A stretch of DNA of 64,000 nucleotides from Lunularia cruciata (lineage: Eukaryota > Streptophyta > Marchantiopsida > Lunulariales > Lunulariaceae): positions 56,989,945 to 57,053,944 of the forward strand of contig OX419755.1 of NCBI GenBank assembly GCA_948567375.1, in the 5' to 3' direction. Each line of letters starts with the position of its first letter. The first letter of the stretch is position 1. Both the position numbers and the translations under genes were made by a program. Of the stretch, positions 1-64,000 are shown in pieces. The notes beneath the pieces are model-generated. The model saw nothing but the letters and a program-made list of their open reading frames with translations. It was not told the DNA's origin and ran no database searches.

Positions 1-2199
1 GCTATTGGTAGATGGCGTTAAGCGGTTCTACATTCAGAGTTGACTCCTCTAGGTCTAGCATAAAAAGATATCAAGCATTGGCAGACGAGTACATGTGTAA
101 TCACCTCCTCAGGAAAGTTCCATACACTCCAGGTATTGTTTGCTCCGTTTTGTTATGCTGTATCCGGTAGTCTTAGTCGCTATCAGCACCTTCAGACTTG
201 AAAGTTGGATACGCATAGACTGGATATACAGGACATTCCCTCAGAAGGCCTTTTAAGTCCCTGCGAAATCCATCAGAAACCATACAAATAGCAATTACAA
301 ATACTATGAGCAAAGTGAACCCAATAGTTACATGAATGCAGCCCTGGCAAGCGTCCTAGCACGACTCTCCGCTGATGGCATTCATAATTCCCCAACCACT
401 TATGTATCATAAACTCCAGTGCGTGTGTCGATGAGGTCACACAGGAGTGTTGGGTATTCCATGTTTCCACAGGAACTGAGTACTGTAAACATTTTCGGCT
501 CAATAACCCATACATATGTTAATCTAGATGTGAGTTGCGCTGGTCTGCAGCACTCCATCTCAGGGTCGGTTCTCATCAGGCTAGCTCTTCCATAGCAGTG
601 GACGAATATAACTAGTCAAGTTAGTAGAAAAAGTCACCTAATACCGTCTGCTGCTAATGACCATACTCGAAGCTTTGTCAGTGAGTGCTGTATTACAATT
701 GGAAGCACTTTTGTTCCACCCGAAAGGCCGTCTGAAGTTTTGGTGAAGCTATCGTTAACCATCGACGGTCTTGACGCGCAAGCACAAGCTCTTCTGACAC
801 CCCGTCATTTGTTGTGTACCACTTTTCAGTTCTCCTCCCAAATGCACGGAAAGGCATCCACCAAGCTAAGTGGATCATCCATACCTCTGATGGAAGGACT
901 GCAGTACCAAGGTTTCGGTCTCCGTGACTCGCGATCACTCGACGTGGCGACCGGAGAGATTAGCTATGCGTCTGACAACCGACGAGATTCATCTTCTGAT
1001 CTTTCCCTCGTACTCAATCACAATACTGAGGCACGTGATGTTAAACGCCAGAAATGTCTCCATCACTATGCTTCCCCGAAGATACAGGTGAATCCTTATA
1101 GAAGGTTTTCGTAAACTTGCCAACGAGTGTGCTTGACTGACTCCTGTGGCATACCATACCCTAATTTCCAATCCCACCTCTAAGAATCGCATACATGGTA
1201 CCACAAAGCAGGGCCGTCCTACTGCCCCTCGACATGATTTGGCCACATGAACCCCGAATTCTACAATTGTGGCTCATAGATAACGACATTCACACACTAA
1301 TGCGTCCCATGTGGATAACTGGAATGAAAACCCAAGAAAGAGCTGGATGTTGAGGATAGTCAACTACATGAACGGTTCCTTGAAAAGTATAGAGCAGATC
1401 GAAACTGTTGGTTAAATTCTACAAGACCAGGTAAAACGTCATGTACATGACCGTGTGTGCGATGCCATGACTTTAAAGGCGACTTCAGTTTTATGACCGT
1501 CACAGGAAATTATCTCCACAAACTCCGAAGCAGCAGGAAATGTCAATGCACTATTTAAAAAAATATTTCCGAAGCATCTTGAAGGGAGGTACATATGTCT
1601 CTCGATGGTACCAGAGGCTTCAGCACATGGGACATCGTTTCTGATGCTCGTGGTCCACTGAAGTAGAGCATCGTGATGGATGAAATGCGGTGATATTGAT
1701 GTATGATGGATGATACGGATTGAAATGGACAAAATTATCAACTTGGGCTATCCCAAAGCTATGTACATGGCCCCCTCTTCTCTGTGGTGGAGACAGCCTG
1801 ACATAGTAAACACAACCTTATAACTTGGGGCCCAAAAGCTAAGAGTGTTAACTGGCGATAACTAAGAGATCTATACGACAAGTAGCTTTGCAGGGAATGG
1901 ACTGAGCTAGTTCGCTAACAAGGTTGAGAAGCAATAAGAGGCACAAGAGTGCAGTGCAATACGCAGAACTCCAGCCGATTCTTGCAAAATCCTACTTGAA
2001 ACGAATGTTGACTGCTTCCTCCAGATTTCCCATTCACACACTTCAGTGCTCACATTGGAGTACCATGTTATAATACTATTCGGTAAAGGGCTGCTATAAA
2101 CTAGTGCAAACTTGGGACAGCAAGCAATGACCTAAATAGGACCGGGAGTTGGGTATAAGAATGAATATTGCTGAAACGGTTAACAATGAATCTGTTCGT
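1..2199. other. Unassigned sequence 3' of the Yip1 gene; candidate exon on minus strand
   Basis: I see no recognisable gene here. The best coding-like stretch is on the minus strand around 1439-1660; its translation includes the segments NDVPCAEASGTIERHMYLPS and EFVEIISCDGHKTEVAFKVM and ends at a stop near 1439. It reads like protein but matches no family I can name. A 124-codon open frame on the plus strand (740-1114) has no recognisable domain. The downstream end may hold the 3' UTR of the Yip1 gene. Sequence complexity is normal, unlike the AT-rich spacers to the right, so an unrecognised host gene is possible. Confidence 0.3.
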
Positions 2200-3973
2200 T
2201 TACACAGGCAATTTGTCCTGATAAAAGAAAGTGAAAAAGTACAACTTGATAATCAGTGCCAGCCCTAATTGCATTGCAGCAGACCCCGTCATGATCAGAA
2301 ACCACCGTTCACTTGCAGTCTTAATATGTGACCTGATATTAAGGGCCAAAAATATTGCAGACAATACTCCCGCAAGGCCCACTGCAACCCACCGAATGAT
2401 CTCAACTGGAACTATCGAGAAAAACTGGAGAACAGAGTTTAAACACAATTGAGTTAGGACAAAAAGGTGAATAATGTCCACAGGGCTACACAAGATACAA
2501 CTGAAAAGGAACTAGCAACCAAGACGTTCTTGACTAATGCCGCTGCTTCGAACTTCAAAGAAACTCAAAAGATCATATCTCCCAGGAACTGAAAGCACGC
2601 AGAAATTCTTTTAATCCTTGTCAGCAAATATCGGTGCGAAGAAGCTGATCTTACGGGTATATGATGCTGCCTAATTTGGAACTCTTGACCACTACTTAAT
2701 GCGACAAATATGATCCTTACCGATGCTGGAATGAAAATGAATAGAGAATAGCCATACAGGCACCAGAGCTGCACTAAGCCGGAGACGACACCCAAATACT
2801 TCAGAGTGAAGTAGAGCGCCAAAGGCACGAAACCGACGTAACCATAAAATAGGGCCGCTGACCAAGTGACCTGGTTGATATCGTAATGCCATGCACTGCT
2901 TCCACCTGCACTAGTCTTGTGTGCCAGATACGCTGCAAAGTTCCCTATAGCTGTTGTCAAAAAGACCAATGTTGAGCATATCCAAAATGGCCCGTACCTG
3001 CAACAAATCCACGGCATGTAAGAAGCCACTCATTAATACGCTTATGCACCCTATATCTCTGAAGGACCAAGAAAAGGCAGGGATCCACTTTGAACATATA
3101 AGATTAAAGTCCGCTTGGGGATAGTCAGCCTTGTTTAGCAGATGCCTTCTAAGTACGATTTTATTCGTCCGCTAAACCTTGAAGTTTGACATTGACCGAA
3201 TAACATTTACTCTACATAGATTAACAAGATCAACGTACGATTAAGTGGCAGCGACAAGGTGACTCAAGTGAAATGGTAAAAGCATCAGATATTGAGCAAC
3301 TACAATTCACGCCTCGGAGCCAGTGCATGAAGCCGATTGAGAGGCAGCTCCATAACTTTAGGGACCACTGGAATAAACAAACAGTAATCTCTTGCGATGA
3401 TTCTCAAGACCAGAATCTGAAATTTTGGTAGCAACTTTGTAGAAATGAGGTAGAATGTCTACAGACTTGTAAGACAAGACGCAGACAAGAAACCCGGGGT
3501 TTTGCAAACATACATGTCCGGATTATGGCTGGTCTTCTCAACGAAATCTCCTCTGAACGGGAACAGAGAATCTTTGATCCTATCCAGGACATCATTTGTA
3601 TCCACGTTGAAGTAGGGACGGTAGTTATTGACACTGAAGACACCCATCAAGCCAGTCGCTGGAGCACCATCACTTCCTTCTCCTCCTGGTCCAGGCTTTG
3701 AAAACGTATCTGTCCTCAGAAGAGAATAACCAAATTAAGAATGTACTCGTAGAACTCACTCTTATCGTCGCCAGGTAATACCGAAGTGCACGTCAAGTAA
3801 AGATTTTAAGCTGTACTGTTCCAGGGTCAGCCAGGTTGCAACGTAGAGAAACAACAAGCTGTCCGGACAGAGGATTATGTCAGTGTCCATACCGTCAGCA
3901 TCGCGTGGAGGCTGGAACGTCCCTGTAACTTTGCCCCGAGTGTCAGTAGGGGGGAAAGTCTGCAAGCTGGATT
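2200..3973 (-). CDS. Yip1-domain integral membrane protein (YIPF1/2-like), 3' four coding exons
   Basis: Four exons splice with consistent phases: 3893-3973, 3514-3709, 2721-2997 and 2200-2424, each flanked by AG/GT in minus-strand sense. Together they give about 258 C-terminal residues. The first two carry the soluble N-terminal part: an LQTFPP motif, a Gly/Pro linker, then YFNVDTNDVLDRIKDSLFPF. That string, followed by NPDMYGPFWICSTLVF, is the signature I associate with the YIPF1/2 branch of the Yip1 family. Five hydrophobic segments follow, three in exon 2721-2997 and two in the last exon, as expected for Yip1 proteins, and the frame closes at TAA after KLPV. Family members are Golgi/early-secretory multispanning proteins that interact with Rab GTPases. 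The first coding exon, which should end in phase 1, was not found. This is the only convincing host gene in the window and it appears undamaged. Confidence 0.88.
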
Positions 3974-5696
3974 CTGCAAGCAAATGAATTTTGAATAAAG
4001 TCTGCATCGCCTCAGGACCAGGAGATTTGGAGACTACACTGCACCATTAAAATTTAAGAAAACTAAAGCAAGATGGTGAACATTTTCATCAGGTCCACAA
4101 AAAGCGTTCCTTATTCCGGCAAGTTGTCCTCCTTCACTACTCAATTCTGTTCTCCCTAAGCATACGTGAGGTGATGAATCACTGCTGGTGTCTCCATACA
4201 CAAAGCCATAAGAGAACTTCCTGAATGTTGCTTCCAGATATTCTAGGTAATGAACCCCAAACTTCTTTCAACTCGTTCGGGATTTCGAGAGTAATCTCTC
4301 AGAACCGGCACGATATCTCATCCAAGATATGTCTATAGTATATTGGCGGACGTATAGTGACTTAAGTTCATTCGTGGCTTAAGACAGTGTCTGTACACAG
4401 ATTCAAATATATGCATTCGTTCCGTATCTCCTATCTTGTTGCTCGCGAGAAACTTATGGTAACAAACCCTCTGAGTCCGATTCTTCCAGTTTTTGTGGGG
4501 CTAAAATGTAGTAAGCCAGAACATCAAAGGATGTCGAAATTGGAAACTCAATGCAACAGTGCTACGGAAGGGGTTGCACTCAATCACCTTGAAACTGGAG
4601 TCTGTGATCTGGAGCAGCTGCAACCTGCCGCGCAACAATGAGGAACACAATCAAGCAACAGTCATCAATATGAACAGCACAACGATAACCAAATCAGCTT
4701 CTGCAGAGTACTGAAATTAGCGTTCAAGCGTAGCTCCAAGAAACCTAACGACGATTGTCTGCTTGGTGGTCTCATCCGAGTATGATTACAACCGTGGTAA
4801 GCTTGCTTGATCGAGGATCAAGATAAACTGAGCAATGTCACAGCAAGATCTACTGATATCGCCTAGTAAACGACAGGATTAAGCGGCCCTCATGATCCAG
4901 AAACGTCTCACCTCCCAGTAGATCGTGAACGGGTCTTGAAAACCAAGCCACCAAATAAATCAAGACGGGACCTCTTTCCTAACAGAGACCGACCCCTAAT
5001 GCGACGCTCAGATCTCTACTGGAGAGAAACAGGGAGACATGCCACTGACATAACAAACCAAACCAAACCAAATCAAGAAAAAACAATAACGTGAGGATCA
5101 TCTGCTCGACATACTGGAACTGATCCGGTCACAGCCTCGGATACTAAGCTCGTGTAGCCGCTCGACATCCTTTCTCGCGCTTACAAACAGCCCTGAGTCT
5201 CTCCTCCTGCCGCTTATCTCTTCCCCAAGCGGAATTGCGCACCAACACCGTACTCAGTGATAGAGCCACTCCGTTACACACCAATTCTGCTGCTCATTTC
5301 CAATACAGCTAAATTCTCCTTCCATAAGGGGTTGCTGCTCGCTGCAGCAAAACTCGATCGACTGTCACTCTTTCATGAAAGACTATCTCCTCTCCAGACG
5401 AGACTACCAGATTCTGTCAATTTCCTTTTCCTCGTGCCTCCACGAAAACCTTTCGCCCTTGTTCCCCGGACAAACTGCAAAGCTTTCCGTTTTATTTTGG
5501 ATGGATGGATGGATGAATGGACGGACGGACGTAAGCTCTTCACTTGTTTCAATTTTGCACTTTCTCACTCAATATGACATATTTGTAGGATAATGTCTAC
5601 AAATTACATTGAATCCTTCGAAACTGAGTCGGGCTACACATCTACATTCTAGCTCATTCCGAATCCAACTAACGCTAATATTTTATTCTAGTCTAA
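3974..5696 (-). promoter_or_regulatory. Upstream region of the Yip1 gene: unresolved first exon, 5' UTR and promoter
   Basis: The exon starting at 3973 opens two bases into a codon, so at least one more coding exon lies upstream. I could not find the expected N-terminus. A donor-like GAG/GTGAGA (minus) near 4909-4917 could end a 5' UTR exon. Sequence from about 5000 to 5450 is more GC-rich than the spacer beyond it, which fits a 5' UTR/promoter, but no TATA box is clear. Open frames on the plus strand here (4387-4641, 5257-5577) have no recognisable domain. Confidence 0.4.
5499..5531. repeat. GGAT/GGAC tetranucleotide microsatellite
   Basis: Tandem GGAT units pass into GGAC units. It lies upstream of the Yip1 gene. 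Confidence 0.85.
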
Positions 5697-5754
5697 ACAT
5701 GTAAAATGAGGAAATCAATAAGCTCTTGCTTATTGCTTTCCTCACTTTACATGT
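5697..5754. repeat. 26-bp inverted repeat (foldback hairpin)
   Basis: The left arm 5697-5722 and right arm 5729-5754 pair at 24 of 26 positions around a 6-base loop (CTCTTG). Pairing continues weakly outward through TTTTATT/AATAAAA. The arms start and end in ACATGT. It may be the core of a small foldback element or a MITE remnant. The loop is shorter than usual for a miRNA precursor. Confidence 0.7.
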
Positions 5755-6892
5755 GTAATAAAATAGAGTATGGTGAGATCAAATTTTATAAACGGAAATG
5801 ATGATAGAGATTCTCGGTAAAGAAACTCCAGAGTCAAATGAAGCCTTTTATATGAAATAGATTAAACTTTACTCCAATACCCTCTGGATTATGTGAAAAT
5901 ATCAACCACAGAAATGAATGTTATTAATATATGTTTAAGTATTCGGAAATATGTTATATACCAGTCATGGCCATCTTGCAACTTAAAATTTGAGGACTAT
6001 ACTTACATGCGTAAATGTACTTTCGGATCTTTACCTAGCATTTGATGGGTTGTCTTATAGTTAGATCCGTCACCGTGTAAAGTTTTTATTCAAAGTTGAC
6101 TATAACTTCTTTGGTTTATTTATTTTGGAAGAATTCAGATAATACTTTTTACGTGCTTATTACCCACTGGGCCACGTTAATTATTAATTTTTATTTAGAA
6201 AAATGGAATTCAACTTCCTAAACCCTACGTATAGACACATTTTAGATATATCATATAGATCTAGAATTCACGTTTTCTTAAAAGTGGATAGAAATTTACC
6301 AATAATGGATGAAAAAGGTTCAAAATTGAGACCTCTCATAAGAAAGACACAATTAATTCTATGGTTTTCATAAAGTCAACATATTACATATTTCTTTCTT
6401 AGTTGCTTAACAGAATTTGGGGTAAGATATCAACTTTTGTACCCATGCATCTTCATTAGATTATCTGTAATATAAATGTGTAAAACGAATCAGATGTAAA
6501 AAAATGTAGATACTAAAAGTCATGTAGAAGTAAATAACAAAACTTCACTTTAGCCATGCTAAACTAAGTAAACATCCTTGATCTCAAAAGCATTACAAGC
6601 TTGTAATAAGATTATTATGGAGGTTTTGAACTATTCTTATATCATTTTTAATGAAGGATATACAATGTAGATGAAAAGCATTAGATTTGGAAAATTCCTT
6701 TCGTTTATAATCTCCAGTTATATGTGCTGAAAAACAATAATAAATTTTGATATTACATTAATATTCATAAATTGGACCAATTCAGATATTGCTTGTTAAG
6801 GATTAAAATATATAGGATGGCCTTCTAAGTAGTAACTAGGTCATATGTCATCATTTAATGAAAAAAAATAAAAATTAATACCTAAATTTTTA

Positions 6893-6898
<6 letters not shown>
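5755..6898. other. AT-rich intergenic spacer, no gene seen
   Basis: High A+T, dense stops in all frames and no recognisable domain or repeat family. It separates the Yip1 gene from the nested retrotransposon block. Confidence 0.6.

Positions 6899-6942
<44 letters not shown>
6899..6942. repeat. (TA)n microsatellite
   Basis: About 22 uninterrupted TA units. It lies 30 bp left of the copia insertion, whose 5-bp target duplication (ATATA) is also TA-rich. Confidence 0.95.
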
Positions 6943-6943
<1 letters not shown>

Positions 6944-6971
6944 ATAGAATTTATTAAGATATGATAATATA

Positions 6972-7203
6972 TCATAGATTTTACTCTTATGTTTTAGGGT
7001 TACCATGTGTTCAGAATTGCTCTCTCGCAAGTTTATGGTGAGGGTAAACTGAGAGAAGGACGGAGCGTTGGACTTGCATGAGAGATATGGTGGTGAGCTT
7101 GAGTCAATAAAGTTTTTTCAGGACAGAGCCTCACATAGAGGTGAACCGCGTATCTCTGTGTAATGTGTGTATGTCATTTTGCTTTTTGGTGTGTGATCAA
7201 ACA
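6972..7203 (+). repeat. copia-1 5' LTR
   Basis: It aligns along its length with 33193-33458, sharing the start TTTTACTCTTATG, the block TGAGAGAAG and the end TAATGTGTGTATGT...ATCAAACA. The first bases are mutated from TGTTAGG to TCATAGA. It is 34 bp shorter than the right LTR, which has a small internal duplication (GAGAGAAG/GTAAACT region). Confidence 0.85.
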
Positions 7204-7205
7204 AA

Positions 7206-7218
7206 TGGTATGAAAGCC
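7206..7218 (+). other. Primer binding site of copia-1 (initiator tRNA-Met type)
   Basis: TGGTATGAAAGCC lies 2 bases inside the 5' LTR and differs little from the usual plant TGGTATCAGAGC. Its position fixes the inner end of the LTR. Confidence 0.75.
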
Positions 7219-7440
7219 CAAATCAAAGTTTCTGAATGGGACCCATGGTACTTCTAGACAAACTAGAACCAGGAGGATTGTTTCCAGAGAGATCAGATGT
7301 ACTTCCAGGAAGTTTAGAGATAGGCTGATATCTTGAAGGCACTTGGATATCGGATTTCTCTTGATTATGAAACTGACGTAACAACAGAAAAGCATTGTCA
7401 CTATTTTGCAATTTACTGGCAGCTTCTGATGATTGTGGAA

Positions 7441-8034
7441 TCAGTTTGGGTTGTACAAGCAAGTCATCAAAAAAACCTTTGTTGCTGATTGAATTTGGAT
7501 AGGAACCACCACACGTTGGGGGATGGCTTGTCCCTTTGAGCTGTTAAGCAAACTCAATTTGGTTGATGTGTCACCAGCAACTCCTAGTATCGATGAAGAA
7601 TCTGAAATATCTACCTTTTGAGGAGCTTTCCTCTCTAAGCCTTGAAACATAGTACCTATATCCACGTTCAAGGATTGCCTTACAAAAGTCGACGTAGGCA
7701 TTTGTTTTGGAGACCTTGATACTTGAGAATCAACTGGATTGGAGATGTGCAAATCAATTGGACTGGATATGTGCAGTTCTAATTTTTGTTGCTCAATAGC
7801 AGTGACAGTTGGTTGTCTTTGGAAAAGGCCTACGAGAATAGTCAATTCTGTGTTATTGTTGTCAAGCACAATTGAAAGGTCTGCATTTATGGAAAATGTA
7901 TAATTCTCTTCATCATCAAACAATCCTCCATGAATAAATAAGAGGTTTGCAAGACCACTATATTCTACTTCCACATCTGCTGCCAAGTTGCTTGACATAT
8001 CGCCTTTGTTAAAGGAACCTTCAATCTTTAACAT
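7441..8034 (-). CDS. Uncharacterised 197-residue open frame, antisense within copia-1
   Basis: This is the longest intact frame in the left third of the window outside known element genes. It starts MLKIEGSFNKGDMSSN and is rich in Ser, Asn, Asp and hydrophobics. It has a short internal repeat (HISSPIDLHISNPVDSQVS) and no membrane segment or motif I recognise. Upstream, 8021-8179 on the same strand encodes 52 residues including ATIEELLRNPF and overlaps it by 14 bases in another frame, so the two may be parts of one frameshifted gene. It lies antisense to the element, between LTR and gag. It could be a captured host gene fragment or chance. I assign no function. Confidence 0.35.
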   Translation of the reverse strand: MLKIEGSFNKGDMSSNLAADVEVEYSGLANLLFIHGGLFDDEENYTFSINADLSIVLDNNNTELTILVGLFQRQPTVTAIEQQKLELHISSPIDLHISNPVDSQVSRSPKQMPTSTFVRQSLNVDIGTMFQGLERKAPQKVDISDSSSILGVAGDTSTKLSLLNSSKGQAIPQRVVVPIQIQSATKVFLMTCLYNPN

Positions 8035-8179
8035 AAAATTCTTTAAAAGGATTTCTCAAGAGCTCTTCTATTGTAGCTTGGTGCGGTTGCTCATCATGCT
8101 TTGGCTCCAATGACGATGAAGCGCTAGCACCTGCTGGAATGCCTAAAGATTGTATTGCACCATCATGAGGAATTGTCAT
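8021..8179 (-). CDS. Short open frame upstream of the antisense frame (52 residues)
   Basis: It starts ATG at 8179 and reads MTIPHDGAIQSLGIPAGAS, then a Ser-rich stretch and QATIEELLRNPF, with its stop at 8021-8023. The composition looks protein-like. It overlaps the start of the 197-residue frame in a different frame, which suggests a single ancestral reading frame broken by one indel, or separate exons. No family recognised. Confidence 0.3.
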   Translation of the reverse strand: MTIPHDGAIQSLGIPAGASASSSLEPKHDEQPHQATIEELLRNPFKEFYVKD

Positions 8180-9583
8180 TGTCTAGCTAGTGGTCCGGCC
8201 CAATCCATCATTGCACTTCTATTCTCGTGAGGACATCCCAAGATCAGTGTAGAAGCACTCGATAGGTTGTTTACTTAGATAAGGAATGTACGTCTTGAGA
8301 GAAGAAAGCAAGGAAGAAAGGAAAGGTCTGTCCTCCAAGCAACTTGAAAAGTCTGAAGACCAATTTCAATAGGAACTTTTCCATGCAAGTTGGATCGGCA
8401 CTTCTTCTTTGATTGCAATAGAAGCAGAAGAAGGAAGAAAGGATCAAAAGTTGATAGAAGGCTCTTCATCACATTACTACCAAATTCTTGTTGGAATAAA
8501 AGGAAGATAGGAGCTAAAATCTTGAGGAGATGGTGGCCATTGGATGGTGAATGTACTTGCACATTTTGTCTTCAGCTGCAGTCCACCTTTCTTCATGACA
8601 AGAGACTTAAGGTAGTACATTCTATCAAAGAAGTTGGTAATGAGGAGAGCTCAAGAGATAATTCTTTTGAAGAATCCAAAGAATTACTTTTTGGCATCTT
8701 TTATCAGCACCTATCAACCTTCTAGAGAGTGAAAGCATTTATAGACTTGCATGAGGTAATGCATTGCTTCACATAAGGCTCAAGTGTGGCTAGTCAACAT
8801 CAAGCTCAACAGCATGGGACAAGCATAGTTAAAGTAAGAAAGGATTTTGCACCTCCTTGTAGCTAGCCCACGTTTGAGAAGAACCTGTAAGGAAAATATT
8901 TTGTAGTGTCTATTGTCCGTTGCAAACACATTGTGTACGCTCATTTTGATGACAAGACTATTGATGGTGAAGTATGTAGGCAGCAATATTCTACTTTCCT
9001 ATTGGCAATGAAGTCAAGAGTTAAAACAACAACTTGCAAAATGTCTTTAAACTACTTGACGCTAGCATGCCTTAGTAATCTGCAGTTTTGCAAAAAGATA
9101 ATTCATTATCATGTAGCCTGAAGATCTATACAATCCTTATCCAGATTTCTTGAGCGAGTCCCGTAGTGAACTTTTGCATATATACCGGTAGAATTCCTCC
9201 TCAATTAAAGGTTTGTTGTTGCACTAACAAAGACAAGCAAGAAGTAGAACCAGAAGAGAGTCATTGGGGGAGAAGTCTTAGACTTATGAATGTGGTATAG
9301 AATTCAAGGTTTTGAACCCCCTTGGAATTCAGTTTGTAACTTTTGACTTAGGACTCAAATGAATGATCTATTTAGTGTGTTGGAAAGCTTATTTTCAGGG
9401 TTACAAGTTGATGCAACTAGATGTTGAATTTGATTCTTTGAAGAAGCTCCTATAAAATGATTTCCATCTTATGATCCACTCCTCTAAGTATTGGAGTTTT
9501 AAGGAGGAAGGTTCAGGGACTCAAGAGGAGTCTCTCAGTATACAATAGCCTCAATAGTACTTGTAGAGCAGAAGAAAGTCAAG

Positions 9584-9908
9584 ATGAGTACTTTGACGCT
9601 TGGTGTACCCAATTTTGATGTGGCAAAGTTTGATGGCTGCATAAATTACTTGTTGTGGGAACGACAAGTGAAAGGAGTACTGAGGGCAATTGGTTTGGGT
9701 AAGCTCTTGAGAGAGAAACCTGAGGATGTGAGACAAGTAATTGGGATGATATGCAAGAGCAAGCCGTGAATATTGTTTTGGAAAAGTAGACCATGTGAAG
9801 AAAGAGTCTAAAGCTAAGGCAAAAGGAAAGGTAGATGAAGGCTCTTCAACAAACATAGTTTATGTTGATGAGAATATCAATATGTTGGATGATCAATATG
9901 ATTTGTGA
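9584..9908 (+). pseudogene. gag: copia-1 gag, truncated
   Basis: The N-terminus MSTLTLGVPNFDVAKFDG with NYLLWERQVKGVLRAIGLG is typical of copia gag, where the FDG..NY..W motif opens the capsid-like domain. The frame stops at 9769. Coding resumes at 9774 with the zinc-knuckle tail FGKVDHVKKES and an acidic segment ending DDQYDL at the TGA 9906-9908. The capsid middle is therefore deleted. The zinc knuckle lacks its last Cys (replaced by Ser) and its first Cys lies in the deletion. Copy A of the methyltransferase gypsy family begins 18 bases downstream. Confidence 0.8.
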
Positions 9909-10093
9909 CATTATGGGTACGCTCTTTGTCATGCGTATATACATTTCTACACAACATACATTGTTGTCAACATCACACACTATAGAAGCACAACTCACAC
10001 ATAAGTCATACATGGACTCTAAAGTACCACAATCAATCAGTTTGGTTACATAACTCAAATCACACTCAATCAGATCAGTACTTGATCTAATCC

Positions 10094-10593
10094 TCCATAA
10101 TTGTGGTACTTTAGAGTCCATGTATGACTTATATGTGAGTTGTGCTTCTATAGTGTGTGATGTTGACAACAATGTATGTTGTATAGAAATGTATATACGC
10201 ATGACAAAGGGCATACCCACATTGTCACAAATCATATTGATCATCCAAAAGATCGATATCCTCATCAACATAAACTATGTTTGTTGAAGAGCCTTCATCA
10301 ACCTTTCCTTTGCCCTTAGCTTTAGACTCCTTCTTCACATGGTCTACTTTGCCACATCCCCAACAAGTCACTTGTTTCCTCTCCTTGGACTTGCCTCTAG
10401 ACTTAGATCTAGACCTGACCTTGCTTTTCCCCTTAATACCATCATTAGTCTTCCATTGAGGTCTCCCACATTGGACAACCAAAGCATTGCCTGGAGTAGA
10501 AGATGATAATAAGGTTGCAACAACTTTCTGTTGCAAGTCATCCGTAAGTATAGTTGTTGTCACCTCTTCAAAGTTAATAGTCTTACAATACAT
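10094..10593 (-). repeat. Inverted duplicate of the copia-gag/LTR junction
   Basis: This segment repeats, in reverse orientation, the sequence spanning the end of copia gag and the first LTR module to its left. The two arms face each other across about 60 bp, making a near-palindrome of roughly 9770-10400. The inverted copy keeps more gag than the left arm: frame 10225-10593 includes a basic KSKVRSRSKSRGKSKE stretch and CWGCGKVDHVKKES, a zinc knuckle with its last Cys changed to Ser. The junction itself is duplicated, so the inversion happened after copy A had inserted in gag. Confidence 0.8.
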
Positions 10594-10976
10594 TGCCAAC
10601 AATTGGGCATTGATTATAGTCAAGCCACACCCACTCTAGCCAAGAGACTCCAAGTGATGCTCACTAGCTTTCTATCCACTCTAGCCAAGAACTCAAAGGC
10701 TCAACAATAGAGAAGTGAGCTCTTTGGAGCTCCATTCCTAGGATATACTCTTGATTTTAACCTAGATCTCATCCCAACGGTCTCGTTGATGGCAAACCCG
10801 ATGGTGCAAACAATGCAAGTGATGATGTGCCTCACTATGAGTCAATACCTTGAACAAAAAATCTGACCGTCGGAAAGTAGTCTATGAGTAACTACCATAA
10901 TACTCTAACTACTATCACTACTACCTCAATGTCCAAGCAATCTAGATACGATGCTACAAATGGCATGATAGCTATC

Positions 10977-11682
10977 TATAATACCAAGAGCTAGCCATAT
11001 GATCTTGATGTAAAATTTGGTTTGGTAATATCTAGAATGATGTTATACATGATGGAAAAAATAGATCAGATAGAAGTATCACCAAAAGAGTACTTCTACT
11101 AATAGGGCAGAAACCAAAATAGACTTGAAAACCTTAGAACCAATAGCTAGACAATTTAAAGGTGAGAATTGGATTAGTAACATCTAGAAGGATGTTACAC
11201 ATGATGGACTAAATAGATTAGAAAGAGGTATCACCAAAAGGGGACTTGTATTAATAGAGTAGGAACCGAAATATGCCTGAAATCTTTGAAATCAATTTTG
11301 GAGGTCTAAACGGATGAATTGGGTCTAAAAAATGTGCCAATTTCCCCCGTGACTTATCTTGTTGTGAGCTTTCTAATGATACCTCACATACATGATGTTG
11401 AGATTCCTATACTAATATTTCCTAAAAGATTCCCTCTAGTCAAAGCTTGTTTGACCAACCAGATAGGATCACGGCCAACTCAAGTAACCCATCCAAGTCA
11501 CCCATCCAAGTAATTAATCCAAGGGTGGAGCTTGTTGACATGTCACCTATCTATGTGCATAATCCTATGGTGGAGCTTCCTTGGAGAAGATCCTCTTTGT
11601 CTATATAATAAAGAGAAGGTGCATCGGATGCTTGAGTGTGAAATTTTTGTTTTCTCTCTTCTCTTGTCCTCGGAGTATTACA
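10977..11682 (+). mobile_element. Solo LTR of the 52.8-59.4 kb gypsy family, inserted in copy A's LTR
   Basis: It aligns with the LTRs at 52854-53586 and 58646-59380 (shared GGATTAGTAACATCT, CTTCTACTAATAG, GTGGAGCTTG, and the end ATTACA). It starts TATAATACC where intact copies have TGTAATACC. Flanks are CTATC (10972-10976) and TTATC (11683-11687), a target duplication with one change. A TATA-like TATATAATAA is near 11612. No internal sequence remains, as expected after LTR-LTR recombination. Confidence 0.85.
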
Positions 11683-11957
11683 TTATCATGTGTATATACA
11701 TTGCTACACAACATACATTGTTGTCAATATCACACACTATAGAAGCACAACTCACACATAAGTCATAAATGGAGTCTAAAATGCCACAATTGCTCCCCTA
11801 GTTGGTGGTTAGGTCCCTCTAACTCAAATAGCCATCTACTCCAATTATATGGTATACCCTATGGTGGGCAAAAGATCAAGAGGCCATGTGCTATCAAACC
11901 CGGTCATTAGTTGCCTATCTACAATCTATACCATAAAAAGGATGAACCCGTTATAGA

Positions 11958-13060
11958 TCAAGTACATCTAGGACATACCCACTATCCTTGAGGAACCACC
12001 TTGAGGAGAGAAGTCATACATGCCATATGCCATACTCTCAAACAACTATCACACACTAACATAGTAGTAGCTCTACTAGAAGAACCGCATAACATACACC
12101 GCAAGCCTGCTCGTACAAGTGCCAAGCTTGGATCCATAATACCATCAATGTTTGGGAGGTGGCATGGCGCACAATTACACATATGATCCTTCTAAATAAC
12201 ACCATCACGTCCTTCCAACATGAGGACTCCAAATGGCAAAACCTCATGCACTCTCAAGATAGTGCGGCTGGTGGAAACATCAAGTGTCGTTGGTGTTGTT
12301 TGTTGTAGATATACATAGTCACTTGGATGAAATTGACGGATTGAGGATCTATAACCTCCTCCTCAATTCTCTATGCTGAGCAATTGCCAAGTTCTCAAAG
12401 GCTATTGGCATCACTCTCCAAAAGATCTCTACACATTGTGAACATGTGCTCATCCATACATTTGGATCATCCAAGTCCAAAACTACAATAGTATCTTGAC
12501 AAATGCTGCAAGTAAATCTGGATCTCATCTATAGAGTATAAAGTAAGGAGAGAAGGATGCTAAGGAGGCTTGCCGACTGAACCAAAACCCATGGCCAACC
12601 AAGGTAACTGGATATCCCAATCTCCCAAGTGGCCTCTCTACAAACCATACTTCCACAATCCTCTCTTCATTGTCTAAACCACTCTTTCTGCTAAGAGAGA
12701 GTGGTTTAGACAATGAAGAGAGATAGTATGATGATCAATCAAAGCCTTGTCATACAAGACCTGAAACTCTCCCAAGAACTATGTACCCTAATTAGTCAAA
12801 ACCTCAATTGATGTACCAAAATGACTAAGAACCCAATCCAAGAATGAGTAAGTTTTCCCTTCACTTGACTTGTCAAGAAGGGCCACTAACTCAATCCACT
12901 TGGAGAAGTGCTCCACCATCACCAAAATGTATCAATGAAGTCTCACAATCAATGGTAAAGGTCCAGCAAAGTCTAAACTCCAGTGGTAATTGAATCCCAT
13001 GATAGGTGATGGGTACAACTATGGCGTGTGAGCATTGAATGATGCTCTAACTAGATCACA
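11958..13060 (-). pseudogene. Copy A integrase and C-terminal PHD finger (decayed)
   Basis: The same protein as at 61431-62600 in copy B, with more damage. The PHD finger spans about 11961-12098: CMLC, CDSC, HMAC and CPRC are all present. The Gln of PQGQW is a TAG stop here (PQG-stop-W) while copy B keeps CAG. The integrase core carries frameshifts, and at 12661-12722 the sequence is replaced by an inverted copy of itself. The zinc-binding N-terminus of integrase lies near 13000-13150. Not functional. Confidence 0.75.
12661..12722. repeat. Perfect 25-bp inverted repeat within copy A integrase
   Basis: Arms 12661-12685 and 12698-12722 are exact reverse complements around 12 bases. Copy B has the left arm at the equivalent site, then about 30 different bases that would encode part of the integrase active-site region. 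The right arm in copy A has replaced them, a signature of templated repair or local inversion. Confidence 0.85.
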
Positions 13061-14151
13061 AACCACACATCTTGCAACAAACTGCTATACATTGGTCTGC
13101 ATACCACACCACCAATAATGACTTTGGAGTAAGCTATAAGTATGCTTTACTCCAAAATGTCCTAGCTCTTCATGAGCATGCATACCAAATATGGTCTCTA
13201 AGATGGAAATGATACTATTTGCAATCTACCATCCTCCCATATACAAAGAAGGTGTCTGCCCTCCAATCTAAACCGCTCGGCTTGTTGAAGAACACGGTCT
13301 CTCTCCTTGGTCCCATTTGTGCCACCTACAACACCAGTGCAAAGATAATCAATCACTAAGACATCATCATGAATTTCTTGTTGAACTGTACTACTATCTC
13401 CACTCTTTGGATTTGTGACATATATAACTCCTCTTGTATGTGCTGAGAGAGATACCACCAAAGCCTCAAAAAATATAAAAAGAAAGGCATATGCATGCCA
13501 ACCCCGCACCATCTACTTATCTATCTCACCATGCCAACATGCTCTGGTCTGATCCTACTGGTTAGGACATAGGTTTCTACTCAACCCATTTGCATCACAG
13601 TTCACCACTCTAGGCTTGTGAATAACCGTGAAATCATACTCTTGTAAAATCAGAGCCCATTGTGCAAACTTCCTTGAAAGCTTGTCAAACTCCATCAACC
13701 ACTTTAGTGGCTGATGATCAATGATGATAGTAACGGGGCTACCAAATAGGTAACATAGCATATTTCCGATGCCCTCTCTCTCATATGAACTATACTTTGC
13801 CTTTGTTGGATTGTTGGAGTGACTAACATAGGCCACCACAAACTCCTTCTCCTCATCATCATGTTGGGTGAGCACTACTCCAAGCTCCAACATACTCCAA
13901 GCTCCAATATACTCCAATCAATGTGAACCTGAAATGGTTGTCCTCTAATTGGTCTCCTCAAAATAGGAGCAGATGTCAACCTCTCCTTGAGCTCTACAAA
14001 AGCTCTCTCTTGCTCATCTCCCCAACACCACTCTTCTGTAAGCTTGGTCAGCTTTGTCAAGGCACTAAATCCTCAAAAAAAGCAGCAATAGAAGTTTGCC
14101 AATCCAAGGAATGCTTGCACTCTGCTCACATTTGTAGGTCAAGGAATACAC
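13061..14151 (-). pseudogene. Copy A RNase H and reverse-transcriptase connection
   Basis: The frame at 13555-13917 reads VVLTQHDDEEKEFVVAYVSH, then YSSYEREG and FGSPVTIIIDHQPLKWLMEF, which is the gypsy RNase H domain (VAYxSR...E...D.Q.LKWL). Upstream, 13875-14060 gives the connection region (EEWCWGDEQERAFVELKERL, then SAPILRRPIRGQPF). The same blocks occur in copies B and C. Stops and a frameshift near 13890 break it. The frame is cut at 14151 by the unclassified element. Confidence 0.8.
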
Positions 14152-14316
14152 TATTGTGTTGTGGTTTGTGTAGCTTGTAAAAAAGTGACTTATCATAGTT
14201 TATCTTCACATTAGTGGGGTAGGTTGTTTGCTAGATCCAACGGATAAGATACTGCCATCTAAGCAATCTATGTATATGCATATGATTGGCCATATGGGTG
14301 ACAATCTTATCATGTT

Positions 14317-14724
14317 TGTAAAAGACCAAAACCAAGGAGAGAAATAGGAGAATGGAAACTCACATTGGGACACTTGAATGAGGGAAAACTCCAAATACCT
14401 AGCATGAGCTTTGGCCTTGGTATTTCTAGGTAGCATACAAGACTCTTGAAGCTTCTCAAGAAGCTTCCTTGAGCCGCTTTCTTGGAGTGCAAGCCAAGTT
14501 AACTAGGAAGCTTCCCAAGAAACTTCCTTCTAGAAGCCGCCTACTTGACATGCAAGCTAAGCTAGTTAGAAGCTTCTAGAAGCTACCTGCTTAGGGCACA
14601 AGTTAACTAGTTGGGAAGCTTCCCAAGAAGCTTCTTAGATGCTTCTAGAATATTCCAGGCTATTTGTCTTATTCTCTACTTTGTAAGCCCAACTAACTTC
14701 ATCTCTAAACTCCATATTGTTACA
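14317..14724 (-). repeat. 3' LTR of the chromodomain element
   Basis: In element sense it starts TGTAACAATATGGAG and ends TTGGTCTTTTACA. It carries the same GAAGCTTC-rich block as the 5' LTR, but the TATA box is mutated (TATAAATA to TAGAAATA, near 14421-14430). Confidence 0.93.
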
Positions 14725-14736
14725 TATTTCCCCGCC
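14725..14736 (-). other. Polypurine tract of the chromodomain element
   Basis: In element sense GGCGGGGAAATA lies directly against the 3' LTR start (TGTAACAAT), where plus-strand DNA synthesis is primed. Confidence 0.8.
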
Positions 14737-14744
14737 GCTAGTTG

Positions 14745-14950
14745 GTGACGTCCTCATTGCCAGTAAAGCTTTGAAGTCCTTGATGGCCATCTGTGCATTC
14801 TGGAGGTGAGAAAGAGGTTCCCATGTGGCATCATGAAGGGGATACTCTTTCCAAAGGACCTTGTACTCTATATGTTGGCGACGGCCTCGTTGAATATGGC
14901 GACGCGCAAGGATACGATCAACTTCATACTCCTTATGATCATTGATAGGG
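14745..14950 (-). pseudogene. Chromodomain at the C-terminus of the chromovirus polyprotein
   Basis: The translation reads EYEVDRILARRH, then EYKVLWKEYPLHDATWEP and a C-terminal helix. That gives the chromodomain signature: EVxxIL, Y(K)VxWKxY and xxTWEP, including aromatic Tyr and Trp positions of the fold. Chromodomains of chromoviruses direct integration towards marked chromatin. It is separated from the integrase frame by stops, so the polyprotein is no longer continuous. Confidence 0.88.
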
Positions 14951-15066
14951 ATAGGAAGAGGGGGAGGTTGGACTCAAGAGGAAAAGGAAGAAGGGTTAGG
15001 AACAAAGGGTTTTAACTTGGAAACATGAAAGACAAGATGGATACGCATGTGACAAGGTAAGGCAAG

Positions 15067-16266
15067 TCAATAAGCAACAAGAGAGATAATGTGGGTGATA
15101 TCAAAGGGTCCTATCCAATTAGGAGCAAGTTTACAAACTTGGGTATCAAGTGGGAGAGGGAGGTTACTAGAGGATAGCATGACTTTATCACCAACTTCAA
15201 AGGTGAGATCACGGCAATGATGGTCTGCATATTGTTTTTGGCTATTTTGAGCAACAAGGAGGTGAGATTTGGCTTGTTGGAGAGATTGAGATATAGTGGT
15301 CAATAATATAGAAGTATGAGGAACCTGAGAGGGAGGGTGAGCAAGTAGAGAATTTGGAACAAGCAGATCTTGGCCAAAATTGAGAAAGAAGGGAGAAAAT
15401 CTAGTGCTTGCCTGTTTGGAATTGTTGTAGGCAAATTCTGCAGCTGCAAGACATTCATCCCAATTGGTATGGTGGACATTGACAAAGGCTCGCAACATAT
15501 CCTCCAATGTACAATTGGCGCATTCGGTTTGTCCATCAATTTGAGTATGATAGGCCGTGGATAAAGCAAGCTTAGTGCCAAGTATCTAGAAGAGTGCTTG
15601 CCAAAACTTCCCGGTAAATCGAGGATCTCGGTCGAAGATGAGTACACATGGCATCCCATGATGCTTGAAGACATTGTCGAAGTAGATTTGTGCTAAGGTT
15701 GGAGCATCCACGGTATCACAGGTTGGTGCCAAGTGGATTTGCTTCCTAAGCTTATCCACAAACACCACAATTGCGGTGTGTCCTTGTTTTGTCTTTGGTA
15801 AGGATGTGATGAGATCCAAGCTCATATGCTCCCAATGAGCGGATGGAATGGCGAGTGGTTGAAGGAGTCCACTCGGCTTCTAGTTGCTGGCCTTGTTCCG
15901 TTGGCAACTTTCACATGATTGAACAAAGTCTCAAACATCTCGTGTCATGTTGGGCCACCACCATTGGCATTAGAGGGTGCCCAAGGTCTTGTCCACTCCC
16001 ATGTGACCAGCTATTGGTAAATCATGGGCTTCTTGAAGGCGCACAAGTCAAAGATCACCTTTGGCTGGAACATAGATCTGGTCTGCATGGAATAAAAGGC
16101 CTTCCTTGAAGGAGAAGGTGTTGTACTCCTTGTCGCGTGCTGTCAGACAACCGTGTACCATTTGGAAGAAGGAATCTTGTTGTAGAGCTGATTGAAACTC
16201 ATTATGGACCTTAGGGTCAATGGACACCGTTGTAATTGCCGCCATGATGAGAGGAAGATCCTTCAA
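15067..16266 (-). pseudogene. Chromovirus integrase
   Basis: The N-terminal zinc module is visible as a His-His pair (HDLPIAGHMGVDKT) followed by WWPNM and ESCQRNK. The catalytic core shows Asp in MSLDLITSLP, Asp in FDRDPRFTG and Glu in DGQTECAN, the D,D-35-E triad. Then follow FAYNNSKQASTRFSPFFLNF and the VGDKVMLSSSNLPL module, near the C-terminus. At least four stops break it, for instance after PAKGDL and WQALF. Confidence 0.85.
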
Positions 16267-16275
16267 ATCAAGTCA

Positions 16276-18245
16276 TCATGATAGAGCATTGGGGATGACA
16301 TGGAACTGACCTGGTTTGTACTCAAGTTTGATGCCAAACAATTGGAGTTGCTCTTCCCATCGATGATGCCAACTCTTCATGTGCTCCAAGTGTAAGGTCT
16401 GCAACAATGGTTTGTGATCAGTTTGCATGATCACTTGTTTCCCCAAGAGATAATGCCTCCATACCTTGGTGACATATACCATTGCAAGTTGTTCCCGATC
16501 TCAAGCAGAGTAATTTCTTTCAGCTATATTTAGTTGGCGAGACACAAAGGCAATAGGATGTAGTCCATATGGAAATTCTTGTTGCAACACAGCTCCAATT
16601 GCAAAGTTAGAAGCATCAAAATCAACCACACAAGGTAGTTGAGGATCATATGGTTGAAGAATAGGTCTTGAAGACACCATATGCTTTAACTTCTGGAATG
16701 CTTTTTCATGCTTGGTGGTCCACTAGAAGCTCAAGTTCTTTCCCAAGAGGTCAGTCAATGGTGCAGCCACGTGAGCATAATAGTGGATGAACCATCGGTA
16801 AAAACTGGCCAATCCATTGAATGCTTGTACTTTTGTAGCATCCTTCGGGGTAGGCCAATCAGTAATGGCCTTGATCTTCTCTTCTTCCATCTTGATCCCC
16901 TCTGATGAGATCTTATGACCCAAGAAGGTAACCTCCTTCTGCCAAAAAGCACACTTTGACTTCTTGCAGTAAAATTTCCATTGTCGTAGTCATCTTAGGA
17001 CTTCTCGCACATGATTCATGTGTTCTGCCTCTATCCTACTATAGATTAAGATATCATCTAAGAACACTACCACGGACTGATCTAATAGTCCCTCCAACAC
17101 CCGATGCATCTGATCCATGAAGACTACTAGAGCATTAGTGAGTCCAAATAGTAGAACTCTCCACTCAAAATGTCCATACCTTGTGCGAAAGGTAGTCTTT
17201 TGCACGTCCTCTCCTTCAATAGGAATTTGCCAATAGCCGCTACAAAGATCCAACTTGGAAAAGTAGCGTGCTCCACTTAATTGGTCAAGCAGGTTGTCGA
17301 TCTGAGGCAAGGGATATGCATTCTTCACGGTTTGCTTATTAAGCCCACGGTAATCAATACAAAAACGAAGTCCTCCATCCTTCTTTGGAACAAATAGTAC
17401 CGGTGCTCCCCATGGAGAGGTATTATGTCGTATGAAATCCTTCTCCAACAACTCTGTAAATGTTGTTTGCAACTCCTCCAACTCATTTGGTGAGAGCCAA
17501 TAGATTGGTCTACTCACTGGAGTACTCCCTAGCAATAACTCAATCTTGAAGTGCATACCTCGATCAGAGGGTAATCCCTTTGGCAGATCATCCGGAAATA
17601 CATCTGCAAACTCTTGAACTATCCGATCAATCGTTGCTTGATGCGGCACCTGGCCCTCCTCAAATTGTTCTTGTGCAATCGGCTTGATCCACACCGTGAA
17701 TACAGACTTATCTTCCTCCAAAGCTTGCTCTATGGTTGCTTCATTAACAAACTTCACTTCTATGGACTCATCTCTCTTCCAAGCTTGCTCTATGGTTGCC
17801 TTCTTGGCAAACTTCCCATCTTGGGACTCATCTCCCTTCCAGATTTGCTCTATGGCTACCTTCTCAACAAACTTCCCATCTTGGGACTGACTATTCTTAG
17901 GTGTCTTACTCAGAGGTGCCAAACAACCTAATCGGAAATTCCTACCTTGGTGTTTTACTTGAATTTGACGTCGGGTCCAATCAAATTGAACCTTATGACA
18001 TTCAAGCCAAGGTAGACCCAGAATGATATCATAGTGTAGAGGTGCTACTACAAACCTCATACACTCCAAATACTCCTTCCCAATCTTGAAGGTAACAGGA
18101 TGCGAGGTGTAGAATGTAGAACCTTTTCTACCATCCGCCATCATCAAACTACTTCCAATCACTAGCTTGATAGGAATACCCAATTCCTTTGCTACTTGCA
18201 TAGATATACAATTCTCTTAACTTCCAGAATCAACCAAAATCCTAC
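16276..18245 (-). pseudogene. Chromovirus protease, reverse transcriptase and RNase H
   Basis: The protease active site reads ILVDSGS at about 18225-18245, followed at once by TAA and then [15 protein letters not shown] 403-codon frame (16990-18201) then carries the protease C-terminus ([10 protein letters not shown]), a linker with three 60-bp repeats, and reverse transcriptase: [31 protein letters not shown] and the catalytic FLDDILIYS. The connection (GHKISSEGIKM) is at 16723-16923 and the RNase H C-terminal part (TDHKPLLQTLHLEHMKSWHH) at 16276-16482. Stops near 16985 and 16500 divide it. Confidence 0.9.
17711..17890 (-). repeat. Three 60-bp tandem repeats in the protease-reverse transcriptase linker
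   Basis: Copies of a 20-residue unit ([20 protein letters not shown]) occur at exactly 60-bp spacing, keeping frame. The GCTCTATGG block starts at about 17727, 17787 and 17847 on the plus strand. The units are charged and probably form a flexible linker. Confidence 0.9.
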
Positions 18246-18328
18246 AACCCCGATTAGATATCGTACCTTGCAAGTGAATCAAACTTGCATAGTTTGAGCC
18301 TTCAATCCCATTGGAACTAATCAAGCTC

Positions 18329-19313
18329 CTAGTAGGCGGCTCGAAATCTCCTACTAGGATTCTTTGTTTCCCTGATCATTCTATTCCACAAACTCCATTT
18401 GGGCAACTTGTCGAGGTCGCCCATTCCTAAGTGGACATTCAGCAATGCGATGTCCAACTTGGCGACAATAAAAGAAACCTCCATTTTGTCGTAATCTTTC
18501 TCTATCTGTTGTGTTAAGTGGTCTTTGTTGGATAGCATCAATCTCCATTGGTACCAATTCTTCCACTCGTGGTAATGGTAGGTTTTGTGTAGGTCGAGGT
18601 CAAGACCAAGTTGTCACAACTAAGGAATCAAAACGCTCAGCCAATTGCATGGCTTCTTCTATGTTCTGTGGCTCTTGCATGGTCACCTTCAATCTGGTTC
18701 GTGACTTCAATCCTCGCACAAATCGATCCAAAACTTCACCTTCTTGGATATCTGGAATTTGCATGATGATATTCTGAAATTGTTTGATGTAACTTCTCAT
18801 TGAGCCAATCTGCCTCAACTCCGCCAATTTATCTCGTGCAGCTCGGGTGGCATTTATAGTCTGAAATCGACCAAGTATTGCATCCTTGAATTCTGCCCAT
18901 GTCAAAATTGGGTGTAACAATTTGTTGTTCAGCTCTTTCTACTCGGAATCGCCACCAAAGTTTTGCCACGCCATCCAATTGGCTAGAAGCCAAGAGAATT
19001 TGTTTCCGCTTGTCTTGAAGATTGGTGACTTCAAAGTAACGTTCACAATCAAACACAAAATTCTCCATTATGCCTGGAAGATTCTTGCCTTCAAACACCT
19101 TGGGTTTTGGAAATCAAATACGATCTTCTGTATCTGGCATGCAGATCTTCAAGGCATCTTCCAGAAGATGCAGATCTTCAAACGATCTTCTGCATCTCGA
19201 ACTGGCGCTCTATCTATCTATTCTCGTTGTTGTTGGTCTTGTCCATCCAACAATCAAGTAAGATGCTCGATTTGTTGTTGCATTGCAAGGATAACATCCG
19301 GTATTGCCCCCAT
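18329..19313 (-). pseudogene. gag: Chromovirus gag
   Basis: The probable start ATG is at 19313 (MGAIPDVILAMQQQIEHL). Capsid sequence follows: FVFDCERYFEVTNLQDKRKQ, KLWW, WAEFKDAILGRF, then LRQIGSMRSYIKQFQNIIMQ, the Retrotrans_gag signature. The zinc knuckle GFFYCRQVGHRIAECP has Phe in place of the first Cys, so zinc binding is probably lost. A frameshift near 18910 and several stops break it. About 100 bases near 19130-19195 hold a short duplicated GCAGATCTTC block. Confidence 0.85.
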
Positions 19314-19568
19314 TGCTACTACTCTATTCCACTACCCTCAATTTATCTAGTTGATTAACACATAGATACAACACGTCCACCCTTCTCCATAAGTTACAAC
19401 TGGAAGTATCAAGGGTTCCTCTGACACGGTGATCATATGTAGAAAATCCTACCCAAAGCGTGAGGTGATGAATTGTGTGAAACGATGCTTTGGTAATATT
19501 TGGACATGAAAGTCCCAATGGTTTGGCGGAAGTGGATTTGGTGGTCCATAAATTCCATCCATCCCATT

Positions 19569-19583
19569 CCTGCTCTGATACCA
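19569..19583 (-). other. Primer binding site of the chromovirus (initiator tRNA-Met)
   Basis: In element sense TGGTATCAGAGCAGG lies one base from the 5' LTR end. It is the classic plant initiator-Met site. Confidence 0.95.
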
Positions 19584-19584
19584 A

Positions 19585-20007
19585 TGTAAAAGACCAAAAC
19601 CGAGGAGAGAAATAGGAGAATGGAAACTCACATTGGGACACTTGAATGAGTGAAAACTCCGAATGCCTAGCATGAGCTTCGGCCTTGGTATTTATAGGTA
19701 GCATACAAGACTCTTGAAGCTTCTCAAAAAGCTTCCTTGAACCGCTTTCTTGGAGTGCAAGCCAAGTTAACTAGGAAGCTTCTCAAGAAGCTTCCTTCTA
19801 GAAGCCGCCTACTTGGCGTGCAAGCTAAGCTTGTTAAAAGCTTCTAGAAGCTTCCTTCTAGAAGCTACTTACTTAGGGCGCAAGTTAACTAGTTGGGAAG
19901 CTTCCCAAGAAGCTTCTTAGATGCTTCTAGAATATTCTAGGCTATTTTGTCTTATTCTCTACTTTGTAAGCCCGACTAACTTCGTCTCTAAACTCCATAT
20001 TGTTACA
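19585..20007 (-). repeat. 5' LTR of the chromovirus, with heat-shock-element-like array
   Basis: In element sense it begins TGTAACAATATGG and ends GTCTTTTACA. Between about 19715 and 19930 it carries repeated GAAGCTTC palindromes that form GAAnnTTC and TTCnnGAAnnTTC arrays. The TATA box (TATAAATA, 19690-19697 on the plus strand) lies immediately downstream in element sense. The 3' LTR (14317-14724) and the solo LTR (41299-41697) share the array. Confidence 0.93.
19690..19697 (-). promoter_or_regulatory. TATA box in the chromovirus 5' LTR
   Basis: The context CTATAAATACC in element sense is a strong plant TATA box, about 105 bases from the LTR's 3' end. It is intact here and in the solo LTR, mutated in the 3' LTR. 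Confidence 0.7.
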
Positions 20008-22078
20008 ATGTTTGAGGGCTTTGATGAATATAGATGAGGGCGAGTGGAGAGATAGAGGGGTGTTTTAGTGGAGGAGTCTCAAGGAGGAGGAGGACGTTGG
20101 GAGTGAGAGTTGTAGCAGTGTGTGAGTGGTAGAACATCAGAGGAAGCATTTGAGCATGAGATGTCCCATGCTCCCAATCTATCATTCTCAAATCCTTTTC
20201 TCATTAGGCTTCAAATTTTTCCACCATGATGGCTTACAGGACTGGTTGGTGGTACGTTTTGGGGTAGTATTTGTGGAGTCAATGATGGGAAACCCAGATC
20301 CTATCGTCCTTCCAGTGCTTACTTATGAAAATTTCTAGGACTTGACAATCTATGTGCTTCTATAGTTGGGGAATGCCTAAATTTTTGCTCATAAGCTTCA
20401 AGGTAGAGTTTTGGGATTCATTTGTCAAAAAGTGAAGAAACTACAAGACAAATTTCAAAAAGATTGGGCCTCAAGACAAGGAATCTGGAGTTTTTGACCA
20501 TCAAGGGAGTTTGGGGAGGCCATTTGGGGAAGGGATACCATGGTTGGAAAGAGGAGATGATATGCTACAATCTGGAGATAGAAATGACACAATTTGAGTT
20601 GATTTTAGGAGAGATATGATTGATTAAAATCAAGGGGGTAAAATTTATACCCAAGAGCACAAACTAGGCAATTGAGAGAGCTTCTTGAGATATTTTTACT
20701 ATCTATTATTGCGGTTGGAGAGAAGACAACATGCTTATAGTATTGAGCGCAAGAAACTTCAGTTTTGGATCAATCTCAAATCAGATCCGGTTGATTGAAG
20801 TTGAAACTCTTGAGATGTAAGGTGATGGAGAAGAGCTAGTGATCTTGTTTGGAGTTTTGGTCACTCCCCAAGTTGTGGTTTAAGTTGCCTTATGAAAATT
20901 TCCAATGCTGTTGGCGGGTAGAGTTTGCATCTTTGTGCAAAGGTTTCATATGAATTCTTCAAATAGAGAAATCATGGTATTGGATCAAGTATACTTGGAT
21001 CTGTAGAGCTCACAAGTTAGCCCAACTCATGAATTGATTCAGATCTAGGGATTGGGGTTGGATTAGGCCATAAGACTTTGTAGAGGGTTAAAAAAGAGCA
21101 CAAAAAACTATTGTGGAAAATTTAGTTGGTTCTAGACTCACAGAGAGTGAGATCTAATGCAACTAGTTTTACTAAAAAGACTATTGTAAGCTCGGAGGAG
21201 CACTTCTTTCTTCAATCATAATTGAATCTCAATTCTCTCACTTTTGTGACTATGATTGAGAGTTCAGATTTCCAAAGTGTTTTGTGAGGATCAAGTGTAC
21301 ATTTGATATAGAAATTAGGTGAAATTGGCAAGAACCAGGGGAAAAACCCTAAAATAGGGATTTTGAAATTAGGGTGAAAGTTGTGAAACATCTAGCCAAC
21401 TTTGAGAGCTTGTCAAGGAGCTGTATTAATTTGATTGAAGTCTATTTTATGTCATTAGAAAGCTTATCTCATAGGCTTTCCATTTTATTCTAGAACTCTT
21501 GAATCCGATCTACACAAAAAAAGTAATGGTTATATGAGCTGCACAAAGTTTTCCCTATCAAGAATACATAAGAATTCTCCACTTGGAATAGAAGATTGTT
21601 GAGATCTGAAGTTCAGATTAGAAGAGGCTTGGAGTACAAATTGAAATGAGCTTGATGATAGAGCAAGAAAGCTTTGAATCTCTTTTCCGACAAAAAGCAC
21701 AAAGAGTTGTTGCCGTATTTTTGTGATTGGATCTTCTTTGTGCTTGTATGCCTATTTGTACGCCTAGTGGGTTTGGATTGGTGTGTGGGCATTGCGTTTA
21801 GGTTCTTTCCTTCTAGGAGTGTTGTGTATTTCTCCTTGGTAATGCTAGAGGTGATGACCAACAGACCAAGAGTGTGTGTTTTGATGATAGGTTAGGTTGT
21901 TGTCACTACCCTTCCCATTACCAAAAATACTAGTTACAAGAGAGGAGGGTTCTGGCGGTTAGGTAAAGAGTGTGTTTAGATAATTAGTTACAAGTTTACC
22001 TATAGCCACTAATCTGTAGTCTCCACAACTAGGCATCTTTTATGTTCTTAGAGAGAGAAAAGAAAAGTACGACAACAC

Positions 22079-22750
22079 GCAATAACCTCCACCTTGGTCT
22101 ATTGAACACCAAGTCCTCTAGGCTGGATAGTGTGCCCCAAATACTCAACCTGCTCATAGAAGAACCTACACTTCCTAGGATGTAATTTGAGTCCATGAGA
22201 TCTCAGCCTCTCAAACACATCCAACAATTGTCTCTCATGCTCCTCCATAGTAGTGTTATAGACAAAAATGTCATCAATATAACACCAAGCAAAATCCAAT
22301 CCAATAGGATCCTATCCATGACCCTCTAGAACTTAGCAAGAGCATTCTTTAACCCAAACAATAAGAACCTCCACTATAAAACACATCCTTACCGTGAGGA
22401 TCAATAGCATAGAATTTTGTCTTGGACTTATCTTCCTCCTTGATTAGCAATTGATGATATCTTACTTGAAGATCAAAAGTGTTGAAGACCTTTGTATGCC
22501 CAATCGCATCAAAGATCTCCTCTGGTGTAGGCATGGCATATTGATCAGCCCTATTATATCGATTGATAGGATGTAATCTCCACACATCTGCTTGTGTGTA
22601 GTTGCCATGCATATCTTTCTTGGTTGGCATCATTGTAGCTAATGCATACTCTCCATGTGAAATCTCCACCAAACCAACCTCAAAGAGATCACTACTCTAG
22701 CTCTAAATCAATGCTCTCTCCAAGTCACTATATTGATAGGGATGTCAAAA
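22079..22750 (-). pseudogene. Copy A reverse transcriptase (5' part)
   Basis: Minus-strand translation gives EISHGEYALATMMPTKKDMH, then VFNTFDLQVRYHQLLIKEED, FAWCYIDDIFVYNTTMEEHE and LHPRKCRFFYEQVEYLGHTI. These match copy C block by block; YIDD is the catalytic motif. Frames shift at about 22310-22350 and stops are present. Its downstream part continues at 14151 beyond the nested insertion. Confidence 0.85.
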
Positions 22751-23329
22751 AATTGGTGTATCACTAGTTAGCTCAATCTATTTACTAGATCCTTTTAGAG
22801 CACCTAAATCCTTCATACAGAAGGAAAAACAACTCATATATCTCCTTAAGAACCTCCAAACTCTCTGTCTTTCTCCTTTTGTAAGCATGATCCAAGATCT
22901 GGCTCCCAAGTATCCTTTGTAACTGCTATAGGAGTGGAAGATGTATTGACTAGCTATTAAATTGGACCCTTGGGAGCAGTAGTTTCATGCTCCCAAGCGC
23001 TAGAAATCCCAACCTCATTGTGAAAAACTACTTCCAATCTGGCTGCAAGCTCCATACATCCTCTAGCTGCATCCCAAGTAGACCAAGGATGTAATCCAAG
23101 TAGCCCATGCTCACCTGGATAGACTCATCCAAGTAGACCACTCTCCCTAGTAGCCACTGGCTATGTCCCAAGAATACCATGCCCACTTGGTCCATCACCC
23201 TCAACATGTGCTTGAATTGTCTCAATAGGCACAAAGCTCACAAGTGTCCGAGTGGTGATGCTTATCAAGTGCATCATATGCTACTCTACCAAACCAAGAC
23301 TCACAATTGAAGTCAAATAGCTTAGGTCC
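22751..23329 (-). pseudogene. Copy A spacer between methyltransferase and reverse transcriptase
   Basis: It corresponds to 30240-30880 of copy C. The minus-strand stretch 23028-23234 in another frame mirrors the nucleotide repeat seen there. No catalytic motif recognised. It is linker-like and varies between copies. Confidence 0.5.
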
Positions 23330-24290
23330 ATAGCTTGATCTAACACCTAATGCTTGGATGCCTCTAACACTATTGGAACAATGGTAATATTGATGCAAAA
23401 ACCCATTGTCCGCTCTCTCTTAGAGACGTTGGGCTCCACCAACTGTTGTAACTATGAGTCCCAAACCAGTCCATGACCTCCCTCCCAAAAAGCATGGGAG
23501 TTTGGGAAACTCAGAAGGTATGAAACACGGCTTTGGGCTGTCCAACTAGGTTCACCATTGTCATAGGTGACCTATCAGCTACTACCACCATCTAAGACTA
23601 ACGCCTAACATCCAAGATGTCATCAACAATGATGTAGTCTAGTCATTGAATTGCATCATAAGTGCATTGTAGAACCTCTTTGGGTAAGAGGTTCATCCAC
23701 CAAAGATGAAGGCAATGAGCCTGTGATCTCACTCTGGCTACATCTAACAACACAGCATGTCCATCCAAGAATGGACCTGATGCATACTTACCACCACTCG
23801 GGTGCAAGAATCACCCATCAAAGAGATGTTTTCCAAATGTAAGCTGGAGAAATAGATTGATGAATTTAGAAATATCATAGTATTCATAACATCTCCCAAA
23901 ACACACAAGAATAGAGATCCTAAAGACCCAAACCTCAGCCAATATGTGTATGTCTCTAACATGGCCATCCAAAAATCATCAAATGAACAGGTCCATATCT
24001 CTCTAGATCATGCACCACCATCAAGGAAATGTTTGTTGGTAGGTCTTTTAGATACTACTAACATTGGTAATAACTCAAGATACCAATAGGCCAAGTGTGC
24101 CACATGATGGAAAGAGATTCACCTAGCAATCTCATCTCTCTCCACATACAAGTACCTTTATACTCATATACTTGCCTGTAATACCGCAGCTAGTTTAGTG
24201 CTAATCCCACCAAACAACTCCAATAGACATACTCCCTCTATTGGATACTACCAAGCAATGAGTGTCATATTCAGAGGTGTCAAGGTAATC
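23330..24290 (-). pseudogene. Copy A cytosine-C5 DNA methyltransferase domain
   Basis: Minus-strand motifs in order: motif I LLELFGGISTKLAAVLQ (about 24180-24226), the acidic YLYVERDE segment, motif IV with GWPC (near 23959-23970), and a motif VI-like LENISLMGDS with Glu-Asn (23825-23836), then LDYIIVDDILDV and VADRSP near the C-terminus. Order I-IV-VI is the canonical arrangement. Copy A keeps Glu-Asn at motif VI where copy C has Glu-Ser, and GG in motif I where copy C has SR, so it is nearer the enzyme consensus although its frame is broken more often (a 1-base loss just before motif VI, several stops). Confidence 0.8.
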
Positions 24291-24737
24291 AACCCTGGAG
24301 GCTCATCCTCACATTAGTTGCCTAGTGGTACAAAGGCTCCACTCCAAGCCTATTGCACCAACTAATATGCATGTTGTTACAATGCCTCCTCTAAACTCCA
24401 CAATGGAACATCCAAGGTGGATGGAATGATCCCACTCATATTCCAAATCCAAGTGATCTCCTTTGGTACTGGAGTATCCTTTGCATGGGCATTCCTTTCC
24501 AATAAATTACCAGGCCAAGTAACAAAACCACTCAAAGTTGAAACTAAAGCCGCTATGGTCTTGGACTATAGTGAGCCAAGATTGCCATTGATAAAGCGTA
24601 CTTGTAGGTGACATGCTCGTCCCTCACTAGACTGCCAACCTGGTCTATAGGAGGTTGTCTCCTCCCAATAGTCAATACTAAAACCCATGGTGTACAACAC
24701 TGCTCCCCCAATTAACACATCATATGACTAAACTATG
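24291..24737 (-). pseudogene. Copy A protease C-terminus and region before the methyltransferase
   Basis: The nucleotide sequence matches 28855-29330 of copy C in reverse complement (for example CCCATGGTGTACAAC with its upstream CAATAGTC block). It ends at ACTAAACTATG, where copy C's LTR starts. Decayed. Confidence 0.7.
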
Positions 24738-26063
24738 TGTCACGCCATTTGTAGTGCCGCATCTAGATGCTTGGACACTGGAGTTCTAGTGATAGTAGTT
24801 TGAGTTATTTCAGTAGTTTCTCAGAGACTACTTTCCGACGGTCAGATTTTGTGTTCGGGGTACTGACTTCATGGTGGGGCCCACTGTCACTTTGCACCGT
24901 TTGGACCATTGAGTGTGCCGTCAGCGGGGCCGTTAGGGTTTTAGAGCTAGCTCGAGTCTAGGGGGTATAGTTTTGAAGTGAGCTCTAGAGAGCTCACTTC
25001 TCTGATGTTGAGCCTTCGAGTTCCTGGCTATGGTGGACAGAGGCCGGCGAGCGTCACCTGGATTCTCTATGCTTGAGTGGGTGTGGCTTGACTATAATAG
25101 GTGCCCAGTTGTTGGCAGTTTATAGAGTGACAGATCAAGTACTGATATGAGTTGTGTTGAGTTGAGAGTGGTAAGCAATCTGATTACATCAAAGAAGTGA
25201 AGTCAGGGGGAAATTGGGTGCAAGAACTGTGAATGTTGGTGGTATCTCCAAGCTCGGTGGATCGTTGGTAGCTTGATTCAAGTTTAGTGTTTCCCTAGTG
25301 TGCAGAAGCTCAATCGATTGATGCAAATTTGGCAGTTAGGCAGTCGATGTGCGGAAGCGCTGGCCAAATTTTGAGCAAAGAAAGAGCAAATTTTGAGCAA
25401 TGGTTGTCATTTTGAGCTCAAGAGGTGAAGGCAGGACCAATTTGGTGCGAGTTGGGCTCAAAAAGTCAAATTGAAAGTGGAGTTGGGAAGCTCTTCTCAT
25501 GAATTTATGATTTGGAAAAACCCGTGTTGTCAATTTGGCTCGAGTGGAAAGTTAGCGGGGGATTTGGCGGACAGCCAACTTTAGGGTTTACGTCAGATTT
25601 TGGCCAGATTTGGAGGAGTTTTGCTAGTTTAGAGGACTTTCACATATTTGGAGAAGTTTTGCCAATTTTAGAGGAGGTTTGAAGTGGCAACAAGAAAGGT
25701 CTCATTTGGGAATTTAGAGGCTTCGAGGCATAGGGCTATGGGCTATGAGAGGCTACGAAGGCCTAGAAGGGCCAGCAAGCCAGCTTGCTGGCGTGAGGCT
25801 AGCTAGTTTAGAGTAGATCTTGGTCATTGGTTGGAAAAATCTACCTTTCCTGCTAGATTATGCGTAATAGGGTTTGACACCTAGATCTCTTGTTCCTAGA
25901 CTGGTGCCCTAGCCAATTGGTCCACCCTCACTTGTTGTCATAGTGAATGTGCCATTGTTATCTATACACATGTAGCTTTGGCTAGGAGAGGCAGTTTGAT
26001 CCCATTCTTGGTAACCCTGGTAGCTTAAGACTTAGATACAAATTGTTCTTATGTCAAATGCCA
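24738..26063 (+). repeat. 5' LTR of copy C (about 1.3 kb)
   Basis: It starts TGTCACGCCATTTGTAG and probably ends AAATGCCA just before a primer-site-like sequence. The first 450 bp or so match the LTR core of copies A and B, sharing GCTTGGACA and GTGAGCTC/GAGCTCACTTCTC blocks. The rest does not match them, so copy C belongs to a different subfamily. A TATA-like TATAATAGG is near 25094. The right boundary is inferred, because no second LTR survives. Confidence 0.6.
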
Positions 26064-26065
26064 AA

Positions 26066-26076
26066 TGGTGGCAGAG
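26066..26076 (+). other. Primer-binding-site-like sequence of copy C
   Basis: TGGTGGCAGAG three bases after the presumed LTR end resembles the initiator-Met site TGGTATCAGAG with two changes. Confidence 0.5.
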
Positions 26077-26380
26077 TCAGTCCCGTGTTGTGTTATGAGA
26101 TGGAGGGTTTTTGTTTAGATTTCTTATGATTGGACCCCCTCCATTCTCAGCTTCCTGTTTGTGCACCACATTTGTGTGAGGTGTCATGACTTTTGAGCGT
26201 TGGTGCTCTGGTGTGCTCTCGGTGGTGAGGCTGGAGTGATGACCAGTCAGACTACCTTTGTTTCTCTCCGGTGAGGTAGGAAGTGATAACCTGTAGACCA
26301 TGAGAGTGCATGTTATGATGGTAGGTTATAGGTTGCACTTTCCCCTAGTGTAGTTATCTCGGTTAGAGTTACATTAGTGG

Positions 26381-28166
26381 GTGGTGTTGGCACTTGGTGA
26401 GGCACTTGCGGTTGCGACTTGCGGTTACAGTTGGTGGTTTGGGTTTGTTGTTGCAATTACTTTGTCACGACGGAGTTCTTTGGAGATTCTAGAGGAGTTA
26501 GCCCTGAAGTATGCAATGGGTTTACTCGGAGTGGTGCTCGGTATCAACCTGTATCTCAGGTCCCAATGAGGGAGGAGATTGACTCTGAGTTGGAGTTTGA
26601 CACAAGAGCTGATTCAGTTGAGAGTGCACTTGGTATGTCCGCACCATTGTTGTGGGACATGGACAAGATTTATGGGGCCTCCAAAGGCCCTAGGCGTTAC
26701 TCTAGTACAATGGGTACCATTGAGTTGGATGACTTCATCTAGGAGTTTGACAGTTGGTGTGATCTACAGCAGATGCGGAACCCGACTTTGTTCACACCCT
26801 TCATGGCATGGAAGGGGTTGTTTAAGCATCTGGAGGGTCCGCCGATGGATGACTACCATGAGTTCAGGAGAGCTCATTTGGAGGAGATTGAGTTATCGAG
26901 ACAGTATTGGTCTCCACACTATGTCTCCATCACTTCAGGTTCAGTGGCCAGGAGTAGATCGGCTGTACCTACGAGTTCTAGCTCGAGTATTGTGGGTAGA
27001 GCTAGTGGAGGTGCACTAGCTGGAGATAGTGCTACTACGAGTGGAGGTACCACTGCAAGAGGTGATTTGGTATCGGGGTTTAACCCCATGGTGGAGTTCT
27101 TCCTGTGTTTGAGGCAGAACATAAGGGAGTGCGGACTGACAAGCTGAGGAGCTTGCAAGAGTTCCAGCAAAAGGCTGGAGAGAGCCTATGCAAGGCATAC
27201 ACTCGCATGAGGCGGCTGATCAGTTTCACTCAAGGAGTTACTGAGGCCCAAGCAGTCCAGTTTTGGTATGGGATACTAGACAGGGAGTTGCAACATAGAG
27301 TTCGTGATGTTACGTTGTTGCAGGCTACTTCGCCCACTTTGGCAGTAGTCTTTGGTTTGGCTGAGCATATTGAGCTCAATATAATGGAGGAGAGAGAGGT
27401 GACATCTGGATTTGGTAGGGAGACTTCATCCACGGCTGTGACTTTTTCTAGAGTGCAGTAGAGTGCACCACGCTCAGTTGGTTTTTGAGGATAGGGTAGA
27501 CAGCCTAGATCCTATGGAGCGAGTGGAGGGCCTAGTGGAGTTAGACCCTTACTCTTATTTTCGGGTCAGCAGCAGCCAATGAGTGGTGGTGTTGCTTGTT
27601 GGACTTGTGGTGGACCTCACCATAAGAGAGAGTGTAATCAGGGCAGCAGACTTGATACCTTTGGTGCATCACAGCCAGCACAAAGGCAATGTGAGCATTG
27701 CCACAAATTTGGCCACACTAGTGACCGGTGTTTTGACCTACACTCGGAGTTACGAAGTGGTAGGGCTGCTATGGCAGGTAGTAGAGGAGCTCCAGTTCAT
27801 GGAGGACGAGGTGGTAGAGGTGGTGGTAGAGGATCTACACCTAGTAGGGGTGCAGTACCTGCCCTTACTTCTGACACAGCTATGGCTACTCGGATTGAGC
27901 AGTTGGAGCAGAGATTGGCTAGTATAGCTATTGCTCAGAGGAGATCAGATTCGGGTGCTGAGGCTTCCACCTCATATGTTGGTGATAGAGATGCTTTGGA
28001 CTTCATGTGCAGAGCAGCACAGGTGGATGCATCTGTAGTAGTGACTAGGAGTGTTGTACATGCTCCAGAGCCTAGAGGAGCATTAGTGGAGTTGGACCCA
28101 CAGAGAAGAGAGGTTGGGAGACAGGTCAGACTTCCCCAGTCTTTCACGCTATCTGAGGCATTGTAG
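26381..28166 (+). pseudogene. gag: Copy C gag with two CCHC zinc knuckles
   Basis: The N-terminal part (26419-27060) is low-conservation, with an acidic stretch and a Ser/Gly/Ala/Thr-rich linker. After a frame change near 27100 comes the Retrotrans_gag domain: LRSLQEFQQKAGESLCKAYT, TRMRRLISFTQGV and QFWYGILDRELQHRV. Two zinc knuckles follow, CWTCGGPHHKREC (27597-27635) and CEHCHKFGHTSDRC (27690-27731), both with full C-x2-C-x4-H-x4-C spacing. Then a Gly/Arg-rich segment (GGRGGRGGGRGSTPS), often RNA-binding, and a short helix. A stop at 27459-27461 and one at 28164-28166 interrupt the frame. Confidence 0.85.
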
Positions 28167-28835
28167 ATGACATCCATGGTTCCTAGACGTCCTAGTGCAG
28201 GTTTAGTAGGTGGTGATGGAGTACATGATGGACTACTTGCTAGTCAGTCACCTGCTACTACAGAGATTGAGTCTAGCATGATGTTGGGGGCGGCTCAGCT
28301 GATTATGCAGTGTCCTCTGTTTTTAGCCAGTGACATGTTTACATTGGGAGTTGACCCAGCTCCAGTGTTTTGGTTGGCTGCCACGTTGTGTGAGAGTAGG
28401 GGTGGTGCAGTTCCTACTACTAAAGCAGAGGTGGTTGGTAGTGGAGCTAACTTGGTTGAGGAGCATGGGATCCGTTCAGCAACCAGTGGTTTATGGCAGG
28501 TAGCAGTGGCTAGATTGGAGGAGTTGCTAGCTAGACCGGCCTTTGAGAGAGTGCGGTTTACACTTGGTGTTGTCCTATTGGATAACCAGAGGGGGATTTT
28601 TTGTTTGGTGGGACCTTTAGGGAAGGTTTATACACCACAAAGAGTCTTGTTAGACTCTGGTGCGCAGCCCCTTATGTTGGGGAAGGTTACAATTGTCGGT
28701 CTGGAGTTACAGAAGACCGATGTGGAGAGGTATCTATTTCAGATCCAGACATCTTAAGGTGGTGGTTCGACACAGTACATCACATGTGGGGAGCTTGTTG
28801 TCCAGGTTTAGCCTGGTCATCCGACTGATAGCTCG
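28167..28835 (+). pseudogene. Copy C retropepsin (protease)
   Basis: The active-site triad is intact: VLLDSGAQPLMLG, with Asp-Ser-Gly at 28653-28661, followed by the strand VTIVGLELQKTDVERYLFQI. The protein before it (28167-28600) is a low-conservation linker. A stop at 28755-28757 and one near 28800 break the frame. The family's C-terminal segment (YDGLVGGVVLYPMGFRIDYW) continues at 28876-28935. Confidence 0.8.
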
Positions 28836-29315
28836 GTGGTGAGAGCTCAGGCTATTGCGACCATAGCTGAGTCATATGATGGGCTAGTTGGGGGAGTAGT
28901 GTTATACCCCATGGGTTTCAGGATTGACTATTGGGAGGAGACAGCCTCTTATAGACCTGGTTGGCAGTCTGGTGAGGGATGGGTATGTTGTCTACTAGTA
29001 CGCTTCAATAGTGGCAGTCTTGGCTCACTACAGTCCCGGACCATGGCAGCATCAGTTTTAGCTTTCAGTGGTGCAGTTACTTGGCCTGGTGACTTTTTGG
29101 AGGAGAATGCCCATGCAGAGGATACTCCAGTACCAGAGGAGATCACTCGGCTTTGGAGTACAAGTGGGATTGTTCCATCCACCTTGGATGTTCCATTGTG
29201 GAGTTCAAAGGAGGCATTGCAGCAACATGCAGATCAGTTGGTGCAACAAGCTTGGAGTGGAGCCTTTGTACCATCAAGAGATGAGTGTGAGGATTAGCCT
29301 CCAAAGGCAATTGCT
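28836..29315 (+). pseudogene. Copy C region between protease and methyltransferase
   Basis: It opens with the protease C-terminal segment (LVGGVVLYPMG), then YRPGWQSGEGW and about 100 residues of unknown role: an Ala/Gly stretch, acidic EENAHAEDTPVPEEITRLW, and KEALQQHADQLVQQAW. The last may be a helical linker leading into the methyltransferase. One stop (29295-29297) falls before it. Confidence 0.6.
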
Positions 29316-30250
29316 TTGACACCTCTGGATACCACACTCATTGCTTGGCAGTATCCAATAGAAGGGATATGCTTATTGGAGTTGTTTAGTAGGATCAGCA
29401 CCAGACTAGCTGCGGTGTTACAGGTGGGTATCCGAGTACAGAGGTACTTGTATGTAGAGAGAGATGAGACTGCTAGGCGAGTCTTTCTACATCATGTGGC
29501 ACACTTGGCCTATCAGTATCCCGAGTTATTACCAATGTCCGCAATCAGAGGTTACCAAAAGGCCCTACCAGGAGACATTTCCTTACTGGGGGCGCATGAC
29601 CTAGAGAGACATGGACCTATTCACTTGGTGATTTTTGGATGGCCATGTCAGGGACATACACGTGCTGGTAGAGGATTAGGTCTTTAGGATCCTCATTCTG
29701 GTGTGTTTTGGGAGATGTTACGGATACTACGACATCTCTAAGTTCATCAGTCTGTTTCTCCAGCTTACCTTTTGGAGAGCATTCCTTTGATGGGTGATTC
29801 TCGCACTAGAGTGGTGGCAAGTACACATTAGGTCCATTCTTGGATGGGACTTGTTGTATTGTTAGATGCAGCCAGAGTGGGATCATGGGCTCATTGTCTT
29901 CATCTTTGGTGGACGAATCTCTCACCCAGAGAGGTTCTACAGCGTGCTTATGATGGGATTCAACGACTGGACTACATTCTTGTTGATGATATCTTGGATG
30001 TTGGGCGTCAGTCTCAAACAGTGGTAGTGGCTGATAGGTCACCTGTGGTAGTGGTGAACCTAGTTGGATAGCCTAGAGCTGCATTTCCCACACTCATGAG
30101 TTTCCCAAGCTCTCATGCTTTTCAAGAGGGAGTACTTGGACTTGTTTGGGACTCACAGTTACAGCAGTTGGTGGAGCCCAACGCTGAGATGAGAGAGCGG
30201 GCGATGGGTTTTGCACCGATATTACCGCTATTCCAGCAGTGTCAGAGCCA
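29316..30250 (+). pseudogene. Copy C cytosine-C5 DNA methyltransferase domain
   Basis: The domain sits in the pol polyprotein between protease and reverse transcriptase. Motif I: LLELFSRISTRLAAVLQ (29373 on), with the Gly pair of the SAM loop changed to Ser-Arg in this copy. Motif II: YLYVERDETARR, the acidic ribose-binding position. Motif IV: GWPCQGHTRAGRG (29637 on), with the catalytic Pro-Cys at 29643-29648. Motif VI-like: LLESIPLMGDS (Glu at 29775), where DNMT3-type enzymes have ENV. The C-terminus has MRERAMGFAP (about 30190-30225), resembling the ERIFGFP region of DNMT3. Order I-IV-VI is canonical, unlike the rearranged plant DRM enzymes. Stops at 29685, near 29740, at 29837 and 30069, and a frame change near 30235 make this copy inactive. 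These enzymes move a methyl group from SAM to cytosine C5. Confidence 0.85.
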
Positions 30251-30880
30251 TCCAGGCGTCAAGTGTTAGGTCAAGCTATGGACCTGAATTGTTTGACCTG
30301 GATTGTGAGCCTTGGCTTGGTAGAGCAGCATAGGATGCACTTGATAGGCATCACCACTTGGACACTTGTGAGCCATGTGCCTATCGAGACGATTCAAGCA
30401 CATGCTGGGGGCGATGGACCGAGTGGACATGGTATTCTTGGGACACATCCAGTAGCTACTAGGGAGAGTGGTCTACTTGGAGTCCATCCAGGTGAGCATG
30501 GGCTACTTGGACTACACCCTTGGTCCACATGGGATGCAACTAGAGGACGTGTGGAGCTTGCAGCCAGAGTGGAGGGAGTTTTTCACACAGAGGTTGGGAC
30601 CTCTAGTGGTCGGGAGCATGATACTATTGCTCCCAAGGGCCCAGTGTAGCAGTCAGTCAGTACGTCTTCCACTCCTACTATAGTTACAGAGAATACTTGG
30701 GAGCCAGATCTTGGACCCAAGCTTATTGGAGAGGAAAGACGGAGAGTTTGGAGGTTCTTGAGGAGTCACACAAGTTGTTTTTCCTTCAGTATGAAGGATT
30801 TGGGTGCTCTGAAGGGACCTGGTATACGGATTGATCTGACTAGCGACACACCAATTTTCCGACGTCCTTATTGATATAGT
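30251..30880 (+). pseudogene. Copy C spacer between methyltransferase and reverse transcriptase
   Basis: About 135 codons (30239-30649) without a known domain. It includes a short repeated motif: GHGILGTHP, SGLLGVHP and HGLLGLHP. It ends in Ser/Thr-rich sequence before the WEPDLGPKLIGEE segment that leads into reverse transcriptase. Reading continues in frame 2, different from the methyltransferase. Confidence 0.55.
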
Positions 30881-31690
30881 GAGATGGAGAGGACATTGAT
30901 TAAGAGCCGGAGTAGTGACCTTTTTGAGGCTGGTTTGGTGGAGATTTCACATGGAGAGTATGCATCAGCGATAGTAATGCCAACCAAGAAGGATATGCAT
31001 GGCAACTATACAGATAGGTGGATGTGTGGAGATTACCATCCTATCAACCAACAGACCAGGTCTGATCGGTATGCCATGCCTACATCGGAGGAGATTTTTG
31101 ATACAATTGGGCATGCAAAGGTCTTCAGTACTTTGGATCTTCAAGCGGGATATCATCAATTGCCAATCAGAGAGGAGGATAAGTCCAAGATAGCATTCTG
31201 GGCTATTGCTCCTCACGGCAAGGATGTGTTATATCAATGGAGGTTCTTACCATTTGGGTTAAAGAACACTCTTGCCTAGTTCCAGAGGGTCATGGATAGG
31301 ATCCTAGCTGGATTGGATTTTGCTTGGTGCTATATTGATGACATTTTGGTTTATAGCACTACTATGGAGGAGCATGAGAGACAATTGTTGGAGGTGTTTG
31401 AGAGGTTGAGATCTCATGGACTCAAATTACATCCTAAGAAGTGTAGGTTCTTCCACGAGCAAGTTGAGTATTTGGGTCACACTATCTACCCCGGAGGACT
31501 TGGTGTCCAGTAGACCAAGGTGGATGCTATTGCGCGTATTCCTCAGCCTACAGATGTGAGCAGAGTGTGAGCATTCCTTGGGTTGGCGAACTTCTATCAC
31601 CGCTATGTTAGAGGATTTAGTGCCATTGCGAAAGCCTTGATAAAGCTGACCAAGCTTACACATGAGTGGTGTTGGAGAGATGAGCAGGAA
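30881..31690 (+). pseudogene. Copy C reverse transcriptase
   Basis: Ty3/gypsy-type reverse transcriptase. Blocks: LFEAGLVEISHGEYASAIVM, PTKKDMHGNYTDRWMCGDYH, VFSTLDLQAGYHQLPIREED, FLPFGLKNTLA and the catalytic YIDDI (31331-31345), then LHPKKCRFFHEQVEYLGHTI. Three single stops (after NTLA, after LGVQ and after DVSRV) interrupt an otherwise open frame, and the frame changes near 31690. Confidence 0.9.
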
Positions 31691-31955
31691 AGAGCGTGGA
31701 GAGGTTGACATCTGCTCCTATTTTGAGGAGACCGATCAGGGGACGACCATTTCAGGTTCACACTGATTGGAGTATGTTGGGGCTTGGAGCGGTGCTCACC
31801 CAGCATGATGATGAGGAGAAGGAGTTTGTGGTGGCCTATGCTAGTCGCTCCAACAATTCAGCGGAGGTGAAGTATAGTTCATATGAGGGAGAGTGCTTGG
31901 CAGCAGTTTGGGCAGTAGTACATTTCCGATATTACCTATTTGGTAACCCTTTCAC
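31691..31955 (+). pseudogene. Copy C RNase H (truncated)
   Basis: Reads ERLTSAPILRRPIRGRPFQV, HTDWSMLGLGAVLTQHDDEE and YASRSNNSAEVKYSSYEGE, ending FRYYLFGNPFT at 31955. The first catalytic Asp and the Glu (SSYEGECLA) are present. Past 31955 the sequence is copia, so the rest of RNase H, the integrase and the PHD finger were lost. Confidence 0.85.
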
Positions 31956-33003
31956 TAAGCACCTCGTCAATGGACCAAGAGGTTTGATGAGTTTATGCAT
32001 GCTCAGGGTTTCAATAGGAGCTTATTTGATCCTTGTGTGTACATGAAACCGGTGAGTAATAAGACCTTTGCTTTTATTATTCTTGTGATGTATGTGGATG
32101 ACATGTTGATAGTTGCCAAAGAAAGATCTGAGGTAAACAAGCTCAAGGCGCCCTTAAGTTTGGAGTTCAAGATGAAGGATCTAGGGTTGGCCACAAGGTA
32201 CTTACTAGGTTCAACATGGAGAACTGTAAACCAGTAAGTACTCCTCTAGCTCCTCATTTCAAGCTTTCAACGGCATGTTGTCATATTGATGTCGTGGAGA
32301 AGGGTCTGATGGCTGACATTCCTTATGAGAAGGCTATTGGGAGTCTTATGTACTTGCTCGATGACTTGCACTAGACCTGATCTTGCCCTAGCAATGGGTA
32401 AGGTGTGAAAGTATATGTCAAATCTAGGAAGGACACATTGGGAAGCAATTAAGTGGATTCTTAGGTATTTGAAAGGTACATTAGACTATGGGCTCTTATT
32501 TGATAGAAGATCAATGAATGTTGAATCACTAGATGGGTATGTAGATGCTGAATAATGATAAGATCTAGACAAGTGTAGGTTAATAACAGGGTATGTATTC
32601 ATACTTGGTGGTGGGTGCATTAGTTGGAGATCTACCTTGCAAATGTGTGTTGCATAGTCTACTACAGAAGTAGAGTATGTGGCAGTAGTAGAAGCAGAAA
32701 AAGGAGGCAATTTGGTTGGATAGACTTGTGGTTGAGATGGGGCTAATGCATGGTAATGTAATGCTTCATTGTGATAGTCAAAGTGCTTTACACCTAGCTG
32801 AAAATCAGGTGATGGACAGTAGAGTTAAGCATATAAACATTAGATACTACTTTCTTAGGCAAGTTGTGTCTGAGAAAATGTTTGATCTAGTCAAGATTGA
32901 TGGTAAGCTCAACCCAGCTGATGCCTTTACCAAAGTCATACCTTTAGAAAGTTTCTCTATGCATCGTGCTACCTTGCAGGTTGTGCAAGTGGAGCATGAG
33001 TAG
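31956..33003 (+). pseudogene. copia-1 reverse transcriptase and RNase H
   Basis: Reverse transcriptase starts mid-domain, APRQWTKRFDEFMHAQGFN, with CVYMK, the catalytic YVDDMLIVAKE and FKMKDLG. The following QIDYAEKIL-like region is deleted, and PYEKAIGSLMYL (near 32320) leads to RNase H. The last block, 32716-33003, reads VMLHCDSQSALHLAENQVMD, RVKHINIRYYFLR and NPADAFTKVIP, the copia RNase H C-terminus. Several stops and shifts occur between. Confidence 0.88.
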
Positions 33004-33179
33004 GGTGACCTAGCATTGGAGGTGACCTTGGCTGTTTTGGTTACTCTATCCTTGTATGGGCTACGGTTATAAGTTCTAGTTTATCCTTGTTTAAAGGAGG
33101 AGTCAAGTGATTGATTGTTTGTCTAGAACTTCCCGCTTAGTGATAAATTGTTGCAAGGTTACTAACCCCAAGACAAGAG

Positions 33180-33190
33180 TTAAGGGGGAG
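33180..33190 (+). other. Polypurine tract of copia-1
   Basis: TTAAGGGGGAG lies two bases before the 3' LTR, at the expected place. Confidence 0.8.
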
Positions 33191-33192
33191 TT

Positions 33193-33458
33193 TGTTAGGT
33201 TTTACTCTTATGCCTTAGGTTTACCATGCATTTGGGATTTCTCTCTCGCAGGTTTATGGTGAGAGTAAACTGAGAGAAGAGTGGAGAGAAGTAAACTAAG
33301 AGAAGAGCACTGGACTTGCATGGGAGAAATGGTGGTGAGCCCGAGTCAGTAAAGTTTTTTCCTGAAGCATTCTTGTGGATGTAGTCTCACAAAGAGGTGA
33401 CCACGTCTCTTTGTGTAATGTGTGTATGTTGTTTTGGTTTTTGGTCTGTAATCAAACA
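33193..33458 (+). repeat. copia-1 3' LTR
   Basis: Starts TGTTAGGTTTTACTC and ends TAATCAAACA. It pairs with 6972-7203 and is followed by the target duplication ATATA. Confidence 0.88.
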
Positions 33459-35480
33459 ATATAAATGCTTGTATGAACAATTAAAATGTTAATTAAATAT
33501 GGTTTTTGACTCAACATGTTATTTGGTTGGCAGACCCTCTCACGTTGGTCAAGCACTAGGGGCATGTATATTTAAACCAGGGCTGGTGTAATTCATAAGA
33601 AAACATCTCACCCAAAGAGAAGCACTGGAGGTTTACAAGGCAATGATTGCATTGAAGCTAGCAATAATCACATGCACAAGTTATTAGCTTTATAGTATAT
33701 AAAGAAAAATGAATTTTTCTTATGATAGCAATTATTTTATCTAATATAAAAGATAAGAATTAAAATTATTGATCTTTTAAAAATATTTATTAAATCTAGT
33801 AAAAACCTTTCAAAGCACATACTTTTTGTTAGTAAATGTATAAGAACTACTTAAATTTAGCTACAAATCTTCATTTTAGACCCTCCTTATCATCCTTTAG
33901 TTCTATTCTAATCTCCACTATGAACTTAGAACTCATAAACCGTGACCAAATTTAAAAGATAATATATGATAGTTCTGGTTTATATCTCTATATTAAATAT
34001 CTAAATAATGTGAAATGCAGTTAGATAAGGTTAGAGTGATCCTTGGAAATTCCTTACTAGCAAATCAAGATGACCATACAAAAAAATTTTATATTAAAGT
34101 TCTAAGCACTTATTTCCTAACTTCATTACATCATATAGACAAAAGATGTTAATAGTATACTCATTAAAGGTAACTGATTATTTTAGATATAAAATACTAT
34201 CTCATTTATTATAAATATAAAATACTATCTCATTATCATCTTTGAATTACAATGCTTGGATCGACAATCATAATAAGAGTAGTCTCCAATTATAGTATCA
34301 TCTTATAAATAATATCTTTTTTTCCTCTTTCCTCTCTTTCAAGACCTTGGTCTTTATTATCCCCTTCTCAGAAAGAATCTGTAATTATGTTATTTCTTTT
34401 CCTTTTGACCTCCTTCTCTTGACCTCCCATTCAAATCGATAAAATAAGCAATCTAGTAAATGATGCAAATTCTTAACATGATAAAATAAGACTCTTCGTA
34501 GTGATATTTCTATCAAGAAACCTCATTTAATAAAGATATTTTACTTGAACAAACTCCAAGTGTAAATACACTTGCAGTCTAGGGATCAAATACCCATTTG
34601 AGGATAAGGACTTCCACTTGAATTACATAGGATTAACTGGAGTTTTGACAAACCTCCTTTGAAGCACACCCTTTACTTGAAGAAACATCATTGATCCAAA
34701 CATTGCAATCCAATGAATAACATTGAAGAATAACAAAATGAATGTAAAAATTCCAAACTCATTCATTGAAAGAATACTTGCTAGTAAATTTTTATAATTT
34801 CCAAATTGAATTTGAAGATCCTTCTTAGAATCCAACTCAAAAACCTTCCAATCCTTTTAGTTAAATACTAAACAAGTAGCCAAATTGCTCTATCTAATCT
34901 CTTTTTTACGGTTGTTGTATAAGTTTTCATTCAAGTCCTGAATTATCATCTTGTTTTGCTCTTCTTTTGAATAGTTTCTCCATTTTCTATTGCATAATTT
35001 TTTCTCCAATATTATATGATAAATAACCCTCCAAATTATTTAGTTATTAGCTAAATTTTAGACACTAGAATAAATGAATAAATATATTCTCTTGGAAATA
35101 TCATTCAAATAATATCATATTCTTTGAAAGAATACCGCCTATAATTTTATGCTCATATATAATTCTCATTTATTACTTACATATATGTATATATGTAAAC
35201 GGTATCTTAAAAGTTTCTTGGTCTCAATTGGTGGATCATCTTAACATAGGACCAAAATGATAGATCATAAAAAAAAATCAATTAATTTATGAATATGTAA
35301 CTCAAGTCTCTCTTTGGACACCATATCCTTCAATTCAGGTCAGACGGAGGAGATGAATACCTATCCATAAAATTCACGCATTTTTGCAACATCATGGCAT
35401 CCAATGCAAATAGAGCTACAGTTACAATCCACAACAAAATGAGTTGCAAAACACAAGAATTATTATATGTAGAGGCTGGT
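33459..35480. other. AT-rich spacer, no gene seen
   Basis: Very AT-rich, with stops in all frames. Short direct repeats occur (a TATAAAATACTATCTCATT block twice near 34190-34235). No recognisable coding block or structured RNA. Confidence 0.6.
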
Positions 35481-35481
35481 A

Positions 35482-35810
35482 TGCTATGCTAAACAAGACT
35501 CATGTGCCTAAAATCTATTGGGCAGAAATTGTTGCATGTGCAATTTACTTAATGAATAGATGTCCATCCATAGTTTTTCCTTTTTTCATTTACATAGAGG
35601 CATTTTAAAGAACTAAGCTTGACTTGACATATCTAAAAATCCTTGGTTGTGTGTGTTTTGTGCACACTCTATATGAGAAGCACAACAAGCTTGATCCTAA
35701 AGCTATGTATTGTGTATTCTTAGGTTTGATCTATAGGAAAAGGGCTATAGATGTTATGATCCCTCTATGCAAAATATTGTATGTATCTTGAGATGTTGTG
35801 TTTGATGAGC
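35482..35810 (+). pseudogene. copia-2 integrase remnant
   Basis: Reads THVPKIYWAEIVACAIYLMN then RCPS, followed by LKILGCVCFVH and KLDPKAMYCVFLGL, the end of the copia integrase core and the GKF-like insert. Stops interrupt it. The catalytic triad is not covered. Confidence 0.75.
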
Positions 35811-36228
35811 GGAAGGCTGGTATGCATTGCTTGAGCCTCTTCTTGCTCCTTGATTGCCTATTGAGGAAATCATGTTGATCAACATATAGAATCCACTATT
35901 GAAGGTAATGGAGTGGTAGAAGCTTAAAATGTGCAATGTTTGTGGTCTAGTAGAGTGCACTATAGACCAAAGTCTAACCCAAACCTAATAGTAGAGTAGT
36001 TTCTGATGCTCACATTTTAGATTGCCCTAGGGATGCCACAAGTGCAATGGCAGATGTAGGAAGGAGCATTGATGGTTCTACAATGGACCATTTGCCTTGA
36101 CATTTGAGCAAAGTCAGACATCCAATTCAATAGTTCATGCATGAGGGTTCCATGCCTCTCATTATGCATATATGGTGAATGTGCTCCAAGAACAAGAGCA
36201 AAATACTATTCAACATGTATTGAAAAAC

Positions 36229-36870
36229 AAGCAATGGGTGGTAGCTATGGATGAGGAGATTGATGCCCTAAGCCAACAACAACCTTAGGAGTTAGTGAAC
36301 TTACTACTTGGTAAGAAGATGATTGGCTATAGAGGGATGTACAAGATCAAGCAAAAATAGGATGATTCTTTGAGTAGGTATAAAGCTAGGTTGGTAATCA
36401 AGGTTATGCACAAGAGCATGGAATCGATTATGATGAGACATTTAGTCCTATTGTTAAGATGACTATATTTCAAATAGTAGTAGTAGTAGTAACAATTAAT
36501 AAGCATTGGAAGTTGCATCAAATGGATGTGAAGAATGCCTTCTTGAATAGAGGTCTTCAAGAAGAGGTGTATATGGTGCAAACACTTGGGTATAAAGACC
36601 TAAATTTTTCTGCAAGTGTGCAAGTTGCAGAGGTCTTATATGGATTCAAGCAAGCTCCTAGAGCTTGGTATAGTAAAATCATTGGTGTTTTGTAGGAACA
36701 TGGGTTCAAAGTATACAATTCAGACTCCTCACTCTATTTACTGAGTACATCAAGTTGTTTCATTGTCAATACAACCTATATAGATGATTTGATATTGAGT
36801 GGGAGTCGTGAGAAGTAGATTCAATAGATTAAGCATAGATTGTAGGTTGAGTTTGAGATAGACTTGGGGA
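36229..36870 (+). pseudogene. copia-2 reverse transcriptase remnant
   Basis: Blocks: WVVAMDEEIDAL, then HWKLHQMDVKNAFLNRGLQE, EVYM, VLYGFKQAPRAWYSKI and YIDDLILSGS, the catalytic motif. A short TAG/AGT microsatellite (about 36474-36493) has grown inside the frame, and many stops occur. Confidence 0.82.
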
Positions 36871-37289
36871 GTTAAGATAATTTCTTGTAGTTGAGTTCAT
36901 CAAGGATGGTGAAGCTATGTGGTTGTTGTAGCAAAAGTATGCTATCAACATGCTTTCCAAGTATGGTATGACAATGTGCAAGCCAATCTTCACACCCTTA
37001 AAACAAAATTAAAAGTTGAGTCTTATTGAGAGGGACTCAACTTTAAAGATCTTGTTATGTACAAATAGATGGTGGGGATTTTGATCTACCTCAATATCAC
37101 TAGGCCAGACCTGAGCTATGCTTTGGGACTTATGAGTCAATTCATAGAGACTCCTTGGAAGTCAGATCTTGATGCAATTTGGAGAATTATGCTATATGTG
37201 AAGTTCACTATATAGTTTGGAATTCATTATATAGCCATAGAGAGTGTGTAGTTGCATGGATTTATAAATGAAAGTGGACTTGGAGTACT

Positions 37290-37691
37290 TTGGAAAGGCA
37301 ATCCACATCTGTTTATGCTTTCAGCTTGGTGAGTGCAACTATTAGTTGGTCCTCAAAGAAGCAAGCTACAATATCCTTATCTTCTTGCAAGGCAAAGTAC
37401 AAAGGTGTGGCCAACATTGCATGTGAGGCAGTTTGGTTTTGGAGATTACTTGTTGACATTGATGAATTTATCTCTGGTGTGATGGTTATCTATGCAAATA
37501 ACAAGCGTAGTATTAGACTTGCTAGTAATCCCATGTTTCATGCTAGGACAAAACACATTGAGGTGCAACATCACTTCATTGGAGAGAAGGTACCAGTAGG
37601 TGAGACAAATCTCATATTTCTAAGTACAAATGAGCATATAGCTGACATCTTTACAAACATATTACCTAAAGACACATTTGATGTGGTCTGA
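37290..37691 (+). pseudogene. copia-2 RNase H
   Basis: An uninterrupted 133-codon piece: SWSSKKQATISLSSCKAKYK, GVANIACEAVWFWRLL, YANNKRSIRLASNPMFHART, KHIEVQHHFI and HIADIFTNILP. Copia RNase H usually has SSTEAEY where this has SSCKAKY, so an acidic active-site residue is lost. The canonical Asp at the DN(x)SA position is Asn-Asn here. Catalytically dead. Confidence 0.85.
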
Positions 37692-37735
37692 GATCAGTAA
37701 GGTGTAAAATGCATTGATAGGAGCTTGAAAAGGAG

Positions 37736-37990
37736 TGTTGAGACTCCAAGCTCTTTATAGGTTTGAACTAGTTCTTGGTTAGATTGAACTTGTATAGCAC
37801 TATGTTCACACTTAGTACACTTGTTACAAAGTTAGTTAGAAAGCCACTGCCTACATGTTGCACTAGGTTCTTGGCCTACCTTCCTTTGTGCACATTTTTC
37901 TCAAATCTGTTTATATATTAGGGTGTTTTGGCTACGTAGATCATTCTCTTGGTTTATCTCCACTCTCTACCAAAGTTTTGACCATTGAGT
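37736..37990 (+). repeat. copia-2 3' LTR (right end approximate)
   Basis: Begins TGTTGAGACTCC right after the purine tract GAAAAGGAG (37726-37735). The right boundary is uncertain; no 5' partner is present. Confidence 0.55.
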
Positions 37991-38157
37991 TCTCCTAATG
38001 AGGTATAATGAGGTATATGACTCCACTAAATCTATCTAAGGGTGCTCAAAGTAAATTTGATAATGAGGTATATAGTACACTATATAAAAAGGAGTAAATG
38101 TCAAAAGGATGTATAGCTCCTTAAAGATAGTTCTTAAAATACATAAGGAATGCATTA

Positions 38158-39724
38158 TCAACTATGAGCATATTTGTGAGTGATAGACCTAAAGTAGTAA
38201 TGCACTATAAGGCTAATGAGTGAAATCTCTCCCAACAATCTCAATACCATCATCTCTATCAAGTTTAGCCATGAGCCAAGATCTATTGTGTATTCCATCG
38301 GATAACAAGCCTCCATCTCACATGGACCAAAGGAGACGCTTGACATCTACTTGGGTGCTATCGGTCCAAATTGTAACCCCAAAGTGTGTCAAACAAAACT
38401 CCATGACTCTCTAACTCTAGGTAAAGGAACACACCTAGACCTCCATGTAGCTCTATAATGAGACCATCCATGATGTTGCATGATATCACACCATTGAAAA
38501 CCTAGTTGGTTTTTATCCCACATATGTCCATTAGGCATCCAACATCCAACACTAATATCTTCCTCCATCTTACATGGCATAAATGATATAAGGAATGAAT
38601 GATCTAAATAAAGCCATCCTCTCAATCAACATCTTAAGTCTAGAAAGCTTATGAAAGAGTGTCATTGTACTCTCCTTGTATCATTTGGTCTCCTTTGCTG
38701 CATGTCCAAAACAAGGTGGGGTTGCAAGATCATATGAAAGTCATGGTCACAAAGGAACAACCTCAACATTGGAGGTGATCACACTAGGCTCTCCCATAGG
38801 CCCTCCATAAAGATGAGGCTTATTCTACATCTCATGAGTATGAGTAGGAGCCTCAGTCCAAGAGGCAAGGACTCAATCCATGTATGCTCCACCTCCACGT
38901 CCATGTCCACCTTCCTTCCTTGACTTCCACTCTCCAATGATCAATGATCAACATCTCTCTATTTGAAGAATGACAATGATCAACATCTCTCTATTTGAGT
39001 ACCACAAGAGAGACTCTCTACAAAGTCGGTCTGAGTCAATGAAAAACTACTCTCTCTCTATAGTCAGTCTTAGTCCATGTTGCTATGTGAATCTTCATAC
39101 TTTCATATGCATAAGCTTGTTGGGTGTTTACTTACACTCTCATGGTAATAAACAACTCTCTCTCATAAAGCTCATCATTTTATTGATATTCCAAGGCCAT
39201 GGCACACCAAAAAGATATCAGGCTATCAACTCTACATGCTTACTCTAGGATATCCCAAAGTACTCTTCCTTCTTGGCTAGACTACACTCTCTTTCCATTA
39301 GAGTACGCTTTCTCTTAAGAACAAGTGGCTCTCTTTATGCTAAGTCTCTCTCCATCTCCAAAACTGCACACTTTTTCTCCACTAAAGCACCCTCCCTGGC
39401 AAGAGCCACATCCTCTCTAACCGCTTATCATACAAGACTCAAAAGATTAAAGGATGGACTCATATCCTTGCACCCTAACCTTGCTATGAGAAACTTGACT
39501 ACCTCATTGCCTACTCTCACAACTGCTCTCATTAAGCCACTTGCCCCTAGCATGTCAATGCAAGTAGAGTCCTTGCTAGAAACATGATGATGAGTGCCAT
39601 CTAAAGAGAGAATGTCATCTACATTAACATCATGTGTAGGAGGTGTAGGAGGGTTACCTAGAGGGAGAGGGGTATCTAGCAAAAGAGTGTCATGTACAAC
39701 CTCATGATGTTCCTCTGTGCACAA
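38158..39724 (-). pseudogene. Eroded minus-strand coding sequence of unknown origin
   Basis: Two broken blocks. 38158-38625 reads WSHYRATWRSRCVPLPRVRE then MSSVSFGPCEMEACYPMEYT in one frame with two stops. 39260-39724 includes NVDDILSLDGTHHHVSSKDS, then after two stops DVALAREGALVEKKCAVLEM, whose spacing looks like a coiled coil. I do not recognise the protein. The pattern fits an old transposable-element gag or accessory frame. The two blocks are in different frames and may be unrelated. Confidence 0.35.
38938..39000. repeat. Short tandem duplication
   Basis: A unit reading CAATGATCAACATCTC (plus TCTATTTGA) occurs twice, starting about 35 bp apart. Confidence 0.7.
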
Positions 39725-41298
39725 TAAAATTCAAAATCAACACAAACTATATAGTTCAACATGGCATTACAAAAGAAAAAACACAAGGCAAGCTTTACTC
39801 AAAAATCAATATTAAGTAATATTTGGAAGTGGGATAAAAATTGGAAGTTTGATAGCAAAACAAAAAAATTCAACCTATGTGGCTTGTGGATTATCATTCA
39901 ACATGTAAAACAATCATGGGGTTTAGTATCATACACCTTAGAATAATTGAAAATATAAGAAACTCCATTCAACTTTCTTAAGTGTTCAAACTTTCTTAAA
40001 TGGTTGAAATAGAACTCTCAACTCATGATAACTACATAAGTTTGAATCCTCTACATCTACCTTCATGCACCCTCCTCTTTGTGCTCATACTCATATGATC
40101 CATGGACATCATGTTCCTTGTTTGGACCAAGGAGAGTACCATCATCCTCTCTTATGAATCTACCCTCCAAAAATAGATAGGTGAGGAGATGTCCAACAAA
40201 CAACTGCTTGAAGCATCTCCCATCAGGGTGTCAGATCTACTTCTCCAAAAAGACCAACTCTACCTCAATTGCAATAATAATCAGCTCTCCTTAATCATAG
40301 TCTTCTCTTGTCCTCTCAACCTTACTTTTCACGTTCAAAACCATATATCCATGTATTGCCTTTGGATGCATGGTGGATGTGAGGACACAATTGAACATTA
40401 GAAAAGTGGCCTCCAATCTCTATACACACATTGTCTAACAAGGTACTTTTGGGCAGTGAGGTCTCTTCCCAAAATCCATTCTTCTATGCACAAGTAAGGT
40501 ACTACTCTCCTTTTTCCTCATGTCCCAACATGTAGTGCAAAGGCATCTTTGATAAGCCCAAGAGTGAGAGAGAAATGTCTTTTATGCACCAAACTTGTGT
40601 GAGTAGTGTAGTCCCACAATCTCACAAACTTAGTGTAGATAAGAATCTACACCCACAAACATACAAATGTAACTTAAAGCCAACCTTTCAACAATGCAAC
40701 TAATAAGAGTAAAGATGAACAACAAACAACTCAAAAATGGGAAGGCAAGATTGCCCATAGTGTGGGAATTAGAGGAGTACCGCTTGGAAGGCTAAGGTTT
40801 GGAGTGAATCACTCATAGCATGTAGGGTCATGCAATGAGGATTGTTATAGAAGATGGGGTGGGGAAGATTGTTGGCTTTAACGAGTAGAAACCAAGGATT
40901 GGTCAAATGACATGCCGGGGTTGCTCATAGTGCATAGGGTCTTAGGACGGACATTGTTGGGAAGGGCAGAATCACCCATAGTGAGAGTCCTATAAAGTAT
41001 GATTGCTAGGGAATGGAAGGTATGCTCAGGACCACCAATAGCAAGGGATGGCGGGCAGAGGATTGGTCAAAGAGCAAAGCCAAAATCATTGTAGCATGAG
41101 GAGTGGGAGGAGCTGGGGCAAGAGGTTGATAGCAAACCCTAACCCTACTTTGTTGGGGTTGGCCAATTTCTTGGAGGCAAGAGTGAGATTGTTTTGGAAG
41201 TTGAACAAGTGCAAAACAAAAGCATCCATAATTCACCAATCTCAATTTGAAAATCACAAAATATACTTCAATTTAGGCAAGAAAATCAAATATAATAT
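39725..41298. other. Spacer, no recognisable gene
   Basis: No domain or repeat recognised. Between 40750 and 41050 a degenerate pattern CATAGTG...AGGGTC recurs several times ('ccatagtgtggg', 'catagcatgtaggg', 'catagtgcataggg', 'catagtgagag'), suggesting an old minisatellite or repeated protein code. Confidence 0.4.
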
Positions 41299-41697
41299 TG
41301 TAAAAAACCAAGACCAAGGAGAGAAATAGGAGAATGGAAAATCACATTGTGACACTTGAATGTGGGAAAACTCCAATGCTTAGCATAAGCTTTGGCTCTT
41401 GTATTTATAGGGATCATACAAGGCTCATGAGAAGCTTCCTTGAGCCACTTTTTTGGAGTGCAAGCCAAGTTAATTGAGAAACTTCTCAAGAAGCGTCCTT
41501 CTAGGAGCTACTTACTTGGCATGCAAGCTAAGTTAGTAAGAAGCTTCTAAAAGCTACCTACTTGGAATGCAAGCTAAGCTAACCAAGAAGCTTCCCAAGA
41601 AGCTTCCTAGATACTTCTAGAATATTCTAGGCCCACTTGTCTTATTTGCTACTTCGTTAGCCCTACTAACTTTGTCGCTAAACTCCATATTGTTACA
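41299..41697 (-). mobile_element. Solo LTR of the chromodomain gypsy family
   Basis: It aligns end to end with 19585-20007. The 5 bp on either side are identical, AATAT (41294-41298 and 41698-41702). In element sense it starts TGTAACAATATGG and ends TTTTTTACA. The TATA box (TATAAATA) and several GAAGCTTC motifs are kept. It shows that the family has inserted at least twice here and lost one interior by recombination. Confidence 0.92.
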
Positions 41698-44003
41698 AAT
41701 ATAGACTTTTAGGCCCAATAAATCAAGATCTCTCTCTTGAATATTTTTCACTAATTGTATAATTTGATCCTTGGCCAACAATGCCCAATTTATAAACATC
41801 ATGTAATTGCCCTTTGAATGGAACTGAATTAATTATTCTCCTTCTTTAAACTCCTCCATGTTTGGCATATCAAAAACCTTTTCATATTCACTCATGCTTC
41901 TCATTGCTAACTATTGCTTGTTGCCTCTGCTTATGAGTCCTTCCTTCAACCTTCAACTAGTGATAATTACCTTTCACTCTAAATTGGCACTTCTAATGCT
42001 CTTTTGATGCTCTTTTGTCCTTCCCTTTGAAAAGATGTATCCCTTTGTCCCTCCATCCTTCCCTTTGAAAATCCATCCCTTTGTCCCAAATTCCTCTATT
42101 CTAAAATCTATGACCCTCCTTCTACCACTATTTCTATCCCTTTGAAATCCATCCTAGTGTTTTTTCCCTTCAACTTGGCGTCCTTCCCTTTTATACATTT
42201 TGTGTTTTTGTCCTTTCCTTTGGATTGATACTTTGTATCCCTCCCTTTGTTCAAAAAGAATCTATCCCTCCCCTTGATTCTCTTCTCCATGAACAACTTT
42301 TTCCTTTCCTTTCAAAAAATATCTGCTTTAAACCCTCTCTATCCCTTCTCTTTTCTTTCCATTTCTTACAAACCTCTCTTCTCTTCTTTGAACTTTTTTG
42401 AAGATTTGTACCTTCCTAAATCTCTTCATTTTCTTCTAAAATCTCTCTTGTTTCTATTTCTCTCTGAAATCTTCTAAAATCTTCTCTCATTTCTATTTCT
42501 TTATGTGAAATCTGTCTTTTTTTCCTCTTTCTCTTGAAATCTTGTCCTCTTGTTTATTTGAAACCTCTCGTGTCATTTATCTCTTCCACCCCTCCAACCT
42601 CCTTTTTGTTTAATATTTTGGATTTCAACCTTTGGACCCTCATGCTACCTTCAAAATTCTCCTACAAGATTTATTTTTTGACCTTTGCTTGTACCAAAGA
42701 TAGCTTATGTTTCTTCTCTTTATACTTGAGTGCACTCTGATTTATTATGCAAGCATCTCCATTATGCAACCAAAAATCTATATTCTCAATAACACCATAT
42801 GGACTAAAACACAAGTGGAAATCTATATCTTGAAAATCAAAATCTATATTCTCTCACTATTTCAAGATCCATATTCCTTTCTACTCAAATCTATATTATG
42901 CAAGATAGAACTTGAATTTCCTTATACTTCCCACCCCAATCTTCTTATAGCCCTATTCTTGTCAATGTCATGTGAATCAATGTACTCCCAATCAATATGC
43001 AATGTGCTCTAAATCAATGTGATATTGAGTCTTGACATGTGAATCAATGTGCTCCTGATCAATATGCAATATGCAATATGCTCTATATCAATGTTATATT
43101 GAATGCACTATGATTACATGCTTAATTCATAATGGAATCACGACATCAAATTATAATTTGCCCCATGAACCAAAAAAATATTCATAGATGATAGGATTTT
43201 TTTCCAAATTTTGACTTCACTTTTTATAGAAGATCCAAATATCCACTTGGCCCTGGTTGTTGTATGCAATACACATTTGCATCACTACTTCTCTAGTCTA
43301 CTCTCTAAGTCTTTGAGGAACTCTCAGATTGTTGGTTTTTAATTAGGTTTCTTTACCTTCTCTAGCAAGAATGCATCCTCCTTGATCATTTAAGTTTGGT
43401 CCTTTGTCCCCTTCTTAAGCTAACTATAGTCTGGGATGTTGCTCTATCCATGTGTTGCTCCTATTGATGAGGAAGTTATGAAATATTATATAGTAGCTTA
43501 CACACTTCATCAAAAAGAAATTCTTATTCTTATTTTTAATTTGCATTCTTAGCTCTAGTAGGGAATGCTATGTGCCTTCAATACACCCATGCAATGCTTG
43601 TTAAGGACTTGTGCTCTTGCAACACATTTGTTAAACTCCATTTTATCCTCAATTTGGAGAAGCTTGAAGGAAGGTACCAAGTGGCTAATTTGCACACACA
43701 TAGAGTTGCTAAGGAGATATTGGTTGTACTCAAAAGAAGAATTTGACTCCCTTTGATTGATATCACCCCACAGTAGTGATTTTTTGATGCAAGTCATGTT
43801 GTGATAGGACCCAATTATCCCTACAACCACACACCTTTTTTTTTCAAAACTCATTGGAACACCCTATCATAACTAGACTTGTATACCAAAACTGCAATGC
43901 AATGCACTCAAAGAACTAAAGAACACTTGTGCACCAAAACTCTTCAATAGACATATTGACAAAAATAAACTCTATACTCATACAGTTCAACCAAAACTCA
44001 CAT
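41698..44003. other. Pyrimidine-rich tract and spacer, no convincing gene
   Basis: From about 41990 to 42560 the plus strand is strongly C/T-rich with degenerate repeats of TTCCCTTTG and CCATCC. Read on the minus strand it encodes a Lys/Gly/Asp-rich repeat (KGKDxK, 42108-42296). 42960-43100 holds a tandem duplication. Beyond that no domain was recognised. Confidence 0.45.
42969..43100. repeat. Tandem duplication of about 70 bp
   Basis: A unit starting GTGAATCAATGTRCTCC and containing ATCAATATGCAAT, then TCAATGTRATATTGA, occurs twice in a row. The second unit has an extra ATGCAAT doublet. Confidence 0.8.
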
Positions 44004-44177
44004 TATCATGTTATGGCTTGCGTAGCCCATGAAAAAGTAAACAAGGGTGGTTTATCTCCATAAAATGGAGTAGGTTGTATGATGGATCCCACGGTTGAGC
44101 TATTGGCATGTGAGCAATATATATGCATCTAAGTGGTTGGCCATGTGGTGTATGATCTGATCCTTTTCAAGGAGTAT

Positions 44178-44187
44178 GATGTATATA
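44178..44187 (+). promoter_or_regulatory. TATA-like box of the unclassified element
   Basis: GTATATAGGT lies about 30 bp upstream of the 141-codon frame. The same region is present in copy 1 only in degraded form. Confidence 0.4.
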
Positions 44188-44210
44188 GGTAGTGGAGAGT
44201 TGAGAGAAAG

Positions 44211-44636
44211 GTGTGTGTTTTAGTTTTAGGAGTCTTGAGTAGTAGGAGGATGTTGAGAGTGTTAGCAAACATGGATACTAGGGCATCAAAGGAAGAATTT
44301 GAAAAGGAGATGTCCTATGCTCCCAATTTACCACTCCCAAATCCTTTTCTCATTAGGTTTTATATTCTAAACCATGATAGCTTTACAAGACTGGATGGTG
44401 GCATATTTTGGGGTGGCATTCATGGAGTCGATGATGGAAAACCCAAGTCATGTCATCCTTGTAATGCTCATTTACAAGCAAGTTTGGGATTTAACAATTT
44501 ATATGATCTTATAGGAGAAGAAGAATTTAAATTCACTCATGAGCTTCAAGGTGGGGTTGTGGGGTCCATTTGTCAAAAATTGAAGACTCTAAATGACAAA
44601 TTTGCAAAATTTTGGATCCCAACAAAGGAAGCATAG
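44211..44636 (+). CDS. 141-residue protein of the unclassified 2.2 kb element
   Basis: An intact frame with protein-like composition: SKEEFEKEMSYAPNLPLPNP, FYILNHDSFTRLDGGIFWGG, NNLYDLIGEEEFKFTHELQG and KLKTLNDKFAKFW. Four Cys residues (CVL near the start, CHPCN and CQKL) do not form a clear zinc motif. The homologous segment in copy 1 (about 20120-20470) keeps many of the same codons but is broken. Translation may begin at an internal Met, since the first 30 residues are less conserved. I recognise no family. Conservation between two copies suggests it was selected while the element was active. Confidence 0.45.
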   Translation: MCVLVLGVLSSRRMLRVLANMDTRASKEEFEKEMSYAPNLPLPNPFLIRFYILNHDSFTRLDGGIFWGGIHGVDDGKPKSCHPCNAHLQASLGFNNLYDLIGEEEFKFTHELQGGVVGSICQKLKTLNDKFAKFWIPTKEA

Positions 44637-46212
44637 ACTTCTTCAAGGATTGAAGGAGTTAGAGGAAGGTATTTAAAGAGAAAAGACCATGGTTGGAGAG
44701 AAGAGATGAAATGGTACAATCAAGAGACAAAAACCAAGGGAATTGAGTAGATATTGAGTGGATTAGGGTCAATTGAAGTAAGGGGTCAAATTCTCACTCA
44801 AATGAGTAAAAAAGAGAATTTTGAGAGTTATTTTTATCTTTTCATAATCTTTTAATGGACTTAGTGAGTTGATAAAGTGATCACTATATTGAGATTAATA
44901 AATTCTACTTTTGATTCAATCTCAAATCAGACATGATCAATTGAAGTTGGAGCATTGACGATCAAATCATTGAGGAGAAGATTATGATCAAGTTTGGGGT
45001 TTTGGTTGCTTCTTAGACTAAGGTTTGAATTAAGCTTTGAAAAATTCCAATATTGTTGGTGGTTAGAGTTACACCTTTGTATGAAAACTTCATATGAATT
45101 CCTTAATTAGAAAATTCAAGTTCTTGGACCAAGCATACTTGGGTCTATGGAGCTTACAAGTTAGCCCACTTCACGAATCGGTCCATATCTAGAAATTGGG
45201 ATTCGATTGAGCTATCAAACTTTGCAAGATTTTTGACAAGAGCATAAATAGCTATTGTGGAAAAAAAATTTGGCTCAAAGTTCATAGAGATTGATAACTT
45301 ATGCAATAAGTTCCACTAAAAATACTATCATATTCTCAATAAGAGCATTTCTACGTTCAATCACTACTAAATGCTAAATCTTCCATTTCTATGATCATGA
45401 TTGAAGATTTTTAATTACTGGAGTGGCTTTGAGGACTATGGGTATCTATAATCTAGAAGTCTGGTGGAAATTACCAAGACCCAAGAGCAAACTCTCCATT
45501 AGGGGTTTTGAAATTAGGTGAAAACCTACAAAAAGTTTGCCAAGTTTGAAACTCTATCAAGAGAGCTATAGTAGTCATATTGTGGCTTACTTCATATCAT
45601 TGGAAATTTTATCTCATAGGCTTTCTACTGAATCCTATAACACTCAAATTCAAGTCACAAAGAAAAATTTATATCCATAAGAGTTGCACAGAGTTTTGCT
45701 ATCAAAATGACATAGAATTTCTCCACTTGGATTAGAAATTAATTGAAATTTGAACTACATAGTAGAATAAGCTTGGAGTATAAGTTGAAATTAGCTTGAA
45801 AATAGAGCAAGAATACTCTAAAGTTTATTTCTACCAAAAGATAAAGAGTTGTTGTTGAATTCTTGTGATTGGATCCTTTTTGTGCTTGCATGCTTATTTG
45901 TATGCCCAGTTGGCTTGGATTGGTGTGCAGGTATTATGTTAATGTTCCTTCCTTTTAGGTTTATTGTGTTTTTCTCCTTGGTAATGTTGGAAATTATGAC
46001 CAAAGAACCAAGAGTGTCGTGATGATAGGTTAGGTTGCTTGTTACTCCTCTATCCAATAGAAGGAATACTAGAAACAAGAGTAAAAGGTTTCAGTGATTG
46101 TGCAACATGTGTGCTCAGACTAGTAGTGACAAATCTACACATGACCTTTGATCCAAAAGCTCCACATGGAGGCACCCAATGTGTTCCCAAAGAGAGAAAG
46201 GCAAAGTACAAT

Positions 46213-49200
46213 AATGATGTGGTGCATGGGTGGACACTCACCTCCATATAAATGTCTTATTCATTGCATGTCATTGCAAAGCACTTGGCCATTGATTGAA
46301 TTTGAACATTTGCAACTAAAGTACATTTCTCCATCCACTTTGAATTGTTTGACAAGAGGAAATAAAGTCCCAACTACTAATCATACATATCATTTAAACC
46401 CTTTTGTTGCAAGGATGTGTGAAATTCTATTTCACTCTTCTTTGTCAAGCCAAGAAACTTCTTCACTCAAAATGTCTAACTCTCTTTGTATACTTAATTG
46501 TAGATCCTAAACTAGTCTCCCATAGGTTTGTACCCTTGGCCACACACACCATTTCTATTATGCCCAAATTGATCAAGTGTGAGTGCAAATTAAATCCACA
46601 CTAGGGATTGCAAATTTCATATATTTCTCTTTTTGAAAACATCATGTTCTCAATGAGATCAAGTAAAGCAAGAAAAGATTTAATGTCCATTTGCTCTAGC
46701 TATTTGGAAGAACATGGATTTGCATCTCAAAAGAATTTACAAGCAAACTTTGTCATGTTGTAAAAGATTTGGTTGAGCAAGTATCTTTAGGAATGAACAA
46801 AATACCACCAATCATTATTAGATTGTCCTCCATCTCAAAACCAAAATCATCCAAATCACTCAAGGCTCTAACATATATTCTAAACTTGTCAAAACAACCA
46901 TAATCAAATCCTCATTTAGCAAAGTCAATATTGCTTTCTCTTTCTCTATTGGATACTTGATGCCACATGCATCTCTTAATTTATTTCATAAGTAATTATT
47001 GTGTGCTAAGCTGTGCATCTTTTAGGTGCCTTTCACAAAAGAGTTTTCACATAATCTATAAACCCAAGTGCCTTCACAAAAGAGTTTTCATGTAATTTAT
47101 AAACCCACTAACCCACACTAAACAATTACCCACTCAACGGGATCAAACTAGATAATCCACTTAATAAGATTGAACAACTCACATGCACCATGAAAAGTTT
47201 TAGTAAACATGCAAATTCAAGAAACATAAAAAAATAAAATGGCCACAAGCCATGTAAATTGAGTCCAACCCTCTAAATTCCTTGTTTCCTAAGGTTAAGA
47301 CACATGATCTTCTCTTTTCAAATTCAAAGACCATTTGCAATTAAGGGTCTAATAGATGCTTATGGGTTCATTAAGAGTTATGGCTAGACCTTGTAACCCC
47401 CTCCAATCTATATGGTCACAAAAATTATGTAAAATTCTGTGATGTAAAAGTGCTACAAGTCCATAGCAATTTTATGTCTATAGGTGCTCTCCACACAATA
47501 TTAAGGTAACTTTTCTTTGCCCACCATAAAGAATTTTCTTGGATGGGTTAGAATTTTCTTGATCCCCATAAATTATTTTGCAAGAGCTCTACTAGCAACA
47601 AAGAAAGTGTACTTGAAACCCCTATTATGAACCTAAAATGCATAAGTGCTAGAAATATTTAATGAGGAAGGACAAAGTTACCTTTGGACTCTTTAGCATG
47701 CAAGTTTTGCATGCATGATGTAGGTCCCAATTGACATTGCTTGTTCTTGTTCTACATATGTTTTCATTATCTTCTTTTTGTGCTTGATTCATTTTCTAGC
47801 TTGCTCAATTATTATGTAAGTTAATACTCTTTAAACATATTCTTTCATGAATGTAACATTTCTTAAAACTCAAATGTAAAATCAAAATTTAATCATTTTT
47901 AGAATGAGGTCCTCAAGTTTGCCTTGAAACATAAGATCCCTACTAAAACTTGAAGGTAAAGTTTAGTTGTCTGAAAAATAAACAGTGTAAATAGTAGCGG
48001 AAGATAATGACTTACTTAAAGTAGTTATCTATATACTGTATATAAAACCATAAAATTACCTAATATACCTTCTAAACTAAACTATATATCTATATGTCCA
48101 TAGTTTAATTTAGTTTACAAATAAAGGATTTTTTATTATAAATTCATATTTTTTATTTGAATGATTTGGAATTATTTGAAACATAATAAAAAAATTTCTA
48201 AATAAAAAATATTGTGAGAAATACATATTTTTAGAAATAGATTATTTTATAATTAAAATATCTATCTTGTATACTCAATATTTGTTAAAAAACTAGGTGC
48301 AGTATATAAATGCAGATATACTCAATCTTCCTCTTATTTAAACTTTCATTCACTATAGGGGTCGGTACTGGTAGATTGTTTAACGGCTGAATATGATTTA
48401 ACATGCTGATAATTTGGTTAGTTTGGGTAATTCCAGTGAGATAATACAAATCAATAGTTCTTAGAAAAATATCACATCCACGCCATGGGAGTTTTAAAGT
48501 GGCCTGTCTAACGTCTAGAAAACTTTACCTTTGGTATTATCATATTTTTGTCCTTTGATTATTTTGAGGAAGAGTTTATTGATTGATCATATCATTGTTT
48601 GTATGAGAGAAATACATCTTGATGCAAAGACCGTGTTGAAAGTCATTCTCCCTTATCGAGTCTACTCTACATGCTTCCCTTTGATTAGTGGTAATAACTC
48701 TGATAAATAAATAAGTGAAATAAATTGCGTTTCTTTCTAAGAGAATCATACTAGTAAATCAAATGTTCTGATGTAAGCATTCTTACCATTAAAAGACTCT
48801 GTATAAAGAAATCATACTGCTTGAATATGTTTATCCATTGATCAGGAAATCATAATATGATAAGTGGTCATAACTCTCTCTTGACCGCCCTGAACTTTCC
48901 GTATGTGGGAAACTAGAGGGTATGATCATTGCAACACGTCTCTGTATGCAATACAGAACATAGTCATAATCTTGTAGATGTCGGGGCCCTAATTGGCAAA
49001 ACGTGATGCTTGAACAAGTTGGTAAAAGGCGACCGCTTAGGAAAAATGAAGGATGGGAAGACCCCATCAACCCGTACAAGGGAGAGAAAAAAAGGTAACA
49101 TGGGGCTAAGCCCCAAACGTGATGCTTGAACAAGGAGGATATTAGGATTGGAATAGATTATGCTTGGTGTTAATGTCACAATTGAACTAAAGATATTAGT

Positions 49201-50842
49201 TTGGCTTTATGAGACGCACATATCAGAGGTTTCAATTAGCCTGCTCCGGAATTTAGTGGGGAAATCGTAAGATTTGTTCGGGTGATCTTGCCAAAATGTA
49301 TGGGATGTGTTAGCAACATACTCCCAAAAATTATATGGAATTAATGAACTTTTCTTTGTTACTCTGGAAAAGTAAAAAAGAATATGAAAAACATTTAGAG
49401 CTTATTATGGATGTCCCATTTAAATATATGAATGTCCATTCCATTCCCAGAGCAACTCCGTAAATTTCGGGATTGAAACCTCCTATTCCCTCCTAGTGTT
49501 AAATAGGGGGACATTTTACTCTCATAGTAAACCTTAATTAACGTATAAGCAAGTTCACCATTCCTGCTCCTACACGGAAGCTGAAAACCCTATTATATAT
49601 AACAACGGTCACACCTGTTGCTGAGCAAAAAAGTATGCTATACATTTTTACTACAAGAATTAAGAAATTTAGAAAGATGCTAAATGTGGGTATTCACTTT
49701 TGGAGTCCAAGATAAGATGTGGTCATTTAAAGCAAGATCAGCCCTTGGGCTTCTGCTTAGAAGACTTTCACAAATCTGTTAGGGAAATGAAAAAGATCAA
49801 TGAAAAAGCTTATGTTCTCAGCGGGAAACGTGGTTGTTAATCCCGTGAACAAGATGCTGGTCTAACGCGCTGCACATAGTGCTCAAGGACTTATTCCTCT
49901 CTAAACTTAAATCTCATCATCCAAAGGAATATTCCAATGATAAATATAAACAATTTTTATGCATGGTAATTTTTAGTTTCTTTTGAGTAATTGTTGAACC
50001 TGAAGGACACACAACTGAATCTCGTATCTTACTTAGTATTACGCGGCCCCTTGATCAAGCGCGGCCTTTTCATCTTGTAGCCTTGTAGGTTTAAGTTTGT
50101 GCCCCCACAAAGTAATCACATAATCTAACTAATAATTCACGTTCCATATCAAATGATTTGGGTATTTTCCATCTTGCTTATTTGTAAAGCATGTAACATA
50201 GGTAACACAATACTTACTTTCCACTTTTAAGATCACATTGGTGCAACAAGAGAGAGAAATGAGAGAAAGTATATTATCATATTTTGGAGAGTTCACTTAC
50301 ATACATCATCACATGAGTGAATAGTGAATTTTGTTTGTTTCTCAATTTCGGTTCCATTGGTACCTAGATTGAAGGATATGGAGAATTGAGTAGAAAGTTA
50401 TGAGAAATTTTAGTTTTTTTAAGGTTAGAGTGATTAATTCACATTGAGTGTGATGGGTCGGGATTTTTATTCCTAATCTCTTGGTATTCATGCTTGAGTT
50501 CCATGAGAACTTAGTTTGAAATTTTTTGAGATGGAAATTGAAAGTTATGAGAGTTTAGAGTTTTTAGGGTTTGGAGAGATAACATTTATTCATGTGAGTT
50601 GGGAGGTAAGGGGTTGTGGTTTTGCAAGTATGGAGAGATGTAGAGAGGAGAATTGTGTGTTACAATTGTTATTCTTGTGCTAGCCATGACTACATTTCCC
50701 CGTGTGAGGCCGCCCAAAGTGGCTTAGGATACACCATGCTCGATGTGTCACTAACGCTTTACCTTGTAAGGAGTAAAGATTCATGTGGGAAGGATGCACA
50801 AGGACTATGATTGGACCACTTGGGATGTTCATGTGAGGTGAG
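46213..50842. other. AT-rich spacer, no convincing gene
   Basis: Mostly AT-rich with short open frames that look like chance. A 42-bp tandem duplication occurs at 47030-47107. A 20-bp direct repeat (AAACGTGATGCTTGAACAAG) occurs at about 49008 and 49112, in a slightly GC-richer patch (48870-49150). No domain recognised. Confidence 0.5.
47030..47107. repeat. 42-bp tandem duplication
   Basis: CACAAAAGAGTTTTCA followed by TATAAACCCA occurs twice in tandem with small changes. Confidence 0.75.
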
Positions 50843-51396
50843 TGTAATGTTCCGAGCACAAGAGAACCTCCAAGAGAAACATAAAAGAAGAAACACAAGA
50901 GAACGCAAGCTTTCATCACTCAATACTCAGATGCCTCAAAGAAGCACCTTGTCTTTATTATATAACAAAGAGTATCTCCTCAAAGGGAGCTCCACCCTTG
51001 GATCAGATACATGGATTGGTGATATTTCAATGAGCCCCACCCTTAGATTAGTTGTATGGATTGGTGACATGTCAATCTTTGTCCTAACTAGTTGGTCAAA
51101 CAAGTTTGACTAGAGGGAGTCTTTCTATAAGAAGCTTAAAACAACATGGGTAAAGTATTGTTGGAAAGCTCTTGATTGGACAACTACTTCAATTTTCTGG
51201 GCCTAATTCATCCATTTAGGCTTCCAAAATTGGCTCTAAAGTTTTTAGGGTGTTTTTGACCTCTGCTCTATTAATGGAAGTACTCTTTTGGTGACACTGT
51301 TATCTGATCTACTTAGACCATGATATATGATATCCTTCCATATATTACCAAGCCAATTGCTACCTTTAGATAATATATCTAGCAAATGGTATTATA
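50843..51396 (-). mobile_element. Solo LTR of the gypsy family at 52.8-59.4 kb, reverse orientation
   Basis: The reverse complement aligns with the LTRs at 52854-53586 and 58646-59380: start TATAATACCA, then AGAGTACTTCC, CACATGTC-like and GTGGAGCTCC blocks, end GGAACATTACA. It is about 550 bp, shorter than the 706-735 bp relatives, through internal deletion. Flanks GTGAG and GCCAG agree at only 3 of 5 positions. Confidence 0.75.
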
Positions 51397-52039
51397 GCCA
51401 GCGACCACATCAACTATGGTGATCCTTGGGATTATGCACACTTCCTCTATTCCTTTGTTGACCATTCCAAGGATATTGATCAAGTCAATGAGAGTGGTTA
51501 GCATCTCAAGCAAGTTGTACCTTGGAGTTATTTGAGACAAGTTTCCATATCCATGTCTGTTCCACAAGCTACCCGTACACTCCATGATGAGGCTAGACAT
51601 GCTTTTCACCTACCACTTGATTGTTTAGACATGATCCCTCAAACGAGTTAGCATGGTTTTTATTCCTCTTACTCCCACAATGATGCCTTTGTTATGCTAG
51701 AAGGAGACATGCGGGGCATAGAGCAGTAGTTATTAGATTTTGTTGATTCCAAGGGAAGGATTGGGTTGCCCTACAAGAGGAATTGGGTAGGGCTACACAT
51801 TTTAGGAGATAGGTTCTACCACATGATACCACAAAGTCTACTCAATTACGATAGTGTAGGACATTAGGTTAGGTGGGAGAGTTTGGTAGAGTTGCACAAG
51901 TGCTGCACCGTTTGTCTATGGCTAGTCCCACTGATGAGACTATCTCTTCTCTATGCTCACTACATCTTATGGCAAGAGAGGGAGTACTATTAGAATCTTA
52001 AATTATCAGCCTGAGAAACTTTTATGTCTTGATAGGTTG

Positions 52040-52853
52040 CTTTTTGCACAAGAATTGTGCATTACCCCTCATCTCTATTGAGGAGGCTTGTCAAGGATGG
52101 TATAGAGCATGAGCATCTTAGAGATTACTTTCAGGCAAATGATCCTTCTAGTGGATTTATCAAGCTATTTCAAGTAGTTGCATTAGTAACAAGAGGAGAT
52201 ATTCCTATGTTAGTTAGTCAAGTGTTACATGCTAGTAAACTTCTTGTGATGGAGAAGGACATGGGAGTATTAGACCAGTTGCTATTGGAGAGATCTTTTG
52301 CACTTGGTTAGCCACACCATTGTCCTTCAACATCAATCTCAATTCTTAGAGCACCTCAATCTATATCAATTTGGAGTAGCTACACTTGGAGGTTATGAGG
52401 CTATATCTTTAGATATTAGGGGACTCTTATATATCCATCTGGAGTGGGTTGTCCTATAGGTGGATGTTGAGAATGCTTTTAATAGCATCTCTTGGGCATC
52501 CATCTTTAGAGAGCTTAGGGAGGCTTATGGATCCTTAGTGAGTCTCATTCCTTTTGTGTGGTTGTTATATGACTCTCTTACTTCCCTTTACTACCTGCAT
52601 GGTTGGTCGCAAGAGAGAGTCACCTTTGAATCAATTTTTGGTGCTTGATAGAGAGATCTTTTAAGGAGACCTTTGTTTGCCATGGCTCACTTCAAAGCTC
52701 TCTTACCTACTACTTTGGTAATGCTAGGTTGTGTATTTCCCTCATTGGTAGACAATATACACATTATGGGCCATATAGATCAGATTAGACAAGCCTTTGA
52801 TCACTTGACTACCAAGCTACATCTTTTAGGTATGAGAGTCCAAGTGTCAAAGA
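52040..52853 (+). pseudogene. Non-LTR-type reverse transcriptase (inactive)
   Basis: Motif A-like VDVENAFNSISW carries the Asp and the AFN typical of non-LTR reverse transcriptases. The motif B region reads RRPLFAMAHFKAL where relatives have GDPLGGPLFALAH. The motif C region reads FPSLVDNIHIMGH, so the second catalytic Asp is Asn. The upstream part (52057-52311) is an intact stretch with VKDGIEHEHLRDYFQAND and is of unknown role. The sequence is continuous across the gypsy insertion: VQVSKM at 52850 and the GLHVLGVQV segment near 59460 belong to the thumb/linker. Confidence 0.7.
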
Positions 52854-53586
52854 TGTAATACACCAATAGCTAGATATATTATCTAGAGGTGGAAAATTGA
52901 CTTGCGTTAGCAAGTCATCTAGAAGGATGTTAGGTATGATTGGTTAGGTAGATCAAATAGAGGTGTTACAAAAAGAGCACTTCTACTAATAGAGCAAGAG
53001 CCAAAAATATCTTGAAAATGTAATACCAATGGCTAGACATATGATCTAGAGGTAAAAATTGGATTAGTAACATCTGGGAGGATGTTATAGATAATATACT
53101 AAGTGGATCAGATAGAGATTTACCAAGAGAGTAATTTTACTAATAGTGCAAGAGTTGAGAATAGCTTGAAAACTTCATAGTCAAATTTGGAGGCCTAAAT
53201 GGATGAATTAGACCTCAAAAATGTGCAGCTTTTCCTCCAACAAAGGAACGGTTGGCCTTCCCTTCCCCTAGTTGTCTCATCTAGAGCTTTCCAACAATAC
53301 TTCATCCATATAATTTGGAGATTCTTACAAGAAGATTCCTTCTAGTCAAAGATGGTTTTACCAACCATATAGGATCAGGACCAACATGTCACCCATGCAT
53401 GTAGCTAATCAAAGGGTGGAGCTTAGTAACATGTCATAAATCCATGTATCTAATCGAAGGGAGAAGCTTCCTTTAGGGCTGTCCTTTGTGTTATATAATA
53501 CAAGCAAGGTGCTCCTTTGGGTGCATTCAAAGATTGAGTGTGAAGCTTGTGTTTTTCTTAAGGTCTCTTATCCTTGGAAGATTACA
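52854..53586 (+). repeat. 5' LTR of the decayed gypsy element
   Basis: Starts TGTAATACACCAATAGC and ends AAGATTACA. The first 330 bp contain a duplicated sub-block (GTAATACCAATGGCTAGA and following) also present in the 3' LTR. A TATA-like TATATAATA lies at 53492-53500. Confidence 0.9.
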
Positions 53587-53587
53587 A

Positions 53588-53599
53588 TGGTATTAGAGC
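53588..53599 (+). other. Primer binding site of the decayed gypsy element
   Basis: TGGTATTAGAGC one base after the LTR, one change from the initiator-Met site TGGTATCAGAGC. Confidence 0.88.
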
Positions 53600-54179
53600 A
53601 GTTGTTTCAATCCAAGAGAGTGGATCATTCCTCTTGGAAGAACATGGACTACTAAGACTGAGTAAATTTTGAGGAGAGACAACATAACGCAATTGATAGA
53701 TTAGGAGAGCACTAGAGAGAGGATGAGATGGAGGCTCCAAGAGGACAATATTTGGCACCCTAATTTTCATTCTTGAATTCATTCCATATCAAGATTATGT
53801 ACATCTAGTGTGAGCAAGTGAGAATATATCTCATTTTACATTTTGGAGCAAAGTTCATGGATATAGTGATGAATTCACCAAACTTGGTGATTTTGCCAGT
53901 AGTGATCTATGATAAGAAGTGGGATTTGACAATCCACATTTTGTTGTGATGGATTTTAATATACCAAAACCTCTCCCTTTTAACACTCAAGTAGAAATTT
54001 GTTATGTGGTTAGACCAAAAGTAATGTTTAGGGATTTCATTGTCCATAATTTTGGTGAGGAATATTATCAATGAGTGATAGAGTATGAAGTTCCAATGGT
54101 GGTCCCAATAGTGTGTGCCCTTTCTTGATTATATCAACCCTTTATTGAAGCAAGAAGTAAAAATTGAGTAGTTTTTGTG

Positions 54180-55200
54180 TAGGAATCATGGATCTGCAAT
54201 TACAAGAGTTGATGCAAGGAATGTTGAATGAGTTTTGAGAGATCAAGATGACCATGGAGACATTGCAAAGTCAAGTACATACTTTCAAGAATGAGTAGGC
54301 AATGCACAAAGGGGAGTCACCCCAAAATCCAATACCAATGATTGAAGTACATGGAGAGTCACTCATGCCAATGACATTGACCCCAATCAACAATGAAGCC
54401 ATATTGTTATTGCGGACATAAGGCTCAACATGAAATATTGAGCCTTATAAAGGACAATGGTCCATGGGAGTAGTGGAGAATTGGATTTCAAGAATGAATA
54501 GATATTTTTGATTTTTCACCATTGAAATCACCAATCATTCCGCAAACATGTTTGCATGTGGGTACTTGATTGATAAAGCCCTCACATGGTATGATGCTTG
54601 GGAACAATTGATGTTGGCAAAAGGAAGAGAGGTCACTTGGACAACCCATGCAAGAATGACTACTTAAGAACTTCCAATCTGTGGATTTTGTTTAGATGGC
54701 CCGCACCCGACTAGGGAGGTTGAAGTAGAAGAATAGTGTACAAGAGTAAGTGGAGGCATTCCTTGATCTAAAAGTTGGAATAATCAACATGAGTCCAACA
54801 AAAGCTCTAGACAATTTCAAATGAGGGTTAAAGGAGAAAATTTGCCAAGAAGTAATGGTACAAAATCCTCACATGGTTTTTGAAGCCATTGCTTGTGCTT
54901 AAAGCATAACAAGTGTGCTTGGAAGAGGTGAAGAGGTAGTCTCGACTCAACATTATCAGGCTGAAACATAACACTTTGGTGGACCAATTCCTATGAAATT
55001 GGATAACATTTTGTTCTGAGAATGAGAAGCACAACTGCTCCAAGGGGAATAGGGATAACTTGAAGGAAGAAAAGATGGGATCTCACACAAAGAAGGGACT
55101 CAAGTAGAACAACGTCGTTGTTAAAATTGCAGTTGAGTTGGGCACTTAGCTATCAATTGTCGTACTCAATTTCCTAGAAGCCCTTGGCCTCTATATAAGT
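54180..55200 (+). pseudogene. gag: gag of the decayed gypsy element
   Basis: Capsid remnants: MGVVENWISRMNRYF, NMFACGYLIDKALTWYDAWE and a zinc knuckle near 55120-55165 reading C-stop-NC...GHLAINC, with one TAG inside. Multiple stops and shifts. No long frame survives. Confidence 0.7.
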
Positions 55201-55351
55201 AATATTTGAACAACATGGATAGATGATTTGAAGAAGAGGATGCAAAAATCACATTGGAAAATGAAGTTCACTAGTAAATGTACCTTGCAACCTTATTGGC
55301 TCAATCGAGAAGAAAAAAAGCAAGGAAAGGAAGAGGACAAGTGCACAAAGA

Positions 55352-55612
55352 GTGAAGAAGATAAACTCACAATTGATTATTGTAAATGGAATCCTAGAGG
55401 GCAATCAGGTGAGAGTGTTGATAGACCCTAAAGCAACAAAAAACTTCTTGTCTTGCTATATTGCAATAATGTTGGAGATGGATCTAGAGAAGGATGAGAA
55501 TGAAGAAGTAGAATTACCTAATGGGAAAACAAAGAGGATTGAATTTTTATCTAGAAAGGTGACACTCTCTATAGTAGATTATCAAGAGAAAATTGAGTGG
55601 CAAGTGATATAA
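55352..55612 (+). pseudogene. Protease of the decayed gypsy element
   Basis: IIVNGILEGNQVRVLIDPKA followed by TKNFLSCYIA is a retropepsin in which the D-S/T-G triad is DPK, so Ser-Gly are lost. Then VELPNGKTKRIEF and the strand VTLSIVDYQEKIEW. The remainder, with the ILG(M)xWL motif, is decayed. Confidence 0.75.
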
Positions 55613-55857
55613 TTAGCTTGTTATGATGTAATCTTAAGTATGCTTTTGATGTAGCACTATAACCCTATGGTTGATTGGAGGAAGAAAGTAGTGAGAACTC
55701 ACCAATGGAAGATCATTGGGGTTAAAGAAAGAGATACAGGCAAGAATTACCTCTTTATGTCATAGGTACAACAACTATCTATAAGACAAATAGATATTTC
55801 ACGGGCCTAATAAGAGAAGTCCATGGTGCACAACTCAATAGACAAGTTCCTAAGAAA

Positions 55858-57260
55858 TTGAAAGATGTAGTCAATGAGTTTCAAAATGTCTTCTTTGATG
55901 ACCTACCTTCAAGATTACCACCAAAAAGGAGAGTGAATCACAAAATCAAGATAATTCCTAGGAAGACACCTCCTTGTAAGGCCCCATATCATCTATCACA
56001 TCATGAGTTGGAGGAGTGTAAGGCTAAAATTGAGGATATGCTTCATAAAGGGTTTATTTGACCCAACATATCACCATATAGAGCTTTGGTCTTATTTGTG
56101 AGAAAAGGATGGTATAATGCACACATGCATTGACTATCCTAAATTAACAAACGGTGAAGAACAAATATCCCTTACCCTGCATGGATGACTTGTTTGATTA
56201 ACTCAGCTAGGCAAGATAAGTCACCAAGCTTGACCTGTAGAGCGCTTACAATCAAATCTAGATTGCAAAGGAAGACATCCACAAAATTGCCTTTCAAACA
56301 AGGTATGGCTACTTTGAGTACTTGGTGATGTTGTTTGGCCTCACCAATGCACCGACCACTTTCATGAGTTTGATGAATGACATATTTTTTCCATAATTGG
56401 ATAAATCTATTATCATTTCTTAGATGACATCCTTGTTTATAGTAGGACAATGATGGAACACAAGCAACATTTACAAGAAGTCCTCTAGATTCTACAACAA
56501 AATCAGTTGTACGCCAAAATCTCAAAGTGCAATTTTGGCAAGTTTGAAGTAGACTATTTGGGGCATAGAGTAAGTGCAAAAGCTATCCAAGTGTTAATAA
56601 ATAAAACAGACGTCATTTCAGATGTTTCTTAAGATTGAATAGGTTCTATCATCAATTTATCAAGGACTTCTCCAAGGTTGCACAACCTCTAACAACACTA
56701 TGGCAAGGGGAAGAAATGGATGTAGAGAACCACACAAGAATAGCCTTTTAGGAATTGAAAGATGCATTATTACATGCACCAATCTTGAAATGGTATGACC
56801 CAAAATGGCTAATCAAGTTGGCTATGGATGCATCAAGCATATCAATAAGAGCAGTCTTACAATAAGAGTGGTACCCAATTGCATATTTTTCTCACAAGTT
56901 GTTAATGGCAAAATGCAACTACCACACCACCAAACAAGAAGAGTTGGCCCTTATCCTTGCAACCAAGAATTGGAAGCACTATCTTGGTGAGAAGGCATTT
57001 GTAGTGTAGACATACCACAAACCTTTAGTCTACCTCAAGACATAAAAATATCTATCTCATTGATAGATTTGATTGGCGGAATGGAGACAAAGGTTCAACA
57101 TGACAACCACATATGTGGAAGGCAAGAAGCAACTAGTAGATGCATTTACTCAAGTGCTTATGGTCAACAACCTAGTAGTAGAGGTCAAGATGAACCCCAA
57201 ATTTTGGCCATGGATTCTTGCTGCTATGAGATTTGATCCACAGATTGTAGGAGCTTGATA
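55858..57260 (+). pseudogene. Reverse transcriptase and RNase H of the decayed gypsy element
   Basis: Blocks in order: [70 protein letters not shown] and FLDDILVYSRTMMEHKQH (catalytic). RNase H: ELKDALLHAPIL, WYPIAYFSHKLL and YHKPLVYLKT, then WRQRFNMTTTYVEGKKQLVD. More than fifteen stops, most TAG at positions where Gln is usual. Confidence 0.85.
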
Positions 57261-57349
57261 TTCAATGGTATCATTAGTACCCAAGGACTCACTTTTTGTG
57301 ATGGTAGGTTATAGATCCTGGATGACCCAGATATTAAAACCACCATCCT

Positions 57350-58435
57350 AGCATAATGTCATGATTTTGCCACTATAGGTCACATTGGCATAGATAAGAC
57401 TTTGGATGCAACAAAATGCTATTACTATTAGCTCAACAATGTGATGGAGTATGTTTGAAGCTACCTACTTGGTTAGCAAAATAAAGCTTCTAATCAAGCT
57501 CCTACATGACTCCTTCAACCATTTCCTACTCTTACACAATGATGGGGATAGGTAAGCATAGATCTAGTTTGTGAATTGCCCAATAACTTGTCTGAGTTTG
57601 ACTCCATTGTAGTCTTTTTTGATCAACTTAGCAAAATGATTCATGTGCCTCCTACAACCAAGGACATGACCACTCCACAATTAGGTCAATTGTACTTAGA
57701 TGTAGTCTTTTCTCACCATGGGTTGTCTCTAGTGCTCATCATTGATAGAGGCACTCAATTCACTAGTTTATTTTGGAGAATCTACTTTAGGTTCTTCAAA
57801 ACCAAATTGGCCATGTCCATGGCTTACCATCCATAGACTAATGGATAAATAGAGTGGGCTAATTGCACTATTTAAGACATACTCCATGGCTTCACCTTAG
57901 AGGAGTAAGAAAGATGTGACACCTTACTCCCATTGGTGAAATTTGCATACAACAATTTAGTGAATGTATCCACACAAGCCACACTATTCTTCCTCATGTA
58001 TAGAGAGCATCATTTCATACCTTTGAGCTTGATGAAGACCCACCCGATGGAGACCAAGGTAGATACCGTCAACACTTTTGTTCCAAAATCCAACAAGGAG
58101 TGAAGAACGCCAAAAAAAAGTTGAAGATTGCACAAAATAAACAAAAATAGTATGCAAATGCACATCACTAGCACCTAGAGTTCAATGTTGGGGATCAAGT
58201 ATGACTATCAGCAACCGTCTTCACATTAATTGGCATCCGCAAGCTCAGACCTTGTTTTGTTAGGCCTTTCTCCATCCGTCATCAAATTGGAGCAATAGCC
58301 TATCACCTAGAGCTACCACCCCACATGAAGATCCATCCAGTATTCCATGTGTCCTTGCTACATAGATATGCATCCCAACCGCCACACTTTTCTTCCATAC
58401 AAGAAATTTGACCTTGTCTAACACTCATTGATGAC
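57350..58435 (+). pseudogene. Integrase of the decayed gypsy element
   Basis: The core at 57576-57836 keeps VVFFDQLSKMIHVPPTT, TPQLGQLYLDVVFSHHG, IIDRGTQFTSLFW and MAYHP, where the next codon is a stop instead of Gln. The Glu block reads IEWANCTI (usual VERVN). Downstream, PLVKFAYNNLVNVSTQAT and YREHHF. Stops throughout. Confidence 0.8.
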
Positions 58436-58645
58436 ATGGAAGAATATGAAGCCAAATGCATTTTCCAAAAATGCATCCATGGTACTCGACATCTATGTAT
58501 AGAATGTCTTGTACATTGGAAAGGGTACCCATTACATGAGGTAACATGGGAGCCAATAACCAACTTGATCAATGCACAAGTGTTAGTGAAATCTTTGAGC
58601 AACAACTTTGCAATGAGGACGTTGCATCTTAAAAGGGGAGAGGTT
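58436..58645 (+). pseudogene. Chromodomain of the decayed gypsy element
   Basis: An intact 70-residue piece: EEYEAKCIFQKCI, HLCIECLVHWKGYPLHEVTW and EPITNLINAQVLVKSL. The YxVxWKGYP...TWEP signature is clear, with the cage Tyr, Trp and Trp positions kept. It ends by the purine tract AAAAGGGGAG (58631-58640) and the LTR. Confidence 0.85.
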
Positions 58646-59380
58646 TGTAATACCAATAACTAGATATATTATCTAGAGGTGAAAATTGGTAATATCTAGA
58701 AGAATGGTAGGTATGATGCGCTAAATAGATCAAATAGAGGTATCACAAAAAGAGCACTTCTACGAATAGAGCAAGAGCAAAACATAGCTTGAAAATATAA
58801 TACCAATGGCTAGAGATATGATCTAGAGAAATATGAACATTGGATTGGTAACATCTGGGAGGATGTTATAGATAATAGACTATGTAGATCAGATAGAGAT
58901 ATCACTAAGAGAGTATATTAATAGGACAAGAATCAAGATTAGCTTGAAAACTTCAGTCAATTTTGGGGGCTTAAACTGATGAATTAGACCTAAAAAATGC
59001 ACAACTTCCCCTCCAACAAAGGAAGTTAGGCCTTCCCTCCCTTAGGTTTGTCTCATCAAGAGCTTTCCAATGGTACCTCACCCACGTGATTTGGAGATTC
59101 CTACAAGAAGATTCCTTAAAGATTCCCTTTGGTCAAAGATGATTTTACCAACCAAATGGGATGGACATGTCACCCATGCATACAACTTATCTAAGGATGG
59201 AGCTTGCTAACATGTCACCAATCCATGTATCTGATCCAAGGGAGGAGCTTCTTTTTGGGGAGTCTCCTTTGCTATATTATACAATCAAGGTGCTCCTTTG
59301 GGGGCATCAAAGGATTGAGTGTGAAGGTTGTGTTCTTCTCTTGTGTTTCTCTTCAGGTCTCTTATGCTTAGAAGATTACA
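58646..59380 (+). repeat. 3' LTR of the decayed gypsy element
   Basis: Starts TGTAATACCAATAAC after the purine tract and ends AGAAGATTACA. Aligned with 52854-53586 with moderate divergence, consistent with the heavy decay of the interior. Confidence 0.9.
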
Positions 59381-60601
59381 AAAGGGCAGAGCATGGTCTC
59401 CTTTAGGTATCCCTCTCCACCTTGAGCTTCTAGAGGGATGTGTCATATCTATAGATGGACTACATGTTCTTGGAGTGCAAGTAAGATCCGAGGATTTGTC
59501 ACATGCTTCTTGGACATTTCCTTGTAGAGGATATTCTCCATATGGATGACCTTCCTCTAATAGGAGATCTATAGGTGGGATTTTGTGTACTCTCTTTTAG
59601 TATTGCCTATCAATCAACTTACCTTCTCTGCACAATTCTCCTTTCTTAACTTTTCTATCACGTTTGAGAGCTTTTATTAGGAGGATTATGGAAGACTTTG
59701 GTATATAATTGGACCATGGACATTTGAGTATGTAATGGGAGTTTTGGCACGTAGAGAAACATCTCTACCAATCTTGTGTGAAGAGTTAGGCCTATTATCT
59801 ATGGAGGAGATGGCACCTACAACATTTTTGAGTAGTTGGGCTCTCTTGGTACCCCTACTTTCTTCTCATTTTGTGGATAGGAAAATTTTGGAGACATACA
59901 TGGCCAAGGTGGAAGAGGGATCCTTTTCTCCCCGAGTGTGATTGTGGCAAATAAGAGATGGTCTATTCCCATGGGCACGGAAGGACTTCCATCCTTTGCT
60001 TCACTTCCATCAGATTGGACTAGAGGTTTGCAATCTTCCTTGATGGAGTGATAGTGTCACGATACTCTACATTCTCTTAGTTGACTCATCCATTCCTCAG
60101 GCCACTAGAGCACATCTTTGCTCTTGCTCTAACAAGGGTGCAAGCTCCTAGATCCTAGCTTGATTGTCATTAGGGCATTTTGACTTGCACTAGCCACCTT
60201 CTCTATAATGATGAGGTTTTGCCTAGTTTTGGTCCATCCATATGTATCTTTTTTATTCACTTGTGAGTGTGGTTTTATACTAGATGAAGCAATGGTCCAT
60301 ATGACACAATGTCCATTTGGAGGACAGAGGATAGCTATCTACGATGCAATCAAGGATATAGTATTTGTTATAGCACAAGAGAGTGGATACCTTGCTTGGA
60401 GGAGGCGTTTGTATGTTTTGCATACAACACGTGTCAAAGAAAACTTATACTTGGTCCAAGATGATCATGTGACAATGGTGGATGTTGTGGTTACAACCGC
60501 TACGCATGATGTAGTTTTGGAAGGAGTGATTACTCATCCTCGTGGATGGGCAGCGAGTGGAGCAAAAGCACGTAAGGCTTCAAAGTACAAAGTATGCACA
60601 A
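59381..60601 (+). pseudogene. Non-LTR element C-terminal part: linker, CCHC motif and nuclease-like domain
   Basis: The last block (60208-60660 open, element part ending at 60601) reads FTCECGFILDEAMVHMTQCP then FGGQRIAIYDAIKDIVFVIA. This gives CxC...HxxxxC, then GGxR and a D/IxD helix. Next, WRRRLYVLHTTRVKENLY and MVDVVVTTATHDVVLEGVIT, with an Asp before a hydrophobic strand as in PD-(D/E)xK-type restriction-like endonucleases of some non-LTR elements. The domain call is tentative. The block before 60100 is full of stops. The element is truncated by the LTR at 60602. Confidence 0.5.
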
Positions 60602-61261
60602 TGTCATGTGTATATACATTGCTACACAACATACATTGCTGTCAACATCATACACAATAGAAGCACAAATCACACATAAGTCATACATAAACTCTAAAGT
60701 GCCACAATAATCAGATCATTTACAACTTGAATCAATCAAACTTAGATCAGTAATTGATATGATCCTCAACAACTTGCCAACAACTGGGCACTGATTACAA
60801 TCAAGCAACATGCACTCTAACTAAGAGACTCCATGTGATGCTCGTTGGCTTTCTTTCCACTCTAGCCAGGAACTTGAAGGCTCAACATCAGAGAAGTGAG
60901 CTCTTTGGAGCTTCACTTCCAATGTATACTCCTGCTTTAGACCTAGGCCTCATCCCAAATGGTCCTGCTGACTGCACACCCGATGGCACGGATGGTGCAA
61001 GTGGCGGTGGGCCCTACCATGAAGTCAGTACCCTAAACACAAAATCTGACTGTTAAAAAGTAGTTTATGAGTAACTGCCAAAATGCCTCTAACTACTAAT
61101 ACTAGAACTCCAATGTCCAAGCAATGTAGATGCGACGCTACAAATGGCATGACAGCTATCATGCATATATACATCACTACACAACATACATTGTTGTCAA
61201 CATCATACACAATAGAAGCCCAACTCACACATAAGTCATACATAAACTCTAAAATGCCACA
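60602..61261 (-). repeat. 3' LTR of copy B (module arrangement A-B-A)
   Basis: In element sense it runs from TGTGGCATTTTAG at 61261 to ACACATGACA at 60602. A module of about 105 bp is repeated directly at both ends (61152-61261 and 60602-60708) around a core of about 440 bp. The core also begins TGTCATGCC, so the true LTR start could be either point. I prefer 61261 because a purine tract abuts it. Confidence 0.7.
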
Positions 61262-61276
61262 ATCGCCCTCCTAGCT
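61262..61276 (-). other. Polypurine tract of copy B
   Basis: In element sense GCTAGGAGGGCGAT lies directly before TGTGGCATTTTAG. Copy A has CTAGGGGAGCAAT at the same place (11789-11802). Confidence 0.65.
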
Positions 61277-61430
61277 GGAGGTTAGGTCCCTCTAACTCCA
61301 AATAGCCATCTACTCCAAATATATTGTATACCCTATGATGGGCAACAATCAAGAGGCCAAGTGCTGTGGAGCCCCATTGTTTGTTGCTTGTCTACAATCT
61401 ATACCATATAAAGAATGAACTAGCTATAGG

Positions 61431-62740
61431 TCAAGTACATCTAGGACATAACCACTGTCCCTGAGGAACCACCGTGAGGGGAGGAGTCATACATGCCATA
61501 TGCCATCCTCTTGAACAACTATCACACACTAACATAGTAGCAGCTCCATTAGAACAGCCACATAACATACATCTCAAGCCTGCTTGTACAAGTGCCAAGC
61601 TTGGGTCCATAGTACCATCAATGTTTGGGAGGTGGCATGGTGCACAATTGTGCACATGATCCTTCCAAACAATACCATCACGTCCTTCTAACACAAGGAC
61701 TCCAGATGGCAAAATCTCATGCATTCTCAAGATAGTGCGGCCTATCAAAACATCAAGTGTCGTTGGTGTTTTCTGTTGTAGATAAACATAGTCTCTTGGA
61801 TGAAATTGATAGATCAAGGGTCTATAACGTCCTCCTAAAATGGTAACATAGCACAAAGTATCTCTATGCTGAGCAATTGCTAAGTTCTCAAAGGCCATTG
61901 GCATCACTCTCCAAAAGATCATTGCTTGCTGAGAACATGCGCTCATCCATACATTTGGGTCATCGAAGTCCAAGACTACAGTAGCATCTAAACAAATGGC
62001 TGCAAGTAAATCTGGATCTTGTCCATAGAATAGAAAGTATGGAGAGAAGGATGCTAAGAAGGCTTGTCGGCTAAACCAATAGCCCATGGCCAACCAAGGT
62101 AATTGGAGATCCCAATCTCCCAAGTGGCCTCTTTGCAAACCATACTTTTGCAATCCTCTCTTCATTGTCTAAACCACTCTCTCTACTAAGCCATCTGCCT
62201 CAAGGTGATATCGGGAGTTAGTACGATGATCAATCAAAGCCTTGTCACACAAGACCTGAAACTCTCCTAAGAACTTTGTACCCTGATCAGTCAAAACCTT
62301 AGTTGGTGCACCAAAATGACTAAGAACATGATCCAAGAACAAGTAAGCTGTCCTTTCACTAGACTTTTCAGGAAGTGCCACCAACTCAATCCACTTAGAG
62401 AAGTTCCACCATCACCAAGACATACTGATGATGTCTTACAATTAGCGGTAAAGGTCCAGCAAAGTCTAAACTCCAACGGTAATCCAATCCCATGATAGGT
62501 AATGGATGTAACTGTGGTGTAGGAGCATTGAATGATACTCTAACTCAATCACAAACCACACATCTAGCAACAAGCTACTACACCTTGATTTGCATACTAT
62601 GCCACCAATAATGACTCTAGAGTAAGTTGTATGTATGCTTTACTCCAAAATGTCCTAGCTTTTCATGAGCATGACAGACCAACTATGGTCTTTGAGATGG
62701 AAGTGGTACTACTTGCACTCTACCATCCTCCCATACACAC
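61431..62740 (-). pseudogene. Copy B integrase with C-terminal PHD finger
   Basis: Integrase: a zinc module with two His and two Cys (HEKLGHFGVKHT, VARCVVCD), Asp in WSLDFAGPLP, Asp in VLTDQGTKFLGEF and Glu in DGLVERVV, the D,D-35-E triad. A 244-codon frame (61431-62165) carries the rest: the YRPLIYQFHPRDYVYLQQ barrel, IGRTILRMHEILPSGVLVLE, then a PHD finger at 61434-61571. Its C4HC3 ligands are CMLC, CDSC, HMAC and CPRC, with Trp two before the last Cys pair (QWLC). It closes at TGA right after CPRCT. PHD fingers bind histone tails, often H3K4me, so it takes the place a chromodomain has in chromoviruses. One TAG (62169-62171) and a 2-base loss near 62395 break the frame. Confidence 0.87.
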
Positions 62741-63815
62741 AAAAGGTGTCTGTACTCCAATCTGAGCCGTCTAGCTCATTGAAGAACACGGTCTCTCTCT
62801 TTGGCCCCAACTGTGCCACCCACAACACCGGTGCAAAGATAGTCCATCACTAAGACATCATCATGAATGTCTTGCTAAAATGTACCAATATCTTCACTCT
62901 CTAGATCTATGACCTCAATAACTCCTCCTGTATGCGCTGAAAGAGAAACCACCAAAGCCTCAAAAAATATACAGAGAAAGGCAAATACATGCCAACCTGA
63001 CACCATCTCCTTATCTGTCTCACCATGCCAATGTGCTCCGTTATGATCCTATTGGCCGAGATATGGGTTTCTACTCAACCTATCTACATCACGGTTCACC
63101 ACTTTAGGTCTATGAACAACCATGAAATCATACTCCGGTAAAATCAAAGCCCATTGTGCAAGCTTCCTTGAAAGCTTGTCGGACTCCATCAACCACTTTA
63201 GCGGCTGATGATTAGTGATGAGAGTGAAAGGGTTACCAAATAGGTAACATTGGAAATGTGCTACTGCCCAAAATACTACCAAGCACTTGCCCTCATATGA
63301 ACTATACTTTACCTCCGCTGAATTGTTGGAGCAACTAGCATAGGCCACCACAAACTCCTTCTCCTCATCATCATGTTGGGTGAGCACTGCTCCAAGCCCT
63401 AACACACTCCAATCAGTATGGACCTAAAATGGTCGTCCTCTGATGGGTCTTCTCAAAATAGGAGTAGATATCAACCTCTCCTTGAGCTCTATAAAAGCTC
63501 TCTCTTGCTCATCTCTCTAACACCACTCCTGTGTAAGCTTGGTCAGCTTTGTCAAGGCCTTGGCAATGGCACTAAATCCTCTAACTTAGCAGCGATAGAA
63601 GTTTTCTAACCCAAGAAATGCTTGCACTCTGCTCACATCTGTAGGCCAAGGAATATGTGCAATAGCTTCCACCTTGGTCTGCCAAACACCAAGTCCTCTA
63701 GGGTAGATAGTGTGACCCAAATACTCAACCTACTTGTGGAAGAACCTACACTTCCCAAGGTGTAATTTGAGGCCATGAGATCTCAACCCCTCAAACACCT
63801 CCAACAAATGAAACT
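62741..63815 (-). pseudogene. Copy B RNase H and reverse transcriptase C-terminal part
   Basis: RNase H frame 63049-63405: LGLGAVLTQHDDEEKEFVVA, YASCSNNSAEVKYSSYEGK, FGNPFTLITNHQPLKWLMES and PKVVNRDVDRLSRNP. Upstream, the connection (LKERLISTPILRRPI, with TDWSVL) and reverse transcriptase end. The region 62741-63048 links to integrase. It aligns with copies A and C throughout. A jump at about 63810 removes most of the reverse transcriptase. Confidence 0.8.
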
Positions 63816-64000
63816 CAAGAACCTCTAAACCCTCCATCTTTCCTCTCCAATAAGCTTGGCTCCAAGATCTGGCTCCCAAGTATCCTCTATAACTATTGTA
63901 GGAGTAGAAGACATACCGACTGGCTGCTACACTGGGCCCTTGGGAGCAATAGTGTCATGCCCTCAACCACTAGATGTCCCAACCTATGTGTGAAAAACTC

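Follow-up and report, generated by a model that had tools for sequence, protein, structure and literature searches.

Retrotransposons are usually the targets of DNA methylation and not its source. Elements that carry a DNA methyltransferase (DNMT) of their own have nevertheless been described, and KnitGypsy-Dnmt3, SymbioDIRS-Dnmt3 and SymbioLINE-Dnmt (de Mendoza 2018; PMC5890265) bear out the dinoflagellate and charophyte precedents that a first-pass annotation of the present locus had cited. In its main text and legends, that paper describes KnitGypsy-Dnmt3 of the charophyte Klebsormidium nitens as having a DIRS-type repeat structure with gypsy domains and as being under purifying selection (Ka/Ks < 0.2), with fewer copies in K. 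nitens than in Symbiodinium, and gives the repeat layout of SymbioDIRS-Dnmt3 as A-coding region-B-A-B. The same text reports that DNMTs encoded by retrotransposons methylate CG sites de novo and proposes methylation of the cDNA, so the idea of self-methylation is not new. A 2025 survey (PMC12344493) places, in its main text, DNMT3 members inside streptophyte and dinoflagellate retrotransposons and may count proteins such as those described below.

We analysed a stretch of 64,000 nucleotides (the window), in which a cytosine-5 methyltransferase domain had been claimed at 29316-30250 between the protease and the reverse transcriptase (RT) of a retroelement. This was confirmed, and the domain, of DNMT3 type and broken in this copy, was found to span 29298-30337 on the plus strand, as judged from profile, homologue and PDB matches and from an alignment of genome copies. 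Translated with X at its four stops, 29316-30250 matched Pfam DNA_methylase (PF00145) with E=2.5e-4 and NCBIfam dcm with 5.9e-4 (19.6 bits, far below the cut-off of 100.65), and its top sequence match in PDB was DNMT3A (1e-4), with DRM2 reaching only 0.22. The anticipated profile match with the Pro-Cys aligned, here to that of DNMT3A, was thus obtained, although at 21.0 bits the window copy alone stayed below the Pfam cut-off of 22; its scores are marginal, which is no surprise for a decayed copy. Landmarks located in the domain were motif I (29373), GWPCQ (29637-29651, with the Cys at 29646-29648), motif VI (ESI, 29775-29783; LES in this copy and LEN in others, such as L010 and L014), and a C-terminal GF segment, ERAMGF, which pairs with ERVFGF of DNMT3A in the alignment. 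The zinc knuckles (27597-27731), the protease (Asp 28653), and the methyltransferase do share a frame, as had been stated, but that frame is crossed by eight stops (28164, 28755, 28809, 29295, 29685, 29739, 29829, and 30069) and is shifted within the methyltransferase near 30188-30215; the window copy is therefore a pseudogene.

This plus-strand copy (24738-31956) is 91.9% identical across 6.9 kb to L014, a copy from elsewhere in the genome. It begins with the terminal repeat A1 (24738-25186, starting with TGTCACGC; 93% identical to repeat A of L014), followed by a gag region (26380-27970; 94% identical to copy L010) with two CCHC zinc knuckles (27597-27635 and 27690-27731), which were read by eye from the translation; Retrotrans_gag scored 17.8 bits there, below its cut-off. 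The aspartic protease (28584-28960), with LLDSGAQP and its Asp codon at 28653-28655, was recognized by alignment to Marchantia P0079, and Asp_protease_2 was named only in relatives (P0104, below cut-off, and P0103, in a precomputed annotation). Beyond the methyltransferase, the gag-protease-DNMT frame is separated from the RT frame by TAG-CAG-TCA (30647-30655), at the same site as in the copies fetched from the genome. There follow the RT (30855-31649; PF00078 with E=1.6e-6 and 28.5 bits, where the cut-off is 29.6; 94% identical to L014) and an RNase H (31650-31956; PF17919, 1.1e-27), truncated at a Ty1/copia junction whose break point was set by comparison with L014. Ty1/copia-like RT and RNase H pieces, in a by-eye reading, are fused to the broken gypsy RNase H at 31957-33003; a Pfam scan of 32692-33000 within this part named nothing.

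Further members of the family lie on the minus strand of the window. One is a second, older copy running from protease to RT (22079-24736; 84% identical to L014), with TAA at the stop site and a broken DNMT domain of its own (23272-24301), which is 82% identical to L014 versus 93% for the plus-copy domain. The others are remnants of the A and B repeats (9924-10976, by comparison with L014), a fragment from the end of RT through RNase H and integrase up to the B repeat (11686-14149; 85% identical to L014 6467-8966), and a fragment (60602-64000; 89-91% identical to L014) in which 60602-63810 runs from RT into the 3' repeats and 63814-64000 holds the stop region. An Rfam scan of the window returned 0 matches.

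Unlike the broken window copy, copies with open frames exist elsewhere in the genome. A family search of the assembly (565,766,749 bases, 74 contigs) gave 123 scored places among 2,161 candidates, all above the cut-off and many in long open frames, while a 32-base pattern of the catalytic site, with at most three mismatches, occurred 2,853 times (reversed control, 0). From the 123 places we hand-picked 20 copies (10 kb each), all with open frames of at least 660 amino acids, and counts of intactness among them are therefore no sample of the genome; the DNMT domain was free of stops and indels in 10 and carried a stop or an indel in the other 10. The element is ordered A1, gag, two CCHC knuckles, protease (LLDSGAQP), DNMT, TAG, RT, RNase H, integrase, PHD finger, B1, A2, B2. 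Gag to DNMT form frame 1 (up to 1,428 amino acids), which ends at the TAG, and RT to the C-terminal PHD finger form frame 2 (up to 1,037 amino acids). The earlier placement inside a Ty3/gypsy pol was thus right about the kind of element; the enzyme, though, closes the gag-protease frame before the TAG and is not part of the RT-integrase frame. For frame 2 of L014, Pfam named RVT_1, RNase H, H2C2, rve, and PHD (PF00628, 2.2e-10). When frame 1 was scanned in L010 and L014, DNMT alone was named at E<=0.05, with no gag, knuckles, or protease, the identity of which comes from motifs read by eye, the weak gag match in the window, and relatives.

The TAG at the boundary of the two frames was present in all 20 fetched copies and in the plus copy of the window, and in 19 of the 20 it stood in the context TAGCARYYA, which we take to be a read-through context of the tobacco mosaic virus (TMV) type. 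Given this constancy of site and context, the stop is unlikely to be a product of decay. Counted from where the LGQAMDL motif begins, Marchantia P0087 and P0089 and Calypogeia P0090 also end, after 98 to 100 residues, compared with 127 in L014. As evidence to the contrary, at least six database proteins (P0065, P0092, P0093, P0098, P0107, and P0155) continue from the DNMT into RT or integrase; in these six the stop may be absent, or may have been lost in gene models, some of which may be spliced. At the other end of frame 2, the PHD finger closes the integrase in 19 of the 20 copies (8554-8691 in L014). Its nearest solved counterparts include the PHD fingers of CHD4, DPF2 (ubi-d4), DPF3, KDM5B, and PHF21A, several of which are presumably readers of the histone H3 tail.

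The ends of the element combine features of different retroelement classes. The repeats are arranged as A1 (449 bp), coding region, B1 (108 bp), A2, and B2, with the B repeat in two copies in 18 of the 20 fetched elements; in L014, A stands alone at the 5' end and B-A-B occupies 8862-9526 at the 3' end. A plain pair of long terminal repeats (LTRs) at both ends was not found in the fetched copies, nor, by eye, did the bases after repeat A show the TGG start of a standard tRNA primer site. The termini are of the TG...CA type (TGTCACGC...GCACGACA), and a 4-bp target duplication was present in 13 of the 16 copies with both ends located, compared with 0 of 240 cross pairs. Such ends together with a 4-bp duplication are what is expected of a DDE integrase. 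The Jukes-Cantor divergence between A1 and A2 ranged from 0.002 to 0.034 across 14 copies and was 0.108 in a fifteenth, L012 (whose match is not an A repeat) and L010, L013, L017, and L025 (no pair) being left out.

A protein search with the window enzyme returned 85 homologues (best, 1.5e-128), and a search tuned to long proteins added 23 relatives; a profile search, in which 8,000 candidates were scored, gave 353 matches at E<=1e-5, with 120 of these listed. All 17 members of the family alignment matched PF00145 at E<=0.001 (best, 2.3e-14), and together with the homologues this settles the identity of the domain as a methyltransferase. Those homologues for which an organism is named come from bryophytes throughout (Calypogeia fissa, Sphagnum troendelagicum, Sphagnum tenellum, Marchantia polymorpha, Marchantia paleacea, and Riccia sorocarpa). 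The occurrence in a plant-type genome claimed earlier therefore holds and is wider than proposed, taking in Marchantia, Riccia, Calypogeia, and Sphagnum as well. Such near kin in liverworts and Sphagnum, along with the DNMT3-, DRM-, and CMT-like genes of the genome itself, suggest that the host is a bryophyte and perhaps a liverwort. No Klebsormidium protein was among the matches listed in the homologue searches or among the best 120 of the 353 profile matches. In Marchantia P0092 and P0098, Pfam RT, RNase H, and DNMT domains lie in a single chain.

Local identity to these relatives was determined by part: for Marchantia P0089 it was 63% in each of gag, knuckles, and protease, 72% in the DNMT, and 47 to 52% in the linkers; for P0087, 71% in the DNMT, 43% in the protease (part of which is missing), and 36 to 48% in the linkers; for P0092, 60% in the protease, 69% in both DNMT and RT, 82% in RNase H, and 39 to 48% in the linkers; and for Calypogeia P0090, 73% in the DNMT and 33 to 48% in the linkers. 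Riccia P0065 was 71% identical in the DNMT part and 84% in the RT part. More distant are the metagenomic P0104 (gag 23, protease 46, DNMT 52%), the divergent P0155 (DNMT 43, RT 48%), and Sphagnum P0107 and P0096, whose DNMTs were 50 and 59% identical with gaps, which counts against the reading we favor below. One member of the retrotransposon enzyme family (P0116) is deposited as a DNA cytosine methyltransferase of "Candidatus Obscuribacterales bacterium" and is perhaps eukaryotic DNA within a bacterial bin. In a profile scan of viral contigs, one of 69 pattern matches (L054, a 31.7-kb IMG/VR contig) coded for a relative, with 33% identity in the best segment.

The motifs of the family enzyme follow the order I-IV-VI-VIII-X. 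The controls taken from the host genome were two DNMT3-like genes (L001 and L004), a CMT-like exon (L003), and a true DRM (L002), in which motifs VI-X precede I-IV. The enzyme is therefore not a rearranged DRM, and descent from DRM enzymes, against which the first-pass annotation had argued from the canonical I-IV-VI order, can be rejected. By profile and fold the enzyme is nearer to DNMT3 than to DRM, DNMT2, or bacterial enzymes, and the predicted fold, modeled from 75 sequences (an earlier model from 17 was poor, with a pLDDT of 45), is that of DNMT3. Over 20 retrotransposon members, conservation was 1.00 for the Pro and 0.95 for the Cys of motif IV, 1.00 for the Glu-Asn of motif VI, and 0.90 and 1.00 for the two Arg of motif VIII; motif X reads GQAMD, not the GN/GR of DNMT3, which counts against the favored reading. 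The retrotransposon enzymes formed one clade (100/76, SH-aLRT/UFBoot), separate from the DNMT3 genes of the host genome, and the nodes linking that clade to host DNMT3 and to DNMT3A had 54/40 and 33/40. The first, motif-filtered tree was built without 6 of 14 retrotransposon proteins and the second without 4 of 23 (P0091, P0033, P0155, and P0110). A recent capture of the genome's own DNMT3 was rejected. On motifs, profiles, and predicted fold, the enzyme is a C5 cytosine methyltransferase of DNMT3 type that appears catalytically equipped.

We then determined how selection has acted on it. Over the 190 pairs formed by the 20 copies, which had been chosen for open frames, the DNMT had a mean dN / mean dS of 0.36, and the first 480 codons of frame 2, which cover RT and some of RNase H, had one of 0.29. 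Variants common to at least three copies gave 0.25 and 0.20, respectively, and singletons, which we infer to be mostly postinsertion decay, gave 0.67 and 0.54. The enzyme is under purifying selection. The plus copy of the window differed from L014, a sister copy and not its ancestor, at 433 positions, 274 of them C-to-T or G-to-A, with rates of 78/400 in CG, 110/726 in CHG, and 86/2,403 in CHH contexts. This pattern, nearly as pronounced in CHG as in CG, suggests plant-type methylation followed by deamination, and hence that the window copy was methylated, whatever the agent; it is silent on self-methylation because host enzymes yield the same on any silenced plant transposon. The ratio of observed to expected CpG was 0.15 in the window at 35000-60000, 0.34 in the window copy, and 0.41 to 0.51 in the frames of L014; the background outside the main element is strongly CpG depleted.

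A methyltransferase conserved about as well as RT, in several bryophyte genera and in thousands of copies, argues strongly that the element benefits from its enzyme. We consider it probable that this high-copy Ty3/gypsy family employs a catalytically equipped DNMT3-type enzyme that is copackaged and marks the element's own new DNA copies, methylation of its cDNA being the likeliest role that the sequences point to. The frame layout leads us to infer that the enzyme would be produced together with Gag-protease, as the major product, that RT-integrase-PHD would be made in a smaller amount by occasional read-through of TAG-CAR-YYA, and that both products would be packaged together. The protease would then release the enzyme, which would methylate the newly made double-stranded cDNA, either inside the particle or during integration, so that each new copy would arrive premarked. 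Such an early mark could conceal the cDNA from host sensing of DNA damage or foreign DNA; alternatively, it could reduce the harm done by new copies, making thousands of them tolerable to the host. For its part, the PHD finger may guide integration by reading the histone H3 tail. More tentatively, and with clearly less confidence, the family could be an ancient bryophyte, perhaps streptophyte-wide, lineage that combines a methylation writer (the DNMT3-type enzyme at the Gag level) with a histone reader (the integrase PHD finger), thereby selecting the chromatin it occupies and marking it; its thousands of copies could supply the host with de novo methylation and shape the methylome.

The enzyme could instead work after integration on the chromatin of the insertion site, with PHD finger and integrase targeting an H3 state and the DNMT silencing the copy or its neighborhood. 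Chromoviruses carry a chromodomain at the very place, the integrase C terminus, where this family has its PHD finger, and the presumed H3-tail readers among the nearest solved PHD fingers fit such targeting, as does the fact that cellular DNMT3 enzymes also act from chromatin. We regard it as unlikely all the same, since the DNMT belongs to the gag-protease frame and not to the RT-integrase frame, so that most of the enzyme would be separate from the PHD part. Doubtful, too, is a domain that no longer methylates DNA and is retained within Gag for nucleic acid binding or assembly, or methylates RNA: the conserved residues of motifs IV, VI, and VIII and the predicted DNMT3 fold speak against it, even though motif X deviates from the DNMT3 form and the SymbioLINE-Dnmt tested in yeast gave, according to the main text of PMC5890265, no de novo DNA methylation, RNA being suggested there.

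That the domain is a functionless passenger, a captured fragment of a host DNMT3 gene, seems very improbable. The stops that riddle the window copy and the damage in half of the fetched copies are what it would lead one to expect, but purifying selection within the genome, conservation at the level of RT in Marchantia and Calypogeia, and a single clade apart from the genome's own DNMT3 genes are not. Chance motifs in a gag-pol linker, for which only the window copy's 1-bit shortfall could be adduced, are rejected with near certainty in view of the homologues, the 17 of 17 PF00145 matches, the DNMT3A alignment, and the predicted fold. If the enzyme is active, as the favored reading of a packaged, self-marking methyltransferase implies, such elements could be providing bryophytes with de novo methylation that has gone unnoticed, and "DNMT" genes in such genomes would have to be counted with care. 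Since Marchantia is a genetic model, the question is directly testable there. Relatives in other streptophytes could be recognized by a clear set of features, namely, a PHD finger, a stop ahead of RT, and split repeats.

Compared with known systems, the family shares the order gag/protease/RT/RNase H/integrase, TG...CA ends, and a short target duplication with Ty3/gypsy LTR retrotransposons, but not their plain LTR pair. It has split direct repeats in common with DIRS elements; a tyrosine recombinase was not found, frame 2 of L014 having rve and H2C2. Chromoviruses likewise join Gag-protease-RT-RNase H-integrase to a chromatin-reader type of domain at the integrase end and differ in that this family has a PHD finger, an extra DNMT, and split repeats; a Pfam scan of frame 2 of L014 at E<=0.05 found the PHD finger and no chromodomain. 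From cellular DNMT3 enzymes (human DNMT3A/B and the genome's own L001 and L004) the retrotransposon members are set apart by their separate clade, and the Pfam scan of the L010 and L014 frames, unlike cellular DNMT3, gave no PWWP or ADD domain. The dinoflagellate elements SymbioDIRS-Dnmt3 and SymbioLINE-Dnmt are, as the main text of PMC5890265 presents them, also retrotransposons with DNMTs, the DIRS type with A-coding-B-A-B repeats, but they are tyrosine-recombinase DIRS or LINE elements, whereas the present family, of the Ty3/gypsy type, has a DDE integrase and makes 4-bp duplications. Closest is KnitGypsy-Dnmt3, which, compared by text and legend, shares a DNMT3-type enzyme in a Ty3/gypsy polyprotein, DIRS-like repeats, and purifying selection. 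It comes from a charophyte, whereas the host of the present family is a bryophyte-like land plant in which the catalytic-site pattern matched 2,853 times; the present family further differs in having its enzyme in the gag-protease frame before a TAG and a PHD finger on the integrase. The main text of PMC5890265 does not contain "PHD" and uses "stop codon" once, for premature stops in Symbiodinium. As far as the main texts of the open-access literature searched go, four features are new: the occurrence across bryophytes, the number of copies, the enzyme's position ahead of a stop of read-through type, and the PHD finger; by its description the family looks like the bryophyte counterpart of KnitGypsy-Dnmt3 at high copy number.
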